From: Desulfarculaceae bacterium
GTDB taxonomy: Bacteria > Desulfobacterota > Desulfarculia > Desulfarculales > Desulfarculaceae
Assembly: GCA_020444545.1 (NCBI GenBank)
Contig: JAHLKT010000006.1
Location: 62,001 to 126,000 of the forward strand
Direction: 5' to 3'
Length of the DNA stretch: 64,000 nucleotides
Shown here: positions 1 to 64,000 of the stretch, piece after piece
Numbering within the stretch: position 1 is the first letter of the stretch
How the letters are laid out: every line of letters begins with the position of its first letter
The notes under the pieces: generated by a model
The model's database searches: none
What the model was told of the DNA's origin: nothing
Seen by the model: only the letters and a program-made list of their open reading frames with translations
Program-made: the position numbers and the translations under genes

Positions 1-27
1 AGATACCGGGTTGTTTCTTCACCCCCG

Positions 28-1050
28 ATGGAGAGCGCAGCTACGACCGGTCCTATGCCAAATTCCGCAGCGATTGCTGCTGAGTCCGCGGCCGTGCCCG
101 GCCGTATCCCCCCCCAATCCCGTCACGGGTTGCAGGACGCGGTTGACCTGTTGGCCAACCTGACCGAGGCGTCCACGGTGGCCCTGTTCCTGCGCGACCC
201 CGGGGGCGAGCGCCTCCATGCCGCGGCCTGGCACACCCTGGCCCGCTCCTTCCGCTCCGACGACCCGGTGGAGGTAGGCGAGGGTCTGGTGGGCTGGGTG
301 GCCAAGCACAAGCGGCCGGTGGACGTGGACCGCTACCAGCAGAGCTCCAGCGCCACGGGGCTCTACTATGACGACGAGGGCATTCGGGCCTTTTTGGGCG
401 TGCCGGTGGGTGACTGGGGGGTTCTGGTGGTGGACACCAAGAACCGCCAGGTCTTCGGCGAACGCGAAAAGAAGATCATCCGGGACTTCGGGGTGTTCAT
501 GGGTCAGATGGTGGCCCAGCAGGAGACCTGCGCCCGGGAGGCGCTCTACGGACGCATCCTGGATTTGCTCTATGACATTGAAAACGCCTCGCTGAGCTTC
601 GCGGGCCGCCGCCAGCTCTACGACGAGGTGCTGGACGCGGGACGCCGCTTCACCGGTCTGGCCATGGGCTTTTTGTGCCTATTGCATCCGGGCCGCAAGC
701 AGTTCTGGGTGGAGGCGGTGCAGGGCCCCAGCGTGGCGACCCTCAGGGGCCGCTCCTTCCCGGTGAGCCAGGGCCTGGTGGGCTGGATCATGCGCGAGGC
801 GCGGCCTTTGTCGCACCTGCGGATGCGCCCCGGCCAGGGCAAGAGCTACCTCATCGCGCCCGACGAGCCGTTGAGGGGGTACAATGCCTTCTTGGGGGTG
901 CCGCTTTTGGCCTGGCGCAGGCTGGTGGGGGTGTGGGCCTTTGCCGGGCAGACCGAGCGTATAATCGACGAAGAAGAGGAGAGGGCGCTGCAGCTAGCGG
1001 GCCACCGGGTGGCCGCCACCTTGGAACATTACCGGCTGGCGTCCTTTTAG
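28..1050 (+). CDS. Tandem GAF-domain sensor protein
   Basis: A 340-residue soluble protein with two GAF-like domains, at about residues 40-165 and 190-330. Each contains the GLVGW(V/I) and AFLGVP motifs typical of the fold. GAF domains bind small ligands or sense redox state. No output domain (kinase, GGDEF, HTH) follows, so it is a stand-alone sensor or a partner of another regulator. The gene starts close to the window edge and the frame is open upstream, so the true start may lie further left; Met10 is another candidate. It ends about 50 bp before mreB on the same strand. GAF assignment is firm; ligand and partner are unknown. Confidence 0.75.
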   Translation: MESAATTGPMPNSAAIAAESAAVPGRIPPQSRHGLQDAVDLLANLTEASTVALFLRDPGGERLHAAAWHTLARSFRSDDPVEVGEGLVGWVAKHKRPVDVDRYQQSSSATGLYYDDEGIRAFLGVPVGDWGVLVVDTKNRQVFGEREKKIIRDFGVFMGQMVAQQETCAREALYGRILDLLYDIENASLSFAGRRQLYDEVLDAGRRFTGLAMGFLCLLHPGRKQFWVEAVQGPSVATLRGRSFPVSQGLVGWIMREARPLSHLRMRPGQGKSYLIAPDEPLRGYNAFLGVPLLAWRRLVGVWAFAGQTERIIDEEEERALQLAGHRVAATLEHYRLASF

Positions 1051-1099
1051 AAGATAGCCCCGGCCCCTCCGGGGCGGGCGGAAAAAAGGCAGGTACGCA

Positions 1100-2122
1100 T
1101 TGCTTAGTAAACTTTTGGGGTTGTTCGCCAAGGATTTGGCCATGGACCTGGGCACGGCCAACACCTTGATCTTTATCAAGGGCCAGGGCGTGGTGCTCAA
1201 CGAGCCATCGGTGGTGGCGCTCAAGCGCGACACCGGCAAGCCCCTGGCCGTGGGCCACGAGGCCAAGCAGTACCTGGGGCGCACCAACCCCTCCATCATC
1301 GCGGCCCGCCCCCTCAAGGACGGAGTGATCGCGGACTTCGACATGACCCGCATCATGATCCGCGAGTTCATCCTCAAGGTGAAGTCGGCCACCGGGTTCA
1401 TGAAGCCGCGCATGCTCATCGGGGTGCCCAGCGGGGTGACCCAGGTGGAGAAGCGGGCGGTGATCGAGAGCGCGGAACAGGCCGGGGCGCGCGACATCTA
1501 CCTCATTGAGGAGCCCATGGCCGCAGCCATCGGGGCCGGGCTGCCCATCGACCTGCCCCAAGGCTGCATGGTGGTGGACATCGGCGGCGGCACCACCGAG
1601 GTGGCGGTGATCAGCCTTTACTCCACCGCCTACGCCGAATCGGTGCGCGTGGCCGGCGATGAGGCCAACGAATCCATCATTCGTTACGTTCAGAAGAAAT
1701 ATCAGGTCCAGATTGGCGAAAACACCGCCGAGCAGGTAAAGATATCTATCGGATCGGCTTTTCCCTTGGCCCAGCCCTTGTCCATGGAGGTCAGCGGCAA
1801 GGACCTGGTGGAAGGCATTCCGCGCACCATAACCCTGAGCGACGAGGAGGTGCGCGAGGCCATGGCCGAGCCGGTGGAGGTCATCCTGGAGAGCGTCAAG
1901 CGAGCCTTTGAAAAGACGCCTCCGGAGCTGGCCGCCGACGTGGCCGACCAGGGCATCATGCTTGCCGGCGGCGGGGCCCTCATCAGGGGCCTGGACGATT
2001 TGATCCGGCACGAGATGAAGCTCAAGGTCAACGTGGCCGAAGATCCCTTGACTTGTGTGGCAATGGGTGCTGGAATCGCCCTGCACAACGTGAAAGAGTA
2101 TCGGCGGGTTTTCATCAACTGA
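1100..2122 (+). CDS. mreB: Rod-shape-determining protein MreB
   Basis: Actin-like ATPase that polymerises under the inner membrane and guides lateral cell-wall synthesis. It is 340 residues, the normal length. The phosphate-1 loop MDLGTANT (about residues 15-22), the phosphate-2 motif VVDIGGGTTEVAV and the adenosine motif GIMLAGGGALIRGL are all present. An amphipathic N-terminus (MLSKLLGLFAKD) suits membrane binding. The start is TTG, with an AGGCAGG-type site just upstream and no better ATG. The usual partners mreC and mreD do not follow; the next gene is a small Cys-rich protein. This is therefore a solitary mreB, as seen in some Desulfobacterota that carry several copies. Confidence 0.95.
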   Translation: MLSKLLGLFAKDLAMDLGTANTLIFIKGQGVVLNEPSVVALKRDTGKPLAVGHEAKQYLGRTNPSIIAARPLKDGVIADFDMTRIMIREFILKVKSATGFMKPRMLIGVPSGVTQVEKRAVIESAEQAGARDIYLIEEPMAAAIGAGLPIDLPQGCMVVDIGGGTTEVAVISLYSTAYAESVRVAGDEANESIIRYVQKKYQVQIGENTAEQVKISIGSAFPLAQPLSMEVSGKDLVEGIPRTITLSDEEVREAMAEPVEVILESVKRAFEKTPPELAADVADQGIMLAGGGALIRGLDDLIRHEMKLKVNVAEDPLTCVAMGAGIALHNVKEYRRVFIN

Positions 2123-2138
2123 TTCGGCGAGGACTGAT

Positions 2139-2330
2139 TTGGCCCGACTCCTGATCCTGGAGGAACTGGAAGATCGCATTGATTGTTTCGGTGAGTTCGA
2201 CCGCGACGATCACGTCTGCCTGGCCCACTGCGGTCTAAGCTTCGAGTGCGCCGCCGCTAGAGAGAGATACCAGGCCTTGCAGCGGCACGACGAGTCCCTG
2301 GAGAACCTGGGCTGCCCGCATAGCGCCTAG
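2139..2330 (+). CDS. Small Cys-rich hypothetical protein
   Basis: A 63-residue protein beginning at TTG, 16 bp after the mreB stop, with a GAGGA-like ribosome site. It is acidic at the N-terminus and contains Cys at about residues 15, 27, 31, 37 and 59, including the short motifs HVCLAHC and CPHS, which could bind metal or take part in redox chemistry. I do not recognise a family. Its stop overlaps the stop of the convergent metallopeptidase gene by four bases. Spacing suggests co-transcription with mreB. Codon use matches the neighbours, which supports a real gene. Confidence 0.55.
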   Translation: MARLLILEELEDRIDCFGEFDRDDHVCLAHCGLSFECAAARERYQALQRHDESLENLGCPHSA

Positions 2331-3283
2331 TCCCGGCCTCGGGGCCGGCGCGGCGACAGCCCGGCTTCCCTGAGGACCGCCTCCTTGCCCCGCCCGCTGG
2401 GACGCGGGCGCGGCAAGGGCACCACATTCCTCCCCACATCATCGCGCACCCAGGAAGCCCGCTGCTTGCGGCGGCGCACCACCAGGCCCACGCCCGCGAT
2501 CAGGGCGATGAGCCCCCAGAGCACCCCCCCGGCGGTGAGTGCCGAGATCCAGGAAAAACGCGAGCCCATGTCCTCGCGGAACTTGTCTTCCAGCCCGGCC
2601 AGGCTGTGGCCCGTGGCCCGTTGCAGGGCGGCGGTGAGCGGCCGCCCCTGAGAGAGCGAGCGCACCACCTCGCGCAAGGCCTTGTCGCCGTATTGGTTGA
2701 GCAGCCAGCCCACCAGGTAGTAGCTCTGGGCATAGGCCAAGGAGGCGCGCTCGGCCGAGGGCGGGAAGCGGTGGCTGATCTCGGCCAGGGGCAATAGGCC
2801 CTGGCCCAGCACCGCCTGGGTCATGGCCGCGGCCAGCTCCCAGCCACCCTCGCCCGAGAGCTGCATGGCCAGGCCTTCCTCCAGCCACAGGGGAGCGGGA
2901 CGGCCCCTTAGGCCCGAGGCCAGGTAGAGGTGGGCCATCTCGTGCAGGAGCACCTCGCGGAAACCCAAGGCGGTGGCCAGTTGGCCGGGTGAGCGCAGGA
3001 GGATGAAGTTTCGGCGGGGGACGGCCAGGCCCGCGGCCCAGTTGGGGCCGCCCAACTCGGCCGCCCGGCGGGCGAAGGCCTTGCGGGTGGGGGCCACCTC
3101 GATGGTCAGCTCGCTGGGCGCGGCCCCGGTCCAGGCGGCCAAACGGGGGGCGGCGGCAACGGCCTCGGCGCGCACATGGGCGGCCAGCTCGGGGGAAGGG
3201 GCGATGACCGTAATTTCGGGCGCGGCGGCCCAGACGGGCAGGGCCAGCAGCAGGAAAACCAGCGCCAGCAGATAGCGCCTCAC
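2327..3283 (-). CDS. Membrane-anchored peptidase MA-like metallopeptidase
   Basis: A 318-residue protein with an N-terminal signal peptide (MRRYLLALVFLLLALPVWA), a zinc-peptidase core and one transmembrane helix near residues 250-272, followed by a basic, Pro/Arg-rich tail. The HEMAH motif (HExxH, about residues 115-119) followed about 25 residues later by EEGLA is the gluzincin signature of the peptidase MA family. The catalytic domain should face the periplasm. It is the last gene of the minus-strand train, and its start overlaps the DUF167 stop by four bases, implying translational coupling. The substrate is unknown. Confidence 0.8.
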   Translation of the reverse strand: MRRYLLALVFLLLALPVWAAAPEITVIAPSPELAAHVRAEAVAAAPRLAAWTGAAPSELTIEVAPTRKAFARRAAELGGPNWAAGLAVPRRNFILLRSPGQLATALGFREVLLHEMAHLYLASGLRGRPAPLWLEEGLAMQLSGEGGWELAAAMTQAVLGQGLLPLAEISHRFPPSAERASLAYAQSYYLVGWLLNQYGDKALREVVRSLSQGRPLTAALQRATGHSLAGLEDKFREDMGSRFSWISALTAGGVLWGLIALIAGVGLVVRRRKQRASWVRDDVGRNVVPLPRPRPSGRGKEAVLREAGLSPRRPRGRD

Positions 3284-3567
3284 AAGCCCAGGCGCTCCTT
3301 GAGCTCGGCCTCGCTGAGCCCGCTGACCTCCACCCGCTTGCTGCGCGAGCGCTCCCCGGCCACCACGGCCACCTTGCCCTTGGCCAGGCCCAGGGTCTTG
3401 GCCAAAAGCTTGACCAGGGCCCGGTTGGCCGCGCCCTCCACCGGCGGGGCGGTGAGGCGCACCTTAAGGGCGCCGGCCTCCACTCCGGCCAGCTCGTTGC
3501 GCGAGGCGCGGGGGGCCACCTTGACAGCGAGGCTCAGGCCGCCGGCGGTTTTGCTGATCAACGGCAC
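3280..3567 (-). CDS. DUF167 (YggU) family protein
   Basis: A 95-residue soluble protein that fits the DUF167/YggU family throughout. It has the conserved core VKVAPRASRNE, then LKVRLTAPPVEGAANRAL, then VVAGERSRSKRVEV. The family is widespread and structurally characterised, but its biochemical role is unknown. It sits between divIVA-like and metallopeptidase genes, overlapping the latter by four bases and lying 7 bp after the former, so the three are probably one transcript. In many bacteria DUF167 genes lie near cell-division and YggT genes, and the DivIVA neighbour fits that pattern. Confidence 0.9.
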   Translation of the reverse strand: MPLISKTAGGLSLAVKVAPRASRNELAGVEAGALKVRLTAPPVEGAANRALVKLLAKTLGLAKGKVAVVAGERSRSKRVEVSGLSEAELKERLGL

Positions 3568-3574
3568 GGGAGAA

Positions 3575-4075
3575 TCAGGAAGAGGGGCTCCGAAGGATCT
3601 TGATCTTGTCCTCCAGCTCGGCCAGGTCGCGGTCGCGGTCGGTCTCCACCTCCAGAAGCTTGAGGTGGGCCTCGACCAGGGAGCGCAAACGGACCTCGAA
3701 CTGGGCCCGCTGGCGTTTGAGCTCGGAGATGTCGTCGTGTATCTGGGCCAGGCGGTTGTGAGCCTGGTTGAGGATCTTCTCGGCCTGAAGCTCGGCCTCG
3801 GCCACGATGAACTTGGCCTCCTTTTCGGAGTTGGCCTTCATATCCTCGGCGAGCTGGCGGGTCTGGGCCAGGTTGTCCTCCAGGGTCTTCTCGCGGACGC
3901 GGTAATCCTTGAGCTCCTCGCTGACATCGCTCAGCTTGCGGCTGGTGTCGTCGACTTCCCGGTGCAGGCCGTCGATGTAGTCGGCCAGCTTGTTGACAAA
4001 GTTCTCCACCTCGGTGGCGTCGTAGCCACGGAAGCGGCGGGGAAACTCTTTGTCTCTAAGGTCCTGGACGTCCAT
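3575..4075 (-). CDS. DivIVA-domain coiled-coil protein
   Basis: A 166-residue protein. The first 60 residues match the DivIVA N-terminal membrane-curvature domain (LRDKEFPRRFRGYDATEVENF), followed by continuous heptad-rich coiled coil to the C-terminus. DivIVA proteins mark curved membrane at poles and septa and recruit division or envelope machinery. In Gram-negative lineages the homologues are short, as here. The start is an ATG at 4075. The gene lies 94 bp downstream of the acyl-CoA ligase and just upstream of DUF167. The domain is clear; the recruited partner is unknown. Confidence 0.85.
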   Translation of the reverse strand: MDVQDLRDKEFPRRFRGYDATEVENFVNKLADYIDGLHREVDDTSRKLSDVSEELKDYRVREKTLEDNLAQTRQLAEDMKANSEKEAKFIVAEAELQAEKILNQAHNRLAQIHDDISELKRQRAQFEVRLRSLVEAHLKLLEVETDRDRDLAELEDKIKILRSPSS

Positions 4076-4169
4076 ATAGGCACCTGCCTTGTGGGGTCAC
4101 ATAAGAACAACCACTGATTCTAATTACCGGGAACTGCGGGAAAAGTCAAGTGTTATTCAAGCTCTAACC

Positions 4170-5819
4170 CTATAGCTCTCCTTGGGAAACCAGCTCGGCC
4201 AGCATCAGATCGCGCATGCGGAACTTCTGTATCTTGCCCAGGGGGGTCATGGGAAAGCTCTCCACGAAACGAACCCAGGCGGGCAGGTGGTTGTCCGGCA
4301 GCTTGGCGCGCAGATGGGCGATGACCGCCTCCTGGTCCAGCTCGGCGGCGCGCTCCAGTTTGATCCAAACCGCCACCTCCTCGCCCAACTCGGGGTGGGG
4401 CACCCCAAAGGCCTGAACCGTGTTCACCGCCGGATGGGCGAAGAGCACCTCCTCGATGCGGGCCGGGAACACGATGCGTCCGGCCTTGCGGATCACCTCT
4501 TTGAGGCGGCCCGAGATGCTCAGATAGCCCTGGGCGTCCAGGCTGCCCAGGTCGCCGGTGTGCAGCCAGCCGTCCTGGTCCACGGCCTGGGCGGTCTCGG
4601 CGGGCATGTCGAAGTAGCCCAGCATCACGTAGCCCCGGGTGCATATCTCGCCCACCTCGCCGGCCGGGAGGCTATCGCCGCTCACCGGGTCCACGATCTT
4701 GACCTCCGCGCCGGGCACCGCGCGGCCCACGGTGGATACGCGCAGCTCCAGGGGGTCGTCAGGGCGGCTGGTGGATATCCATGAGCTGGCCTCGGTCTGG
4801 CCGTAGCCGATGAGGATGTCCTTGACCCCCATCTCGTTCGCCACCCGGTGCATCACCTCGATGGGGCACTGGGCCCCGCCCATGATGCCGGTGCGCAGCC
4901 CGCCGCCGGTGGCGGCCTGATAGGCCGGGTCGTCCAGCATGGCGATGAAAGAGGTGGGCGGGCCGTACAGGGCGGTGCATTTTTCGGCCACCACCGCCTG
5001 GAGGGTGGCCCCCGGTTCGGGCAGGCGGGAGGGGAAGACCAAAGTGGCCCGCTGGATGATGCCCGCCAGGGCGATGCAGATGCAGCCGAACATGTGGCAC
5101 AGGGGCACGGACACGGCCAAACGGTCGGCGCTGGTCAGGGCCTGGTTACGCCCCCCGGCCAGGGAGGTCATGATCAGGCCGTGATGAGGGCTCAGCACTC
5201 CCTTGGGGCGGCCGGTGGTGCCAGAGGTGTAGAGCAGGGTGGCCGCGTCTTCGGGCCGCACCGCGCCCATGCGCGCGAAAAGCTCCGCGTCGGGCACCGC
5301 GCGGCCTCGCTCCAGGGCCTCATTCCAGGCGAGGGCCCCGGCCGGGGCCTCGCCGCCCAGGACGATTACCCGCTTGAGCTCGGGAAGCTGGGCGCAGGAC
5401 AGGCCATCCGGGGCGGGTTGCAACACCTCCGGGCAGAGCGAGGCCAGGGCGTCCAGGTATTCGCGGCCCGCCAGGCCCGGCACCAGCACCAGGGCGGCGC
5501 AGCGGGACTGGCCCAGCTGGTAGGCCAGCTCCTCGGCCCCGAAGCCGGTGTCCACGCTGGAGAGCACCACCCCGGCCTTGGCCGCGCCGTACATGACCAT
5601 GAGCCACTCCGGCTGGTTGGGGGCCCACAGGGCCAGGCGCTGACCGGGCAGCAGGCCCAGGGCGATGAAGGCCTTGGCCAGGCCGTCGCTGATGCGGTCG
5701 AAGTCGCCGTAGGTATGGCGGGCCCCGCTGGGCAGGTCCACCAGGGCCTCGTGGTCCCCCTGGCTGGCGGCCACCTGCTTGAGCACCCCTCCCAAGGTCA
5801 AGCTGACCTCAGCGGCCAT
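4170..5819 (-). CDS. AMP-forming acyl-CoA synthetase/ligase
   Basis: A 549-residue member of the ANL superfamily that activates a carboxylic acid as acyl-AMP and transfers it to CoA. The P-loop-like motif LLYTSGTTGRPKGV (about residues 190-203), the GYGQTEAS region, the WLHTGDLG motif and the C-terminal hinge with GRLKEVIRKAGR are intact. The catalytic Lys region TPLGKIQKF lies near residues 524-532. ATG start with a strong GGGGGA ribosome site. It lies 29 bp after the GalT-like gene, so it is probably part of the same transcript. Chain-length specificity cannot be judged; it resembles fatty or aromatic acid-CoA ligases of anaerobes. Confidence 0.9.
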   Translation of the reverse strand: MAAEVSLTLGGVLKQVAASQGDHEALVDLPSGARHTYGDFDRISDGLAKAFIALGLLPGQRLALWAPNQPEWLMVMYGAAKAGVVLSSVDTGFGAEELAYQLGQSRCAALVLVPGLAGREYLDALASLCPEVLQPAPDGLSCAQLPELKRVIVLGGEAPAGALAWNEALERGRAVPDAELFARMGAVRPEDAATLLYTSGTTGRPKGVLSPHHGLIMTSLAGGRNQALTSADRLAVSVPLCHMFGCICIALAGIIQRATLVFPSRLPEPGATLQAVVAEKCTALYGPPTSFIAMLDDPAYQAATGGGLRTGIMGGAQCPIEVMHRVANEMGVKDILIGYGQTEASSWISTSRPDDPLELRVSTVGRAVPGAEVKIVDPVSGDSLPAGEVGEICTRGYVMLGYFDMPAETAQAVDQDGWLHTGDLGSLDAQGYLSISGRLKEVIRKAGRIVFPARIEEVLFAHPAVNTVQAFGVPHPELGEEVAVWIKLERAAELDQEAVIAHLRAKLPDNHLPAWVRFVESFPMTPLGKIQKFRMRDLMLAELVSQGEL

Positions 5820-5848
5820 ATCTCCCCCTTTTCAGCTTCAGCGCATGA

Positions 5849-6868
5849 TCAATCCCGCCACATCTTCTTGAGGTCGCGGGCCATCTCCTCCGGGCTCAGG
5901 AAGCAAACCGTCTCGTCGTGCAGCTTCTCGAAGTAGTTGATCTCGTCGATGCCCATGGGCGGAATCTGCACCCGGCTGACCAGGCGCAGCATCAGCGGCA
6001 GGCCGGCCCCGGGCTTGAGCGAGGTGTGCAGGGCCATGTTGTGCGAGTTCACGCCCTTGGCCTGGAAGTACTTGAGCACCCGGCAGATGCCCCGGGCCAC
6101 GCCCTCCACCTGCTTTGGCGTGAAGTCCATGAGCCCCTTGCCGCCGGGCGACAGGGCCATTAGATCATAGATGGCCCGGGGCGCGAAAGGCGTGAGCCAG
6201 GCCAGGGGACCCACCTTGCCCACCCAGCGTTCCTTGTTGGCCTGCTCGGTCTCCACATAGGCGGCCATCATGTCCTGGCCGTGGCGCTTGGCAAAGCTCC
6301 GCGCCTTCTTCAGGAGCATCTCCTCGAAGTGGGTGGCCCGGGTGGAGGATACGATCTGGAAGTGGGGGTGAATCTGGCCCCCGCCCGCGGGCATCATGTA
6401 GTTCCAGTTCACCGAGCCGTAGGAATCCTCCGGGGCCAGGCGGGCAAAGGCCTCCCGGGCCAGGAGCAGGCCGTCGGCGATCTGGGACACCGTGAACTGC
6501 TTGGGCAGGACGTGATGCTTTTTGGTCAGGCGGATGACGTAGGTGTGGGCTCCGTAGGGGAAGGCGTTGGGGAAGCACACCGCCTCGCCCCGGGTGAGGA
6601 AGCCCTCGGGCACCACCTCGGGCAAAAAGCGCGCGCCCATCTTCTCCAGGTTGCCCGGGCAGAAGGGGCACACCCGGCCCTGGTCCCGCTCCAAAAACAG
6701 GGAGTGGTCCAGCTTGCCCAGGGACTTGAAACGGAAGGAGAGGATGCGGCTGCGGTAGCCGGTGAGCGGGTCGAAGCGCAGGTCGACCGACACCTCGGTG
6801 GGCTTGAAATCGTCAAAGGGGCTCAGGAATGCGGTCTTGCGGGGCTTACTGACGAACTTGAAGGACAT
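5849..6868 (-). CDS. GalT-like (HIT superfamily) nucleotidyltransferase/hydrolase
   Basis: A 339-residue protein related to galactose-1-phosphate uridylyltransferase. Features seen are the CPFCPGN motif (about residues 67-73, like the CPFC zinc site of GalT) and the QIHPHFQ motif (near residue 165), equivalent to the catalytic His-Pro-His of GalT/HIT enzymes. Its neighbours are menaquinone and acyl-CoA genes rather than galactose genes, so Leloir-pathway function is doubtful. It may be a nucleotidyl hydrolase or an ADP-sugar type enzyme. ATG start with AGGAG eight bases upstream; 22 bp after the J-domain/receiver gene. Confidence 0.75.
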   Translation of the reverse strand: MSFKFVSKPRKTAFLSPFDDFKPTEVSVDLRFDPLTGYRSRILSFRFKSLGKLDHSLFLERDQGRVCPFCPGNLEKMGARFLPEVVPEGFLTRGEAVCFPNAFPYGAHTYVIRLTKKHHVLPKQFTVSQIADGLLLAREAFARLAPEDSYGSVNWNYMMPAGGGQIHPHFQIVSSTRATHFEEMLLKKARSFAKRHGQDMMAAYVETEQANKERWVGKVGPLAWLTPFAPRAIYDLMALSPGGKGLMDFTPKQVEGVARGICRVLKYFQAKGVNSHNMALHTSLKPGAGLPLMLRLVSRVQIPPMGIDEINYFEKLHDETVCFLSPEEMARDLKKMWRD

Positions 6869-6890
6869 GAGCTTGCTCCTGGTTGAGGCG

Positions 6891-7532
6891 CTATCCCAAT
6901 GCCCGGCGCACCAGCTCCAAAAGCTGGCTGGGCCTAAAGGGCTTGGCCAGGCGGGGGTAGCCGAAATCTTCGATCTCCTGCATCAGCCCGTTCTGGATGG
7001 AGCGGGTGCCGAAGAAGCCGGAGATGAAGATCACCTTAAGGCCGGGGTCGCGCTCCCTAAGGGTGCGCACCATCTCCACCCCGTCCATTATGGGCATGAG
7101 TATGTCGCTGATCACCAGCTCGGGCCGGAAGGTGAGGTGGGTGCGCAGCCCGGCCAGGCCGTCGGGCGCGGTGGCCACGTGGTAGCCTTCCAGGGCCAAC
7201 AGATCGGCCAGGTTCTGAGCCAGGCCCTCCTCGTCCTCCACCACCATGACGCGCGGGTGGCCGGTGCGGGGCCGGGCGGCGCTTTTGAGAAAATCGCACA
7301 GCTCGCGGTCGCTGGTCATATCCAACCGCTCCTTGACGGCGTTGAGGCGGCGCTGGCCTTCCTCGGCGGCCTGTTTGTTCTGCTGGTGCAGGTCCGGGTG
7401 ATAGACCTTGGAGAGCAGGCGGTAGGAGGAGCGCACGTAGCGCGCCGCCGCCTCGGGCCCCAGCTCCTCGGTGATTTGCAGGGCCTTGTCCAGCACGCCC
7501 AGATATTTCAGGTCCACCTCGAGCTGAGTCAT
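6891..7532 (-). CDS. J-domain/receiver (REC) fusion protein
   Basis: A 213-residue protein with two modules. Residues about 25-72 resemble a DnaJ J-domain, with an HPD tripeptide at 45-47 flanked by helices rich in Lys/Arg. Residues about 92-213 form a response-regulator receiver domain with acidic residues E99/D100, phospho-acceptor D143 in ISDILMP, S171 and K197. No DNA-binding or enzymatic output follows. I chose the ATG at 7532 because its ATGA overlaps the stop of the upstream ubiA gene; a longer open frame upstream is non-coding in character. Linking a chaperone-recruiting domain to a receiver suggests phospho-controlled DnaK recruitment, which is inference. Confidence 0.75.
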   Translation of the reverse strand: MTQLEVDLKYLGVLDKALQITEELGPEAAARYVRSSYRLLSKVYHPDLHQQNKQAAEEGQRRLNAVKERLDMTSDRELCDFLKSAARPRTGHPRVMVVEDEEGLAQNLADLLALEGYHVATAPDGLAGLRTHLTFRPELVISDILMPIMDGVEMVRTLRERDPGLKVIFISGFFGTRSIQNGLMQEIEDFGYPRLAKPFRPSQLLELVRRALG

Positions 7533-8398
7533 GACAGCCGGTCCATGGCTAGGAACAAAAAGTAGGCAATGGAGATGAAGCCGTTGACCGTGAAAAAGGC
7601 CATGGGGATGTTGGCCTGTTTTATGGCCACCAGGGTCTGCTCCACCACCAGGGCCAGGCACACGATGAGCGCCCCGGCCAGATACCAGGGGCCCAGATCG
7701 AACAGGGGCCACAGGAGCAGGAAGCCCAGCCCGGCCAGGGCGTGCATGGCCCGGCTTACCCATAGGGCGTTTTTCAGGCCCAGGTGGGCGGGCAAAGACT
7801 TGAGCGCGTGCTCGCGGTCAAAGGCGATGTCCTGGCAGGCGTAGATCACGTCGAAGCCGGCCACCCACAGGGTGACCGCCCCGGCCAGCAGCAGGGCCCG
7901 CCAGTCCCAGGCGCCGGTCACCGCGATCCAGGCGCCCAGGGGGGCCAGGGCCGTGGCCACGCCCAGCCAGAGGTGGCACAGCCAGGTGTAGCGCTTGGTG
8001 AAGCTGTAGCCCAGCACCCAGGCCAGGGCCACGGGCGAGAGCTTGAGGCACAGCGGGTTGAGCATCCACGCGGCCAGGACCAACAGGCCGCAGGCCAGGG
8101 CCAGCCAGGCCCAGGCCAGGGCGATGCTCACCTTGCCGGTGACCAGGGGGCGTCCGGCGGTGCGCGGGTTCAGGGCGTCCCAGCGGCGGTCGGCGATGCG
8201 GTTCATGATCATGGCCGCGCTGCGGGCGGCCACCAGGGCCACCACCACCCAGAACACCACGCCAAAAGTGACCGGCCGCACCGAGGCGGCCAGCACCAGG
8301 GCGCTGAGGGCAAAGGGGAACAGGAATACGGTGTGGCTGAATTTGACCAGCTCGCCGAAGTCCCGGAGCCGTGCGCCCAAAGCCGAGGCGGGCATCAT
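7529..8398 (-). CDS. ubiA: UbiA-family prenyltransferase (menaquinone, MqnP-like)
   Basis: A 289-residue integral membrane prenyltransferase with about eight or nine helices. The first Asp-rich region reads NRIADRRWDALNPRTAGRP and the second DVIYACQDIAFDREH; both bind Mg-prenyl diphosphate. The start at 8398 overlaps the UbiD stop (ATGA). Pairing with a UbiD-type decarboxylase that resembles the menaquinone branch points to MqnP of the futalosine pathway, attaching the isoprenoid tail to 1,4-dihydroxy-6-naphthoate. The alternative is 4-hydroxybenzoate polyprenyltransferase (ubiquinone), which is unlikely for an anaerobe. Confidence 0.88.
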   Translation of the reverse strand: MMPASALGARLRDFGELVKFSHTVFLFPFALSALVLAASVRPVTFGVVFWVVVALVAARSAAMIMNRIADRRWDALNPRTAGRPLVTGKVSIALAWAWLALACGLLVLAAWMLNPLCLKLSPVALAWVLGYSFTKRYTWLCHLWLGVATALAPLGAWIAVTGAWDWRALLLAGAVTLWVAGFDVIYACQDIAFDREHALKSLPAHLGLKNALWVSRAMHALAGLGFLLLWPLFDLGPWYLAGALIVCLALVVEQTLVAIKQANIPMAFFTVNGFISIAYFLFLAMDRLS

Positions 8399-9867
8399 TT
8401 CTCCGGGGGCAACAGGCCCCAGCCCTGGAGCTGCTTGAGCGCCGCCTGCTGCACCGAGGGGGTCATCTCGATGCGGTCTGGCCAGGGGCGGGTGAAGCCC
8501 TCGCCGGGCAGCTTCTTGGTGCCGTCGATGCCCATCTTGGAGTGCAGGAAAGGCAGCTGGGCCGCATGGTCCAGGGCGTCGGCCGGGCCCCGGGTGAAGA
8601 GCACGTCGCGCTGGGGGTCGATGTGGTTGAGCGCCTCCCACCAGGCGCGCTGCGGATCCTGCACATCCACGTCGCCGTCCACTACCACGATGAGCTTGGC
8701 GAACATCATCTGCCCTTGTCCCCACAGGGCGTTCATCACCTTGTAGGCCTGGCCGGGGTGCTTCTTGTCGATGGCCACGAACACCAGGTTGTGGAACACC
8801 CCTTCGGCGGGCATGTGATAGTCCACCACCTCGGGCAGCACCGTCTGGATGAGCGGCAGGAACAGGCGCTCGGTGGCCATGCCCAGGTAGTAGTCCTCCA
8901 TGGGCGGGATGCCCACGATGGTGGTGGGATAGAGGAAGTCCTTGCGATGGGTGATGGTGGTGATGTGGAACACCGGGTATTCGTCGGCCAGGGAGTAATA
9001 GCCGGTGTGGTCGCCGAAGGGGCCTTCGGTGCGCAGCGCCTCGGCCGGGTCCACGTAGCCTTCCAGGATCACCTCGGCCTGGGCCGGGACCATGAGATCG
9101 CTGGTCTGGGCCTTGACCACCTCCAGGGGGCGGCGCATCAAGAAGCCCGTAAACATGTACTCGGGCAGGTTTTCGGGCAGGGGCGCGCAGGCCGCGTAGG
9201 TGGAGGCCGGCGGCCCGCCGATGGCCACGGCCACGGGCAATTTTTGCCCCAGCTCCCGAGCCCGGTCATAGTGAGCCGCGCCGCCCTTGTGGCGGTGCCA
9301 GTGCATGCCCGTGGTGTGCGCGTCGAAGCGCTGGAGGCGGTACATGCCCACGTTGTGCTTGCCGGTGTCGGGATCGGCGGTGATGACCTGGGGCAGGGTG
9401 ATGAAGGGCCCGGCGTCGTCGGGCCAGCAGGTGAGGATGGGCAACAGATCCAGGCTGGCGTCTTCGCCGCTGAGCACCACCTCCTGGCAGGGGGCCTCCT
9501 TCACTTGCTTGGGCGCGAAGGCCTTGAGCTCCTTGAGCTTGGGCAACACGCTCATCAGCTTGGCCACCAGGCCGCCTTGGGGCAGCTCCAGCTCCAACAG
9601 GCCCCGTAGGCGCGAGGCGATCTCTTCCAGGTCCTCCACCCCCAGGGCCAGGGCCATGCGGCGGCGCGAGCCGAAGAGGTTGATGCCCAGGGGGCAAGAG
9701 GCGTCCTTGACCTTTTCAAAAAGCAGGGCCGGTCCCGTGGCCTTCATCACCGGGTCGGCCAGGGCGGTGACCTCCAGGTAGGGGTCCACTTCCTCGCTGA
9801 TGCGTTTGAGCTCGCCCCGCTTTTCCAGGTCGTCCAGGAACTGCCGCATGTTGTTGGGCGCCTGCAT
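8395..9867 (-). CDS. ubiD: UbiD-family decarboxylase (menaquinone biosynthesis, MqnL-like)
   Basis: A 490-residue UbiD-superfamily decarboxylase that uses prenylated FMN. Conserved stretches include MHWHRHKGGA (flavin/metal region), EGPFGDHTGYY with the catalytic Glu, PPMEDYYLG and SKMGIDGTKK. The phrases GQMMFAKLIVVVD and DALDHAAQLP are closer to what I recall of menaquinone decarboxylase (MqnL) than of E. coli UbiD. ATG start with GGGAGG seven bases upstream. It is the first gene of the minus-strand train. It probably acts with UbiA in the last steps of menaquinone synthesis. Needs UbiX for cofactor maturation, not seen here. Confidence 0.88.
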   Translation of the reverse strand: MQAPNNMRQFLDDLEKRGELKRISEEVDPYLEVTALADPVMKATGPALLFEKVKDASCPLGINLFGSRRRMALALGVEDLEEIASRLRGLLELELPQGGLVAKLMSVLPKLKELKAFAPKQVKEAPCQEVVLSGEDASLDLLPILTCWPDDAGPFITLPQVITADPDTGKHNVGMYRLQRFDAHTTGMHWHRHKGGAAHYDRARELGQKLPVAVAIGGPPASTYAACAPLPENLPEYMFTGFLMRRPLEVVKAQTSDLMVPAQAEVILEGYVDPAEALRTEGPFGDHTGYYSLADEYPVFHITTITHRKDFLYPTTIVGIPPMEDYYLGMATERLFLPLIQTVLPEVVDYHMPAEGVFHNLVFVAIDKKHPGQAYKVMNALWGQGQMMFAKLIVVVDGDVDVQDPQRAWWEALNHIDPQRDVLFTRGPADALDHAAQLPFLHSKMGIDGTKKLPGEGFTRPWPDRIEMTPSVQQAALKQLQGWGLLPPEK

Positions 9868-10063
9868 GGCCGCCTCCCGCCTGAGTGTAAGTGCAATATA
9901 GCCCAGGGGGCGGGCCTAGGCAAACCTGGCAGGCTTGGCCAGACGGCGAGTCAGCCCAATCTTCGGCGGATCTCGCTGGCCTCGATATATAGCCGAATAA
10001 AGCAATAGCCGTCATCGCGAGGCGCGGCGGCTAAATCTGTTGGTTCTGATGAAGCTGCTTAGC
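9868..10063. other. Intergenic region between HAD phosphatase and ubiD
   Basis: A stretch of 196 bp between the ubiD start (minus strand) and the stop of the HAD phosphatase (minus strand). It should hold the promoter of the ubiD train and the end of the lipid operon. A short AT-rich patch (TATATAG near 9985) is present, but I cannot assign a confident promoter or terminator. Confidence 0.4.
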
Positions 10064-10705
10064 TTAAAAGTGAAGAATAGGCCAGCCGCGCTCTTTAGCT
10101 TTGACGCGCAAGCCGTGGTCCGGGTTGACCGCGTGGGGGTGGCCCACCATGGAGAGCAGGGGGTAGTCCGAGTGGTGGTCGCCGTAGGCATAGGAGCTTT
10201 TCAGGTCGATGCCGTGGGTGCGGCACAGCTCGCGCACCAGGCGGGCCTTTTCCTGGCCATAGGGGCGCTGCCCGTCCAGCTCGCCGGAGAACATGCCTCC
10301 CTTGACCTCCAGCCTGGCGGCCAAGGCCAGGTCCGCGTCCAGCTCCTCTTTCAACTGGTCGGCCAGGGGCTCCAAGGTGCCGGACAAGAGCACCACCAAA
10401 TGGCCCTGGGCCCTATGGTTGGCCACCTGGCGGCGGCCCTGGTCGCTGATGCGGGGCATGATCTCGTCGCGGAAGCACTCGGCGGCCAGGCGCTCCAACT
10501 CGCCGGGGTCCTTGCCCTGGAGATGGGCCTTGTTTTGGGCCGGGTGGTCGTGGCCCAGGCCCTTGGCCCAGTAGATCAGATAGCGGGCCAGGTCCGGGGC
10601 GCGCAGATAACGCCGCCGGATGAGAAAAGGCACGAACACCTTTTCCATGGAGGTGGGCACCACCAGAGTGCGGTCCACGTCGAATATGGCGGCGGGCTGA
10701 CCCAT
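10064..10705 (-). CDS. HAD-IB family phosphatase (SerB/PgpC-like)
   Basis: A 213-residue haloacid-dehalogenase-superfamily hydrolase. Motif I is DVDRT (residues 9-13, the DxDxT form), motif II is the LLSGT region and motif III/IV is AYGDHHSDYPLL. This is the HAD-IB arrangement of SerB-type phosphatases. It starts 11 bp after the CDP-alcohol phosphatidyltransferase, so the two are probably coupled. That context suggests dephosphorylation of phosphatidylglycerophosphate or a similar lipid (PgpC-like), which is inference. The ATG at 10705 aligns with the usual family N-terminus; an open frame further upstream is not needed. Confidence 0.82.
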   Translation of the reverse strand: MGQPAAIFDVDRTLVVPTSMEKVFVPFLIRRRYLRAPDLARYLIYWAKGLGHDHPAQNKAHLQGKDPGELERLAAECFRDEIMPRISDQGRRQVANHRAQGHLVVLLSGTLEPLADQLKEELDADLALAARLEVKGGMFSGELDGQRPYGQEKARLVRELCRTHGIDLKSSYAYGDHHSDYPLLSMVGHPHAVNPDHGLRVKAKERGWPILHF

Positions 10706-10716
10706 CAAGCCGCGTC

Positions 10717-11352
10717 CTACTCCTTGGGAGAGGGCGGGGACTGCTCCATGATGCCGCGAATATCCAGCAGCACCGGAACGCCCCGCACGATGCAAAGGAA
10801 CACGGACAAATATACCAGAATGGGAGTAAGCCAGAAGAACAAAGACATTTGGCTCACCGCCTCGGGACCCAGGGCGGTGAGCGCCTGGCACAGGGCGAGG
10901 CCGCCGAAGGCCAGGCCCTTGGCCAGGCCGTAGAACCCGCGCATGAAGCGCCCGGCCACCAGGAATTTGCCCAGGGGCGAGCTCATCATGCCGAAGGCGC
11001 TGTAGCCCTTGACCAGGGCGAACTCCCGGAGGCCGTCCACCAGGAAGCTGCGGATGATGAACACCAGGCCCACCCACAGGGGCACCGCGCCCAGGTGCAC
11101 GAACACGATCCACAGGACGTTTTCCACCACCCGGTCCACCGCGATGTCCAAGACGCTGCCCAGGTCGGTGACCTCGTCCTTGAAGCGGGCCACGTAGCCG
11201 TCCAGCCAGTCCATGAGGTAGAGCACGGGCAGCAGGAACAGGGCCATAAAGGAGGGCGTGGCCCCGGGCAAATAGAGCAGGATCACCACCAGGATGAGCA
11301 GGGGCAGGCGCAGCAGGGTGATCAGGTTGGCCGTGGACATCATCAAGGGCAT
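10717..11352 (-). CDS. CDP-alcohol phosphatidyltransferase (PgsA-like)
   Basis: A 211-residue membrane enzyme with four to six helices. It holds the complete CDP-alcohol transferase motif DG-x2-AR-x8-G-x3-D-x3-D (DGYVARF through LDIAVD, about residues 49-71). The family swaps CMP of CDP-diacylglycerol for an alcohol such as glycerol-3-phosphate or inositol-phosphate. The downstream HAD phosphatase in the same transcript fits phosphatidylglycerophosphate synthase plus phosphatase. ATG start at 11352, with further Met codons at residues 4 and 5. Substrate alcohol remains unproven. Confidence 0.88.
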   Translation of the reverse strand: MPLMMSTANLITLLRLPLLILVVILLYLPGATPSFMALFLLPVLYLMDWLDGYVARFKDEVTDLGSVLDIAVDRVVENVLWIVFVHLGAVPLWVGLVFIIRSFLVDGLREFALVKGYSAFGMMSSPLGKFLVAGRFMRGFYGLAKGLAFGGLALCQALTALGPEAVSQMSLFFWLTPILVYLSVFLCIVRGVPVLLDIRGIMEQSPPSPKE

Positions 11353-11440
11353 TAGAACGCCGCTTCCGTGGCAAAGAGGGGGTACGAGTTTAAGGAGAGT
11401 CTAGGGCGGGGCGCTCCGGCTGTCAACGAGGCGCGCGGGC

Positions 11441-11881
11441 CTAATCCCCCACCAGATGGTCCAGGAAGTGATCGCCGAAATACCACTGCACCAGGCACAG
11501 GGCCATTACCGCGAGGTTGACCAGGCCGTGGAACAGGGACAGGCCTTTGGCTCCGCCTGGGTGGCGCTCCAAATAGAGCCCCAGGATGAGGCCGAGCAGG
11601 GCCAGGATGATGACCACCACCCCCAGCCAGGCGTGGACCCCGGACACCAGCCAGCCGTGGAACATCCAGCGGACCATGATCATGCCGCCCAGGGAACCCA
11701 GGATGATGCCCACCAGGGACGCCTTGCCCAGCAGCATGTGGCGCTTGCGCGAAAAAGGCACTTGCTGGCCCAGGTGCAACGAGCGCAGGCGTTTAAGGCC
11801 CAGCCAGGCGGCGTAGAGCCCCACCAGGGTGAAGCACACCTGCCAGGCGGGGTGGAAGTATATGAAATTCATGGGGTTCAT
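11441..11881 (-). CDS. DUF4079-like four-helix membrane protein
   Basis: A 146-residue membrane protein with four predicted helices and several His residues near helix ends (HPAW, FHGW, VHAW, FHGL), a layout reminiscent of DUF4079/cytochrome b561-type haem b proteins. It starts nine bp after the cytochrome P460 stop, so the two should be co-expressed. A plausible role is a membrane haem b partner passing electrons between the quinone pool and the periplasmic cytochrome. Haem binding is inference from His placement. ATG start with AGGA upstream. Confidence 0.65.
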   Translation of the reverse strand: MNPMNFIYFHPAWQVCFTLVGLYAAWLGLKRLRSLHLGQQVPFSRKRHMLLGKASLVGIILGSLGGMIMVRWMFHGWLVSGVHAWLGVVVIILALLGLILGLYLERHPGGAKGLSLFHGLVNLAVMALCLVQWYFGDHFLDHLVGD

Positions 11882-11890
11882 ATGCGTGTC

Positions 11891-12376
11891 CTAGGGAAAG
11901 TGGTGCACCATAATGTAGTCGTTGTCCGCCAGCACCGAGTGGCAGCGGATGCAGTGGTTCAGCTTGCCCGAGGCCAGCACCTCGCCGTCCGAGGCGTAGC
12001 GGGCCCAGAACCAGTCCCCGGCCTTGGGGTTGTAGCCCTTGGCCTTGTACATCACCACCAGTCCCTTGAGCTTGCCCGCCGCGCTTTCCACCGTCTTGAC
12101 CTCGATGGTGCCGTGGGCCACCGGTGGCTTGCTCGAATCCAGGCCCGCCTGGTTCACGAACACCCGGTTCAGGGGGCCGTGGGGCGAGCGGGCCCGCTGC
12201 ACGCCCTGGTAATCGGACCAGGAACCCCAGGTGGTGTAGGGCGAGGCCTTGGTGATGTGCAGCCACAGGGCCTTGGCCTCGGGCGGGGGCGCTGAGGGTT
12301 CGCCGCCGGCGGCCAGGGCCATGCCCAGCAGGAGCGCCCCGGCCAACAGGCCCATGAGCATGATTTTCAAAGCCAT
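11891..12376 (-). CDS. Cytochrome P460-family c-type cytochrome
   Basis: A 161-residue exported protein with a signal peptide (first about 22 residues) and a single c-haem site CIRCH near residue 143. The preceding GDWFWARYASDG and the overall layout match the cytochrome P460 domain, a periplasmic c-type cytochrome. Classical P460 oxidises hydroxylamine using a Lys-haem crosslink; many homologues in anaerobes lack known activity. ATG start with a strong AAGGAGG site. Forms a two-gene unit with the downstream membrane protein. A redox role in the periplasm is likely; the substrate is unknown. Confidence 0.78.
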   Translation of the reverse strand: MALKIMLMGLLAGALLLGMALAAGGEPSAPPPEAKALWLHITKASPYTTWGSWSDYQGVQRARSPHGPLNRVFVNQAGLDSSKPPVAHGTIEVKTVESAAGKLKGLVVMYKAKGYNPKAGDWFWARYASDGEVLASGKLNHCIRCHSVLADNDYIMVHHFP

Positions 12377-12465
12377 CTCGCCAGCCTCCTTGCGGACCCA
12401 AAGGGCCGATGCCTAGTTCCCAGAATGCATTAGCCCGGCCGGGGCGGTCAAGGCCGCCCAAGTGC

Positions 12466-12494
12466 TTGGGCCGCTCGGCCGGTATGTGTACAAT
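12466..12494 (+). promoter_or_regulatory. Sigma-70-like promoter for the small zinc-ribbon gene
   Basis: TTGGGC (12466-12471) and TACAAT (12489-12494) with a 17-base spacer, about 55 bp before the ATG at 12551. The pair is the best promoter match in this divergent region; strength is a guess. Confidence 0.5.
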
Positions 12495-12550
12495 AAATTA
12501 GAAAGCCGAATGATCCCGGCCTAACCGCCCAACCCGCAAGGAGAGTTGTC

Positions 12551-12736
12551 ATGTCCAAGAGGAAATACATGGTTCATGCCGAGTGCCCCGCCTGCGCCTG
12601 CGGCGACGTCAGCTTCCTGGGCCCGGAAAAGCTCCGCGAGAAGTTCATCGGCGACGAGGCCGAGATCGAGATCACCTGCCCGGCCTGCGGCCACAAGCAC
12701 AAGAGCAAGGTGGAGGAGGTCAAGGAAGAGGAGTAA
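12551..12736 (+). CDS. Small zinc-ribbon protein
   Basis: A 61-residue protein with paired cysteine motifs CPACAC (residues 13-18) and CPACGH (43-48), a zinc-ribbon arrangement, followed by a highly charged Lys/Glu tail. ATG start preceded by an AAGGAGAG ribosome site. It stands alone behind its own promoter and is followed by a GC hairpin. I do not recognise a named family. Such proteins often act as RNA- or protein-binding accessory factors, but nothing here shows a target. Confidence 0.7.
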   Translation: MSKRKYMVHAECPACACGDVSFLGPEKLREKFIGDEAEIEITCPACGHKHKSKVEEVKEEE

Positions 12737-12752
12737 GCCTCTTGGCCCCGCT

Positions 12753-12777
12753 CGGCGGGCCGCGCCCCGGCCCGCCG
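12753..12777. repeat. GC-rich hairpin downstream of the zinc-ribbon gene
   Basis: A nine-base inverted repeat, CGGCGGGCC (12753-12761) and GGCCCGCCG (12769-12777), with a seven-base loop. No T-run follows, so it is not a classical intrinsic terminator. It could still slow transcription or protect the small transcript. Confidence 0.45.
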
Positions 12778-12814
12778 CCTATCTGATCCCCACGCCTCAG
12801 CAAAGCGAGCGCTC

Positions 12815-14863
12815 ATGGCCAACCGCCTGGCCCAGGAAAAAAGCCCCTATCTTTTGCAGCACGCGGACAACCCGGTTCACTGGCAGCCCTGGGACGAGGC
12901 CGCCCTGGCCCAGGCCAAGGCCGAGGACAAACCGATCTTCCTGTCCATCGGCTACGCCACCTGCCACTGGTGCCATGTCATGGCCCACGAGTCCTTCGAG
13001 GACCCCGAGGTGGCCGCGCTGCTCAACCGCGACTACGTGGCCATCAAGGTGGACCGCGAGGAGCGGCCCGACCTGGACGGGGTGTACATGGCCGTGTGCC
13101 AGACCCTCACCGGCCGGGGGGGCTGGCCGCTGAGCGTGTGGCTCACCCCGGAGGGCAAGCCTTTCTACGCGGGCACCTACTTCCCCAAGACCACCCGCCA
13201 GGGCATGCCCGGCTTCATCCAGGTATTGCAGGAGCTCTCGCGCCGCTGGAAGAGCCCGGAGCGGGCCAAGATGCTAGGCGCCTCCGAGCAGATCATCGCG
13301 GCGCTCAAGGGCCAGGCCGGAGCCGCGCCCGGCGAGCTGGGCGAGGCCACCCTGGCCCAGGCGGCCGAGGGCCTGGGCTCCATCTACGACCCCAAGCACG
13401 GCGGCTTCGGCAACGCGCCCAAGTTCCCCAGCCCGCACCACCTAACCTTCCTGTTGCGTTGGCACCAGCGCTCACCCGGCGGCAAGGCGCTGAGCATGGT
13501 GCAGACCACCCTGGACCACATGTGGCGGGGCGGCATCTTCGACCAGGTGGGCCTGGGCTTCCACCGCTACTCCGTGGACGCCCAGTGGCTGGTGCCCCAT
13601 TTCGAGAAGATGCTCTACGACCAGGCGCTCATGGCCATGGCCTTGTGCGAGGCCCACCAGCTCACCGGCGAGGAAGGCTTCGCCACCGCGGCCCGCGAGG
13701 TGTTCGCCTATGTGCTGCGCGATATGACCTCGCCCGAGGGGGGCTTCTTTTCGGCCGAGGACGCGGACAGCGAGGGCGAGGAAGGCCTGTTCTACGTGTG
13801 GACCCCCGAGCAGGTGCGCCAGGCCGTCGGCCCCGAGCTGGGCGGTCTGTTCTGCCGGGCCTACAACGTGACCGAAGGCGGCAACTTTGAGCACGGCCTG
13901 TCCATACCGCACCTGACCCGTTCCCTGGAGGAGCTGGCCGAGGCCGAGGGCCTGGCCCCCGGCGAGCTGGCCGCCAAGCTGGACCAGGCGCGGGAGCTGC
14001 TCTTCCAGGTGCGCGAGAAGCGGGTCCACCCGCTCAAGGACGACAAGGTCATCACCTCGTGGAACGGCCTGATGATCGCGGCCCTGGCCCTGGGCGCGCG
14101 GGCCCTGAACGAGCCGCGCTATCTGGAGGCGGCCGAGCGCGCGGCGGAGTTCATCGAGGCCGAGCTGCGCGATGAAAACGGCCGCCTGGCCCGGCGCTGG
14201 CGGGAGGGCCACCTCACCGGACAGGGATATCTGGACGACTACGCCTTTTATCTCTGGGGGCTCATCGAGCTTCACCAGAGCGGGCTAAAGACCCGCCATT
14301 TGGAGCGGGCCCTGGAGCTGTCCGACCTGACCCACCGCCTGTTCGAGGACGCGGAGCAGGGCGGCTATTTCTACACCCCCGAGGGCGGCGAGGAACTGAT
14401 CTTCCGCGACAAGGAGATCTACGACGGCGCGCTGCCCTCGGGCAACTCGGCCATGGCCTACAACCTGCTGCGCCTGGGCCGCCTGGTGGGCTCGGTGGAG
14501 CTGGAGCAGCGGGCCGAGGGCATATTTGCGGCCTTCGCCGGGATGGTGTCCCGCCAGCCCCTGGCCTACACCCACCTGATGAACGCCCTGGACTTTTCCC
14601 TGAGCCCGGGCCAGGAAGTGGTGGTGGTGGGCAAGCGCGGCGATGCGGCCACCGAGGCGCTCATCGCCAAGGCAGTGGGCGGCTTCGCGCCCCATCGGGT
14701 GGTGCTGTTCAAGGACGCCGGGGCCGAGGGGGCGCGGGTGGGGGCTTTGGCTCCCTATGCCCTGGAAATGGAGCAGGTGGGCACCGGAGCCACGGCCTTT
14801 GTCTGCACCGGCCACGCCTGCCAGAGCCCGGTCAACGACCCGGCTGACATGGTTTTGGATTAA
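12815..14863 (+). CDS. DUF255 thioredoxin-fold protein (YyaL/SSP411 family)
   Basis: A 682-residue protein of the conserved YyaL family. The N-terminal 170 residues form a thioredoxin-like DUF255 domain with CHWCHVM (residues 50-56) in place of the usual CxxC context. The rest is an alpha/alpha-toroid domain like N-acylglucosamine epimerases and family-88-type hydrolases. Family function is unsettled; a role in redox or sugar metabolism has been proposed. Length is normal for the full family. ATG start; followed five bp later by the DUF134 gene, so likely co-transcribed. Confidence 0.9.
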
Positions 14864-14868
14864 AGAGT

Positions 14869-15174
14869 ATGGCCAGACCCCGCAAACCCCGTTCCTGCGG
14901 CTGCACCTTTTGCGGCTCGGCCTATCACCCGGCCGGGGTGCCGGTGCACAGCATCGAACAGATCAGCCTGTTCCCCGACGAGCTGGAGGCGCTCCGGCTC
15001 TGCGACATGGAGGGCCTGACCCAGCAGGAGGCGGGCAAGCGCATGGGCATCAGCCGGGGCACGGTGCAGCGCCTGGTCAAGGAGGCTAGGGCCAAGGTGG
15101 CCCGCGCCCTGGTGGAGGGCGCGGCCTTGGTCTTCACCCAGCAGGACAGCGAGTTCCCGCAAATCAAAAGCTAA
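14869..15174 (+). CDS. DUF134 family helix-turn-helix protein
   Basis: A 101-residue protein that fits DUF134 throughout. It has an N-terminal Cys cluster CGCTFCG, the LFPDELEALRLCDMEGLTQ segment, and a helix-turn-helix (about residues 48-72, QQEAGKRMGISRGTVQRLV) like sigma-70 region 4. DUF134 proteins are predicted DNA-binding proteins common in anaerobes and archaea, often beside NifX/NifB-type dinitrogenase iron-molybdenum cofactor proteins. No such partner is seen here. It starts five bp after the DUF255 gene. Confidence 0.88.
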   Translation: MARPRKPRSCGCTFCGSAYHPAGVPVHSIEQISLFPDELEALRLCDMEGLTQQEAGKRMGISRGTVQRLVKEARAKVARALVEGAALVFTQQDSEFPQIKS

Positions 15175-15187
15175 TGCGTTTACGCCC

Positions 15188-16345
15188 CTAGGCTTCGGCC
15201 TTGAGAGGGCGCACCAGCAGGATCAGCCCGGCCGAGGCCAGCATGAAGCCGCCCAGATAGCCGAACACCAGGCCGAAGTCTCCCCCGCTCAAATCCAGCA
15301 GATGCCCGGCCAGCCAGGGGCCCAGGGCCCCGGCCACGAAGCCGTAGGCGGTGAACACCAGTCCGAAGATCGCCCCGAAGTGCTCCAGCCCGAAGCAGTC
15401 GGCGGTCAGGGGCACGCTGACCGAGAACAGGGTGCCAAAGGCGAAGCCGATCACCGCGGCCAATCCGGCCCAGACGGGCAGTCCGCTGAACTGGTTCAAG
15501 AGGAAAAAAGCGATCCCGGCCGCCAAAAAGGTCGCGGCCATGGTCAGGTTGCGCCCCAGGTGGTCCGACACCCAGCCGCTGAGCAGACGGCTGAAGCCGT
15601 TGGTCAGATTGAAGCAGGTCAGAATGATCACCGCGCCGGCCAGGTCCAGGCCTCGGGAAAGGCCGAAGGTGGTGGACAGGGTGATCATGGCGATGCCCGC
15701 CGCCCCGCCCAAGGCCCAGGTGAGCCAAAGGGCCCAGAAAGACATGCTGCGCACCGCCTGCCCCACTCCGGGGGAAGGCCCGGTCCCGCCGGGGCCGCTA
15801 GCCGGGAGAGGCGCGGCGGGGAAGCGCAGCAGGGGAGCCAGGGCCAGCCCTCCGGCCAACACCACCCCGGCCACGGCCAGGCATAGCCGGGCCGAACCGG
15901 CCTCGGCCAGGGCCCAGGTGAACAGGGGGGCGGTCACCGCGCCGCCCAGGCCGAAGACCATGCTCACCAGCCCGGCGGCCAAGCCCTTGTTGGCCGCGAA
16001 CCAGCGCTGGGCCACCGACAAGGCGGGAATGATCACGCAGCCGCCGTACATGCCGTTGGCCAGGGCCCAGATATATACCTCGGTCATGCCCTGGGCCCAG
16101 ATCAGCAGGAGGTTGGACCCCGCGCCCAGGAGCGAGCCCAGGACCACCACCCGGCCGGGGCCCCAGCGCTCCTGCCAGCGCCCGGCCAGATAGGTGATCA
16201 AGGCCACCCCGGCCAGCATGAAAAAGATGATCTGGCCTATCTGGGCCCGGCTGGCCCCAAAGGCCTCCTGCCAATGGGAGGCCATGACCCCGGGAAAGCC
16301 GAAGGCCAGGGCCCCGGGCATGAAGATGGCCAGGCAGCTGGCCAC
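15188..16345 (-). CDS. MFS transporter (OFA-like)
   Basis: A 385-residue major facilitator with about twelve helices. The loop 2-3 motif GRWQERWGPGR and the central cytoplasmic loop are as expected, and the sequence resembles the oxalate/formate antiporter-type MFS carriers found in anaerobes. The start is uncertain: the GTG at 16345 is the first standard codon in the frame, while a GGGGAG site lies about 35 bp upstream before CTG/ATC codons. It follows an orphan DctP-type binding protein by about 70 bp on the same strand, an odd pairing. Substrate is probably a small organic acid. Confidence 0.85.
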   Translation of the reverse strand: MASCLAIFMPGALAFGFPGVMASHWQEAFGASRAQIGQIIFFMLAGVALITYLAGRWQERWGPGRVVVLGSLLGAGSNLLLIWAQGMTEVYIWALANGMYGGCVIIPALSVAQRWFAANKGLAAGLVSMVFGLGGAVTAPLFTWALAEAGSARLCLAVAGVVLAGGLALAPLLRFPAAPLPASGPGGTGPSPGVGQAVRSMSFWALWLTWALGGAAGIAMITLSTTFGLSRGLDLAGAVIILTCFNLTNGFSRLLSGWVSDHLGRNLTMAATFLAAGIAFFLLNQFSGLPVWAGLAAVIGFAFGTLFSVSVPLTADCFGLEHFGAIFGLVFTAYGFVAGALGPWLAGHLLDLSGGDFGLVFGYLGGFMLASAGLILLVRPLKAEA

Positions 16346-16414
16346 CAGGGAGCGGTATTTGGTCTCGCGCTTGATCAGGCTCTCCCCGCCGGGCCCGCGC
16401 GGCCCGGGCGTTTT

Positions 16415-17395
16415 TTAGCGGCCCAGCGCCTCCCGGAACAACTTGAGCATGGCCGCCGCCTGGGGATGGGCGAACAGCGGCGAGGAAGCCAGGGGCGCGG
16501 CCAGCTTCTGGAAGGAAGCCCGGTCCGGCTTGTCGCACAGGTTCATGCCCGCCTTTGTCAGGTCCGCCAGATAGCCGGCCACCCGGCTGCGGTTGTCGTC
16601 ACGCTGCCAGGCCGCCGCCTGGCTCATGCACCGGGCCACCAGCTTGCGGTCCGCCTCGGGCAGGCCGCGGAACCAGGCCGGGTTGGCCGCGCAGATGTGA
16701 GCCGAGTAAACATGGCGGGTCAGGCTGAGATACTTCTGCACCTTGTCCAGGCGATAGTTCCATATCACGCTCAGCGGATTCTCCTGGCCGTCCACCTTGC
16801 CCGAGGCCAACAGGCCGGTGATGGGCCAGGGGTGGGGCACGGCCACCGCGCCCAGGGCGTTCCACAGGGCGGTCTGGGCCTCGGACTCCATCACCCGGAT
16901 GCGCAGGCCCTTCAGGTCGGCCGCGCTCTTCACGGCCCGCTTGTTGTTGGTCAGGTTGCGGAAGCCGTTCTCCGCGAAGGCCAGGCCCTGGAAGCCCACG
17001 GCGTCCAGGGAGGCCAGGAACTTCTTGCCCGCCGGACCCTGCAACACCTGGTCTACCTGGGCGAAGTTTTCGAACAGGAAGGGATACTCCACCGCCCGCA
17101 CCTGGGGGGCCATCTGGTCGAAGGGCCCGGTGGTGACCACGCAGAGCTCCAGGCCGCCGGCCTTGAGCTGTTGGAGGATCTGGGTCTCGTCGCCCATGGC
17201 CCCGGAGTGGAAGTAGCGCACCTGGAAGCGGCCGGGCGCGGCCTGCTCCAGCAGGGCCATGAACTTTTCGGCGCAGAGGTTCTGGGCCGAGCCGGGCTTG
17301 GTAACCACGGCCAGGCGCAGGGGCGCGGCCAGGGCGGCCCCGGCAAACAGCGTTAGGCACAGGGCCAGCATAGCGGTGATGATCTTGCTTTTCAT
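16415..17395 (-). CDS. Orphan TRAP transporter DctP-type solute-binding protein
   Basis: A 326-residue periplasmic binding protein of the DctP family with a signal peptide (about 23 residues ending ALA). Conserved features include the LKGLRIRVMES segment with the family Arg and the WPITGLLASGKVDGQENP region. No DctQ or DctM membrane subunits are nearby; the next gene downstream is an MFS carrier. I chose the ATG at 17395, which has GGGAGG nine bases upstream; the longer frame adds ten residues without a signal. It may serve a TRAP permease encoded elsewhere, or sense ligand for a regulator. Confidence 0.85.
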   Translation of the reverse strand: MKSKIITAMLALCLTLFAGAALAAPLRLAVVTKPGSAQNLCAEKFMALLEQAAPGRFQVRYFHSGAMGDETQILQQLKAGGLELCVVTTGPFDQMAPQVRAVEYPFLFENFAQVDQVLQGPAGKKFLASLDAVGFQGLAFAENGFRNLTNNKRAVKSAADLKGLRIRVMESEAQTALWNALGAVAVPHPWPITGLLASGKVDGQENPLSVIWNYRLDKVQKYLSLTRHVYSAHICAANPAWFRGLPEADRKLVARCMSQAAAWQRDDNRSRVAGYLADLTKAGMNLCDKPDRASFQKLAAPLASSPLFAHPQAAAMLKLFREALGR

Positions 17396-17488
17396 GTTCA
17401 ATGCCTCCCTAGGGTGGGGAATCATATTACGCCGGGAGGCGGCGGGACAGGAAGGGGGTTCCCGGAAAATTCACCCCGGCGGGGCGGG

Positions 17489-18385
17489 CTAGGAGGCGGC
17501 GCCGGCCACGGTGAGGGCGCCGGGCAATATCTCCACGCTGAAGGGGGAGCCGGTCACCGGCTCGCCGTCGGCCCACAGCTCCATGGGCCGGTCGAAGCTC
17601 AGCTCGATCTTGCTGGAGCGCAAGAAGCTGACCTCGGCCACGCGCCCGTGCTTGCCCGGCAGGGCCAGGGGCAGCACGGCCATTACCTTGAGCAGGCTCA
17701 GCGGGGTGACCAGGCAGATGTCCAAGAGGCCGTCGTCGGGCACGGCGTGGGGGGTCACCCGGATGTTGTTGCCGTAGGAGGGGGTGTTGCCCAGGGCCAC
17801 CAGGAACAGGGGGCCGTGGTATTCGCCGTCGTCCCACACCACCGTCGCCTGGGGCGGCTGGTAGCGGGTGATCATCCGCATCACCGCGTAGAGGTAGGCC
17901 GGGGTGCCCCACAGGGGGGCCTTCATGGTGTCCACGTAGCGGCTCACCACCGCGTCGAAGCCCACCGCGCCCACGGTGCAATACACCCGGCCATTGACCC
18001 GGGCCAGGTCCACCGTCCGGCGGCCGCCTCCGGCCAAGGCTTTCACCAGCCCCTCGGGGTCGCGGCCTACGCCCAGCGCCCGGCAGAAGTCGTTGCAGCG
18101 CCCGCAGGGCAGGGGGGCCAGGGCCGCATCGCTGTGGGCCAGGGCCTGGGCCGCCTCGTGCATGGTCCCGTCGCCGCCCACCACGATCACCGTTTCCACG
18201 CCGCGCTCCACCGCCTGGCGGGCCAGATCCTCGGCATGGCCCCGCCCCCGGGTGCCCAGCATTTCGGGCTCCAGCCCGGCCTGGGCCAGGGCCTGTTGCA
18301 GGCGCGCGGTGGCGCGGCCCGCCTTGCCTCGCCCCGCCTGGGGGTTGTGGATCAGGCACATGGATGCGGCGTTGGGTGCGGTCAA
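17489..18385 (-). CDS. Diacylglycerol/lipid kinase family protein
   Basis: A protein of about 298 residues with the DAGK catalytic domain. It has the nucleotide-binding GGDGTMHE motif, the substrate loop PCGRCNDFCRALG and the C-terminal beta-sandwich ending near ELWADGEPV. These kinases phosphorylate diacylglycerol or related lipids (YegS/DgkB type). The start is ambiguous: TTG at 18385 has GGGAG nine bases upstream, while ATG at 18361 has no visible ribosome site but fits the family N-terminus (M-C-L-I-H-N-P). The PCGRCNDF loop replaces the more common PxGTxNDF, so a Cys-Arg stands where Gly-Thr is usual. Confidence 0.83.
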   Translation of the reverse strand: MTAPNAASMCLIHNPQAGRGKAGRATARLQQALAQAGLEPEMLGTRGRGHAEDLARQAVERGVETVIVVGGDGTMHEAAQALAHSDAALAPLPCGRCNDFCRALGVGRDPEGLVKALAGGGRRTVDLARVNGRVYCTVGAVGFDAVVSRYVDTMKAPLWGTPAYLYAVMRMITRYQPPQATVVWDDGEYHGPLFLVALGNTPSYGNNIRVTPHAVPDDGLLDICLVTPLSLLKVMAVLPLALPGKHGRVAEVSFLRSSKIELSFDRPMELWADGEPVTGSPFSVEILPGALTVAGAAS

Positions 18386-18714
18386 GGCTCCGGGCTCCCG
18401 TGTTCCGCCCGGGACGGGCCGGGTGGGCAGTGGACGGCAAAAGCGAGAACCGATGCTAGCAGACCGGTAAAAAATTGACAAGAAGGGGACGCGATCTCGC
18501 AAAGAGGTTGCAACCTAGAAGTCCCATGGGGCAAGATGGCGTGACAGATGTGGAAGCCCGGCTCTCAAACCGGGTAAAATCATCCCGTAAAACAGCAGCT
18601 GAGGATTTTGGTCGGCCTGCCCAGCCCCGGCGCAGGGCGGCATGCGGCTTTCGCCCTTTAGTTTGCTCAACCACGTGGGCCCCCTTTTCAAGCGGCATGA
18701 CCGCCGGAAGGTTT
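18386..18714. other. Intergenic region with possible structured leader
   Basis: About 330 bp between the lipid kinase (minus) and a small plus-strand gene. It contains a CCCGG/CCGGG stem-loop near 18567-18584 and an AGGGCG/CGCCCT stem (18634-18657) followed by TTTA. An open frame runs through it in phase with the downstream gene, but its amino-acid content is not protein-like. I tested it by eye against cyclic di-GMP, glycine and cobalamin riboswitch consensus and found no match. Confidence 0.35.
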
Positions 18715-18927
18715 ATGCAGACCCAAAACCGTGCCCCGGAACTCCAGAAACTGATCGAACACATCAGGGAGCTCTTCCTGCCCCAGCCGCCTTCGGAAGA
18801 GGAGATCGTGGAGGTTATCGGGCAGTACGATCCCAAGGCCGTCCAGCAGGCCATCGCCGCCATTCAGGCTAACCGGATCAGCCAGTTCCAGGTATTCAAG
18901 AGTATCGTCAAGTACTTCGCGCTCTAA
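18715..18927 (+). CDS. Small helical hypothetical protein
   Basis: A protein of about 70 residues, charged and helical (ELQKLIEHIRELFLP, then EEEIVEVIGQYDPKAVQQAI), ending in a hydrophobic KYFAL. The frame extends further upstream, but Met at 18715 (GGAAGG just before) or 18697 is the likely start because upstream translation is low-complexity and Arg-rich. No family recognised. Codon bias matches the genome. Confidence 0.5.
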   Translation: MQTQNRAPELQKLIEHIRELFLPQPPSEEEIVEVIGQYDPKAVQQAIAAIQANRISQFQVFKSIVKYFAL

Positions 18928-19038
18928 TCATTTGTCGGGTTTCAAGGCCGGGGCCCTAAAAACCAATAAGATATACTTGTGGAATAGGCTATTTTTTAGG
19001 TAGGCTCATGCAAACCCGTGCCCGCGCATGAGGAAGCC

Positions 19039-19422
19039 ATGAGCATCACCTGTCAGCATCATCCCGCGAAAAACCTGATCATTTTCACTCTGCAAGGCGA
19101 ACCGGATATGGTGGAAATCTTGGAGGCCTATCGCTACGCCAAGGAGCAGTTCGGCCTGACCAAGCACACCATCTGGAATGCTCGCGAGGCCTCCCTGGCC
19201 CGGCTGGAAGAATATGACCTGGAAAAGCTCAACGAGTTGCTGGCCCTGATCCAGGGCGCGGACCCGGTGCGGGTGGGGGGGCGCTCGGCCCTGCTGGTGG
19301 GCAATGAGCAAGACTCGGCCATGATTCGGAGGTTTGCCAGCCGCAACTGGCGGCTGCCCCAAAAGCGCAAGGTGGTCCGCACCATCGAAGAGGCATATGC
19401 CTGGGTGGAAAAGGGCGAGTAG
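19039..19422 (+). CDS. Hypothetical protein with STAS/SpoIIAA-like appearance
   Basis: A 127-residue soluble protein with alternating strands and helices, for example ITCQHHPAKNLIIFTLQGEPD, then YAKEQFG and SALLVGNEQDSAMIRRFAS. The layout resembles the STAS/SpoIIAA-like fold of Desulfobacterota proteins, but I see no diagnostic motif. The start is the ATG at 19039 with GAGGAAG just upstream; the frame also opens at GTG 19018. A TATACT-like -10 element lies about 65 bp before. Single-gene unit, followed by a strong hairpin shared with the opposing tRNA. Confidence 0.55.
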   Translation: MSITCQHHPAKNLIIFTLQGEPDMVEILEAYRYAKEQFGLTKHTIWNAREASLARLEEYDLEKLNELLALIQGADPVRVGGRSALLVGNEQDSAMIRRFASRNWRLPQKRKVVRTIEEAYAWVEKGE

Positions 19423-19436
19423 GTGAGTCGGTGCCC

Positions 19437-19467
19437 AAAAAACGAAAGCGGCCCGTTTGGGCCGCTT
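19437..19467 (-). terminator. Intrinsic terminator of the tRNA-His gene
   Basis: On the minus strand a perfect nine-base stem (AAGCGGCCC and GGGCCGCTT, 19446-19467) with a four-base loop is followed by TCGTTTTTT. It lies 15 bp past the tRNA CCA end. On the plus strand the same hairpin lies 24 bp beyond the upstream protein gene, so it may act in both directions. Confidence 0.85.
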
Positions 19468-19481
19468 GTCTCTTTCTGGGG

Positions 19482-19560
19482 TGGGGTGGCTAGTGGGACT
19501 TGAACCCACGGCCTCCAGGGCCACAACCTGGCGCTCTAACCAAACTGAGCTATAGCCACC
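19482..19560 (-). tRNA. tRNA-His (anticodon GTG)
   Basis: On the minus strand a full cloverleaf is visible: acceptor GTGGCTA paired with TAGCCAC, the extra G at position -1 opposite the discriminator C typical of tRNA-His, D-arm GCTC/GAGC, anticodon loop TTGTGGC with GTG, and T-arm GTGGG/CCCAC around TTCAAGT. The CCA end is encoded. Sequence closely resembles the E. coli tRNA-His with a slightly longer D-loop. Confidence 0.97.
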
Positions 19561-19794
19561 ACATTTCCCCGCCCGGCCTGGGCCGGTCGGAGTAGGTGCG
19601 ATTTATAACAGAGCGCCCGCTCCCTGGCAAGTGTTTTCGCGGGGCCCCCATGCCCGGCCTGGCCGAGGTTTTTACAGCCTGGCCGGTAACTTGACACTCC
19701 GCGCCCCCTTCAATAGGATTAGTTGCAAACATGGGCGGAGCCTGGGCGCGCCGCCTCTGCCCCAGTCGTGCCGCCGAGCCTGGAGAGTGCCAGT

Positions 19795-21669
19795 TTGCAA
19801 CTCATAGACATCTTTAAGAACCGAACCCGCCACCCCTTCCGGCCGCGGGCTTCCGATGTCATCCAGCGGGTCTTCGCCGACTTCCGCGATTATCAGGCCG
19901 AGGGCGACAACCTGATCCTGGGCGAGGGCCATTTGGCCGACAAGCGCATCCTGGTGGTGGCCCAGCAAAAGCCCAAGCCCGAGAAGTTCCGCTCGGCCAA
20001 GGACGTGGGCAAGCTCAACTGGGGGATGCTCAACGCGGACGAGCACTCCCAGGTGCTGGGCCTGTTGCGTAAGCTCACCGACACCGGCCCCCACGAGGAC
20101 GCGGTGCTCCTGTCCATCGTGGACACCTACGGCGCGGACATCTCCATGTACTCCGCCCGGCGCTTGCAGGCGTTCTTCATCGCCCATCTGATCCGGGCCT
20201 ACCTCAACGTGCCCATCCGCACCATCAGCCTGGTCTTGGGCGAGGGCGGCTCGGGCGGGGCCCTGGCCCTACAGGTGGCCGACCGCCGCGCGGCGGTGGA
20301 AGACGCCATGTACGCCACCGCGCCCCCGGAGTCGGTGGCCGCCATCATCTTCCGCGACCCGGCCCGCATCGACGAGGCCTTGCAGGTATCCAAGTCCACG
20401 GCCAAGCACCTGAAGCACTTCAACGTGGTGGACACCCTGGTGCCTCAGACCAAGAGCGTGATGGACGCCGACGGCCTGGCCGACCACATTCAGGGCTATC
20501 TGGAGCGCACCATCAAGGACCTGATGCGCCGCCGCCTGGACAAGCTCATGGATAAGCGGCTGGAGACCGCCGACGAGCTGGGGGTGATCGACCGGGGCAA
20601 GTTCTTCGAGATCAAGCGCTTCATCGAGCGGCCCCTCAAGCAGTTCTACAAGCCGCCCGCCCAGCTCAAGATCATCTCCGACCCCAGCGGGGCCACCATC
20701 CACCTGGAAGATAACTACGGCGACGGCACGGTGATCGAGCCGGGCCAGCCCCTGGTGCGCTGCGGCCAGGAGACCGAGGGCGCGGCCGGGGACGGCTGTG
20801 GAGCCCTCATCCCCCTGGAGGACTACCTCAAGAACTTCCAGACCTGTCCCCAGTGCGGCAAGCGCCATGTGCTTGACGCGGCGGGCTGGATAAGCGCCCT
20901 GGCCGATCCGGGCAGCTTCCATGAGCTGTTCCGAAACTTGAACGTCTCGGACCTCCTTCCTCAGGAGGATCTGCACGACTATTACCGCGAGTTCCTCAAG
21001 AAGCAGAAGACGCGCTCCTCGTTCAACGAGTCCCTGGTCACAGCCCACGCCACCATCTACGGCTACCCGGCCGTATTGGCCTTGAGCGACTTCGCCTTTG
21101 CCGGCGGCTCCATGGGCGTGGTCTTCGGCGAGAAGTTCCGCCTGGCCGTGGAGTACAGTCTGCGCAAGAAGTGGCCCCTGGTCAGCGTGTGCTGCTCGGG
21201 CGGCGCCCGGCTCTACGAGGGCATCGTGGCCCTGATGCAGATGTACAAGACCGTGGCCGCGGTGGAGCGCCTCAAGCGGGCGGGGGTGCCCTTCATCTCC
21301 ATCCTGGCCGACCCCTCCACCGGCGGGGCCATCGCCTCCTACGCCGCCCTGGGCGATGTGTGCCTGGCCGAACCCGGGGCCCTGGTCATCTTCACCGGCC
21401 CCCGGGTGATGAAGGCGCGGGGCTTCGAGGTGGAGCCGGAGATGGTGCTCTCGGACAGCCTGGTGAACTCCTCGGGCGACACCCTGCGCCAAGACGATTA
21501 CTACGGCGACATTCGCGGCATCCAGGAAGTGGTGCCCCGGGGCGAGATGCGCCGGGCGGTGTCGCGCTATCTGGAGTATTACGCGCGCATCCGGGCGGGC
21601 GAGCCCAAGAAAAAAGGCATGAAGGTCTACCGCCGCCGCCAGCGTGGGCAGATGGAAAGCGGAGAATAG
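19795..21669 (+). CDS. Fused acetyl-CoA carboxylase carboxyltransferase (alpha-beta)
   Basis: A protein of about 624 residues that joins the two carboxyltransferase subunits. The N-terminal half is AccA-like (VLGEGGSGGALAL crotonase-fold oxyanion region). In the middle is a degenerate zinc ribbon (RCGQ...GCG...CPQCGKR). The C-terminal half is AccD-like (FAGGSMGVVFGEK and STGGAIASYAALGDV). It transfers carboxyl from carboxybiotin to acetyl-CoA for malonyl-CoA. TTG at 19795 has GGAGAG seven bases before it; TTG at 19723 gives a longer, Pro/Ala-rich N-terminus. The alpha-first order differs from the beta-alpha order of separate subunits in most fusions. Could also serve another acyl-CoA. Confidence 0.85.
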   Translation: MQLIDIFKNRTRHPFRPRASDVIQRVFADFRDYQAEGDNLILGEGHLADKRILVVAQQKPKPEKFRSAKDVGKLNWGMLNADEHSQVLGLLRKLTDTGPHEDAVLLSIVDTYGADISMYSARRLQAFFIAHLIRAYLNVPIRTISLVLGEGGSGGALALQVADRRAAVEDAMYATAPPESVAAIIFRDPARIDEALQVSKSTAKHLKHFNVVDTLVPQTKSVMDADGLADHIQGYLERTIKDLMRRRLDKLMDKRLETADELGVIDRGKFFEIKRFIERPLKQFYKPPAQLKIISDPSGATIHLEDNYGDGTVIEPGQPLVRCGQETEGAAGDGCGALIPLEDYLKNFQTCPQCGKRHVLDAAGWISALADPGSFHELFRNLNVSDLLPQEDLHDYYREFLKKQKTRSSFNESLVTAHATIYGYPAVLALSDFAFAGGSMGVVFGEKFRLAVEYSLRKKWPLVSVCCSGGARLYEGIVALMQMYKTVAAVERLKRAGVPFISILADPSTGGAIASYAALGDVCLAEPGALVIFTGPRVMKARGFEVEPEMVLSDSLVNSSGDTLRQDDYYGDIRGIQEVVPRGEMRRAVSRYLEYYARIRAGEPKKKGMKVYRRRQRGQMESGE

Positions 21670-21674
21670 GCGTC

Positions 21675-22319
21675 ATGGCCGGCCCGGAGGACAACCGCCC
21701 CACCGACCCCAACGACAACCAGCTCTTTCGCTGGGCCGAGGATCTCCCGCCCCAGGCCTGGGACGACCTGGCGGCCCGGCCCCCGGCCCAGGCGGCCGAG
21801 GCCACCGGAGCGTCCTGGGACGGCGAGGCCTTTGTCATCCCTTTCTTTGGCCGGGCCTACCGGGTGGAGCCAGGGGCGCGGCGCATCAGCCTGCTTGACG
21901 ACCCCGAGCGCCGCCTGTCCTACCAGGTCGCCCTGGTCATCCTGAGCACCCTGGCCAAGAGCCTGGGGGTGCCCCCGGCCGGGCGCATGATCACCCCCCA
22001 CGAGCTTCCCGGTGGGGCCATGTTCTTCCAGGGGCCGCACGCCATCAACAAGGCCCCCCTGGAGGAGCGCTTCGGCGCGGACCCGGAGCTGCTGCGTTTG
22101 GCCGCCGCGCCCCTGAAGCCAACTCCCTGCGAGGGCGGCGACGTGGGCCTGATGCTGCCAGGCCTGCCCATGATCCCCCTGTACGTGCTGCTCTGGGGCG
22201 GGGACGAGGAGTTCGAGGCCCGCGCGGTGGTCGGGCTGGACGCCCACGCCCACCATCACCTGGCCCTGGACGGGGTCTGGGCCCTGACCAACCTGCTGGT
22301 GAGCCGGCTTACCAAATGA
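21675..22319 (+). CDS. DUF3786 domain protein
   Basis: A 214-residue soluble protein matching DUF3786, a family mostly from sulfate reducers and other anaerobes. Seen features are GEAFVIPFFGRAYRVEP, the LSYQVALVILSTLAKS helix, ELPGGAMFFQGPHA and the C-terminal HAHHHLALDGVW segment rich in His. Function unknown; the His-rich end suggests metal or cofactor binding. ATG start five bp after the fused ACC gene; its stop overlaps the next start (ATGA), so it is coupled to the DUF3795 gene. Confidence 0.8.
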   Translation: MAGPEDNRPTDPNDNQLFRWAEDLPPQAWDDLAARPPAQAAEATGASWDGEAFVIPFFGRAYRVEPGARRISLLDDPERRLSYQVALVILSTLAKSLGVPPAGRMITPHELPGGAMFFQGPHAINKAPLEERFGADPELLRLAAAPLKPTPCEGGDVGLMLPGLPMIPLYVLLWGGDEEFEARAVVGLDAHAHHHLALDGVWALTNLLVSRLTK

Positions 22320-22678
22320 GCGGCCAATCCTCGCAAGGCACCGGCGCCTGCGGCCTGAACTGCCTGGTGTGCGGGCTCATGCGCGAAGGCAAGTGCAGCC
22401 CCTGCGGCGCGGGCACCGAGGCCCAGGCCCAGGCCAAGCTGGCTGCCCAGCTCCGGCTCATGGGCTCGGTGTGCCCCATCTTGCAATGCGCCGTGGCCAA
22501 GAAGATCGACTATTGCTCCGCCTCTTGCGAGGTCTACCCCTGCCGCCACTTCATGTCCGGGCCCTATCCGCTCAGCTCGGCTTATCTGGAGATGCAGGTG
22601 CGCCGCAGAGGCCAGAACAAGCCCAACGCACCGGCCGCCCCGCCGCGCGGGGGCCATGACAAGGGGACCCTGCACTAG
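22316..22678 (+). CDS. DUF3795-like Cys-rich protein
   Basis: A 120-residue Cys-rich protein resembling DUF3795. Cysteines occur as ACGLNCLVCGL, CSPCGAG, CPILQC, YCSASC and YPCRHF, enough for one or two metal centres. These proteins are common in anaerobic bacteria and archaea but lack an assigned role. Overlaps the DUF3786 gene by four bases (ATGA), pointing to linked function. The C-terminal 20 residues are Pro/Gly/His rich and probably disordered. Confidence 0.75.
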   Translation: MSGQSSQGTGACGLNCLVCGLMREGKCSPCGAGTEAQAQAKLAAQLRLMGSVCPILQCAVAKKIDYCSASCEVYPCRHFMSGPYPLSSAYLEMQVRRRGQNKPNAPAAPPRGGHDKGTLH

Positions 22679-22735
22679 CCATGGCTTGGCAGGGCACCGC
22701 GCCTGTGCTAAGTTTGCCGCCAGCCGATCATAAGT

Positions 22736-22812
22736 GCCCTCGTAGCTCAGCAGGATAGAGCAACGGCCTCCTAAGCCGTAGGCCGCCCGTTCGATTCGGG
22801 CCGGGGGCACCA
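22736..22812 (+). tRNA. tRNA-Arg (anticodon CCT)
   Basis: A complete 77-base cloverleaf. The acceptor GCCCTCG pairs with CGGGGGC (one G-T pair), the D-arm is GCTC/GAGC, the anticodon stem ACGGC/GCCGT encloses CTCCTAA with anticodon CCT, and the T-arm GCCCG/CGGGC carries TTCGATT. The CCA end is encoded. It reads the AGG codon. Confidence 0.97.
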
Positions 22813-22834
22813 ACTTCTTTTCCTATCACCGCCC

Positions 22835-23653
22835 CTATGCCCGCAGAAAGGCGCTGATGTGTGCCATCAGCTCCCGGGGCTTTTCCTCGATTACCAGGTG
22901 CCCCGAGCCAGGGATGATCTCGAGAAGCGAGTCCGGTATGGCCTCGTGCAGCTGTTGCCCCTTGGCCTGGGGTATCCAGGCGTCCTCCGCGCCCCACAAG
23001 ATCAACACCGGCATTTTGATTCGAGAATAGAGCGGCTCCACCTCATCGGTGTAGGCCTGGTCGGCCTGGGCGATCTGGCGGTAAAAGGCCGTCCTTCCCT
23101 CCTCGCCAAGCCAGGGCTGCACTGTTCTTTCCAGCACAGCCTGATCCAGGGGCTGAAAGGCGGCGGTTTGCACATAAGCGCGGACCACCGCCTCATGGAT
23201 GTAGTCCGGCAGGCCGGCAAAGGCCGCCTCGTGCTGACGGACATGCAGGAAAAAGGGCGAACCCCAGGGCGCCAGGGCCACCGGATCGATGAGCACCATC
23301 TTGGCAAAGCCGCGTTGGTTCAAAAGGTGGGTTCTGAGTAAAGTGGCCCCGCCAAAGTCGTGGCCGACCGCAAGGGGGCTTTCCAATTGCCAGTGGTCCA
23401 ACAGGCGGCATAGCACCTGATTCTGCACCCCCAAGGACACATCGCCGGGCCCTCGGTCCGATTGCCCGTATCCCAGGAGGTCGTAGTAATAGACCGTGAA
23501 ATCCGCGGACAGAAGCTTGATCAGGTGACGGAGGTTAAAGGAAGACCAGGGGGTGCCGTGCACCATTACCAGAGGCGGGCCTTGGCCGGTTATGTCGTAA
23601 CGCACCCTGCGCTCTTGAAACAGAATCTCCCGCGAAAGCAACCATTGCTCCAT
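22835..23653 (-). CDS. Alpha/beta hydrolase with Asp nucleophile
   Basis: A 272-residue alpha/beta hydrolase. The oxyanion motif is HGTPWSSF, the nucleophile elbow is VGHDFGG (Asp rather than Ser) and the catalytic His lies in GSGHLVIEE near the C-terminus. An Asp nucleophile places it with the haloalkane dehalogenase/epoxide hydrolase branch rather than esterases. ATG at 23653 has GAGG six bases upstream; a TTG four codons earlier is less likely. Isolated gene between tRNA-Arg and the GntR regulator; its natural substrate is unknown. Confidence 0.85.
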   Translation of the reverse strand: MEQWLLSREILFQERRVRYDITGQGPPLVMVHGTPWSSFNLRHLIKLLSADFTVYYYDLLGYGQSDRGPGDVSLGVQNQVLCRLLDHWQLESPLAVGHDFGGATLLRTHLLNQRGFAKMVLIDPVALAPWGSPFFLHVRQHEAAFAGLPDYIHEAVVRAYVQTAAFQPLDQAVLERTVQPWLGEEGRTAFYRQIAQADQAYTDEVEPLYSRIKMPVLILWGAEDAWIPQAKGQQLHEAIPDSLLEIIPGSGHLVIEEKPRELMAHISAFLRA

Positions 23654-23730
23654 ATGCCGCCTCAACTTGGCCCCCGCGCGTGTCCTTGTCGATGGGGGAA
23701 AGGGTAAACCGCGCCACTATATTTTAGATT

Positions 23731-23769
23731 ATGCGGCAACCGAGGTTTTCTGTGGAGGTTGCGCCGCAT
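23731..23769. repeat. Inverted repeat between hydrolase and GntR genes
   Basis: ATGCGGCAACC (23731-23741) pairs with GGTTGCGCCGCAT (23757-23769) apart from a two-base bulge, with a 15-base loop. It sits between the GntR stop and the hydrolase start on the minus strand, near an AT-rich patch that could be the hydrolase -10. It may be a weak terminator or an operator. A second GC stem (AGGGCAG/CTGCCCT, 23800-23822) lies immediately past the GntR stop. Confidence 0.4.
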
Positions 23770-23828
23770 GGGCGCGATCTCTCTTGCTCTGGGCGGGTGA
23801 GGGCAGGGCGGGCGTCTGCCCTAGGCCA

Positions 23829-24506
23829 CTAGGGCTTGGGCGAGAGGCCGGGGAAGCCCAGCATGTCAAAGGTGTTCTCGCCCCAGAAGCCCTGGATGAT
23901 CTCGCGCACCGAGATGAGTATGTGCCGCTTGGTCAGGCGGGCCACGCTTTGTTCGTCGCGGGCGTCGATGGCGTCGATGATCTCCTCCATCTCGCAGAAG
24001 AAGCTCTGGGGCTCGATCTCGCGGTGGATGGATAGCCAGAAGCGCAGATAATGGGTGAGCAGGCGCTCCAGGAGCACGGCGAGCTGGTGGTTGTTGGCCG
24101 CCTTGAATATCTCCTGGTGAACCTGGGAGTCGATCTCCACCATCTTTTGCTTGGCCGTGCCCGGCTTGCACTCCTTGAAGGTCTTTTTCATGGCGATGAG
24201 GCGCTCCACCTGCTGGCGGGACATGCGCTTGCAGGCCCATACGTTGGCCTGCATCTCCAAGACCAGGCGGATGTCGGTCAGCTCGCGCAGGCGGTCCAGG
24301 CTCAGCGGGGTTACCAGGAACGAGCTGCCCTGGCGCACCACCCAGTCCTCGGCTTGCAGGAGAATGAGCGCCTCCTTGACCGGGGTGCGGCTCACCTTGA
24401 ACTCCTGGGCGATATGGCTCACGCTGATCACGCTCTCCGGCTCCAGGTCCAGCCAGATGATGCGCTTTTTCAGCTCCTCGTAGAGCTTTTCGTATTCCTT
24501 GGCCAT
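23829..24506 (-). CDS. GntR-family transcriptional regulator (FCD domain)
   Basis: A 225-residue regulator of the FadR/VanR type. Residues about 5-70 form the winged helix (HIAQEFKVSRTPVKEAL recognition region), and about 75-215 form the all-helical FCD ligand domain, including the DSQVHQEIFKAANN motif with metal-binding Asp/His and later His residues. Such proteins respond to small organic acids. ATG at 24506 has GGGAGGGG just upstream. It is divergent from the TAXI-TRAP locus, with a 633-bp AT-rich space between, and probably controls it. Confidence 0.9.
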   Translation of the reverse strand: MAKEYEKLYEELKKRIIWLDLEPESVISVSHIAQEFKVSRTPVKEALILLQAEDWVVRQGSSFLVTPLSLDRLRELTDIRLVLEMQANVWACKRMSRQQVERLIAMKKTFKECKPGTAKQKMVEIDSQVHQEIFKAANNHQLAVLLERLLTHYLRFWLSIHREIEPQSFFCEMEEIIDAIDARDEQSVARLTKRHILISVREIIQGFWGENTFDMLGFPGLSPKP

Positions 24507-24847
24507 GACCCCTCCCTCGATCTTCCGGGCCTCAAGCCTGCCTCGGCCGGCCCCCGCCTCCAACGTGATCTCTATTGCACGCCGTGGATATCAATAGTTG
24601 ATCACAATTGCATCCCAATTTAATCTAACTCGTCGCAAAAGGCAAGAATATACCTGGCCGGCCCGTATATGGAGGCCACCGGGTTTTGAGCAAAATAATA
24701 CCCTTATGAAAACAGGGAGATTGGTTAGCAAGGTATGCGCCCGGCGTAATAGATAGCGAAAAATAACGATGTTTCAATTATGTAAGGCCATTTTACGCTG
24801 TCAAAGTAAAATCATGGAAAAACGTACTAAGAGCCGTACGATTTGGC

Positions 24848-24877
24848 TTGACACTTTAAATTAAATTGAATTATGTA
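24848..24877 (+). promoter_or_regulatory. Candidate sigma-70 promoter of the TAXI-TRAP operon
   Basis: A perfect TTGACA (24848-24853) with an 18-base AT-rich spacer to TATGTA (24872-24877). Its transcript would carry a leader of roughly 255 bases before the ATG at 25140. The -10 match is modest, which fits a regulated promoter. Confidence 0.5.
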
Positions 24878-25039
24878 TGTATCCATGTTTGATTAAGCCG
24901 TGATCAATCGGTGCTCAGACGGGGGCCGTGGCGGTTCACCCCGCGAGATAAAGGCTCCCGGCGCGCATATGAAGCCGATTTGTCTGGCCAAACGCGCATG
25001 GAACGGCTATGGATGCCGAGTAGTGAGTCACCACCGGGG

Positions 25040-25066
25040 GGGCGGCGAGGGAGCACCCCGCCGCCC
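25040..25066 (+). repeat. Long GC hairpin in the TAXI leader
   Basis: GGGCGGCG (25040-25047) pairs with CGCCGCCC (25059-25066), extended inside by GGG/CCC around an AGCA loop with one bulged A. TTTC follows, so it might act as an attenuator or as an RNA-stabilising element. Confidence 0.5.
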
Positions 25067-25139
25067 TTTCGCGGACAAGGGCTCTCAACCGATTTGACCC
25101 AAACCGTGTGCACAGCCTATTTCATTGTGGAGGTTTAGT

Positions 25140-26291
25140 ATGAGGCTATCGCTCAAGTCGTTCACCGTTTTGGCCGCCGCGGCCGTCTTCGCCTTGTCGG
25201 CTACGGTCGCCACCGCCGCCAAGCCCAAGGAAGTGTCCCTGGTGTCCTGGGGCGTGGGCTCCATGTTCTATTCCATGAGCTCCGCCGTGGCTAACGCGGT
25301 CAAGCAGAAGAGCGGCATCAAGACCAATATCATTCCTTCCAGCAACGACACCGGCCGCATGCTGCCGGTGAAGACCGGCGAGGCCCAGATGTTCATCGCG
25401 GCGGCCTCCACCGGCTGGCTGGGCACCCGCGGCGCGGGCATGTTCTCTAACCCGCAGTGGGGCCCCCAGAAGCTGCGCATCGCCTGGCGGGGCGGCGCCT
25501 ACTACACCGCCTTCTGGAGCCGGGGCGATTCCGGCCTGAGCAACCTGACCCAGGTCAAGGGCATGCGCGTGGCCCAGGTGCCCGGCTCGCCCACCCTCAA
25601 CTGGCTGCTCCAGGGCGCCGTGGCCTTCGGCGGCTACGACATGGCCCAGGTCAAGACGGTCAACATGTCCGGTTACGGCCCGGCCTGCAAGGCGGTGATC
25701 CAGGGCTCGCTGGACCTGTTCGTGAGCAGCACCACCAGCGGCTACGTGCGTGAGTGCGCGGCCAAGCCCGGCGGCATCGCCTGGATGAACCTGGACCCCA
25801 ACGACAAGGCCGCCTGGCAGCGCCTGTGGGGCTTCGCTCCCTGGGCCGGCTACGGCACCCCCAAGGTCTACGCGGGCATGGACAAGGGCGTGAAGCCCTT
25901 CACCGCGCTCAAGTACGCCGCCTTCTTCTGGAGCTACGACAACATCGACGAGGAGACGGTCTACCAGTACGCCAAGGGCATCTGGGAGAGCTACGACCTG
26001 TACAAGGACAAGCACCCCCGCCTGGCCGACTGGAGCCACAAGTCCGCCGCGGACCTGAACACCCTCATCTTCCCCTTCCACCCCGGCCTGATCAAGCTGC
26101 TCAAGGAAAAGGGCGTGTGGACCCCCGAGCATGAGAAGTTCCAGCAGACCCAGCTGAAGAACGAGGCCGCTCGCCTGGTCCTGTGGAAAGAGGCCACCGC
26201 CAAGGCCGACAAGAAGGGCGTCAAGGTCGGCAGCCCCGAGTTCGGCAAGCTGTGGAAGGAAATGCTCCTCGCCGCGAACCTGTACCGTTAA
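25140..26291 (+). CDS. TAXI-family TRAP transporter solute-binding protein
   Basis: A 383-residue periplasmic binding protein with a signal peptide (about 23 residues). The VSWGVGSMFYSMSSAVANAV segment and the VKTGEAQMFIAAASTGWLG segment are typical of TAXI proteins, which pair with a single fused TRAP permease. TAXI proteins usually bind small carboxylates or amino acids. ATG at 25140 with GGAGG upstream. The fused permease follows after an 84-bp gap that holds a strong hairpin, which would favour higher expression of the binding protein. Confidence 0.9.
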   Translation: MRLSLKSFTVLAAAAVFALSATVATAAKPKEVSLVSWGVGSMFYSMSSAVANAVKQKSGIKTNIIPSSNDTGRMLPVKTGEAQMFIAAASTGWLGTRGAGMFSNPQWGPQKLRIAWRGGAYYTAFWSRGDSGLSNLTQVKGMRVAQVPGSPTLNWLLQGAVAFGGYDMAQVKTVNMSGYGPACKAVIQGSLDLFVSSTTSGYVRECAAKPGGIAWMNLDPNDKAAWQRLWGFAPWAGYGTPKVYAGMDKGVKPFTALKYAAFFWSYDNIDEETVYQYAKGIWESYDLYKDKHPRLADWSHKSAADLNTLIFPFHPGLIKLLKEKGVWTPEHEKFQQTQLKNEAARLVLWKEATAKADKKGVKVGSPEFGKLWKEMLLAANLYR

Positions 26292-26299
26292 AACCATCC

Positions 26300-26332
26300 C
26301 CGGGGCGGCGGGCGCTTGGTCCGCCGCCCCGG
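26300..26332 (+). repeat. Stable stem-loop between binding protein and permease
   Basis: A perfect twelve-base stem, CCGGGGCGGCGG and CCGCCGCCCCGG, with a nine-base loop, starting eight bases after the TAXI stop. No T-run follows. Position between a binding-protein gene and its permease is typical of RNA elements that protect the upstream message and lower permease expression. Confidence 0.65.
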
Positions 26333-26375
26333 ACCGAACTGTTCACCCCGGCCCCAGTATGCTTCGGGAGACGTG

Positions 26376-28331
26376 ATGTCCACTGAGCTTGCCGCCTCCA
26401 TGGTCCCCAAATACCGGCCCCTGAAGGGCCTGGTCCGGGCATACATGCTTTTTGCCTCGGTCTTGGCCATGGCCTCGGCCATTTTTTACAATTTTTACTT
26501 CAGCATCGACGGCTGGACCTTCCCCAGCAACGGATACCTCTATTTCCTGCTGGCGTTGTACCTGCCCCTGGTCTATTTGCTGTTCCCGCCGGTGAAGACC
26601 GCCAAGGCCGTGGCCCGGGTGCCTTGGTACGACTATCTTATCTCTCTGGCCATCCTGGTCTCGGGCATGTATTGCTTTGCCAACGCCATGGAGATGCGCA
26701 CCATGGGCTGGGAGATCCTGGCCCCCTGGCCGGCCAAGATCGCCTGCCTGATCATCCTGCTCTCGGTGCTGGAGGCGGCCCGGCGGGCCAGCGGCATGGC
26801 CTTTTTCATCGTGATCATCTTCTTCGCCTCCTATGCCCTCTACGCCAACTACATGCCCTCGTTCCTGCACGGCAAGGGCTACGGCTTCTGGCGAGTGGTC
26901 ACCTTCCACGTCATGGGCCCCGAGAGCATCATCGGCATCCCCATGCGCACCACCGGCTCCATCCTCATCGGGTACATGATCTTCGCCGTGGCCCTGATGC
27001 ACACCGGAGCGGGCAACTTCTTCCTGGACATCGCCCAGAGCATGTTGGGCACGGTGCGCGGCGGGGCGGCCAAGGTGAGCATCCTCTCCAGCGCCTTGAT
27101 GGGCTCCATCAGCGGCTCGGTGATCTCCAACGTGCTCTCCACCGGCTCCTTCACCATCCCGGCCATGAAGCGCTCGGGCTACCCCGCCTACTTTGCCGGC
27201 GCGGTGGAGGCCTGCGCCTCGGCCGGCGGCACCATGATGCCCCCGGTCATGGGAGCCACCGCCTTCGTCATGGCCGAGATGCTGCAAGTGCCCTACCTGA
27301 CCATCATCATGGCGGCGATCATCCCCTCGATCCTCTACTTCTCCTGCCTCTTGTTCCAGGCCGACGCCTACGCCGCCCTGCACGGCATCAGGGGGCAGGC
27401 CAAGAGCGAGTGTCCGCCCTTCTGGTCGGTGATGAAAACCGGCTGGCAGTATCTGCTGGCCATCTTCATCCTCATCTACATGGTGGTGGCCATGTCCATG
27501 GAGGCCCAGGCCGCCTGGGTGGCCACCGCGGTGTTGATCGCGGTCTCCAGCTTCCGCAAGGAGACCCGCCTGAACTGGACCAAGTTCCTGGACTTCATCG
27601 AAGGCACCGCTAAGTTCATGGCCGAGATCACCGCGATCCTGGCCGCCTGCGGCCTCATCGTGGGAGCCATGGTCTTCACCGGCGTGGCCACCTCCTTCGC
27701 CTCGGAGGTGGTGTCCTTTGCTGGCGACAACGCCTTTTTGATTCTGGTGCTGGGCGCCTTCTCCAGCTTCATCCTGGGCATGGGCATGTCCATCACCGCC
27801 TGCTACATCTTCCTGGCCATCGTCATGGCCCCGGCCCTGATCAACATGGGCTTCGAGCCTCTGGCGGTGCATTTGTTCGTGCTCTACTGGGGCATGGCTT
27901 CCTACATCACCCCGCCGGTGGCCATGGGCGCCTTTGCCGCGGCCACGGTGGCCGGCTCCAGCCCCATGAAGACCGCCTTGCAGGCCATGCGCCTGGGGGT
28001 GGCCAAGTATTTGCTGCCCTTCTTCTTCGTGCTCAACCCCGCCCTGATCTGGAAAGGTCCCTGGCACGAGGTCCTGCTCTCGTTCCTCTCCTGCCTGGTG
28101 GGAGTGGCCTGCCTCGGCGGGGCCCTGGAGGGCTATTTGTTCGGGCTGGGCCGGGTCAACTACCTGGTCAGGGTCTTCGTCTTCGCGGGCGGCGTCATGC
28201 TGGGCGTGCCCTCCATCAAGACCGACCTCTTCGGCATCGCCCTGTTGGGCATGGGCCTGGTGCTTTGGTACTTCTTCGATAAAAACCGCAAGGCCCCGCT
28301 GAACCCGGGGACCGCCGGCGGCCGGGCCTAG
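26376..28331 (+). CDS. TRAP transporter fused permease (4TM/12TM)
   Basis: A 651-residue membrane protein in which the small DctQ-like part and the large DctM-like part are joined, the form that works with TAXI proteins. The DctM-like core has the family stretches GSISGSVISNVLSTGSFTIP, the SAGGTMMPPVMGATAFVMAE segment and ITPPVAMGAFAAATVAGS. It should use a sodium gradient to import the ligand captured by the TAXI protein. ATG at 26376 with GGGAG six bases upstream. Length is normal for the fused type. Confidence 0.93.
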   Translation: MSTELAASMVPKYRPLKGLVRAYMLFASVLAMASAIFYNFYFSIDGWTFPSNGYLYFLLALYLPLVYLLFPPVKTAKAVARVPWYDYLISLAILVSGMYCFANAMEMRTMGWEILAPWPAKIACLIILLSVLEAARRASGMAFFIVIIFFASYALYANYMPSFLHGKGYGFWRVVTFHVMGPESIIGIPMRTTGSILIGYMIFAVALMHTGAGNFFLDIAQSMLGTVRGGAAKVSILSSALMGSISGSVISNVLSTGSFTIPAMKRSGYPAYFAGAVEACASAGGTMMPPVMGATAFVMAEMLQVPYLTIIMAAIIPSILYFSCLLFQADAYAALHGIRGQAKSECPPFWSVMKTGWQYLLAIFILIYMVVAMSMEAQAAWVATAVLIAVSSFRKETRLNWTKFLDFIEGTAKFMAEITAILAACGLIVGAMVFTGVATSFASEVVSFAGDNAFLILVLGAFSSFILGMGMSITACYIFLAIVMAPALINMGFEPLAVHLFVLYWGMASYITPPVAMGAFAAATVAGSSPMKTALQAMRLGVAKYLLPFFFVLNPALIWKGPWHEVLLSFLSCLVGVACLGGALEGYLFGLGRVNYLVRVFVFAGGVMLGVPSIKTDLFGIALLGMGLVLWYFFDKNRKAPLNPGTAGGRA

Positions 28332-28357
28332 GCCCGGGGCCAAGATTGGATAGTCCC

Positions 28358-29389
28358 ATGGACCAAATGAACAAGAAAGAGCGCGTGCTGGCCACGGTGG
28401 CTGGCCAAGAGGTGGACCGGGCCCCGGCCTGCTACTTCAACCACATGGCCCACACCGAGCGCTCCCCCGAGGCCATCACCGGCCGTATGCTCACTGAGTA
28501 CTGGCTCTATGACTGGGATTTCATCAAGCTCATGGCCCGGCCTTCCTATTACGGCGAGGCCTGGGGCGCGGACTACACCTGGAACCCGGCCGATCCCAAT
28601 GGGATGCCCATGCTCACCGAACCTTTCCTCAAGACCCCGGCCGACCTGGCCAAGCTGCCGCCCCTGGCGGGGGACTTCGGCCCCTTTGCCGAGCAGCTCA
28701 AGGCGGTTCAGTGGGTCAAGGAGGGGCTCAAGGACGAGGCCTTCTTCGTGATGAGCCTGTTCAACCCCCTTAGCATCGCCAACCGCATGATGGGCGCGGT
28801 ATTCGGCAACCCGGACGAGGCCAAGCCCATGAAGGACATGATCGCCCAGGATCCCGACGCGGTGCATAAGGGGCTGGCCACCATCACCGACACCCTGGTG
28901 GACTTCACCCGCCACATCATCCGGAACGGGGCCCACGGGGTGTTCATGACCAGCACGGTGTGGACCTACGACTTCTTTGACGAGGAGTCCTACGAGGAGT
29001 TCGGCAAGCAATACGACCTCAAGGTGTACGAGGCCGCCCGCGAGGAGGGCGCGGTCTTGAACGTGCAGCACGTATGCCGCGACAACATCATGCTCAAGGT
29101 CTTCGCCGACTACCCGGTGGAGGTGATCTCCTACGAGTCCACCAACCCGCGCAACCCCAGCCTGAGCGAGGCGCGGGGCGTGGTCAAGCAGGCCCTGTGG
29201 GGCGGGCTGGACCAGCGCCAGGTGCTGCCCGAGGGCACCCCGGAGGACGTGGCCGCCCAGGTGCGCCAGTGCCTGGACGAGACCCAGGGCAAGGGCATCA
29301 TCGTGGGGCCCGGCTGCACGGCCAACCGCCACGTGCCCGAGGAGAACCTGAGGGCGGTGGTCCCGGCCATCCAGGCCTGGTTCGCCTGA
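28358..29389 (+). CDS. UroD-family zinc methyltransferase (MtaA/MtbA-like)
   Basis: A 343-residue protein of the uroporphyrinogen decarboxylase superfamily. It carries H238-x-C240 (in VQHVCRD) and C320 (in GPGCTANRH), matching in spacing the zinc ligands of MtbA/MtaA thiol methyltransferases. This argues for methyl transfer between a corrinoid and a thiol rather than haem synthesis. No corrinoid protein or MttB-type partner is adjacent. Start chosen at ATG 28358 (a TTG lies twelve bases upstream). It follows the TRAP permease by 26 bp and should be part of that operon. Acceptor thiol is unknown. Confidence 0.82.
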   Translation: MDQMNKKERVLATVAGQEVDRAPACYFNHMAHTERSPEAITGRMLTEYWLYDWDFIKLMARPSYYGEAWGADYTWNPADPNGMPMLTEPFLKTPADLAKLPPLAGDFGPFAEQLKAVQWVKEGLKDEAFFVMSLFNPLSIANRMMGAVFGNPDEAKPMKDMIAQDPDAVHKGLATITDTLVDFTRHIIRNGAHGVFMTSTVWTYDFFDEESYEEFGKQYDLKVYEAAREEGAVLNVQHVCRDNIMLKVFADYPVEVISYESTNPRNPSLSEARGVVKQALWGGLDQRQVLPEGTPEDVAAQVRQCLDETQGKGIIVGPGCTANRHVPEENLRAVVPAIQAWFA

Positions 29390-29463
29390 TCCCCGGCCCG
29401 GCGGGCCCGCGCCCGCCTGCTCGTACATGCCCCTCGCGGCCCGGCCCACGCCGGGACGCCACG

Positions 29464-29485
29464 CCCCGGCCTTGGCCGGCCGGGG
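29464..29485. repeat. GC hairpin between methyltransferase and desulfidase genes
   Basis: CCCCGGCC (29464-29471) and GGCCGGGG (29478-29485) form a perfect eight-base stem with a six-base loop inside a 130-bp, very GC-rich spacer. No T-run. It may set relative expression of the flanking genes. Confidence 0.45.
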
Positions 29486-29519
29486 AGGGGACTGCCTGGT
29501 GTTTGGGAGTTAGCAAAAA

Positions 29520-30836
29520 ATGGCTTACACCATTAAAGATGTTCTGCGCTTGGAAGTGGCCCCGGCCTTGGGCTGCACCGAGCCGGTGGCCGTGGCCTTG
29601 GGCGCGGCGGCGGCAGCTTCGCTGTTGCCCGGCGGCGAGGTCGAGTCCATCGAGGTTTCCCTGGACCCCAATGTCTATAAAAACGGCCTGGCCATCTCCA
29701 TTCCGGGCTCCAACGGCGCCACCGGCCTGGACACCGCCGCCGCCTTGGGCGCCCTGGCGGGTAACCCCCACATGGGCCTGGAGGTGCTGGCCCCGGTGAG
29801 CGAGCCCGACCTGGAGCGGGTGCAGAAGTTCCTGGAAGAGAAGCGGGTCAAGCTCAAGGTGCTGGACCCCGGCGGCCTGCGCATCGAGACCACGGTGCGC
29901 GCGGACGGCCACGAGGCCCGTTCGCTCATCACCCACCTGCACGACAACATCGTGGGCCTGTGGCTGGATGACGAAAAGCTGGAAAACCACGCCCTGCTTT
30001 CGCCCCAGGGCGTGGGCGGGGTCAGCCCCATGGCCGAGTTGGAGGACTGGCTGCGCGGCCAGAGCTTGGAGCAGCTCCTGGCCCTGGTGGAGGGCTTGGA
30101 CCAGGAGGACCTGGATTTCCTCAAGCAGGGCATGGAGCACAACCTGCGCCTGGCCAACTACGGGCTCAAGCACGGCCCCGGCTTGGCCATCGGGCGCACC
30201 CTGGAGCGCATCGTGCGCCAGGGGCTCTTGAAGCGAGACATGGCCCTGGCCGCCCGCATTCTTACCTCGGCCGCGGCCGACGCGCGCATGGCCGGCATCA
30301 AGCTGCCCGCCATGTCCTCGGCGGGCAGCGGCAACCACGGCCTCACCGCCATCCTGCCCCTGGTGGCGGTCAAGGAGTTCATCAACTGCGATGAGCGCAC
30401 CTTGTTGGAGGCCATGGGCTTCAGCCACGTGATCACCGCCTACATCAAGGCCTTCACCGGCCGCCTCTCGGCGGTGTGCGGCTGCTCGGTGGCCGCCGGG
30501 GCCGGGGCCACCAGCGCGGTCACCTACATGCTCGGCGGCCAGACCAAGCACATCGCCGCGGCCATCAAGATACTCACCGGCGACCTGGCCGGGGTGATCT
30601 GCGACGGGGCCAAGACCGGCTGCGCCATCAAGCTGGCCACCGCCGCCGGCTCGGCGGTGCAGGCGGCCCTGTTCTCTTTGCACGGCGTGGAAGTGGACCC
30701 CATCCAGGGCATCATGGGCCTCACCATGGAAAAGACCTCCGAGAACCTGGGCGCGCTGAGCACCCAGGGCATGGTGGAGACCGACCGCACCATCCTCAAG
30801 ATCATCATGGACAAGCACTTCTCGTTGGAAGAGTAG
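29520..30836 (+). CDS. cyuA: L-cysteine desulfidase-like protein (CyuA/UPF0597, SDH-alpha fold)
   Basis: A 438-residue protein of the UPF0597/CyuA family. Members break L-cysteine to pyruvate, ammonia and sulfide using an oxygen-sensitive [4Fe-4S] cluster. Seen are the N-terminal EVAPALGCTEPVAVALG with a conserved Cys, SSAGSGNHGLTAILP, CGCSVAAGAGATSA and GVICDGAKTGCAIKLA with candidate cluster cysteines. L-serine dehydratase alpha chains share the fold, so serine or another beta-substituted amino acid is an alternative substrate. Start ATG at 29520. Co-directional with the TAXI-TRAP and methyltransferase genes. Confidence 0.87.
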   Translation: MAYTIKDVLRLEVAPALGCTEPVAVALGAAAAASLLPGGEVESIEVSLDPNVYKNGLAISIPGSNGATGLDTAAALGALAGNPHMGLEVLAPVSEPDLERVQKFLEEKRVKLKVLDPGGLRIETTVRADGHEARSLITHLHDNIVGLWLDDEKLENHALLSPQGVGGVSPMAELEDWLRGQSLEQLLALVEGLDQEDLDFLKQGMEHNLRLANYGLKHGPGLAIGRTLERIVRQGLLKRDMALAARILTSAAADARMAGIKLPAMSSAGSGNHGLTAILPLVAVKEFINCDERTLLEAMGFSHVITAYIKAFTGRLSAVCGCSVAAGAGATSAVTYMLGGQTKHIAAAIKILTGDLAGVICDGAKTGCAIKLATAAGSAVQAALFSLHGVEVDPIQGIMGLTMEKTSENLGALSTQGMVETDRTILKIIMDKHFSLEE

Positions 30837-30841
30837 GGCTC

Positions 30842-30865
30842 GGGCGGCTCCTCTTGGGGCCGCCC
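30842..30865. repeat. Hairpin after the desulfidase gene
   Basis: GGGCGGC (30842-30848) and GCCGCCC (30859-30865) form a seven-base stem a few bases past the stop codon. It lacks a T-run, but is the best candidate for the end of the TAXI-TRAP transcript. Confidence 0.45.
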
Positions 30866-30882
30866 ACCCTCGCACCAAGGCA

Positions 30883-30912
30883 TTGACCCGGACGGTCAGT
30901 TCGGGATACCAT
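30883..30912 (+). promoter_or_regulatory. Candidate promoter of the membrane protein gene
   Basis: TTGACC (30883-30888), 18-base spacer, TACCAT (30907-30912). Immediately downstream is a perfect inverted repeat AATTAG-AAAAA-CTAATT (30920-30936), placed where a repressor could block transcription start. Confidence 0.5.
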
Positions 30913-31050
30913 TTGATTTAATTAGAAAAACTAATTTGCATCCTATCGGGGGCGCCTCCAAGGGGGGCTGGCCGCCCAGCCGTGGCGCACCCGGCCACAA
31001 AGGTCCGTGATTGTGACCGTGAGGGGCACCCATGCCCCGAGGGGGTGATC

Positions 31051-32097
31051 ATGGAAAAGGAAGCAAAGAGGTGTCTGGAGGCGGGGACGATCCAGCACAG
31101 GAACGTTCCCGACGCCTGGCAAACCAAGACCCAGGAGTTGGTGGGCCTGCCTTTCCCCTGGCCTTGGTTGTTTATCGCCGCCATTTTATTCGGGGTTGCC
31201 TTGGCTCTGGCCTATCAGGAGCCGATCAACGAAAAGCTCATTCGCCTTTATGGCATCCTGTGCATACTCATCGCCGGGCTGGCCAACGCGGTGGTGTTCT
31301 TCGAGATGCTGGTGGACGAGGCGGCGGACACCTGGCCCAGCCTCCTGGAAGAGAAAAAGGAGGTGGCCAACGCCTGGATTTCGCTTTGGTACGATCGGAT
31401 GTTCTGGTCCTCCAAAAACATCTGGTGCGCCCTGGCAATGATGCTGCTCCTGGCCCGTTCCAACTACGCCACGGTCGAATCCTTTCACCTGGAGCACCTG
31501 AGCACCATCATTTACACTTACCTGCTGCTCTTCATAATGAGCTTCATGTCCGGCTCCACCCTGTGGGTCATGCTGTGCATCGCGCGCATGTTCTGGTCTC
31601 TGGGCAGGGCCGTGAGGATAAGACCTTCCATTTTCGATACCCGCACCAGCGTATTGCGAGCGGCCTCCTCGGTCATGTTCAAGGTATCCCTGGTGGGCGC
31701 GGGCCTGTACTTGTTGGGGCTGTCCATTATCTATTTCTGCAAGACCCAGCTTGATGGCCACCAGCTTTTTCTGTTGGTGTTCTTCGGGATTTTCATCCTG
31801 GGCTACTTCATCGTGCCGCAACGCAACATCCACAAGGCGCTGGTGGAGATCAAGCGCTCCCACCTCAGCAAGCTGGTGGTTCAGATAGAGCGCTACTTTA
31901 CGGCAGTCACCGAAGACCCCACCAAGGAGAACATAGACAAGCTCCACGACTTGTTCGGGGTGCAGGCAGTGCTCAACAGCAAGACCGTTTTCCCCTCGGG
32001 CCTGGCAGAGTTGCTTAGCCTCATAGGCTCCATATTCATCCCGCTTCTGGCCTTGCTTTATGAAGTCATGTCCAAGCAGGGAGGGGTTTTCAAATGA
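31051..32097 (+). CDS. Polytopic membrane protein of unknown function
   Basis: A 348-residue integral membrane protein with about seven predicted helices, near residues 40-57, 68-90, 125-140, 150-180, 208-228, 236-253 and 317-337. A soluble stretch of about 60 residues lies between the last two. It has no motif that I recognise. The ATG at 31051 has GGGGGTG upstream; the frame opens earlier at 30982, but those residues are not conserved-looking. Stand-alone gene with its own promoter between the desulfidase gene and the aroF attenuator. Confidence 0.65.
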   Translation: MEKEAKRCLEAGTIQHRNVPDAWQTKTQELVGLPFPWPWLFIAAILFGVALALAYQEPINEKLIRLYGILCILIAGLANAVVFFEMLVDEAADTWPSLLEEKKEVANAWISLWYDRMFWSSKNIWCALAMMLLLARSNYATVESFHLEHLSTIIYTYLLLFIMSFMSGSTLWVMLCIARMFWSLGRAVRIRPSIFDTRTSVLRAASSVMFKVSLVGAGLYLLGLSIIYFCKTQLDGHQLFLLVFFGIFILGYFIVPQRNIHKALVEIKRSHLSKLVVQIERYFTAVTEDPTKENIDKLHDLFGVQAVLNSKTVFPSGLAELLSLIGSIFIPLLALLYEVMSKQGGVFK

Positions 32098-32134
32098 ATG
32101 GCCAGAGAGCGTCCCTAGGCTGCGGCCTTTGGCC

Positions 32135-32163
32135 TTGCGGTTGGCGCTGTTTGGGGCTATGAT
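32135..32163 (+). promoter_or_regulatory. Sigma-70-like promoter of the aroF leader
   Basis: TTGCGG (32135-32140) and TATGAT (32158-32163) with a 17-base spacer. Transcription would start near 32170, about 35 bases before the leader-peptide ATG, giving a compact attenuator transcript. Confidence 0.6.
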
Positions 32164-32205
32164 TCCTCCTGTATACAGAAGGCCACGCTCACGCGGCGGA
32201 GAGAC

Positions 32206-32343
32206 ATGATTCACTTGCGGGGACAATTTGCACTTAGCAGCGCCAACCAGGGCGCGGCGTCCCGCTGTGCCTCGTATCTCTATTATTATTATTACGCCCC
32301 CGTCACCCGGACGGTGAGCAAGCGTGGAGCGCCCCAGGCCTAG
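32206..32343 (+). CDS. Tyrosine-rich leader peptide of the aroF attenuator
   Basis: A 45-codon open frame starting at ATG with GGAGAG just upstream and ending at TAG 32341-32343. Between 32275 and 32295 the codons read Tyr-Leu-Tyr-Tyr-Tyr-Tyr-Tyr (five TAT and one TAC among seven codons), extreme for a GC-rich genome. The run directly precedes RNA that can form either of two alternative hairpins, followed by a terminator and the DAHP synthase gene. This is the layout of ribosome-mediated attenuation: stalling at Tyr codons when charged tRNA-Tyr is low should allow readthrough. The peptide itself needs no function. Confidence 0.88.
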   Translation: MIHLRGQFALSSANQGAASRCASYLYYYYYAPVTRTVSKRGAPQA

Positions 32344-32380
32344 CACCTGAACCAATACCAGGCACCACAGCCCACCGTCC
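32303..32380 (+). promoter_or_regulatory. Alternative hairpins (pause and antiterminator) of the aroF attenuator
   Basis: Pause hairpin: TCACC (32303-32307) pairs with GGTGA (32313-32317). Antiterminator: GGACGGTG (32309-32316) can instead pair with CACCGTCC (32373-32380), which is the 5' arm of the terminator. The two structures are mutually exclusive. A ribosome stalled on the Tyr codons (ending 32295) would cover the first TCACC and so favour the antiterminator. Confidence 0.82.
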
Positions 32381-32404
32381 CCCGGACGGTGGGTTTTTTA
32401 TTTT
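32371..32404 (+). terminator. Rho-independent terminator of the aroF attenuator
   Basis: A perfect ten-base stem, CCCACCGTCC (32371-32380) and GGACGGTGGG (32384-32393), with a three-base loop followed by TTTTTTATTTT. It lies 50 bp before the aroF ATG and well before any coding sequence, so it must be conditional. Confidence 0.92.
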
Positions 32405-32453
32405 GGGCCAATTACGGCCCGGCCCCAAACGGCCAAGGAAAAGGAAGCAACCA

Positions 32454-33533
32454 ATGATCATCCAATTGAAGGCAAGCGCGAGAAGCGGCGGACTGGAAAA
32501 ACTGGTCTCCCAACTGGCCGGGGACGGGGTTCCCCGGGAGCGGCTGGACATCTTCTCCGGCGACACCTACACCTTGGTGGGCATCAAGGGGGACGCCAGC
32601 AAGCTGAACCTGGACAAGTACCAGGCCCTGGACTACGTGCTCACCGTGCACCGCATCTCCGACCCCTTCAAGGAGCTGAGCCGCCAGTTCCACCCGGACG
32701 ACACCGTGGTGGAGCTAAGGAACGGGCATCGGGTGGGCAAGGACCTGAGCATCATCGCCGGGCCCTGCGCCATCGAGAGCCGGGAGCAGCTTTTCCGCAC
32801 CGCCGAGCTGGTGGCCGCCGCCGGGGCCAACATCCTCAGGGGCGGGGCCTTCAAGCCGCGCACCATTCACCGCAGCTTTCAGGGCCTGGGCGAGGAGGGG
32901 CTCAAGCTCCTGGCCGAGGCGCGCGAGGCGGTCGGCCTGCCCGTGGTCTCGGAGATCATGGACGCCCGCGACATCCCCCTGTTCCTGAAGTACGACATCG
33001 ACATCTGGCAGGTGGGGGCGCGCAACTGCCTGAACTACACCTTCCTGGACGCCCTGAGCCAGGTGCCCCATCCCAAGCCGGTGCTGCTCAAGCGGGGCGA
33101 CCACGTGTCCGTCAACGAGTTGTTGGGCGCCGCGCTTCGGCTCTACGAGGGCAACCAGGAGGTGATTCTTTGCGAGCGCGGCGACAAGACCGCCGACCGG
33201 GTGCACCGCAACGTGCTCAACCTGAACAACGTCTCCTACCTCAAGCACCACTACCATTTGCCGGTGATCGTGGACCCCAGCCACGGCACCGGGGTGCGTG
33301 AGCTGGTGGTGGACCTGGGCATGGCCGGGCTGGCCGCCGGGGCCGACGGCCTGATTGTGGAGGTGCATCACCAGCCGGAAAAGGCCCTGTGCGACGGAGC
33401 CCAGAGCCTGAACCAGGAGTTCGGGGACATGGTGCCCCTGGCCTCCACCATCTGGCAAGCGCGGGCCGCCCTGGGCGCGAGCCAGGCCGCCCAGTGCGCC
33501 GCCCTGGGCTCGGCCGCCGCCTGCTGCGCCTGA
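32454..33533 (+). CDS. aroF: 3-deoxy-7-phosphoheptulonate (DAHP) synthase, type I beta
   Basis: A 359-residue enzyme that condenses phosphoenolpyruvate and erythrose-4-phosphate, the first step of aromatic amino acid synthesis. Residues 1-80 form the ferredoxin-like regulatory domain found in the Thermotoga-type enzyme, where it mediates Tyr/Phe feedback. The barrel follows, with [27 protein letters not shown] and IVDPSHGTG motifs. ATG 32454 chosen; upstream in-frame codons lie in the terminator. The extreme C-terminus has an unusual Cys cluster ([13 protein letters not shown]). Transcription is governed by the Tyr leader, so both expression and activity may respond to tyrosine. Confidence 0.96.
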
Positions 33534-33559
33534 GGCCGCCAGCCCTTCTTGGGCCGCGT

Positions 33560-33590
33560 CCCGGCCGGGTCCTCGTGGGCCCGGCCGGGC
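33560..33590 (+). repeat. GC stem-loop after aroF
   Basis: CCCGGCCGGG occurs at 33560-33569 and again at 33580-33589; each copy is self-complementary and the two can pair across a ten-base loop. Only scattered T follows. Possible transcript end of aroF. Confidence 0.4.
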
Positions 33591-33690
33591 TTCCTTGCCT
33601 ATATGCCTTGCCTCCCGCCGGGCTTTGCCCTGAGAATGTAAGCAGGGTCCGGCAAGTTACTTGAACAACCAACCGGAGGATTATCGCGTG

Positions 33691-34182
33691 ATGAAAACAT
33701 CGCGTGGCGTGCTGTCTTCTCTTTGGGGCCGCGGGCGGCTGGTGTTGCCGCTCTTGGCCGCGTCCCTGCTCTTGGTGCTGGCCTGCGCCCCCGCCTACCT
33801 GGACCCGGGCCCCAACCCGGCCAAGGTGACGGTCAAGGTGCAGGCCAAGTCCACCGCCGAGGTGCGCTCCGCCCGGCGCTACGACTCCACCCCCACCTGG
33901 TTCTGGGGGCTCTACGCGGAGCAGGCGAGCGGCGGCCGCATGCCTTATCCGCCCCTGGGCGGAGGGATGCAGCCCAACCAGGTGGCCAAGGAATTGAACC
34001 AGGAGGTCACCTTCCTGCTGCCCCCGGGCAAGCAACGGGTGCTCCTGCGCCTGGAGGCCGATATGGAAGTGCCCGACTCCGAGGGCTCCAAGATCGTGGC
34101 CGTGGCTGCTTTCGAGGAAACCTTGAACCTGGACCTGAAGCCCGGGCAGAGTCTGCGCCTGGAACGCCGCTTCGGCTATTAG
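33691..34182 (+). CDS. Putative lipoprotein
   Basis: A 163-residue exported protein. After a basic N-terminus and hydrophobic stretch it has a lipobox (VLAC, Cys at about residue 32), so it should be lipid-anchored. The mature part is beta-rich, with an acidic segment LRLEADMEVPDSEG near residue 120. A GGAGGA site lies upstream, spaced better for the GTG at 33688 than for the ATG at 33691; the two differ by one residue. No family recognised. Single gene between aroF and the diguanylate cyclase. Confidence 0.65.
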   Translation: MKTSRGVLSSLWGRGRLVLPLLAASLLLVLACAPAYLDPGPNPAKVTVKVQAKSTAEVRSARRYDSTPTWFWGLYAEQASGGRMPYPPLGGGMQPNQVAKELNQEVTFLLPPGKQRVLLRLEADMEVPDSEGSKIVAVAAFEETLNLDLKPGQSLRLERRFGY

Positions 34183-34376
34183 AGCGCGCCGGCGCGCGGC
34201 GGGGTCACGGTAGAGCAATGAAATCAGAGCCGCCCCATTGGGGGCGCACCCGTGGTACAACAACAACACCTGGCCGGAGAAACCAAAACCTGCCCTGATC
34301 GCCCGGTAGGGTCCAGGCGGGACATTTGCAACCGGGGTCCGCCTCCGGTCTTTTCGCCGAAAAGCCAGGTCATCAC

Positions 34377-35477
34377 ATGCCCCCAGCCCTGCTCGCAGAT
34401 CCCAACCAGGCGCTGCGCCTCAAGCGCAACCTCTATGCCCTGGCCGCCGGCGCGGTGTACACCCTGCTGTGCTGGGTGCTCTGGAAGTGGAACTTCTTTC
34501 GGGCCACCCCCAATGAGTTCTTCCTGCTCTTCGGCAGCTTCTGGCTGGTCAATATCTGTTGGCCCATCATGATCATCAGCGGCTTCAACCTCCGCTTCCG
34601 GGACCCCAGCCTAACCTTGGGCCAGATCGCCTGGGCCACCATCACGGTGATGGTTTCGCTGTACTTCGTCTATCAGCTGCGCATGGCGGTTTTGATGTAC
34701 TACCTGCTGGTGATGATCTTCGGCGCCTTCCACCTGCGGCTGTCCGGCTTCCTGTCCATCAGCGGCATGGCCATCCTGGGCTACGGCCTGGTGATCTTTT
34801 TCCTCAACCGCAACCACAGCGAGATCCTCAACCTCCGGGTGGAGTACGTGCAGTGGTTGACCTTCTCGGTGGTCCTGAGCTGCTTTTCCCTGATGGGGAC
34901 CAGCCTCAGCGCCCTGCGCCGCCGCTACCTTAGGCAAAACCGCCAATTGGGCGGGGCCTTGGAGCGCATCCGGGAGCTGGCCATAACCGACGAGCTCACC
35001 GGGGTGTGGAACCGCCGCCGGGGAATGCAGGCCCTGGACGGGCACCTGGCCTTGGCCCAGCGCGGGGGGTACGAATTCGCGGTGTGCTATATGGACCTGG
35101 ACCACTTCAAGAAGGTCAACGACCGCTACGGCCACCATGCCGGCGATGTGGTGTTGCAGGCCGCGGCCAAGGCCATGGCCGGGGAGCTTCGGGAGGTGGA
35201 CAACTTCTCCCGCTTCGGCGGGGAGGAGTTCGTGGCCGTGCTGGTGCAGGCCGGCCAGGACCGGGCCCTGATGGTGGCCGAGCGCCTGCGCCGCCGGGTG
35301 CGCGGCCTGGACTTCAGCCTGGTGGCCCCGGGCCTCAGGGTCACGGTGAGCGTCGGCGTGGCCGCTTACCAGCCCGGCGAGTCGGTGGACCAGCTCCTGC
35401 GCCGGGCCGACCAGGCCCACTACCAGGCCAAGACCCTGGGCCGCGATCAGGTGGTCGCCGCCCCTCCCAGCGCCTGA
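34377..35477 (+). CDS. Membrane diguanylate cyclase (GGDEF)
   Basis: A 366-residue protein with about six N-terminal helices (residues 20-180), similar to MASE-type sensor domains, then a short linker and a GGDEF domain (about 205-360). The active-site motif is GGEEF within FSRFGGEEFVAV. An inhibitory RxxD site (REVD) lies five residues before it, so product feedback is expected. It should make cyclic di-GMP at the inner membrane. ATG 34377 has AGGT upstream. The preceding 194-bp gap does not match a cyclic di-GMP riboswitch. Confidence 0.92.
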   Translation: MPPALLADPNQALRLKRNLYALAAGAVYTLLCWVLWKWNFFRATPNEFFLLFGSFWLVNICWPIMIISGFNLRFRDPSLTLGQIAWATITVMVSLYFVYQLRMAVLMYYLLVMIFGAFHLRLSGFLSISGMAILGYGLVIFFLNRNHSEILNLRVEYVQWLTFSVVLSCFSLMGTSLSALRRRYLRQNRQLGGALERIRELAITDELTGVWNRRRGMQALDGHLALAQRGGYEFAVCYMDLDHFKKVNDRYGHHAGDVVLQAAAKAMAGELREVDNFSRFGGEEFVAVLVQAGQDRALMVAERLRRRVRGLDFSLVAPGLRVTVSVGVAAYQPGESVDQLLRRADQAHYQAKTLGRDQVVAAPPSA

Positions 35478-35603
35478 CGTTTCCCTAATCTCCCGTCCGA
35501 TTCCTCCTTTTTTTGGCCAACTATTGTTTATCCTTAAACGTTGTGGCAATCTACATGGTCGGAGGGGCCACACATCGTTTTATCGGACAGGAGGTTGGCG
35601 CCC

Positions 35604-36401
35604 ATGCCGCTCAAAGGGATGTTTTCAGGCCTGGCCGCGCTGGCGGCCCTGTGCCTGCTTGCCGGCCTGGGGCCGGCCTGGGCCCAGGCGCCCGGCGACC
35701 AGGCCATCAGGGACTACATCAAGGCCCACCCCGAAGTGATTCTGGAGGCCCTGTCCCACGACAAGGAAGCCCTCTACGACATGGTGCTGGACGGCCGCGA
35801 CATCAAGCAGCGCCGCACCTGGCGGGCCAACATCAAGACCAGCCTGGCCAAGCCCCTCAAGCCCAAGCTGGAGCCGGACCGCCCCCGCCGGGGCGAGCCC
35901 AAGGCCCCCATCCTGGTGGTGGAGTACAGCGACTTCCTCTGCCCCTCCTGCGCCCGGGGCGCCCGGATCGTGGAGCAGCTTCTGCGGAAGGACCCCGACA
36001 AATTCCAGCTCATCCTCAAGCACATGCCCTCGGGCGACCTCTCGCGCCAGCTGGCCCTGTATTTCGAGGCCATCGGCCGCCAGGACCCGGGCAAGGCTTG
36101 GCAGTTCTACACCCAGGTGTTCAACCATCAGCACGAAATATCCAAAAAGGGCCTCAAAGCGGCCCTGGAGATTGTGAACAAACTGAACCTGGACCAGGCC
36201 CGCCTGGCCCGCGATTTGGCCGACCCTGCCCTGGCCAAGCGCATCAAGGAAGATTCGGCCGAGGGGCGCGCCTTCAACCTGGGCGGCACCCCCGCCTTCG
36301 TGGCGGCCGGGGTGGCCTTGCGCGGCCCGGCTCCGGTGGAGGCTTTCGAGGACGTGTGGTACATCAGCCGGGGGCAGCAACCACCGCCTTTGTCCAAGTG
36401 A
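35604..36401 (+). CDS. DsbA-like periplasmic thioredoxin-fold protein
   Basis: A 265-residue exported protein with a signal peptide (about 28 residues ending WAQA), a helical segment, and a DsbA-like domain (from about residue 100) with active site CPSC in the context YSDFLCPSCARGAR. The cis-Pro loop is GGTPAFV. It probably forms, breaks or isomerises disulfides in the periplasm. GGAGG lies about ten bases before the ATG at 35604. It heads a plus-strand group that runs into a TolC-type efflux system, so its clients may be those envelope proteins. Confidence 0.88.
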   Translation: MPLKGMFSGLAALAALCLLAGLGPAWAQAPGDQAIRDYIKAHPEVILEALSHDKEALYDMVLDGRDIKQRRTWRANIKTSLAKPLKPKLEPDRPRRGEPKAPILVVEYSDFLCPSCARGARIVEQLLRKDPDKFQLILKHMPSGDLSRQLALYFEAIGRQDPGKAWQFYTQVFNHQHEISKKGLKAALEIVNKLNLDQARLARDLADPALAKRIKEDSAEGRAFNLGGTPAFVAAGVALRGPAPVEAFEDVWYISRGQQPPPLSK

Positions 36402-36442
36402 GAATCCTTGGCCGATTGGGAAGACAGATCGCAACCTAGGCA

Positions 36443-38008
36443 GTGAGGCTTAATTTGGGGCATAAGCTGGCCAAGGCGCTTTGGTGGGCCTGTGCACTGG
36501 TGTGCCTGGCCGCGCCGGCCTTGGCCGCAGAGCCGCCCCGGCCCATGCTGCCCGGCGGTGGCACGAGCAAGGCCATGGACATGAGCCTGCCCGAGGCGGT
36601 GTTCCTGGCGGTCCGGGGCAATACGGACATCAAGAACGCCTATTTGGACCGCGTGGTGCAGAAGTTCAACCTGGAGGTGGCAGAGCACAAGTTCAAGCCC
36701 GACGTCACCTTCGACGCCAATGTGCAACGCACCGGCTCGGACTTCGACGAAAACCAGCAGGGGTTCGAGGACTCCAGCGACAGCAACGATACTCAGGTCA
36801 ACGCCTCGGCCACGGTTAGCCAGCGGATCCCCACCGGAGCCCAGTTCACCTTCTCCTGGCAGTTCAACAAGACCACCGGCGACACCAGCGGCAGCTGGGA
36901 CAGCTCCGACGACTCCATCGCCAACACCTGGAGCTTACAAGCCCAGCAGCCCCTGCTCAGGGGCGGGGGCTACGACGTGAACATGGCCTCGGTGCGCCAG
37001 GCCCGCATTGCCGAGCAGCAGAACATCCTGGGCCTCAAGGGCACCCTGATCAGCACCATCACCACGGCCATCTACAATTACCGCGCCTACCTGGAGTCGG
37101 CCGAGCAGGTCAAGATCGCCCTGCGCTCGCTCAAACGGGCCTACCAGCTCCTGAAGGAGAACAAGGCGCTCATCGCGGCCGGCCGCATGGCCAAGAGCGA
37201 CCTGGTGCAGTCCCAGTCCAACCTGGCCAACCAACGCATCGCCTATCAGCAGGCGCTCAACTCCCTGCAGCAGAACCGTCTGGAGCTGCTCAGGGTGCTC
37301 AACATGAACAAAAACACCAAGGTGCTGCCCACCGAGGGCTTCAATCTGCCCCAGGACCTGCCCAGCATGGATCAGGCCCTGGCCCTGGCCTATGCCAACC
37401 AGCCGGCCTATTTGCAAGCCAAGCTGATGCTGGACAACAGCAAGCAGGACATGATCCTGGCCAAGAACAACATGCTCTGGGACCTCAACCTGATGGTCAA
37501 CTACAGCGGCACGGTCAACGATTCCGACCAGAGCGGGCACACCAACGAGTCCAACTGGAGCGCTGGGCTCTATCTCAGCGTGCCGGTGTACGGCCAGCCC
37601 CGCCTGAGCCGCCAGCAACAGCTGCTTTCGGCCCGCTCCAACCTGTTCAAGGCCAAAAACAGCCTGAAGCAGGCGGAGGAAAACCTCCTGATCAACGTGG
37701 ACAACGGGCTCAGGGACCTGAACATCAAGAAGGAGCAGGTCAAGCTCTCCCAGGAGGCGCTGGCCCTGTCCCAGCAGCAATTGACCAATGAACAGGAAAA
37801 GCTGCGCTACGGGCGTTCCTCCAACTTCCAGGTGGTAACTTACCAGCTGGACCTGGCAAACTCCGAGTTGACCCTGCTCAGCGCCAAGGTGGAATACCTC
37901 AACAGCCTGGTGGCCCTGGACCAGACTCTGGGCACCACCCTGAACACCTGGCGCATCGCCTTCAAGACCCAGCGCAAGGCATCCGAAAAGAAAGTGTGGG
38001 AAAAATGA
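36443..38008 (+). CDS. TolC-family outer membrane efflux protein
   Basis: A 521-residue protein with a signal peptide ending near ALAAEPP and two OEP repeats rich in helical coiled-coil segments (for example AEQVKIALRSLKRAYQLLKENKALIAAGRMAKSD, not all quoted as motif). It should form the trimeric outer-membrane channel of a tripartite exporter. The start is GTG at 36443, 41 bp after the DsbA-like stop; the ribosome site is weak. Immediately downstream are the membrane fusion protein, ATPase and permease, giving a complete export machine. Confidence 0.9.
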   Translation: MRLNLGHKLAKALWWACALVCLAAPALAAEPPRPMLPGGGTSKAMDMSLPEAVFLAVRGNTDIKNAYLDRVVQKFNLEVAEHKFKPDVTFDANVQRTGSDFDENQQGFEDSSDSNDTQVNASATVSQRIPTGAQFTFSWQFNKTTGDTSGSWDSSDDSIANTWSLQAQQPLLRGGGYDVNMASVRQARIAEQQNILGLKGTLISTITTAIYNYRAYLESAEQVKIALRSLKRAYQLLKENKALIAAGRMAKSDLVQSQSNLANQRIAYQQALNSLQQNRLELLRVLNMNKNTKVLPTEGFNLPQDLPSMDQALALAYANQPAYLQAKLMLDNSKQDMILAKNNMLWDLNLMVNYSGTVNDSDQSGHTNESNWSAGLYLSVPVYGQPRLSRQQQLLSARSNLFKAKNSLKQAEENLLINVDNGLRDLNIKKEQVKLSQEALALSQQQLTNEQEKLRYGRSSNFQVVTYQLDLANSELTLLSAKVEYLNSLVALDQTLGTTLNTWRIAFKTQRKASEKKVWEK

Positions 38009-38038
38009 GCCCCCGGGACCGTGAGGAGTCGATTAGGC

Positions 38039-39787
38039 ATGGCTGATCCCGCGCCCAGTTGCGTTGACCTGGTGCAGGATCTGCCCCAGGCGGTCCTGGG
38101 CCTGGGGCCCGGGGGAGTGGTGGAGCACATCAACCCCAATGCCGGCGCCCTGCTGGGAGTGGAGCCCTCTCAGGCGCGCGGGGTCGAGTTCGCCCAGGTT
38201 TTCGCCGACCGCCTGGCCCGCGGCGAGGAGCTGTTCAAGACCATAGCCTCGGCCCAGGCCAAGGGCACCTCCCTGGACGGCCTGGTGGTGCCCCTGGAAG
38301 GCGGCGGCGAGCCCCGCCAGGTGGCGCTGCACACCAAGCCCATGGCCGGCGGGGGGCTGGCGGTGATGCTCCAGGACGTGACCCGCCAGGAAGACGCCCG
38401 CCAGGCCCAGCAAAAGCAGCGCGAGCAGATCGCGGGCCTGGCCCTTCGGGCCGAGCAGGAGATCAAGAGCCTGGCCCAGACCCTCAAGCGCTCCAAGCGC
38501 ATGCGCCTGTGGGCCGCCCTGGCGGTAATTTTGCTGTTCACCGGGGTGGGATTTTACGTCTGGACCCGCACCCACCTGGTCAGCGACGTGGAGCGCGACC
38601 TGGGCGGCGCCAATACCGCCCAGGCCCAGAGCGGCCTCTACACCGTGCGGGAGCGGCCGCTGAGCTCCTCCATCAGCCTCTCGGGCAGCATCCAGCCCTT
38701 TGAGACCATTAACCTGCTCAGCCCCTTTGCCGGGCGCGTTTTGGAGCGCAGCTTCGAGTACGGCCAAAAGGTGAAAAAGGGCGCCCCGCTGATCAAGCTG
38801 GACACCACGGAACTGGAGCTCAAGCTGCGCGACGCCCGGGTGGCGGCCATCAAGGCCCAGGAGAACTACTCCAAGCTCACTGACTGGAAAAACAGCGACA
38901 CCGTGCTCCAGGCCAGGCGCTCCCTGAACAAGGCGGAGAACGACCTGGAGGTGACCGAGCAGAAACTCCAGGAGTCGCGGATGCTGTTCAAGCGGGGCAT
39001 CATCCCCTTGGACGAGTACCGCTCCCTCAAGGAGCAGGTGAAGAACCAGAAGATCAGCCTGGACACCCTCAAGGACCAACTCAAGGCGGCCATCGACAAG
39101 GGCAGCAAGAAGAACCTGGTGGTGGCCCGCCTGCAAAAGGAGAACGCCGAGGCCAAGCTGGCCCAGCTCCAGGACCAGATAAGCAAGAGCCGCATCACCG
39201 CCCCGGTGGTGGGGGTGATGATCAAGCCCACCGGCGACCAGGCGGGCAAGCACACCAAGGCGTTGGAGGTGGGCTATCAGGTGACTCGGGGGCAGGTGCT
39301 GGCCGCCCTGGGCAATCTGGAGCGCCTCTCGGTGTCCACCCAGGTGGGCGAGCTCAACGTGGCCAAGCTCAAGACCGGCCAGAAGGTGCTCATCTCCAGC
39401 TACGCCTTCCCCGGCCTGTCCCTGCGGGGGCGCATCGAGGGGGTGAGCTCCCAGGCCAGCCTGGGCACCGGCGACGGGCCGCCCACCTTCACGGTCAAGA
39501 TAGTCACCGACACGCTGGACCAGGCCGAGCAAGGCAAGCTGCGCCTGGGCATGAGCGCGGACTTGCAGGTGGAGATATTCGCCAAGCCCAAGGCCCTGGT
39601 GGTGCCCATCAACGCGGTGCATCCCGGCTCCAAGGGCGGTAACGCGGTCACCAAGGCCACGCCTGACGGCAAAAAAACGGAGACCCCGGTGAAGACCGGC
39701 GTCACCACCCCGGACATGGTGGAGATAACCTCGGGGCTCAAGCCCGGCGACAAGGTGGTCATCCCCTCGGGCACGGCGGGGAACTAA
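38039..39787 (+). CDS. Membrane fusion protein with N-terminal PAS domain
   Basis: A 582-residue protein with an unusual layout. Residues 9-115 are a PAS-like domain (QAVLGLGPGGVVEHINPNAG, ending VMLQDVTRQ). Residues 116-152 form a charged coiled coil. One transmembrane helix spans 156-175. The remainder is a MacA/HlyD-type periplasmic adaptor with biotinyl-lipoyl halves, a long alpha-hairpin and a membrane-proximal beta domain. Normal adaptors have only a short cytoplasmic tail. ATG 38039 has GAGGAG ten bases before; GTG 38021 would add six residues. The PAS part should sense a cytoplasmic signal and adjust the exporter. Ligand is unknown. Confidence 0.85.
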   Translation: MADPAPSCVDLVQDLPQAVLGLGPGGVVEHINPNAGALLGVEPSQARGVEFAQVFADRLARGEELFKTIASAQAKGTSLDGLVVPLEGGGEPRQVALHTKPMAGGGLAVMLQDVTRQEDARQAQQKQREQIAGLALRAEQEIKSLAQTLKRSKRMRLWAALAVILLFTGVGFYVWTRTHLVSDVERDLGGANTAQAQSGLYTVRERPLSSSISLSGSIQPFETINLLSPFAGRVLERSFEYGQKVKKGAPLIKLDTTELELKLRDARVAAIKAQENYSKLTDWKNSDTVLQARRSLNKAENDLEVTEQKLQESRMLFKRGIIPLDEYRSLKEQVKNQKISLDTLKDQLKAAIDKGSKKNLVVARLQKENAEAKLAQLQDQISKSRITAPVVGVMIKPTGDQAGKHTKALEVGYQVTRGQVLAALGNLERLSVSTQVGELNVAKLKTGQKVLISSYAFPGLSLRGRIEGVSSQASLGTGDGPPTFTVKIVTDTLDQAEQGKLRLGMSADLQVEIFAKPKALVVPINAVHPGSKGGNAVTKATPDGKKTETPVKTGVTTPDMVEITSGLKPGDKVVIPSGTAGN

Positions 39788-39790
39788 AGA

Positions 39791-40471
39791 TTGTCCGAGA
39801 CGCTGATCAAGCTCCAGGGCATCACCAAGACCTACCACATCGGCGACATGGCCGTGGAGGTGCTCAAGGGGGTGGACCTGGAGGTGGGGGCTGGTGAGCT
39901 TTTGGCCATCATGGGCGAGAGCGGCGGCGGCAAGTCCACCCTGATGAACATCATCGGCTTTTTGGACAGCCCCAGCGGCGGTGACTATCATTTCGAGGAC
40001 CAGGACGCCAGCCACCTGGGCGACAATCAGCTGGCCCACATCCGCAACCAAAAGATCGGTTTCGTGTTCCAGCAGTTCAACCTGCTGCCCCGGCTCACCG
40101 CCCTGGATAACGTGTGTCTGCCCTTGGTCTATCGGGGCCAGGACCGCGCCCAGCGCCAGAAGAGCGCCCGCGAGGTGCTGGACCGGGTGGGCATGGGCGA
40201 CCGCATGAACCACCGCCCGCCCGAGCTTTCCGGCGGCCAGCAGCAGCGGGTGGCCATCGCCCGCGCCCTGGCCGGGCGCCCCTCGCTCATCCTGGCCGAC
40301 GAGCCCACCGGCGCCCTGGACTCCCAGGTGAGCCAGGAGATCATGGACATCTTCCTCAAGCTGAACCGCGACGAGCACATCACCACGGTGATGGTCACCC
40401 ACGACCCCCGGGTGGGCCAGCAGTGCCGCCGCACGGTGCGCATGGCCGACGGCCGCCTGGCCGAGGTGTAA
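39791..40471 (+). CDS. MacB/LolD-type ABC transporter ATP-binding protein
   Basis: A 226-residue ABC ATPase. Walker A is GESGGGKST, the signature is LSGGQQQRVAIARAL, Walker B is LILADEPTGALD, and the switch His is in MVTHD. Sequence and operon place it in the MacB/LolD/FtsE branch, where the ATPase drives mechanotransmission rather than classic import. The start is TTG at 39791, three bases after the stop of the membrane fusion protein. It works with the FtsX-type permease encoded five bp downstream. Confidence 0.95.
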   Translation: MSETLIKLQGITKTYHIGDMAVEVLKGVDLEVGAGELLAIMGESGGGKSTLMNIIGFLDSPSGGDYHFEDQDASHLGDNQLAHIRNQKIGFVFQQFNLLPRLTALDNVCLPLVYRGQDRAQRQKSAREVLDRVGMGDRMNHRPPELSGGQQQRVAIARALAGRPSLILADEPTGALDSQVSQEIMDIFLKLNRDEHITTVMVTHDPRVGQQCRRTVRMADGRLAEV

Positions 40472-40476
40472 GCGCC

Positions 40477-41688
40477 ATGATGCCCTTCAGCGAAATCGTC
40501 CGCGAGGCCCTGAACAGCCAGGCCGCGGCCAAGCAGCGCACCATCCTGGCGCTCATCGGCATCGTCATCGGCATCGGCTCGGTGATCGCCTTGGTAACGG
40601 TGGGCCAGATGGTGCAGCTCACCTCCTTGCAGCAGTTTCAGCAGATGGGCACCAACATCGTCACCGTGCAAAAGGGCTGGGGCGATAAACAGGGCGGGGG
40701 AGGGGGCGCTAAGGCTCAGAGCCAGCAGAACATGAGCTGGGCCGACGCCAAGGACCTGGCGCGCAACGTCCAGGGCCTGGAGGTGGTGGCCCCCTACACC
40801 AGCACCTGGGGCCAGCCCCTGTTCGCCGACCATCCCCTGGACATGCCGGTGTTGGGCGTGACCAGCGCCTTCGCGGACATCAACAAGCTCAAGCTCCGCA
40901 AGGGCCGCTTTGTCAGCAACCTTGACGGCTACGCCTTTTTCGGGGTGCTGGGCGCGGCGGCGGCGGACAAGCTGGCCAAGCTGGGCATCGCGGACCCGGT
41001 GGGCCAGACGGTGTTTTTCAAGAAGCGCGGCTTCAAGATCATCGGCGTGCTGGAGCGCGCGGCCGAGGGCGGCATGAGGCCCTATGAGATCAACCCGGGT
41101 ATGATGATCCCGGTGCACACCAGCTTCCTTTTCAAGAAGGCGCGCAACGTCAATGAGATCATGGCCCGCCTGGCCCCCCAGGCCGAGCGCCACGGGGTGA
41201 TCGCGGCGGTGAAGCGCTTTTTCGAGCAGCGCCACCAGGGAATGCTCATCCAGGTGCGCTCCGCCGAGCAGCTCATCGCGGAGATGGCCAAGCAGAGCCA
41301 GCTGTTCACCCTGCTCTTGGGGGCTATCGGCAGCATATCGCTATTGGTGGGGGGCATCGGGGTGATGAACGTGATGCTGGTGGCGGTCACCGAGCGGCGC
41401 AAGGAGATCGGCATCCGCCGGGCTTTGGGCGCGGAGCAGATTGACATCCAGGCCCAGTTCCTGGTGGAGTCGGTGATCCTCTGCCTGGCCGGAGGGCTCA
41501 TAGGCATCGCCCTGGGGGTTGGCACGGCCTACGTGCTTTCCAAGATCAACAGTTGGATCTTCTTTGTCTCCGGCTGGGGCCTGGCCCTGGGGGTGGGAGT
41601 CTCCAGCGCCATCGGGGTGTTCTTCGGCTACTTCCCGGCTCGCCAGGCCAGCCGGCTCAACCCCATCCTGGCCCTGCGCGACGAATAG
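40477..41688 (+). CDS. MacB-type ABC transporter permease
   Basis: A 403-residue permease with a first helix (about 20-45), a large periplasmic MacB-PCD domain (about 50-270) and three C-terminal helices with the FtsX motif GGIGVMNVMLVAVTERRKEIGIRRALGA. A Gly-rich low-complexity loop (KQGGGGGAKAQSQQ) lies near residue 70. Two adjacent ATG codons, 40477 and 40480, are possible. Completes the exporter with TolC, the PAS-fused adaptor and the ATPase. Cargo could be a peptide, lipid or small toxin; nothing in the sequence decides. Confidence 0.93.
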   Translation: MMPFSEIVREALNSQAAAKQRTILALIGIVIGIGSVIALVTVGQMVQLTSLQQFQQMGTNIVTVQKGWGDKQGGGGGAKAQSQQNMSWADAKDLARNVQGLEVVAPYTSTWGQPLFADHPLDMPVLGVTSAFADINKLKLRKGRFVSNLDGYAFFGVLGAAAADKLAKLGIADPVGQTVFFKKRGFKIIGVLERAAEGGMRPYEINPGMMIPVHTSFLFKKARNVNEIMARLAPQAERHGVIAAVKRFFEQRHQGMLIQVRSAEQLIAEMAKQSQLFTLLLGAIGSISLLVGGIGVMNVMLVAVTERRKEIGIRRALGAEQIDIQAQFLVESVILCLAGGLIGIALGVGTAYVLSKINSWIFFVSGWGLALGVGVSSAIGVFFGYFPARQASRLNPILALRDE

Positions 41689-41694
41689 CCCTTC

Positions 41695-41723
41695 TGGACT
41701 AAGCCGCCCGGCAGACCTACAAT
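41695..41723 (+). promoter_or_regulatory. Candidate promoter of the glycosyltransferase/radical SAM operon
   Basis: TGGACT (41695-41700), 17-base spacer, TACAAT (41718-41723). A strong hairpin begins at 41730, within the first bases of the predicted transcript. Confidence 0.45.
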
Positions 41724-41729
41724 TGGTAC

Positions 41730-41839
41730 AGGCCTCGCCCCGGAGGGGGAGGCCTATACCCCCGCCACAGGAGAGAGGCATGTCCCAACCGTCCGCCCCC
41801 ATAGGCCACCCGAGCCCGCGCGCGGGCGGCGGTTTTTAG
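41730..41839 (+). promoter_or_regulatory. Structured leader with a 19-codon open frame
   Basis: Hairpin AGGCCTC-CCCC/GGGG-GAGGCCT (41730-41755), then a short open frame from ATG 41780 to TAG 41839 with GGAGAGAGG just upstream. The end of the frame overlaps a GCCCG/CGGGC stem (near 41812-41825) that is followed by GTTTTTA. The layout resembles a translated leader before an attenuator, but the peptide (Pro- and Gly-rich) shows no single-amino-acid run. Confidence 0.4.
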
Positions 41840-41848
41840 GGCGGGCGG

Positions 41849-43378
41849 ATGCAAGGCTCTTTGCGGCGCTACTGGTTGGCTCTGGCCGGGCTGGCGGTGT
41901 TCGTGGTGATCAACGCCGCCACCCTGCACGGAGGGCATCCGGCGGGCGGCGACTTCGCGCAGTACATCATCCACGCCAAAAACCTGCTCAGCGGCCAGCC
42001 CTATGACGCGGGCATCTTCCTGCCCCAGGTCCACTTCCACAACTACCCCCCCGGCTACCCGCTCATGCTGGCCCCGCTTTTGGCCTGGGGCGGGCTGAAC
42101 CTGGTGCTGTTCAAGAGCCTGAACCTGATCTTCTGGCCCCTGGCCTGCGCCGCCCTGGCGGCCATCGCCCGCCGCCGCCTGGGCTCGCCCACGGACATCT
42201 ACTTCTTCCTGTTCCTGCTGTTCGTGCCTTGGTTCTTCCTGTTCAAGCAGGATGTGCTCTCGGACGTGCCTTTCACCTGCGTGGCCTCAGTGGCCCTGTG
42301 GGCCTTTTTGCGCTGGCAGGACGAGGGCCCCCGCCGGGCGGGGTGGCTTAGCCTGTTCCTGGCTTGCCTGTTCGTCTCGCTGCTCCTGCGTTCGGCCGGG
42401 GTGGCCCTGGTGGGCGCGGCCTTGTTGGTCATGGTTTTTCAGCGCCGAGCCTGGGGCGCGGCGGGGCTCACCATCGCCGCCGCCGTGGCCGCGGTGCTGG
42501 TGCAGAAGCTCATGGCTGCGGGCACCGGCGGCTACCTGAGCATGCTCTTGAACAACCCGGCCTACTGGCTGGACACCGTGGTGCGGGGCTTGCCCGCCAA
42601 GGTGGCCAAGGCGGTGGCCTTCTTCATTCCGGTCTACCGCAGCGGATGGCCCCTGCTGGCCGCGCTGGAGGCCCTGGCGGTCCTGCCCCTCATTGCCGTG
42701 TCCGCCTGGGGATGGCTCAGGCGTCGCCGCCGCGCGGGCGGCTGGGACGTGCTGGACGCCTATTTGGTGCTCTATTTGCTGATGATCCTGGCATGGCCTT
42801 TTGTGGAGGGCCCGCGCTTTTACGCTCCGGCCATCGGCATCCTGGTCATCTACTTCCTGGAGGGCCTGAGCGAGTTCGCCGCCGGACGCGCCAAGCCCGG
42901 CGGGCGCTCCCCGGCCTATTGGGTGAACCTGGCGCTAATGGCCGGCCTGGCCCTGAACCTGGGCAACACGGCCTTATTGTGGAATTACCAGGACGACGTG
43001 GTGCTGCGCCCGGCGGACCGCGAGCTTTACGCCTGGGTGCGCGAACACGCCCTCCCCGGCGAGACCTACCTTTTCTCCGAGCCCCGGGTCATGGCCCTGT
43101 TCACCGGCAAGGTGGGGGACAAGTATTATTGGAACCAGCCCCTGGGGCCGCAGGAGGAACGCATGGCCGCGCGCGGGGTGCGCTGGCTGATCCTGCACCG
43201 GCCCGAGGCGGCGCGCGCCTCGGCGCGCAAGCAGTACGCCTGGATTTTTCTGGGCGGGGGCAAGAAGCAGCCCGGCCTGGCCCAGGCCGAGGCCGACCCC
43301 CAACTTAGGCCGGTGTGGCAAAATCGGGGCTACAAAATCTTCGCACTAAAAGGCAGGGACAAGGCGGACGAGCGATGA
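41849..43378 (+). CDS. PMT-type membrane glycosyltransferase
   Basis: A 509-residue membrane protein with about ten or more helices and a C-terminal periplasmic part of about 110 residues. The first periplasmic loop has GGDFAQYIIHAKNLLSG and FHNYPPGYPL, similar to the acidic loop of dolichol/undecaprenyl-phosphate sugar transferases (PMT/ArnT superfamily). It likely transfers a sugar from a lipid carrier to a lipid or protein in the periplasm. ATG start; its stop overlaps the radical SAM start (ATGA), so the pair is translationally coupled. Confidence 0.82.
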   Translation: MQGSLRRYWLALAGLAVFVVINAATLHGGHPAGGDFAQYIIHAKNLLSGQPYDAGIFLPQVHFHNYPPGYPLMLAPLLAWGGLNLVLFKSLNLIFWPLACAALAAIARRRLGSPTDIYFFLFLLFVPWFFLFKQDVLSDVPFTCVASVALWAFLRWQDEGPRRAGWLSLFLACLFVSLLLRSAGVALVGAALLVMVFQRRAWGAAGLTIAAAVAAVLVQKLMAAGTGGYLSMLLNNPAYWLDTVVRGLPAKVAKAVAFFIPVYRSGWPLLAALEALAVLPLIAVSAWGWLRRRRRAGGWDVLDAYLVLYLLMILAWPFVEGPRFYAPAIGILVIYFLEGLSEFAAGRAKPGGRSPAYWVNLALMAGLALNLGNTALLWNYQDDVVLRPADRELYAWVREHALPGETYLFSEPRVMALFTGKVGDKYYWNQPLGPQEERMAARGVRWLILHRPEAARASARKQYAWIFLGGGKKQPGLAQAEADPQLRPVWQNRGYKIFALKGRDKADER

Positions 43379-44400
43379 ACCCGTTAAAAGTGGAACGGCT
43401 GCATTTGATCATGGGGGTGCATTGCAACGTACGTTGCGTGATGTGCTACCAGACCAGCTTTTCGCGCGACCTGGCCATGCCCGCCGAGATCTATCGCGAG
43501 CATTTGCAGCCGCTTTATTCCCACGTGAAGACCGTGAAGCTGCAAGGCGGCGAGCCCACGGTCATGCGCAACTGCAAGGAGTTCTGCCTTCTGGCCCGGG
43601 ACTTCCCCCAACTCAAAGTGGCGGTTACCACCAACGGCATCAACCTGAACCGCTTCTGGCTGGCTACCCTGGTCAACCAGGGCCGCTACGTGAACATCTC
43701 CCTGAACGCGGCCCACGAGGAGTCTTATGGCCGCGTGGTCAAGTACGGCGATTTCCACAAGGTGGTGAACAACATCTCCCGCCTGGTGGAGGCCAACCAG
43801 GGCGGCGAACTGGGCGTGGCCATGTCCATGATCATCATCCCGGCCAACGTGAAGGACATTGCCGACTTTCTACGCCTGGGGATCAGCCTGGGAGTGGGGG
43901 AGATCAATTTCGGCTTTGACCCCCTGTTGTCCTTCCGCCACCTGCCGCCCAAGGAAGAGCTGCACCCCATCCTGGAGCGGGCCTTCGACCTCCTGGCCGA
44001 AAGCGGGGTGCGCTCCGAGGGGCTGGAGGTCTACGCCCGGCGGGTGGGCTACGACCCGGGCCCCGAGGCTCTGGCCAAGGTCCCGGCCCACTGCTCCCTG
44101 CCATTCAACAACGTGGTGGTGGATGAAAAGGGCGAGGTGCGCCTGTGCTGCAACACCTGGGTCAGCGTGGGCAACACCTATGAGCAGGGCATCGCGGAGA
44201 TCCTGGACGGGCCCAAGGCGCGGCGCTTCCGGAAGATGATTAAGAAGGGCAACTACCGCTGGTGCGACCCCAAGTGCCCGGACAATCCCCACCCCCACCG
44301 CCTGGCCACGGCCCACAAGTATCTGCACCAGGCCCGCAAGGACCCCAAGGAGTTCGCGGGCAAGGTTAAGGCCAAGCTGGGCAAGCTCGGCAAGGTCTAG
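43375..44400 (+). CDS. Radical SAM protein with SPASM-like C-terminus
   Basis: A 341-residue radical SAM enzyme. The cluster motif is C17-NVR-C21-VM-C24, followed by the GGEPT motif (about residues 59-63). The C-terminal part has CSLPFNN, a VRLCCNTW segment and CDPKCPDNPHP, consistent with auxiliary Fe-S ligands of SPASM or twitch domains. Such enzymes modify peptides, sugars or cofactors. The four-base overlap with the PMT-type glycosyltransferase hints at a shared envelope or glycan task. The C-terminal 40 residues are Lys-rich. Substrate not identifiable. Confidence 0.87.
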   Translation: MNPLKVERLHLIMGVHCNVRCVMCYQTSFSRDLAMPAEIYREHLQPLYSHVKTVKLQGGEPTVMRNCKEFCLLARDFPQLKVAVTTNGINLNRFWLATLVNQGRYVNISLNAAHEESYGRVVKYGDFHKVVNNISRLVEANQGGELGVAMSMIIIPANVKDIADFLRLGISLGVGEINFGFDPLLSFRHLPPKEELHPILERAFDLLAESGVRSEGLEVYARRVGYDPGPEALAKVPAHCSLPFNNVVVDEKGEVRLCCNTWVSVGNTYEQGIAEILDGPKARRFRKMIKKGNYRWCDPKCPDNPHPHRLATAHKYLHQARKDPKEFAGKVKAKLGKLGKV

Positions 44401-44414
44401 TTGTCAGGGAAGGC

Positions 44415-45554
44415 TCAGGCTTGGGCCAGGGCCGAGGTGAGCACCTCGCGCAGGCGCTCCTGATCCTCGCCGGTGCACACCGCCACCCGCAAGTGGCGCT
44501 CGTTGCAGCCCACGAAGGACGAGGCGTCGCGCAGCAGCACCCCCTGCTGGGCCGTGGCCGCGGCCACCTGGGCCGCCGTGGGGCCGCCTGCCGGGAGGCG
44601 GCACAGGATGTAGTTCACCACGCTGGGCAGGGTCTCCAGGCCCAGCTGGTGCAGCATGGCCGTCTGCTCCACCCGCCAGTCGTCCACCGCTAGCCGAGTC
44701 TTTTCCGCATAGTCCTTTTGGCCCACGCAGAACACTCCCGCCGCCTGGGCCAGGGTGTTCACCGACCAGGGCTGCCCCAGGGGCGCGAAGTCGGCCAGGG
44801 TCTCGGCGTGGGCCAGGGCGTAGCCCAGGCGCAGCCCGGCGATGCAGAAGAACTTGGTGAGCGAGCGCAGCACCAGCAGGCGCTTGTGCTCGGCGATGGC
44901 CTTGGGGGCCCAGGCGCGGGCCTCCTCGGGCGCGAAGTCGATGAAGGCCTCGTCCACCACCAGCCAGATGCGCCGCTGCTCGCACTTGGCGGCCAGGGTG
45001 TCCAAAAACTCCGGGCTGACCAGGGTGCCGGCCGGAGTGGTGGGGTTGGACAGGATCACCGCCATGGGCTCCAAGTCCCACAGCTTGTCCAGGAGTTCCT
45101 CGTTGGGCGCGTAGCCCTGGGACTCGTAGGTGTGCAGATAGTGGAAGTGGCGGCCGGCCACGGCCAGGGAGCGGGCCATCTCGCCGAAGGCCGGGGCGAA
45201 CAGGGCGATGTTGCTCAGGTCCAAGGCCCGGGCGATCATGCGGATCAGGGCGGTGGAGCCGTTGCCCGGCAGGATGCAGGAGGCGGGCACCCCGAGCTGC
45301 TCGCCCAGGGTCTCGCGCAGTTCGTAGGCCATGCGGTCCGGGTAGTGGCAGATCAGCTTCATGGCCTCGGCCACCACCTCACCCAGCCCCGCCGGTGGGC
45401 CCAGGGGGTTCAGGGAGGCCGAAAGGTCCAGCAGTTCGCTGACCGGCCGCTCCAAATGGCGCGACCATCCCCACACGTCGCCGCCGTGCACCGCGTCCCC
45501 GCCGAATACGGCCAGGGCCTTCTCCTGCTTTTCTTCCAGATCCTTGTCCAGCAA
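44415..45554 (-). CDS. cobD: CobD-like threonine-phosphate decarboxylase / HisC-like aminotransferase
   Basis: A 379-residue PLP enzyme of the class I/II aminotransferase fold. The N-terminal HGGDVWGWSR and LDLSASLNPLGPP are typical of CobD, which makes aminopropanol phosphate for cobalamin. The PLP Lys lies in SLTKFF (about residue 230), and the conserved VDEAFIDF and SNPTTPAG are present. Histidinol-phosphate aminotransferase is the close alternative; no cobalamin or histidine genes flank it. The start is TTG at 45554 with GAGGA five bases before it. Confidence 0.8.
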   Translation of the reverse strand: MLDKDLEEKQEKALAVFGGDAVHGGDVWGWSRHLERPVSELLDLSASLNPLGPPAGLGEVVAEAMKLICHYPDRMAYELRETLGEQLGVPASCILPGNGSTALIRMIARALDLSNIALFAPAFGEMARSLAVAGRHFHYLHTYESQGYAPNEELLDKLWDLEPMAVILSNPTTPAGTLVSPEFLDTLAAKCEQRRIWLVVDEAFIDFAPEEARAWAPKAIAEHKRLLVLRSLTKFFCIAGLRLGYALAHAETLADFAPLGQPWSVNTLAQAAGVFCVGQKDYAEKTRLAVDDWRVEQTAMLHQLGLETLPSVVNYILCRLPAGGPTAAQVAAATAQQGVLLRDASSFVGCNERHLRVAVCTGEDQERLREVLTSALAQA

Positions 45555-45574
45555 AACGTCCTCGCGGGCTTATG

Positions 45575-45611
45575 AAAAAGACACCGGCCGGCGCCCGGGG
45601 GAGCCGGCCGG
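45575..45611 (-). terminator. Intrinsic terminator after the glycine-zipper lipoprotein gene
   Basis: On the minus strand a nine-base stem CCGGCCGGC/GCCGGCCGG (45584-45611) with a ten-base loop is followed by TGTCTTTTT. It lies about 30 bp past the lipoprotein stop and separates it from the cobD-like gene. Confidence 0.8.
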
Positions 45612-45640
45612 AATTATGATCGGCCAGTCGCGGCGGGGCC

Positions 45641-46036
45641 CTAGTTGCAGACCTCGCGCTCCACTTCCTTGTACTTCTTGCCGTCCTTGAAGTAGCTCTC
45701 CTTGACCGTGGTGCACTTGCCCTTGGTGCTCACCGGGGTGGAAACCACCTTCTCGTTGCCGCGCTGGTAGCTCACCGGCTGCTTATGCTGAGCGGCCTGG
45801 CTGGAGGCGGTGCGCGCGATGTGGGTGATGGCCCCACCGGCGATGGCGCCCAGAGCGCCGCCGATCACGCCGCCCTGCCAGGGGTTGCCCGCGATCAGAG
45901 CACCGGCCACGGCGCCGGTGGCCGCGCCCACGCCCGCGCCTTCATAATCGGCCTTGTCCAAGGATTGGCAGCCCAGGCCCAGCAAGCTGAGGGAAAGAAC
46001 CAGGCAAACTGCAAGGCAAAGGCCTTTTTTGGTCAT
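45641..46036 (-). CDS. Glycine-zipper 2TM-type lipoprotein
   Basis: A 131-residue exported lipoprotein with lipobox LGLGC (Cys about residue 23), then a glycine-zipper segment (GAGVGAATGAVAGALIAG and GGVIGGALGAIAGGAI, residues 34-70), then a charged C-terminal domain ending EREVCN. Similar proteins (SlyB/Rick17kDa-like) sit in the outer membrane and respond to envelope stress. The ATG at 46036 has a strong AAAGGAGA site; upstream frame is not used. Followed by a clear terminator. Confidence 0.85.
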   Translation of the reverse strand: MTKKGLCLAVCLVLSLSLLGLGCQSLDKADYEGAGVGAATGAVAGALIAGNPWQGGVIGGALGAIAGGAITHIARTASSQAAQHKQPVSYQRGNEKVVSTPVSTKGKCTTVKESYFKDGKKYKEVEREVCN

Positions 46037-46124
46037 TTCGTGCTCTCCTTTGATAACAACTTCCATCAACGGACCTCGGTACTTAGGGCAATTATTACAT
46101 GCCCGCCAAGACAATGCCATCCAA

Positions 46125-47588
46125 TTACCGGGACTCGCCGTCCGGTTCCGAAGAGCGCGGGCGAAAATCCTCCTTGGCCAGTCCGTGGCGGTTCATCTTG
46201 AGATACAGCGTCTTGGGGTTCACCCCGGCGGCTTGGGCGGTGCTGTTTATGCGGCCCCGGTGGCGCTCCAGCTGGGCCCGCAGGTAGCCGCGCTCGCAGG
46301 CGGCCAAATAGTCGTTCAGGGATTGCTCCGGGTCCGGGGCCGCGGCCTGGGAGGGCGTGGCCGGGGGGCGCGAGGAGCGGGCGTTGAGCGGGGAGGAGGT
46401 GGCCAGCTCCAGGCGGTCGATCACCTCGCTGTTGGCCAGGATCACCGCCCGCTCCACCGCGTGCTCCATCTCGCGCACGTTGCCCGGCCAGGGGTGGCCC
46501 ATGAGCTGGCCCTTGGCCCCGTGGGCAAAATCCAATACCGGCTTGTCGTACTTGGCCGCGAAGCGCTCCCGGAAGTACTCGGCCAGGGGCAGGATGTCCT
46601 TGCGCCGCTCCCTGAGGGGCGGCACGTGCAGCTCGATCACGTGCAGGCGGTAGAACAGGTCCTCGCGGAAGGTGCCTTCCTTCACCGCCTGTCCCAGGTC
46701 GCGGTTGGTGGCCGCGATCACCCGCACGTCGGCGCTGAGCTTCTGGTTGCCGCCCACCCGCTCGAAGCTGAACTCCTGAAGGAAGCGAAGCATCTTGGCC
46801 TGCATCTCCAGGGGCATCTCGCCCACCTCGTCCAGGAGCAGGGTGCCCTTGGCCGCCGCCTCCACCCGGCCGATCTTGCGGGCCACCGCTCCGGTGAAGG
46901 AGCCGCGCTCGTGGCCGAACAGCTCGCTCTCGATGAGGGTGGCCGGGATGGCCGCGCAGTTGATCTCCACGTAGGGGCCCTCCCGCCGGGGAGAGCTGTT
47001 GTGGATGGCCTGGGCCACCAGCCCCTTGCCGGTGCCGGTTTCGCCCGAGAGGAGCACCGTGGCGTCGGTGGCGGCCACGGTCTCGGCCAGGCGGCACACC
47101 TCGCGCATCCGCTCGTCGTGGGCCACGATGCCTTCCAGGGTGCTGGGAGGCCCGGCCTTGAGGCCGTCGATCTCCTGGTGGAGCTTGCTGCGCTCCATGC
47201 TGCGGGCCAGGACGTGCCTGAGCTCGCCGATGCTGAAAGGCTTGCGCACGTAGTCGGCCACCCCCAGACGCATGGCGGACATGGTGGCTTCCACCTCGGA
47301 GAAGGTGCTCATGAGCACGTAGTGCACCTTGGGGTGGCGTGACTTGACCTGGGAAACCAGGTCGGGCAGCTCCATGCCGGCGAGGCGGGCGTTGCTCAGG
47401 AGCATGTCGAAGCGCTTGCGCTCCATGACCGGCAGGGCCTCCTCGGCCCGCTCGATGAGGGTCAGCTCGTACTCGTTGCGCAGTCCTTCGTAGATGTGCT
47501 CCAGGGTGCTCCAGTCGTCGTCCAGCACCAGCAGGGTGGGCCGGCGGGAGTTGCCGCTGGATTTGGCGGAGCGCGAACGGGGGGTCAT
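46125..47588 (-). CDS. NtrC-type sigma-54 activator with altered receiver domain
   Basis: A 487-residue regulator with receiver (about 15-130), AAA+ (about 150-390) and Fis-type DNA-binding (about 435-475) domains. In the receiver the acidic pair D22-D24, T94 and K115 are kept, but the phospho-acceptor position is Asn65 (LLSNARLAG instead of LLDxxMPG). The AAA+ part has Walker A GETGTGKG, the sigma-54 loop GSFTGA (a known variant of GAFTGA) and TLLLDEVGE. It should activate sigma-54 promoters without ordinary phosphorylation. No histidine kinase is adjacent. ATG at 47588. Confidence 0.9.
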
Positions 47589-47673
47589 GACAAAATCATC
47601 CTGTGCTGCGTGTTTAGGGGCAGACCACGCCATTATGCCGCGAAAGGCCGCGCCTTGGCCAGGGTCTTGGGCC

Positions 47674-47701
47674 TTGCCTGGCCCTGAGAGGCGGCTATAA
47701 T
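47674..47701 (+). promoter_or_regulatory. Sigma-70 promoter of the zinc-finger/winged-helix gene
   Basis: TTGCCT (47674-47679), 16-base spacer, perfect TATAAT (47696-47701), ending 29 bases before the ATG at 47731. One of the clearest promoters in the window. Confidence 0.65.
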
Positions 47702-47730
47702 TAAAGACCCACAGACTTCAGGAGGATAGC

Positions 47731-48087
47731 ATGAACTGCCAGCAATGCGGCGCGGCCATGGAGCCGGACGAGGCGCGGGAATTCGACGGCAAGGATATCT
47801 GCGAGGACTGCTACATCGACGCCCTGACCCCGGCCAAGAGCTGCGATCCCTGGGCCACCTACACCGCCAGCCGCCTGGAGACCCAGGAGCTGAGCCCCGG
47901 CCAGGAGGCGATCCTGGCCTGCATCGACAAGACCGGCGAGGCCACCTTTGAGGAGCTGTTGGCCTACACCGGCCTGGACGAAAAGAACCTGACCCGCGAG
48001 TTCGCGGCCCTGCACCACATGAAGCTGGCCGGCGCCGCCCAGCGGCCGGGCAACCAAAAGGTCTTCGTGCGCATGGTCAAGGAGTAG
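47731..48087 (+). CDS. Zinc-binding and winged-helix-like small protein
   Basis: A 118-residue protein with an N-terminal zinc knuckle (CQQCG then ICEDCY, residues 3-30, LIM-like spacing) and a C-terminal segment (about 55-115) that looks like a winged helix, with ATFEELLAYTGLDEKNLTREFAAL as helix-turn-helix. It may be a DNA-binding regulator. ATG with AGGAGG upstream. The AEC carrier starts six bp downstream, so the two are co-transcribed, and this protein may regulate that transport gene. Confidence 0.7.
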   Translation: MNCQQCGAAMEPDEAREFDGKDICEDCYIDALTPAKSCDPWATYTASRLETQELSPGQEAILACIDKTGEATFEELLAYTGLDEKNLTREFAALHHMKLAGAAQRPGNQKVFVRMVKE

Positions 48088-48093
48088 CCCGCC

Positions 48094-49044
48094 ATGGACC
48101 CACAGGCCCGGGCCCTGGCTTCCATCGCGGTCTTGGTGGGGGTCATCATACTGGCCATGCTGTTGCGCCGCTGGGGGGTGGTGGCCCGGGAGCAAGGCAA
48201 GCTTTTCGCCTCCCTGGTCACCGATGTAACCCTGCCCGCCCTCATCTTCACCTCCCTGGCCCGGCAAAGCCTCTCCTGGGGCGAGGCCGCCCTGGCCGGC
48301 AGCATGGTCCTGGCGGAGATGCTCTGCCTGGCCCTGGCCTGGGTTTTGGCCCGGGCCTGGCGCCTGAGTCCGCCCCGCCAGGGGGCCTTTATGCTCACCG
48401 CCGCCTTCGGCTCCTCGGCCCTGCTGGGCTACGCTCTGATCAACCAGGTGTTCCCGGGAGATGCCGCCGCCTTGGCCGAGGCGGTGCTAATTTCCGAGGT
48501 GGGGGTGGGGCCGGCCCTGTTCACGGTGGGGGTGATGGTGGCCATCTACTATGGCCGGGCCTCGGTGAGCGGCCGGGAGCGCCTGAGCGCGGCCTTGGGA
48601 TATTTTCGCTCGCCCATTTTTTGGGCCATGACCACGGGCCTGGTCTGCTCGGGCCTGCCCATCCCCTGGGACAACCCGCTGCTGGCGGCCCTGACTCAGG
48701 GCCTTCATGTTTTGGGCCGAGCCAACACCTTCCTGGTGGCCCTGGTGGTGGGGGTGGTGCTGGAGTTCAAGGATTACCGCGCCATCCTGGGTCTGGCCGC
48801 CGCGGTATGCGTGCTCAAGCTGATCCTCAAGCCGGTGCTGGTGTGGTTGCCCAGTCTGGCCATGGACCTGCCTGCCTGGCAGGTGCAGGTGCTGGTGCTG
48901 GAGGGAGCCATGCCTTCGGCATTGCTCACGGTGGCCTTGTCGGCCAAGTACGGCTGCGACGCGGGCCTGGCCTCGCGTCTGGTGTTCGCCACCACCTTGG
49001 CCGGGGCAGTGACGATGTTGATCATGTTCCGGCTGTTGGGGTGA
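48094..49044 (+). CDS. AEC-family (auxin efflux carrier-like) transporter
   Basis: A 316-residue membrane protein with about ten helices in two inverted halves, matching the AEC/BART family (VTDVTLPALIFTSLA in the first half, AMPSALLTVALSAKYG in the second). Bacterial members move malonate, malate or other organic acids; substrate here is open. ATG start with AAGGAG nine bases upstream. It ends in a convergent arrangement facing the chelatase operon. Confidence 0.88.
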   Translation: MDPQARALASIAVLVGVIILAMLLRRWGVVAREQGKLFASLVTDVTLPALIFTSLARQSLSWGEAALAGSMVLAEMLCLALAWVLARAWRLSPPRQGAFMLTAAFGSSALLGYALINQVFPGDAAALAEAVLISEVGVGPALFTVGVMVAIYYGRASVSGRERLSAALGYFRSPIFWAMTTGLVCSGLPIPWDNPLLAALTQGLHVLGRANTFLVALVVGVVLEFKDYRAILGLAAAVCVLKLILKPVLVWLPSLAMDLPAWQVQVLVLEGAMPSALLTVALSAKYGCDAGLASRLVFATTLAGAVTMLIMFRLLG

Positions 49045-49331
49045 GGCGTAAAAAAATTAAGTAAGAAGAAGAGGGCGGGAAAGTAAAAAGAACCGGAAAG
49101 GAAAGAGGGTTGGGTAGGAAGAAACAAGGAGGGCCCAGCCCTGGGGACAGCCCGTCGCGGCGGTGCCTCCGGCCGGACCAAGCCTAAATCGCCCCGCCCA
49201 ACCGACGCCGCCCCCTGGTCGCCCAGCCTCCGGGAGGGCTCTCACGCCCGGCGCCATCAGGCCCGCCAAGCCGCCTTTCTTTTTTTTACCGACCTCTTTG
49301 TTCTTAATTCTTCTGCCTTGGAAAGCGCGCC
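49045..49331. other. Convergent intergenic region with purine-rich imperfect inverted repeat
   Basis: A 287-bp spacer between the AEC carrier (plus) and the BchI-like gene (minus). The left edge (about 49050-49105) is purine-rich on the plus strand; the right edge (about 49275-49325) is the mirror case. Compared head to head they share ATTAAG, AAGAGG, CGG and TAAAAA-type blocks in the same order, like degenerate terminal repeats. No open frame of note. Confidence 0.4.
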
Positions 49332-50354
49332 CTAGATCCGCTTGATCTTGTCCTTGATGTCGAACTCCATCTCGGCCAAGGGCCGCCGGCGCAAACGGTG
49401 GGGCAGGGCCAAGAGCGCGGCCTTGTCCACGTCGCTGACCAGCACCGTGTCGCGGCCCTCCAAAGCGGCAAGGGTGATGGCGCATTTCAAGAGCGTCAGG
49501 TCGCCCCGGTGGCCGTCGGTGCCCAGGCCCAGACTCACCGCCACCACCCGGGAGAGCACATCGTCGCCCGCCTGCACCTTGGGCAGCCGCTCGCGCGCGG
49601 CCGCGATGCCAGCGCTCAGCTCGCGCCCCGCCTCCTGCCACGAGGCGGCAAAGGCGCTTGGATCGGCCTCCCAGGCCAGCTGGCGGGTGATGACCTCTCG
49701 CCGGAGGGCCGGGTCGGCCAGGCCGCGCACCTGCACGCACAAGCCGAAGCGGTCGGTGAGCTGGGGCCTGAGCTCGCCCTCCTCGGGGTTCATGGTGCCC
49801 ACCAGGGTGAAGGCTGCCGGGTGGGACATGCTCACCGACTCGCGCTCCACGGTGTTGACCCCCATGGCCGCCGCGTCCAGGAGCACGTCCACCAGGTGGT
49901 CGTCCAAAAGGTTCACCTCGTCCACGTAGAGAATTTGGCGGTTGGCCGCGGCCAGGATGCCCGGCGAGAAGCGGGCCTCGCCCGTGGCCAGGGCGGCCTC
50001 CAGGTCAAGGGTGCCCAGCAGGCGGTCCTCGGTGGCCCCCACGGGCAGCTCCACCACGCGCACCCGGCGCTGTTCCACGGGCAGGGTCTCGCCGGCCGCG
50101 ATGCGGGCCAGGCAGGCGGGGCAGGGCGCGGCCGGGTCGCAGGAATAGGGGCAGTCGGCCACCGTGGGCTGGGCGGGCAGCAGCTCGGCCAGGGCGCGCA
50201 CGGCGGTGGATTTGGCCGTGCCCTTCTCGCCCCGGATGAGCACCCCGCCCACGCGAGGGTTGACCACGTTGACCATGAGGGCCAGCTTCATGTCCTGTTG
50301 GCCCACGATGGCCGCGAAGGGGTAGGCCGGCGCTTGCAGCGATTCGGGAGGCAT
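49332..50354 (-). CDS. bchI: Magnesium-chelatase-like AAA+ ATPase subunit I
   Basis: A 340-residue AAA+ protein of the BchI/ChlI type. Walker A lies in RGEKGTAKSTAVRAL (about residues 42-56), Walker B in ILYVDEVNLLDD, and sensor I in LVGTMNPEEGELRPQLTDRF. A Cys-rich insert (CPYSCDPAAPCPAC) near residue 75 is typical of chelatase I subunits in anaerobes. It should form a hexamer that powers metal insertion into a tetrapyrrole with BchD and a large H/CobN subunit that is not encoded nearby. ATG start; last gene of a three-gene operon. Confidence 0.9.
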   Translation of the reverse strand: MPPESLQAPAYPFAAIVGQQDMKLALMVNVVNPRVGGVLIRGEKGTAKSTAVRALAELLPAQPTVADCPYSCDPAAPCPACLARIAAGETLPVEQRRVRVVELPVGATEDRLLGTLDLEAALATGEARFSPGILAAANRQILYVDEVNLLDDHLVDVLLDAAAMGVNTVERESVSMSHPAAFTLVGTMNPEEGELRPQLTDRFGLCVQVRGLADPALRREVITRQLAWEADPSAFAASWQEAGRELSAGIAAARERLPKVQAGDDVLSRVVAVSLGLGTDGHRGDLTLLKCAITLAALEGRDTVLVSDVDKAALLALPHRLRRRPLAEMEFDIKDKIKRI

Positions 50355-50366
50355 GTTTTCGTCCGA

Positions 50367-50864
50367 TCAGTTAATCAGCACGAAGCCGTAGCGGTTCGGC
50401 TCCTGGTCTTCGCTAAGTAATACCTGGATGGGCAGGCCCGCCTCGCGGGCGGTGCGGAACACATCGATGCCCATGGCCTGGTCGCAGGGGCGCACCTTTT
50501 CCGGGGCCACGCACTCCTTGCCCTCGCTCACCGCGCAGACCTTGCACCAGTTGCAGGTGCGCACCCCAAAGGCCATGTAGTGCCCGTCCCGGAAGGCCGC
50601 CGCTTCCACCCCCAGCACCGCCTTGCTCAGGCGGTGGGCGTCCGGCCCGCCCAGGAGCAGGATGTGCGCATAGCGGCCCACCATGTCCTGGAACTCCTCT
50701 TGGCTAACTCCCCGGTCGCCGCACTTGATGCCGCGCGTGAAGTAGTCGTAGCAGCCCCAGCGGCATTTGAGCCGCGCGCGGGGATCGAAATATATCTGGT
50801 CCGGGCTCAGCGGTTTGGCCACCGTGGCACCCAACTCGCGGGCCAGGTCGAGGTACTTGTCCAT
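50367..50864 (-). CDS. DUF2284 metal-binding protein
   Basis: A 165-residue Cys-rich protein of DUF2284 (predicted metal-binding). Cysteines occur in LKCRWGCYDY, IKCGDRG, RTCNWCKVC and KECVAPEKVRPC, enough for Fe-S or zinc centres. DUF2284 proteins are widespread in anaerobes and methanogens without a defined role. Here it is placed between the D and I chelatase subunits (nine bp after one, 12 bp before the other), so it may supply or check the metal for the chelatase. ATG 50864 with GAGG upstream. Confidence 0.85.
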   Translation of the reverse strand: MDKYLDLARELGATVAKPLSPDQIYFDPRARLKCRWGCYDYFTRGIKCGDRGVSQEEFQDMVGRYAHILLLGGPDAHRLSKAVLGVEAAAFRDGHYMAFGVRTCNWCKVCAVSEGKECVAPEKVRPCDQAMGIDVFRTAREAGLPIQVLLSEDQEPNRYGFVLIN

Positions 50865-50872
50865 GACCGTCC

Positions 50873-52834
50873 TCACTCCCAGTGCTTGTGCACCAAGTCC
50901 AGCACGCCCTCGGCGGTGAGTTTCCTGAGGGACACGCAGGCCGCGCCCAGGTATTCGGCCAGGGCGCGGCAAAGATTTATCTCGTGATGATGCCCGGTGT
51001 CGGTGTCCACCACCACGAAGCGGGCCCGGAAGGCCGCGTGCAGGCGGCGGGCCAGATTGAGCACCTCGCGGTCCGCGTAGCCGCCGTCGCCCCAGCCGTC
51101 GCCCCAACCGCCGCCCTTGTTGCCCGCCACCCGAGGATCATAGTCCTCCGGCTGGCTGGCGGCCAGGGGCACGTTGGGCCGCCCATCGGTGAGGATGATC
51201 ACCAACGGGGTGAGCTTGGGGTCCGCGGCCAGCTCGCGCTCCAGGGCCGCGCCCACCCCTACCAGGCCCGCGGCCAGGGGCGTCTTGCCGCCGGTGGGCA
51301 GCTCGGCCAGCATACGCCGGGCCACCTCCACGCTGCTGGTGGGTGGCAAAAGCTCGCGCGCGCTCGTGCCCCCAAAGGCCACCAGCCCCACCCGGTCGCG
51401 CTTCTGGTAGGCCTCGGTGAGGAGCCCCAGCACGGCGGCCTTGGTGGTCTTCATGCGCGCGGCCGCGTTCATGGAGCCCGAGGCGTCCACGCAGAACAGC
51501 AGCAAGCGCCCCCGCCGCGCGGCGCGCACCTTTTCGCGGATGTCGGGCTCGGCCACCACCAGGGCCGGCCCGCCGGGAGTGCGCCGCGCCTTTTGGTGAG
51601 GGGCGGCGGCCCGGAAGGTGGCGTCCAGGGCCAGGCCGCGCCCCAAGCGCTGGGACGAGGCCCGGATGTAGCGGCCGCGCTCGCCGGCCACTTCCCGCGC
51701 GCTGCGGCGTCCGGCCTGGGTTCGGCTGGTGGCCTCGCGGGCCGGCAGGCGGGTGGCCACGGGCAGCACCGCGCCGGGGGTGAGCACCCGCAAAGAGCGC
51801 TCCTGGCCGGGGCGGTCGCCCGCCTCCAGGGCCGGACCGTCCTCTTCGCTGGCCCGGCGGGGGGGCGCTTCCTCAGGGGCCTGGCCGCTCTCCAGCAGGC
51901 GGGGCAGGGGAGTTTGGGCCGGGGCGGCCTGGGTGCGGCGGTGGGGCAGGGCCAGGTCCGCCGCTTGGTAAACTATCTCCGGGCTCACGCTCTTAGCCCC
52001 TTGCCAGGCGGCCAGGGCTCGCGCGGCCCGGGCCGTGGCCAGTTCGCCGCGCTGCCCCTGGCTGCCCGCATTGGCGGCCAGCTCGGCGGCCAGGGCGCGC
52101 TCGGCCTCCCCCAGCTCCACCCGGGGCAGGCGCTCGCGGGCGGCGATCAAGCGCCGCCGCAGGGCGTCCTGTTCGCTTTGCCACTCTTGCGCGAAGCCCA
52201 GCGGATCGGCCTCCCAGGCCAGGCGGCGCTTGAGAACCTCCACGCGCAGGGCCGGGTCCTGCTCCCCCCGCACCCGCACGCACAGGCCGAAGCGATCGGC
52301 CAGCTGCGGGCCCAGGGGGCCTTCCTCGGGGTTGTAGGAAGCCACCAGGGCGAAGCGGGCCGCGTGGGCCAGGCTCAGGCCCTCGCGCTCCAAACGGGCC
52401 ACTCCGCTCACCGCCGCGTCCAACACCAAATGGGTCAGGTGGGGTGGCAGCAGGTTGACCTCGTCCACGTAGAGCACGCCCTGGTCGGCCCGGGCCAGGA
52501 GGCCCTCGCGCGCGGCCAGGCGGCCTTCCTTAACGGCCGCGCCCAGATCCAGGCCCCCGGCCAGACGGTCTTCGGTGGCTCCCAGGGGCAGCTCCACGAA
52601 CGGGGTGGGGCGGCCGTCGGGCAGGGGCGGCAGCAGAGAGGCCAGGCCCCGCGCGGCGGTGGATTTGGCCGTGCCCTTTTCGCCCCTGAGCAGCACTCCG
52701 CCCAATCCCAGGTCAACCCCCAACAGCAACAGGGCCAGCTTCAAGCGTGCTTGCCCCGCTATGGCGGCAAAGGGATAGACCAAAGGCCGGGGAGCCTCGA
52801 TTTCATTGGCGCAATGCGGCAAGACCAACTCCAA
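50873..52834 (-). CDS. bchD: Magnesium-chelatase-like subunit D (AAA+ and VWA domains)
   Basis: A 653-residue protein. Residues about 20-300 are AAA+ like BchI, with a Walker A GEKGTAKST that is intact. A Pro/Arg-rich linker spans about 310-420. A von Willebrand A domain (about 430-650) has the MIDAS motif DASGSM. Together with BchI it forms the ATP-driven motor of Mg or Co chelatases. The organism looks non-phototrophic, so cobalt (cobalamin) or another tetrapyrrole is a better guess than Mg. The start is TTG at 52834 with a weak ribosome site and is not secure. Confidence 0.87.
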   Translation of the reverse strand: MELVLPHCANEIEAPRPLVYPFAAIAGQARLKLALLLLGVDLGLGGVLLRGEKGTAKSTAARGLASLLPPLPDGRPTPFVELPLGATEDRLAGGLDLGAAVKEGRLAAREGLLARADQGVLYVDEVNLLPPHLTHLVLDAAVSGVARLEREGLSLAHAARFALVASYNPEEGPLGPQLADRFGLCVRVRGEQDPALRVEVLKRRLAWEADPLGFAQEWQSEQDALRRRLIAARERLPRVELGEAERALAAELAANAGSQGQRGELATARAARALAAWQGAKSVSPEIVYQAADLALPHRRTQAAPAQTPLPRLLESGQAPEEAPPRRASEEDGPALEAGDRPGQERSLRVLTPGAVLPVATRLPAREATSRTQAGRRSAREVAGERGRYIRASSQRLGRGLALDATFRAAAPHQKARRTPGGPALVVAEPDIREKVRAARRGRLLLFCVDASGSMNAAARMKTTKAAVLGLLTEAYQKRDRVGLVAFGGTSARELLPPTSSVEVARRMLAELPTGGKTPLAAGLVGVGAALERELAADPKLTPLVIILTDGRPNVPLAASQPEDYDPRVAGNKGGGWGDGWGDGGYADREVLNLARRLHAAFRARFVVVDTDTGHHHEINLCRALAEYLGAACVSLRKLTAEGVLDLVHKHWE

Positions 52835-53209
52835 GAGTACGATGCCAAAGTATAAAAGCCGGATCTGGGAGTGTAAAGGCGTAGGGGTGATTGACTACTA
52901 AACACCATCCAACCGTGGTTTTAATCATATATAAAAACGATAGCAATGCATAGCAATAACCGATTTGACCCCGCGCCACTGGAAATTGCATGATGTTCCA
53001 GTAATCCATGCGGTGTCCAGCATTTAGGCTGACCCACCGACATGGTGCGAGGGGTAACTTCCATACATTTTTTCCTAGGCCCGCAGACCACCCGCCCTGC
53101 GGCAAGAGGAGGGCGGTTACGTATGTGGTTAACAGCGAGGGTGTAATCCACCTTTCGCTAGCGCTGTTTTCTCGGCTCAGAAGGGCCGGGGGGCAAGGAG
53201 GAACAAGGA
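52835..53209. promoter_or_regulatory. Divergent control region between chelatase and hydrogenase operons
   Basis: A 375-bp non-coding region, AT-rich near 52890-52960. It contains a direct repeat (see separate entry), a CCGCCCT/AGGGCGG stem near 53093-53118 and an AACAGCG/CGCTGTT stem near 53129-53169 in what would be the hydrogenase leader. I could not place a convincing -35/-10 or -24/-12 promoter. A chance GCCACTG string is not part of a cobalamin riboswitch. Confidence 0.4.
52940..52957. repeat. Direct repeat ATAGCAAT spaced one helical turn
   Basis: ATAGCAAT occurs at 52940-52947 and 52950-52957, exactly ten bases apart, so both copies face the same side of the DNA. It lies upstream of the hydrogenase operon and of the chelatase operon, and is a candidate activator or repressor site. 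Confidence 0.45.
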
Positions 53210-54148
53210 ATGGATTTGAAGGCAGAAGTCCTGGAGAAAATCGAGGCGAGGGGGGTGAGCCGGCGCGACTTCATTAAGTACGCCACGGTTGTCACCTCGG
53301 TTCTGGGCTTGGCCCCGAGCATGGTGCCCAAGGTGGCGGAAGCCATGGCGGTGAAACAACGCCCCACGGTGATCTGGCTGCACTTTGCCGAGTGCACCGG
53401 GTGCTCCGAGGCGTTCATCCGCACCACCTATCCTTGGATTGACCAGATCGTTCTCGACGTGCTCAACGTGGCCTACCATGAGACCATCATGGCGCCTTCG
53501 GGCCACAACGCCGAAAAGTCGCTGCACGACGCCATGAAGAAGTACGACGGCAAGTACATCCTGGTGTGCGAGGGTGGCATCCCCACCAAGAACAACGGCG
53601 TCTACGGCAAGGTGGGCGGCAAGACCATGCTCTCCATCGCCAAGGAGGCGACCAAGCATGCCCTGGCCACCATCTGCGTGGGCAACTGCGCCTGCTTCGG
53701 CGGGGTGCAGGCCGCCGCGCCCAACCCCACCAAGGCCATGAGCGTGAGCAAGGCCACCGGCGTGAAGACCGTGAACATCGCCGGCTGCCCGCCCAACGCG
53801 GTGAATATGGTGGCCACGGTGGTCCACTTCCTGCTCCTGGGCAAGCTGCCCGCCCTGGATGACAACGGCCGTCCCCTGTTCGCCTACGGCTACAGCATCC
53901 ATGAGAAGTGCCCCCGCCGTTCCCACTACGAGAACAGCGAGTTCGTCAAGAAGTTCGGCGACGCCGGCGCCATCAAGGGCTACTGCCTGGCCGAGATGGG
54001 CTGCAAGGGACCCAACACCTATAACAACTGCCCCATCGTTAAGTTCAACGACGGCACCAACTGGCCCATCGGCGCGGGCGCTCCCTGCATCGGGTGCTCC
54101 GAGCCCAACTTCTGGGACACCCAGTCCCCCTTCTACGAGCCGATCTAA
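53210..54148 (+). CDS. hynB: [NiFe] hydrogenase small subunit
   Basis: A 312-residue Fe-S subunit of a group 1-type uptake hydrogenase. The N-terminal Tat motif SRRDFIKYAT directs export of the folded enzyme. Cluster ligands appear in AECTGCSEAF, VGNCACFGGV, the AGCPPN segment, and a C-terminal set (CPRRSHYE, CLAEMGCKGP, CPIVKF, PCIGCSEPNF). There is no hydrophobic C-terminal anchor, so it should be soluble in the periplasm, as in Desulfovibrio. ATG 53210 with AAGGAGG upstream. First gene of a five-gene operon. Confidence 0.95.
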   Translation: MDLKAEVLEKIEARGVSRRDFIKYATVVTSVLGLAPSMVPKVAEAMAVKQRPTVIWLHFAECTGCSEAFIRTTYPWIDQIVLDVLNVAYHETIMAPSGHNAEKSLHDAMKKYDGKYILVCEGGIPTKNNGVYGKVGGKTMLSIAKEATKHALATICVGNCACFGGVQAAAPNPTKAMSVSKATGVKTVNIAGCPPNAVNMVATVVHFLLLGKLPALDDNGRPLFAYGYSIHEKCPRRSHYENSEFVKKFGDAGAIKGYCLAEMGCKGPNTYNNCPIVKFNDGTNWPIGAGAPCIGCSEPNFWDTQSPFYEPI

Positions 54149-54208
54149 AGCGGGCCTAGGAAGGAATAGGATTTAGATAATATCGCTCCATGAAGGAGGA
54201 CTTAGGAG

Positions 54209-55867
54209 ATGGCTAAATACACCATCGATCCCATTACCCGCATCGAGGGGCACCTGCGCATCGATGTGGAGATCGAGGGCGGCAAGGTAACCAACGCCTG
54301 GAGCTCGGCGCAGCTCTTCCGCGGCTTGGAGATCATTCTCCAGGGGCGCGACCCCCGGGACGCACCCTGGATCACCCAGCGCGCCTGCGGCGTGTGCACC
54401 GAGGTGCACGCCATGGCCTCCATCCGCGCCTTGGACGACGCGGCGCGGGTCAAGATTCCGCCCCTGGCGCGCATCGCCCGTAACCTGGTGCACGGCTCCC
54501 AGTTCGTGCACGACCATATGGTGCACTTCTACGTACTTTCCGCCCTGGACTGGGTGGACGTGGTCAGCGCCCTCAAGGCCGACCCCAAGAAGACCGCCGA
54601 CCTGGCCAACGCCCTGGGCGACTACCCGGGTAGCGGTGTGGCCGACTTCAAGGCGGTCAAGGAAAAGCTGGCCACCTTCGTGGCTTCCGGCCAGCTTGGG
54701 CCCTTTGCCAACGGCTACTGGGGCCACAAGGACTACCGTCTGCCCCCCGAGGCCAACCTCATGGCCGTGGCCCACTACCTGACCTTGCTGCGCTTGCAGG
54801 TGAAGGCCGCGCGCATGATGGCCCTGTTCGGCGGCAAGAACCCCCACATCCAGACCTACGTCACCGGCGGCGTTACCTGCGTGAAGGACCTGCTGAACGT
54901 GGACCGCCTGGCCGAGTTCCTGTACTACCTCAAGGAAATGCAGGCGTTCATCGACAACGTCTACATCCCCGACGTGCTGGCCGTGGCCAGCTTCTACAAG
55001 GACTGGGGCGCCCGCAACATCGGCGGTTGCACCAACTTCCTGGCCTACGGCAACTTCCCGCAGAACTCCGGGCGCTTCAAGGATGAGAAGATGTTCCTGC
55101 CCGGCGGCGTGATCATGGACCGCAAGCTGGGCGCCATCAAGGGCGTGGACCCGGACCTGATCACCGAGGAAGTGACCCGGGCCTGGTACAAGAACGGCCC
55201 GGCCCTGAACCCGGCCAAGGGCGTCACCCAGCCCCTGGAAGACGCCAGGTTCGACTACGACGGCAAGTACTCCTGGTTCAAGGCCCCGCGCTACGAGGGC
55301 AAGCCCATGGAAGTGGGCCCCTTGGCCCAGGTGCTGGCCGCCTACGCCCACGGCCACAAGCCCACGGCGGCCCTGGTGACCGCGGTGCTCAAGCACCTGA
55401 ACGTGCCGGCCAACGCCCTGTTCAGCACCCTGGGGCGCACCGCCGCCCGGGCCATCGAGACCAAGGTCATCGCCGACGAGATGGCCACCTGGGTCACCGA
55501 GGCCATCGGCCTGATCAAGCAGGGCAAGATCGAAACCGCGGCCGAGTGGAGCTGGCCCGGCGAGAGCATGGGCTACGGCCTCATCGACGTGCCCCGCGGC
55601 GCCCTGGGCCACTGGATCCACCAGGACAAGGACAACAAGATCGCCAACTACCAGTTGGTGGTGCCCTCCACCTGGAACCTGGGACCGCGCGACGCCAAGG
55701 GCCAGGTGGGCCCGGTGGAGGAGGCGCTCATCGGCACCCCCATCGCCGATCCCAAGGCTCCCTTGGAGATCATCCGCACCGTGCACTCCTTCGACCCCTG
55801 CATCGCCTGCGGCGTCCACGTCATCGACCCGGACTCCAACGAGGTGCGCAAGTTCAAGGTCTGCTAG
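54209..55867 (+). CDS. hynA: [NiFe] hydrogenase large subunit
   Basis: A 552-residue catalytic subunit. Ni-Fe ligands are in RACGVCTEVHA (N-terminal CxxC, about residues 61-66) and DPCIACGVH near the C-terminus. Cleavage after that His by the maturation protease would release a 15-residue tail. All four ligands are Cys, so this is not a selenium enzyme. It oxidises or makes H2 in the periplasm with the small subunit. ATG with GAGGA upstream; 60 bp after the small subunit. Exported with it by the Tat system. Confidence 0.96.
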   Translation: MAKYTIDPITRIEGHLRIDVEIEGGKVTNAWSSAQLFRGLEIILQGRDPRDAPWITQRACGVCTEVHAMASIRALDDAARVKIPPLARIARNLVHGSQFVHDHMVHFYVLSALDWVDVVSALKADPKKTADLANALGDYPGSGVADFKAVKEKLATFVASGQLGPFANGYWGHKDYRLPPEANLMAVAHYLTLLRLQVKAARMMALFGGKNPHIQTYVTGGVTCVKDLLNVDRLAEFLYYLKEMQAFIDNVYIPDVLAVASFYKDWGARNIGGCTNFLAYGNFPQNSGRFKDEKMFLPGGVIMDRKLGAIKGVDPDLITEEVTRAWYKNGPALNPAKGVTQPLEDARFDYDGKYSWFKAPRYEGKPMEVGPLAQVLAAYAHGHKPTAALVTAVLKHLNVPANALFSTLGRTAARAIETKVIADEMATWVTEAIGLIKQGKIETAAEWSWPGESMGYGLIDVPRGALGHWIHQDKDNKIANYQLVVPSTWNLGPRDAKGQVGPVEEALIGTPIADPKAPLEIIRTVHSFDPCIACGVHVIDPDSNEVRKFKVC

Positions 55868-55886
55868 GTACAACCCGACCCTAACC

Positions 55887-55918
55887 GGCGGGGCGGCGGG
55901 TTTTCTCGCCGCCCCGCC
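55887..55918 (+). repeat. Strong stem-loop between hydrogenase structural and maturation genes
   Basis: A perfect twelve-base stem GGCGGGGCGGCG/CGCCGCCCCGCC with an eight-base loop, about 20 bases after the large-subunit stop. No T-run follows. It may stabilise the hydrogenase message and reduce expression of the maturation genes. Confidence 0.65.
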
Positions 55919-55945
55919 GCCTTGCTGCTATACTTCCAGGTGGAT

Positions 55946-56482
55946 ATGAACCATACGGCGACGCCAAATATCCTGGTGCTGGGGGTGGGCAACGTGCTGC
56001 TCACCGACGAGGGCGTGGGGGTGCGGGTCCTGCACGAGCTGGCCGCGCGCTATGACTTCCCGCCCAACGTGAAGCTGGTGGACGGCGGTGTCTTGGGCCT
56101 CTCGCTCACCGGAACCATGATGGAGGCCGATCAGGTCATCGTCATCGACGCGGTGCGCGGCGACGACGAGCCGGGCACCATCTACCGCTTCGGGTGGGAC
56201 GCACGGCCCGAGCACATCCAGTACAAGGACAGCCTGCACCAGATCGACCTCATGGAGACCATGGCCTTGTTGCCCCTGCTGGGCGACCCGCCCGTGGTCA
56301 CGGTCATCGGGGTGGAGTTCGGCGACATCGACAACTACGGCCTGGAGCTGACCCCCCAGGTGGAAAAAGCGGTGGAGCCCCTGATGACCCATGTGCTGGC
56401 CGAGCTGGAGAGCCTGGGCTCGCCCGGCACCCCCTTGGAAACGCCCCGCGAGGTGACCAATGTGTTTGGCCATACCGGCTAA
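55946..56482 (+). CDS. hyaD: Hydrogenase maturation endopeptidase (HyaD/HynC type)
   Basis: A 178-residue nickel-dependent protease that trims the large-subunit C-terminus after nickel insertion. The family motifs GVGNVLLTDEGVGVR (with Glu as Ni ligand), DGG and IDAV with Asp, and a later His (LHQIDL) are present. The ATG at 55946 is preceded by AGGTGG. It overlaps the hypC start by 23 bp, implying translational coupling. Confidence 0.93.
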   Translation: MNHTATPNILVLGVGNVLLTDEGVGVRVLHELAARYDFPPNVKLVDGGVLGLSLTGTMMEADQVIVIDAVRGDDEPGTIYRFGWDARPEHIQYKDSLHQIDLMETMALLPLLGDPPVVTVIGVEFGDIDNYGLELTPQVEKAVEPLMTHVLAELESLGSPGTPLETPREVTNVFGHTG

Positions 56483-56699
56483 GATAATCGAGTTGGCGAA
56501 CGACATGGCCACCGTGGAGGTGGGCGGGGTCAAGCGCACCGTGTCCTGTCTAATGGTGCCCGATCTTCAGCTCGGCGATTACGTGATCACCCACGCCGGC
56601 TTCGCCCTGCACAAGGTGGAAGAGGCCGACGCCCTGGCGTCCATAAAACTTTTGCGCGACCTAACCAGCATGGTGCCCCCCGAGGGCCCGGGAGAATAG
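56460..56699 (+). CDS. hypC: Hydrogenase assembly chaperone HypC/HybG
   Basis: A 79-residue protein beginning MCLAIPAK, the diagnostic N-terminus in which Cys2 binds iron. HypC carries the Fe(CN)2CO unit with HypD to the large subunit. Start ATG inside the end of the protease gene, with GAGGTGA upstream. The other Hyp factors (A, B, D, E, F) are not in this window and must be elsewhere. Confidence 0.95.
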   Translation: MCLAIPAKIIELANDMATVEVGGVKRTVSCLMVPDLQLGDYVITHAGFALHKVEEADALASIKLLRDLTSMVPPEGPGE

Positions 56700-56701
56700 A
56701 C

Positions 56702-56920
56702 ATGAGCGAGAGCGCCCGCAAGGAGAAAGTCTGCCAGGAAGAGGATTGCCGGGAGCAGTGGCAGGAGCTTCCCCTGGAGATGCGCGAGGGCTGCGGCGAC
56801 TTCCTGTATTGCCCCTTCTGCGCCAATGAGATGGTCACCCGCTGCTCGGGCTGCGGCGAGACCCTGCACGACACGGGCTTCAAGTTCTGCCCCTATTGCG
56901 GCAGCCAGTTCGAAGGCTAG
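56702..56920 (+). CDS. Double zinc-ribbon protein of the hydrogenase operon
   Basis: A 72-residue protein with Cys pairs VCQEEDC, CPFC, CSGC and CPYC, fitting one or two zinc ribbons. It starts two bp after hypC and ends the hydrogenase operon. HypA also has a zinc site, but this protein lacks the HypA N-terminal nickel motif (MHE). I suggest an accessory or assembly role by context only. Confidence 0.7.
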   Translation: MSESARKEKVCQEEDCREQWQELPLEMREGCGDFLYCPFCANEMVTRCSGCGETLHDTGFKFCPYCGSQFEG

Positions 56921-56991
56921 AAGCAGCCTTAAGAAAACAGCCTAACATCTTTTAATTGTTGGTCGCGTTGGCGAGGCGCGCCAGGGGACAG

Positions 56992-58218
56992 CTACTCCCT
57001 GAGCGCGTCCACCGGCGTCAGGCCCGCCGCCCGGCGAGCCGGGGCCAGGCCGAAGGCCAGGCTGATGGCCAGGGCCAGGCCCGCCGCTCCCAGGGCCGCC
57101 TGCCAGGGCAGGACGAACTCCAGAGGGCCGAAGGCCCTGACCGCCCAGGAGGCGAACAGGCCCAACAGGGCCCCGCCGCCGCCGCCGGCCAAACCCAACA
57201 CCAGGGCTTCGGCCATGAACTGCATGAGGATGTCCCGCCGCCGGGCACCCACCGCCCGGCGCAGGCCGATCTCGGCGGTGCGCTCCTTCACCGCGATGAG
57301 CATTACCGCCATGATGCCCACCCCGGCCACCAGCAGGCTCACCGCAGCCACGCCGGTGATGGTGGAGGAGAAGATGCGGTTGGACTCCTCCCGCCGCTGT
57401 ATGGTCTCCAACTGGGTGTAGATGCGGAAGTCGTCGGGCTGGCCTTGCTTGAGCTTGTGCCGTTGGCGCAGCAGGATGGCGGCATCACTGGCCAGGTCTG
57501 GCATGGCCGCCTGGTTCTCGGCCCGCACCACCAGCAAGCCTACGTTGCGCGTCCCGGCCAGCAGGCGCGACTGGGCCGTCTTGAGCGGCAGGTAGAGGCG
57601 CTCGTCCAGGTCGTTGCCGTTGGCGTCCACTCCCTTGGACTTGAGTTCGCCCACGATGAGGAAAGGCTGCTTCTTCACTTCTATGGTGCGGCCCACCAGG
57701 GACTCATCCCCTGCCAAATGGTCGCGCAGGGTGGGGCCGATCACCGCCACCCTGCGGTTGGTGCGTTCTTCCCGCTCCGTGAAAAGGCGCCCCTGAGTCA
57801 GCTCGTGGTTTTCCAGAGCAAAGATATCGGGCCGCGAAGCCAGCATCAGGGCGTCGGTGGTGCCTTCGGGCCCGGACATGCGCATCAGGCGCATTTCCAG
57901 GGGAACCGCGATCTCGGCCCCCTCCAAACGGGACAGGGCCTCCGCGTCGGCCGGTTCCAGGGCGACCATGTCCGAGGTGGTGCGGGCCCTGAGCCCGCTG
58001 GCGGAGCGCTTGGCCGAGCGGATGGTGATGATATTGGTGCCCATGGCGGTGAGGCGCTCCAGCACCTGGTTGCGGGTGCCGTTGCCCACCGCCACCATGA
58101 CCACCACCGCGGCCACCCCCACCAGCAGGCCTCCGGCGGCCAGACAGGCCCGTAAACGGTGTTCTTTTATGCCGCTCCAGGCGGCGGCCAGCAGACGGCC
58201 CAGGCGGGAGGAGATCAT
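56992..58218 (-). CDS. MacB-type ABC permease (second system, subunit 2)
   Basis: A 408-residue permease with an N-terminal helix (about 20-43), a periplasmic MacB-PCD domain and three C-terminal helices with VAGVGIMAVMLIAVKERTAEIGLRRAVGA. The start at 58218 overlaps the stop of the preceding permease (ATGA), so both are coupled. A longer frame upstream is the wrong context. It is the last gene of a four-gene operon: adaptor, ATPase, permease 1, permease 2. The two permeases probably form a heterodimer. Confidence 0.9.
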   Translation of the reverse strand: MISSRLGRLLAAAWSGIKEHRLRACLAAGGLLVGVAAVVVMVAVGNGTRNQVLERLTAMGTNIITIRSAKRSASGLRARTTSDMVALEPADAEALSRLEGAEIAVPLEMRLMRMSGPEGTTDALMLASRPDIFALENHELTQGRLFTEREERTNRRVAVIGPTLRDHLAGDESLVGRTIEVKKQPFLIVGELKSKGVDANGNDLDERLYLPLKTAQSRLLAGTRNVGLLVVRAENQAAMPDLASDAAILLRQRHKLKQGQPDDFRIYTQLETIQRREESNRIFSSTITGVAAVSLLVAGVGIMAVMLIAVKERTAEIGLRRAVGARRRDILMQFMAEALVLGLAGGGGGALLGLFASWAVRAFGPLEFVLPWQAALGAAGLALAISLAFGLAPARRAAGLTPVDALRE

Positions 58219-59429
58219 CTGAGAGCCTCCACCGGGCGCATGGCCGCGGCCTTGCGGGCCGGAGCCAGGCCGAAGATCAGGCCCACCGCCGCGCTGAAGC
58301 CCAGGGCCCACAAAAAGCCCATGGGGCTGAAGGCGGTGTAAATGTCTAAAAGGGTGGTGGCCAGGTAAGAGAGCAGGATGCCCAGGCCCAGGCCGCAGAG
58401 CCCGCCGGCCGCGGACACCATGAGCGATTCCATGAGCACCTGGTACATGATGTCGCGCCGCCGGGCCCCCACCGCCCGGCGCACCCCGATCTCATAGGAG
58501 CGCTCGCTCACCGCCACCAGCATGATGTTCATGATAACCACCCCGGAGACGAACAGGCTCACCGCGCTGATAAAGGTGAGCATGGCCACCAGGGAGCGGC
58601 TCTGGCGGGTCCAGAAGCGCATCAGCTCTTCCGGGGTGATGATTAAAAAGTCGTCAGGCACCCCCTCGGCCAGCTTGTGGCGGCTACGCAGCACCTCGGT
58701 GACCTCGGCGGTGATCTCCGCCGACCGGTTGGGGTCGGTCATGATAACCCGCATGCCGTTGAGCTTGTCGTCCCGGGCCAGGCGCTTGATGGCGGTGCTC
58801 AAGGGCAACAGCACCATGTCGTCGCGGTCGCGGTGGCCCATGGCTCCCTTTGATTCCAGCACACCCACCACGGTGAAGGGGGTGCGGCCGATGCGGATGC
58901 GTTGGCCCACGGCGTTGGTCCGGCCGAACAACTCCCGGGCCACGGTGGTGCCCAGCACCGCCACTCGGTCGTAAACGGCGGAGTCCGAGGAGTTGACAAA
59001 GCGGCCATGCAGGGTGGCCCAATTGCGGGACGCGGCCCAGTTTGGGGGAACCCCCCGCACCGGAGTGTTGGTGTGACGGCCCCCGGCGCTTACTTGAGTG
59101 CGGGCCACGGTCTTGTGGGGCACCACCCCTTCCACCCCGTCCAGACGGGCCAGGGCTTCGGCGTCCTCCGGAGTCAGGGTCATGGTGCGCTTCATGCCGT
59201 GGCGCACGCCCAGCTTGCCCCCGCCGCCGGAGATGTAAAAGGCGTTGGCGCCAAAGCCCATGGAGGCCATGGTGCCGCTCACTTTGGCCTGGGCGCCCTG
59301 GCCGATTTCGTGAATAACCGTGAGCGAAGCGATGCCGATGACCAGGCCGATCATCATCAAGGCGGCATAGGAGCGGAAGGCCCACAAGGAGCCCAGGGCC
59401 GCCTTGAGCAGCCGGTAGGGCAGGATCAA
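58215..59429 (-). CDS. MacB-type ABC permease (second system, subunit 1)
   Basis: A 404-residue permease related to its downstream partner, with FtsX-type C-terminal helices and the motif SGVVIMNIMLVAVSERSYEIGVRRAVGA. The periplasmic part has a short Gly-rich loop (ISGGGGKLG). I chose the TTG at 59429, which overlaps the ATPase stop (TTGA) and is preceded by GGAGGGG. A longer frame runs back into the ATPase gene and is not needed. Cargo is unknown. Confidence 0.9.
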   Translation of the reverse strand: MILPYRLLKAALGSLWAFRSYAALMMIGLVIGIASLTVIHEIGQGAQAKVSGTMASMGFGANAFYISGGGGKLGVRHGMKRTMTLTPEDAEALARLDGVEGVVPHKTVARTQVSAGGRHTNTPVRGVPPNWAASRNWATLHGRFVNSSDSAVYDRVAVLGTTVARELFGRTNAVGQRIRIGRTPFTVVGVLESKGAMGHRDRDDMVLLPLSTAIKRLARDDKLNGMRVIMTDPNRSAEITAEVTEVLRSRHKLAEGVPDDFLIITPEELMRFWTRQSRSLVAMLTFISAVSLFVSGVVIMNIMLVAVSERSYEIGVRRAVGARRRDIMYQVLMESLMVSAAGGLCGLGLGILLSYLATTLLDIYTAFSPMGFLWALGFSAAVGLIFGLAPARKAAAMRPVEALR

Positions 59430-60154
59430 TCCGCCCCTCCCACCACCAGGTCGATCTGCTCCAGGGCCTGGACCGGTTTCTCCACCAATGTGTCCGAGGC
59501 CACCTTGCCGTAGATAAGGCGCACCAGGCGGCGGCACATGTTGCCCACCGCGTTGTCATGGGTCACCAGCACGATGGTGCGCCCCTCCTGGTTGAGCCCC
59601 TGCAACAAGGACATGATCTCCAGGGAGGAGCGCTGGTCCAGGTTGCCGGTGGGCTCGTCGGCGAAGATCACCTCCGGGTCGTTGACCAAGGCCCGGGCCA
59701 CGGCCACCCGCTGGCACTCGCCGCCGCTCATCTCGCCGGGGCGGTGGGTCAGGCGGTGGCCCAGCCCCACCCGCTCCAGGGCCTTGCTGGCGCGCTGCTC
59801 GGCGTCCTTGGGGTAGGAGCCCGCGTAGGTGAAGGGCAAGAGCACGTTGTCCAGGGCCGTGGCCTTGGGCAGCAGATGAAAGGCCTGGAACACGAAGCCC
59901 AGCTTGGCGTTGCGCAAGCGGGCCAGCTCGTCGTCGCTCAGGTCGGCCACCTCCAAGCTGTCCAGGAGATAGGAGCCGCCGCTGGGGCGGTCCAGCAGGC
60001 CCAGAATGTGCAGCAGGGTGGACTTGCCCGAGCCCGAGGGGCCCATGATGCCCAGGAACTCGCCCGGCTTCACGTGCAGGTCAATGCCCAGGAGCACCTT
60101 GGTGTCCATCTTGCCGCGGTGGTAGGTCTTGATGATTTTCTTTAGGCGTATCAA
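59426..60154 (-). CDS. MacB/LolD-type ABC ATPase (second system)
   Basis: A 242-residue ATPase. Walker A is GPSGSGKST, the signature is MSGGECQRVAVARAL and Walker B is VIFADEPTGNLD; the switch His is in LVTHDN. The start is TTG at 60154 with GAGGCGGG before it, nine bp after the adaptor stop. The EC in the signature replaces the commoner QQ. Works with the two downstream permeases. Confidence 0.93.
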   Translation of the reverse strand: MIRLKKIIKTYHRGKMDTKVLLGIDLHVKPGEFLGIMGPSGSGKSTLLHILGLLDRPSGGSYLLDSLEVADLSDDELARLRNAKLGFVFQAFHLLPKATALDNVLLPFTYAGSYPKDAEQRASKALERVGLGHRLTHRPGEMSGGECQRVAVARALVNDPEVIFADEPTGNLDQRSSLEIMSLLQGLNQEGRTIVLVTHDNAVGNMCRRLVRLIYGKVASDTLVEKPVQALEQIDLVVGGAD

Positions 60155-60163
60155 GGGCCCGCC

Positions 60164-61411
60164 TCAGTGCTTGGATTTGGGAGCACTGGGCATGGCGGTC
60201 CCCTTGGGCAGGATTACGGTCTGGCCCGGCTGGAGCCCCTCCATCACCTGGACCATCACGTTTTCGCTCCAGCCCAACTTGACCGGGGTGGGCTTCACCT
60301 GGCCGTCCTGCTGCAGGTAGACCAGGGTGGCGCCTTTCTTGCGGCGCACCGCCTTGAGCGGCACCAGGGGCACATCCTTGCGCACCCCGCTGATGATGCT
60401 CACCGTGGCGGTCATCTCCGGCTTGAGCAGGCCTTGGTACTCGCCCATGATCTTTATAGTGACCGGGTAGTACACCACGTCGTCCACGATCTTGGCCGAG
60501 GGTTGCACCGACTCCACCTTGCCCATGAACTTGCGGTGGGGATAGGCATCCACCGTGAAAAAGGCAAATTGCCCCACCTTCACTTTGCCGATGTCTGTCT
60601 CGTCCACGAAGTCGTCCACCTGCAAACGGCTCAGGTCCACGATGTTGATGAAGGTGGGCGAGCTGAGGCTGGCGGCCACGGTCTCGCCCTCCTGGGTGCT
60701 CACGCTGGAGACCACTCCGTCGATGGGCGCGCGCACCGTGGCATAGTCCAGGCTGACCTGGGCGGTGACCACCCGGGCCTTGGCCGCGTTGAGCTCGGCC
60801 TGGGCCACCTTGAGGTCCTGCTCGAAGCCGTGCTTGACCTGGATGGCCTTGGCCTTGGCCGCGGTAAGGCGGGCCTCGGCCACGGCGCGGCGCTCGCGGG
60901 CCTGGTCCAGAGCGTCCTGGGCCACCAGGTCGGTGGAGCGCATCTTCTCCTGACGCTTGAAGCTGAGGTTGGCCAAATCGGCGGTGGCCTTGGCCTCGGT
61001 AAGCTCGGCCTGGGCGCGGGCCACTTCGCGGGGGCCGGTGGTCTGGATGCGCACCAGCTTGGCCTTGGTCGCGTTGAGCTCGGCGCCGGCCTGGTTGAGC
61101 TTGGCCTGGAGGTCCTCATGCTCCAACACGGCCACCACCTGGCCGGCCTTGACCTCCTGACCGATGCTGACCAAGAGCTTTTCCACCCGGCCGCTGACCC
61201 GGGCGCCCACCTTGACCTCGGCCCCCACCTGGGGCTTGACCGTGCCGGTGGAGACCACCAGGCGGCGGATGGTGCCCTGCTTCACCTGGAAGGGCTGTCC
61301 TTTAATCTGGGCTTCGGGGGTGGCTTGGGGCCACCATTGCCAGACCCCCACCGCCAGAGCTGCCACTACTAACAACGCCACTAGCCACTTGATGTTTCGC
61401 GCCTTGCCCAA
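60164..61411 (-). CDS. MacA-type periplasmic adaptor (membrane fusion protein)
   Basis: A protein of about 415 residues with a single N-terminal helix (about 10-28), biotinyl-lipoyl halves (QVGAEVKVGARVSGRVEKL and DYATVRAPIDGVVSSV), a long helical hairpin rich in Ala/Lys, and beta domains. Two TTG codons are possible; the one at 61411 has GGAG six bases upstream, the one at 61417 has it directly adjacent, so 61411 is preferred. No TolC gene follows; the channel from the first system (36-38 kb) could serve both. Confidence 0.9.
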   Translation of the reverse strand: MGKARNIKWLVALLVVAALAVGVWQWWPQATPEAQIKGQPFQVKQGTIRRLVVSTGTVKPQVGAEVKVGARVSGRVEKLLVSIGQEVKAGQVVAVLEHEDLQAKLNQAGAELNATKAKLVRIQTTGPREVARAQAELTEAKATADLANLSFKRQEKMRSTDLVAQDALDQARERRAVAEARLTAAKAKAIQVKHGFEQDLKVAQAELNAAKARVVTAQVSLDYATVRAPIDGVVSSVSTQEGETVAASLSSPTFINIVDLSRLQVDDFVDETDIGKVKVGQFAFFTVDAYPHRKFMGKVESVQPSAKIVDDVVYYPVTIKIMGEYQGLLKPEMTATVSIISGVRKDVPLVPLKAVRRKKGATLVYLQQDGQVKPTPVKLGWSENVMVQVMEGLQPGQTVILPKGTAMPSAPKSKH

Positions 61412-61459
61412 GAACAACTCCAGCGACAGGGAGGATGAATGCTGCTATCTTAGTACATC

Positions 61460-61705
61460 ATGCGAATGGGTGCTACAGCGGCGGCTCTGGAGAAGATGCA
61501 CGCCAAGCTTTTGGCCAAGGCGGTGGACGGCGCCCTGGCCGCCATCGCCCAGAGCCGGGTCATGGAGCGCGAGGAGGCGCTGGCCCTGGCCCGGCGGGTG
61601 CGCCGCCTGGCCGAGAGGCTCTTTCCAGAAAAGTTGGAGACCTTCGACCTTATCTACCGGCCCCGGCTGGAGCGTGCGATCCGGGAACGCTTCCCGGGCC
61701 ACTAG
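61460..61705 (+). CDS. Small helical hypothetical protein
   Basis: An 81-residue, almost fully helical, Arg/Ala/Leu-rich protein with no recognised family. Divergent from the adaptor gene, with 48 bp between starts, and overlapping the end of the convergent Yip1-type gene by about 55 bases. A second Met at residue 3 could be the start. Codon usage supports coding, but support is modest. Confidence 0.5.
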   Translation: MRMGATAAALEKMHAKLLAKAVDGALAAIAQSRVMEREEALALARRVRRLAERLFPEKLETFDLIYRPRLERAIRERFPGH

Positions 61706-62273
61706 GCGGCACGGTCACCTGGGCAGGGGTGATCAGGTACATCAGGAGCACCATTCCCACCACCGACAAGACCAACACCCCCGCCGCCAGGGGGGGGGAC
61801 ATCTCGGCCGCGTCCCGCAGGCCGGCGAACAGCAGGAACAATACGTAGAAGGCCAGGATCACGGTCAGGGGCATGCTTATGCTCAGGGGCAGGAAAGGGG
61901 CCAGGGTGGTGACCACCCAGATGCCGGAGGCATAGGCGTATATGCGCAGGAACCCGCTGAGGGGGTAGGGGTTGCGCATGATGTGGTGGCCCACCACGTA
62001 GAAGAAAACCGCGAAGATCAGAACCTTCAACAGGTTCTGCACCAGGCCGTGGGCCACGGGGGCCACGGGCAGGCCCTGGATGAGCACCGCCGCCACCAGG
62101 GTGCCCGCCCAGGTGGTCAGGTGCACCAGGAGCAGAAAGGCGATGGGGCTGGCCAGGTCGCCCCGGTTGCCCATTTGCCTGAAAAATTGCCTGGGTTTGA
62201 GGGCCGCGGCCATGGCCACCGCCAGGAAATTGGACGGCTGGCGCCAGTCGAAATCCTTGATCATCTGGACCAC
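61650..62273 (-). CDS. Yip1-domain-like membrane protein
   Basis: A 207-residue membrane protein with about five helices, from about residue 42 onward, resembling bacterial Yip1/YIF1-type proteins (LASPIAFLLLVHLTTWAG, then FLRIYAYASGIWV). The start is GTG at 62273, well spaced from GGGAGG; an ATG three codons in is less well placed. The last 15-20 residues overlap a convergent small gene and are Pro/Gly-rich. Role unknown. Confidence 0.7.
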   Translation of the reverse strand: MVQMIKDFDWRQPSNFLAVAMAAALKPRQFFRQMGNRGDLASPIAFLLLVHLTTWAGTLVAAVLIQGLPVAPVAHGLVQNLLKVLIFAVFFYVVGHHIMRNPYPLSGFLRIYAYASGIWVVTTLAPFLPLSISMPLTVILAFYVLFLLFAGLRDAAEMSPPLAAGVLVLSVVGMVLLMYLITPAQVTVPPSGPGSVPGSHAPAGAGR

Positions 62274-62453
62274 GGAACCCTCCCGGAAAAGTTAGCCGCT
62301 TGGGGCACGCTAAGCCATGGGCCCCGTTGTGTCAAGAAGGGGAGCCGCCGCCCCGGGCGGAGGTGGGCAAGTTGTTGGTTTGACCAGCGCCACGGTGATA
62401 TATTACTAAGTGTACGGCGCTGGGTCCGCGCTGCTGGTGAGGAGGAATTCAGC

Positions 62454-63164
62454 TTGAAGTTTCGCCTGATTCCGGCGTTACTGCTGGTGATGTTATGGTC
62501 AGGCTTGACGGCGTGCCCCGCCGGGGCCTTTCCCTTTTCCAGCAGCAGTCTGGTAGAGAGCGACGTCAAGTACCAGGCGGTGCGGTTCGACGACTTCTCG
62601 GACGAGCCCTTCATCCGCGGCCTAGGCTGGGACCTCTACATCGACCTCGATGAATTCCCCCTGATCACCGCCGAGCTGGTTCGCGACGAGGCCTGGCTGA
62701 AGCTGGTCAAGTTCGAGCGCGACACCAGCACCATCCTGCCGGTGCTTTCGGCCCAGCTGTTCCTGACCTACCGCGACATAAGCATCAAGCAGGTGCAGCG
62801 CATCCGGGAAGCGGTCTATCAGAAGATGAGCCGCATCTCTCCCCACAAGCTGCCCGACCCCGGCATCCCGGTGCTCTTGCGCCTAATGTTCCCCGGCCAG
62901 GCCAAGGGAGACGTGATCGGCCTGCTGGAGAAGGAGGCCCGGCGGCGGGGCATAAACCGCAACCAGTACGGCAACCTGCTGTCCTGGCTGTTCGAGGAGG
63001 AGGGCCTGTTCTCGGGCAACGAGTGGGACTGGGAGAACTTCCTGCCCCGTCTGCTCTCGGTGGTGGCCCTGGTGGTGGCGGGCCTGTTCCTCATCGAGTT
63101 CCTGCGCTTTTTGGCCAACCTGGGAATGCGCGCCGTGGGCAACATGGACAAGCGCAAGCGCTGA
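62454..63164 (+). CDS. Exported/membrane-anchored protein of unknown function
   Basis: A 236-residue protein with an N-terminal export signal (hydrophobic LIPALLLVMLW); a Cys in LTAC could make it a lipoprotein, or the signal may be cut after AGA. The middle (about 35-190) is mixed alpha/beta without a known motif. One transmembrane helix lies near 200-222, with a basic end (MDKRKR). The start is TTG at 62454 with a strong GAGGAGG site eight bases upstream; the open frame extends far upstream, but that part is a shadow of other genes. Confidence 0.6.
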   Translation: MKFRLIPALLLVMLWSGLTACPAGAFPFSSSSLVESDVKYQAVRFDDFSDEPFIRGLGWDLYIDLDEFPLITAELVRDEAWLKLVKFERDTSTILPVLSAQLFLTYRDISIKQVQRIREAVYQKMSRISPHKLPDPGIPVLLRLMFPGQAKGDVIGLLEKEARRRGINRNQYGNLLSWLFEEEGLFSGNEWDWENFLPRLLSVVALVVAGLFLIEFLRFLANLGMRAVGNMDKRKR

Positions 63165-63176
63165 TCCCCAAAAGCG

Positions 63177-63209
63177 AAAGGGGCGGCCCCAGCTGGGACA
63201 TCCCCTTTT
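63177..63209. terminator. Bidirectional terminator between convergent genes
   Basis: AAAGGGG (63177-63183) pairs with CCCCTTT (63202-63208). On the plus strand the stem ends in TTTT, and on the minus strand in TTTCGCTTTT. It lies between the convergent stops at 63164 and 63227. Confidence 0.55.
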
Positions 63210-63226
63210 CCCGAATTCAGGCCCCG

Positions 63227-63403
63227 CTACTTCTCGTAGTGGTCCTCCGCCAGGTAGGGGTTCACCTTGCCGCACTTGTTGCAGAGGTAGTAGTTCTGCT
63301 TGTGCAGGGCGTCTTCCAGTTTTTCCATGGGGGTCTGGGCGTACTCCGGGGCCAGGATCTCGTTGTCGCAGCCCTCGGTTTTGCACTTTACGTAAATGGC
63401 CAT
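63227..63403 (-). CDS. Small zinc-ribbon protein (58 residues)
   Basis: A short gene on the minus strand: ATG at 63401-63403, stop TAG at 63227-63229. The 58-residue product has CKTEGC near the N-terminus and CNKCGK near residue 41, a zinc-ribbon layout, with a charged C-terminus ending HYEK. Coding-like composition and a terminator beyond the stop support it. Family not recognised. Confidence 0.7.
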   Translation of the reverse strand: MAIYVKCKTEGCDNEILAPEYAQTPMEKLEDALHKQNYYLCNKCGKVNPYLAEDHYEK

Positions 63404-63546
63404 CAGCCCGCTCCGGCTATTGGTTTTATGGGGGCGCCCGCTTGGGCGGCGATAACACCTGCCTATGGTTGTTTGGCAAGCGGCCCTCTGTCAAGCAAAA
63501 AGCCTCATTGCCACGGGAATCAAGCAGTTGCCCCCGATAGCCGAGC

Positions 63547-63575
63547 TTGACAAGGCCCGGTCCGCGCAATATTAT
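63547..63575 (+). promoter_or_regulatory. Sigma-70 promoter of queA
   Basis: A perfect TTGACA (63547-63552), 17-base spacer, TATTAT (63570-63575), about 105 bp before the queA ATG. Near-consensus, so likely a strong constitutive promoter. Confidence 0.7.
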
Positions 63576-63681
63576 TCATAGTTCGACTTTGAGCGGAGCC
63601 CGCGCCCGAGAGGCCGGGATAACCAGTTGAATTGCCGGGAAAACACCCGGCGGATTGTTTGCAAACCACTCCACGGGACCC

Positions 63682-64000
63682 ATGCCCCAGACCAGCCGCC
63701 CATACCCTGGCTCAGCCTCCGACCCGGCAGCCTACGATTATAGCCTGCCGCCGGAGATGATCGCCCAAAGCCCGGCCCGCCGCCGGGTCATGGCCCGGCT
63801 GATGAGCCTGCCCCGGGACGGCGGCGCGGTGGGCCACCACAAGGTGGCCGCGCTGACCAAGCTTCTCAGGCCCGGCGACCTCTTGGTGCTCAACGACACC
63901 CAGGTGGTTCCCGCCCGCCTGAGCGCCATGAAGCCCACCGGCGGCAAGGTGGAGTTACTGCTCCTTTCGCCGGCCCAGCCCCAGCGCCGGGAGGCGGACG
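63682..64000 (+). CDS. queA: S-adenosylmethionine:tRNA ribosyltransferase-isomerase (partial)
   Basis: The first 106 residues of QueA; the rest lies beyond the window. It adds the ribosyl part of S-adenosylmethionine to preQ1 in tRNA to make epoxyqueuosine. The family N-terminus is plain: YDYSLPPEMIAQSPA, then LLRPGDLLVLNDTQVVPARL. About 15 extra residues precede the usual DYxLP start, and a Met codon at 63682 without a strong ribosome site is assumed. No preQ1 riboswitch was recognised in the leader. Confidence 0.93.
   Translation, partial: MPQTSRPYPGSASDPAAYDYSLPPEMIAQSPARRRVMARLMSLPRDGGAVGHHKVAALTKLLRPGDLLVLNDTQVVPARLSAMKPTGGKVELLLLSPAQPQRREAD

Follow-up and report, generated by a model that had tools for sequence, protein, structure and literature searches.

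By textbook accounts, control of DAHP synthase genes is exerted by TyrR or by T-boxes, and aroF of E. coli is controlled by the TyrR protein. Ribosome-mediated attenuators such as E. coli trpL, pheL and pheST share a short ORF with pathway codons, alternative 1:2, 2:3 and 3:4 pairings and an intrinsic terminator before a biosynthetic gene. Among the aromatic amino acids, attenuators of this kind have hardly been described for tyrosine, as judged from a literature search covering open-licence papers. The nearest described systems lie before aroF genes. The aroR leader of Corynebacterium glutamicum contains an FYF run and, as far as the work is related in PMC11802643 and PMC4046766, responds to Phe and not to Tyr (Neshat et al. 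2014). The uORFC-13-1 motif upstream of Acholeplasma aroF is a predicted Phe sensor, described by computation only (PMC8632094). Furthermore, according to a database-derived remark, attenuation apparently also acts on aromatic supraoperons, among them one from Desulfovibrio vulgaris (PMC1173090).

Here, we analysed a stretch of 64,000 nucleotides (the window) from the 4.38-Mb genome of a Desulfarculaceae bacterium, in which a DAHP synthase gene (aroF), encoding the enzyme that opens aromatic amino acid synthesis, is preceded by what is very probably a ribosome-mediated attenuator. It would sense charged tRNA-Tyr and thereby control transcription of this gene. Judged from its sequence, the leader would represent classical attenuation of the trp/phe type with a tyrosine sensor and belongs to no Rfam family. 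It differs from the enteric leaders in its sensor, which is Tyr, and in its target, a DAHP synthase gene. With aroR, in so far as the sources above describe it, it has in common a leader peptide attenuator with aromatic codons before a DAHP synthase gene; the FYF run answering Phe and the other phylum set aroR apart, and the two are compared by mechanism only. The uORFC-13-1 motif likewise combines an upstream ORF and a terminator before a DAHP synthase gene, whereas its Phe sensor, phylum and structure are different.

Architecture of the leader region

A promoter, a Tyr-rich leader ORF of 45 codons, a pause hairpin, an antiterminator of 8 bp and a terminator of 10 bp with a T-run had been read from this DNA in an earlier note, and all of them were found, in this order (Table 1). 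The individual parts lie at or close to the places given in that note, and its layout needs small changes in two respects: the ORF extends across the whole of arm 2, and it contains a further hairpin near its start. The former also distinguishes the leader from the E. coli trp leader, in which the ORF stops between arms 1 and 2. Here, the stop codon follows about 22 nt past arm 2, and in two congeneric species (G007 and G010) it is located at or next to the end of this arm.

Table 1 Features of the aroF leader region in the window and of the related attenuators in the same genome (G000). Positions without a contig name refer to the window.
Feature	Position	Strand	Basis or controlled genes
Promoter-like TTGCGG (32135-32140), N17, TATGAT (32158-32163)	32135-32163	+	Inferred from sequence; spacing and place alike in 7/7 species
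Shine-Dalgarno-like GGCGGAGA region ahead of leader ATG	32194-32201	+	Sequence
Leader peptide ORF, 45 codons (MIHLRGQFALSSANQGAASRCASYLYYYYYAPVTRTVSKRGAPQA)	32206-32343	+	No indel within the 135-nt frame of six species; seventh differs on 5' side
Early hairpin within leader ORF (GCGGGGAC ... GTCCCGC)	32217-32265	+	Fold; compensated in one relative
Sensor codons Y24 L25 Y26-Y30, six Tyr of seven (YLYYYYY)	32275-32295	+	Sequence, conservation
Arm 1 of the 1:2 (pause/protector) hairpin	32296-32304	+	Fold
Arm 2 (GGACGGTGAGC), partner of arm 1, or of arm 3 once arm 1 is covered	32309-32319	+	Fold; ACGGTGAGC invariant in 7/7
Arm 3 (CCCACCGTCC), terminator 5' half, partner of arm 2	32371-32380	+	Fold
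Arm 4 (GGACGGTGGG), terminator 3' half	32384-32393	+	Fold
U-tract of intrinsic terminator (TTTTTTATTTT)	32394-32404	+	Sequence
Type I-beta DAHP synthase (3-deoxy-7-phosphoheptulonate synthase), N-terminal ferredoxin-like domain	32454-33533	+	NCBIfam NF006421/TIGR01361, Pfam PF00793 + PF18152
trpE attenuator, run LWFYWW (L036, L162)	C4:285583-285703		Controls trpE-trpG-DAHP synthase-aro genes
Third attenuator, run FYFYFYYF, leader MNTSRRDISFQSAGQFSSGAFYFYFYYFTTVCSRAEEG (L182)	C4:277092-277218		Before third DAHP synthase-pheA-tyrA
Fourth attenuator, leader RFIRYYYYP + terminator (L231)	C2: about 781000-781250		Before PRK06836-family aminotransferase

A generic sigma-70 scan detected no promoter ahead of the leader, since TTGCGG is a weak -35 hexamer; the putative promoter was therefore assigned by the position and spacing of its hexamers, which are conserved in all seven congeneric species compared. 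A GGAG motif precedes the predicted ORF, whose run of end-product codons is followed, between ORF and gene, by an intrinsic terminator with a GC-rich stem of 10 bp and the tract T6ATTTT, likewise present in 7/7 species. The predicted 1:2 hairpin (32296-32319) has a folding energy of -8.9 kcal/mol, and the antiterminator 2:3 consists of 8 bp between GGACGGTG (32309-32316) and CACCGTCC (32373-32380). The fold of the leader RNA yielded a z-score of -2.6. The predicted folds give the terminator a higher equilibrium stability than 2:3, and antitermination would therefore have to be kinetic, with 2:3 forming before arm 4 is made.

Counted from the first base of the codon in its A site, a ribosome has its leading edge about 12 nt downstream. 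Placed on the coordinates of the leader, this general footprint suggests that stalling at Tyr28, Tyr29 or Tyr30 would bring the edge to about 32299, 32302 or 32305, respectively, over arm 1 and short of arm 2, which begins at 32309. The pairings 1:2, 2:3 and 3:4 are mutually exclusive, and a ribosome on these sensor codons would cover arm 1 only. A ribosome halted earlier, at Tyr24 or Tyr26, would not cover arm 1, and termination would be favoured. The effective stall codons are therefore probably 28-30, all three of which encode Tyr in six of the seven species.

We infer that the promoter is used and that the window leader is translated, stalls ribosomes and is read through, as follows. A ribosome would trail the RNA polymerase along the leader. 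With ample Tyr-tRNA, it would pass the Tyr codons and arm 2, which could then not hold arm 3; arms 3 and 4 would form the terminator and transcription would halt before the gene. If tyrosine is short, the ribosome would stall at the last Tyr codons with its leading edge over arm 1, and the free arm 2 would capture arm 3 before arm 4 is made, allowing the polymerase to read on. Without translation, 1:2 would form and the terminator would prevail. Most likely, as far as the sequence allows us to say, leader and switch together restrict expression of the enzyme to times of tyrosine shortage.

The earlier note had furthermore proposed two-level control, with tyrosine feedback through the N-terminal domain of the enzyme. 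This domain matched PF18152 weakly (29.1 bits, cut-off 27), and in an alignment to 1rzm/3pg9 Asp32 and Phe34 take the positions of His29 and Ser31 of the Thermotoga maritima DAHP synthase, which we take to be tyrosine-site residues. The second level of control is therefore doubtful, and allosteric tyrosine feedback by this enzyme is unlikely and not supported by its sequence. Upstream of aroF, at 30982-32097, lies an ORF of 371 amino acids that resembles a membrane protein and has no Pfam or NCBIfam match.

Chance expectation and other types of sensor

In 2000 dinucleotide shuffles of 32135-32453, a short ORF with at least 6/7 Tyr or Phe did not occur once, and among all short ORFs on both strands of the 64-kb window only the leader reached 5/7 Tyr. 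The score of the 2:3 pairing was matched by 14 of 3000 shuffles. Five consecutive Tyr codons are found twice in the whole genome, the second time within a long open frame resembling a transporter permease. It might be argued that the region merely combines a plain 5' UTR terminator with a Tyr-rich ORF arisen by chance and regulates nothing, which would agree with the lack of purifying selection on the peptide outside the run. The result of the shuffles, the conservation in 7/7 species and the fit of the sensor codons to the pathway at four loci (see below) speak against this, and we consider it highly improbable.

Other types of sensor were also considered. A search of the window with Rfam returned no cis-regulatory family at the gathering threshold, and the best permissive match was far under the cut-off; none of the Trp, Phe, His, Leu and Thr leader families came near the leader, even permissively. 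T-box covariance models had no match in the window, either at gathering or at permissive thresholds. A box resembling TGTAAA-N6-TTTACA, as in the TyrR regulon, was absent near 32135, and a scan of the 64 kb gave three matches with three mismatches each, as many as expected by chance. A palindrome, TGTATACA/TTGTATACAA, occurs at 32169-32178 of the window and at C4:285781 and C4:274116, near the presumed starts of the aroF and trpE transcripts, and is a candidate DNA-binding site; TTGTATACAA has only four exact copies in the genome. As TGTATACA lies in the presumed start region of aroF and the trpE promoter carries an exact TTGTATACAA, a further regulator that binds DNA may act here. That a T-box, a riboswitch or a DNA repressor of the TyrR type is the actual sensor nevertheless seems most improbable, as the Tyr codons and the antiterminator would stay unexplained.

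Conservation of the leader within the genus

An orthologue of the DAHP synthase is present in seven of eight congeneric species (81-89% identity to the copy in the window), and in all seven it is preceded by the leader with all its pairings. Invariant among the seven leaders are ACGGTGAGC in arm 2, CCCACCGT in arm 3 and CGGTGGG in arm 4. Because the arms are nearly invariant, covariation within this set is uninformative. The predicted folds of all seven species range from -6 to -10 kcal/mol for 1:2, from -19 to -23 kcal/mol for the terminator and, inner helices included, from -21 to -28 kcal/mol for 2:3. The early hairpin is compensated in one congener (GCGGGAAC/GTTCCCGC in G009), weak in another (G008) and absent in a third (G010). 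In two other genera of the family, the leader is absent before the orthologues (68-75% identity; L012, L013 and L014), which makes it a genus-level feature. The earlier reading depended on the retention of Tyr run and pairing in orthologous leaders; the leader with its pairings is retained in the seven congeners, partly with Phe in the run, and is lacking in these two genera.

In the six species that share the frame, 50 of 114 sites vary in codons 1-38. The dN/dS ratio of the leader peptide is near 1 in these species, and no purifying selection was seen by this measure, probably because the peptide itself is irrelevant and only its frame and Tyr codons matter. The evidence for coding is therefore the retention of the frame together with the Tyr run and not a bias between codon positions. 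This also bears on whether the nascent peptide arrests the ribosome or the leader acts on translation. A GQF motif near the N-terminus and YYYAP after it do recur, as would suit an arrest peptide, yet the rest of the sequence drifts, Phe and Tyr swap within the run, and the gene is preceded by a strong terminator rather than a sequestered ribosome-binding site. We thus give very little credence to either form of control and retain transcription attenuation through the Tyr codons.

The sensor runs of the seven species are YLYYYYY, FGYYYYY, FFYFYYY (three species), YLYSYYY and FYYYYFY. Codons 28-30 read YYY directly before AlaPro in 6/7, and the seventh run is the one ending in FYYYYFY. Since the runs of relatives mix Phe and Tyr, some response to Phe is likely in the genus, and the description of the leader as Tyr-specific applies to the run of the present species, which has no Phe, but not to its relatives. 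The leader might accordingly be a mixed aromatic sensor that registers a shortage of Phe as well as of Tyr, with Tyr merely the commonest codon here. Apart from the three FFYFYYY leaders and FYYYYFY, this would be in line with leaders elsewhere that combine F, Y and W and with the response of the C. glutamicum FYF leader to Phe and not to Tyr, as given in PMC11802643. In the window, however, the leader contains a single Phe, at codon 8, which precedes the first Tyr by 48 nt; a stalled ribosome would reach arm 1 from codons that encode Tyr in 6/7 species, and a separate F/Y attenuator already serves pheA-tyrA. We therefore regard a mixed sensor as unlikely at this locus, albeit the most serious of the alternatives, and a sensor of tyrosine as the preferred reading.

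Related predicted attenuators in the same genome

Pattern scans and model scans for further leaders revealed four attenuators of such design in this genome, located before aroF, trpE, the gene cluster DAHP synthase-pheA-tyrA and an aminotransferase gene (Table 1). Each of the three DAHP synthases thus lies behind an aromatic leader, with differing codons. A covariance model built from the seven aroF leaders and run on the own genome matched the trpE leader (E = 2e-7) and the third site (E = 7e-6) over its full length.

The trpE leader (MTDRSQNPSNSGLCPQAAGAGVPVFGLWFYWWRPPLTVRSTGDVTD) is followed by the arms GACGGTG, CCCACCGTC and GACGGTGGG and a U-tract, the same as the aroF arms, and the offsets of its start and stop codons are nearly equal to those of aroF; sensor and target genes are different. 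According to a pattern scan of the order, this module precedes trpE in 8/8 congeneric genomes and in four further genera. One of these genomes (G001) gave a weak match with a leader containing WRRW. In another genome (G011 C21, L156:1369-1600), a trpC-type gene follows the same module, with the leader MGWWWWRASK and an attenuator. Throughout 20 aroF, trpE and trpC modules, the 2:3 helix is paired at every position without a broken pair, whereby the search pattern had dictated all but one of its six pairs and the remaining pair occurs as A-U, G-C or G-U without a mismatch. In three modules, a coordinated change from A-T-A to G-C-G affects three arms.

The third attenuator has a terminator of different sequence, located directly before a DAHP synthase gene that is followed by pheA and tyrA. 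In this genome its 2:3 helix comprises 9 bp, and among relatives it reaches 13 bp; changes in one arm are compensated in the other (GTCTGC/GCAGAC versus GTCCGC/GCGGAC). In the aminotransferase attenuator, 2:3 comprises 10 bp, and the leaders of 8/8 species contain three or more Tyr codons in a row. Arms 2 and 3 change together (GGGTTCGCGG/CCGCGAACCC versus TCGTCCGCGG/CCGCGGACGA), and in two species the uninterrupted 2:3 helix is only 6 bp long. From its leader, we would guess that the PRK06836 aminotransferase acts in the last step of tyrosine synthesis.

Attenuation of the trp type, the core of the earlier note, is strongly supported by the conservation in 7/7 species, the maintained pairing and these three sibling attenuators with pathway-matched codons. 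It may be speculated that the attenuator of aroF arose in this genus by copying that of trpE and re-tuning the sensor codons from Trp to Tyr, as a step toward an all-RNA counterpart of the way AroF, AroG and AroH share the work in E. coli, with three isoenzymes behind leaders containing Tyr, Phe/Tyr and Trp codons plus a Tyr leader before the aminotransferase, a tentative scenario that we rate as just short of probable. Elsewhere in the genome there are matches to the model that cover the terminator alone (model positions 90-124), so the similar arms of aroF and trpE could also come from a recurrent terminator sequence.

Aromatic leaders in other lineages

Among 63 upstream regions of DAHP synthase genes from other families of the phylum, 12 contained an ORF with 6/8 Tyr, Phe or Trp followed by a terminator. 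Shuffled sequences gave no such case, and of seven control residue groups six gave none and one (I/L/V) gave three. These leaders range from Tyr-rich (YFYYYCSY, YYYYPCY) to mixed (FFWFYFF, WWFYFYYW). In Lachnospiraceae, leaders such as SYYYFYYYFT with a terminator precede DAHP synthases, about 50-250 nt upstream of position 3001 of the respective loci (L048-L053, L061 and L076), and comparable leaders were found in Peptococcaceae, other Clostridia and a Sutterella. Rfam searches of ten other loci at the gathering threshold yielded no leader family and a single lysine riboswitch. The latter is situated in the Sutterella locus (L057:2209-2383), some 600 nt ahead of a DAHP synthase gene that has a SYFYFWYF leader of its own.

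Implications for the control of aromatic amino acid synthesis

The sensing of Tyr codons recurs before two different genes within one genus, and the four attenuators of one genome split the aromatic pathway among them by the choice of codons. They thereby offer a natural set for studying how a sensor is re-tuned through codon changes. Similar leaders are found ahead of DAHP synthases in other phyla and, where tested, are missing from Rfam, which suggests that attenuation of this kind is a widespread and unannotated layer of control at the entry into aromatic synthesis.
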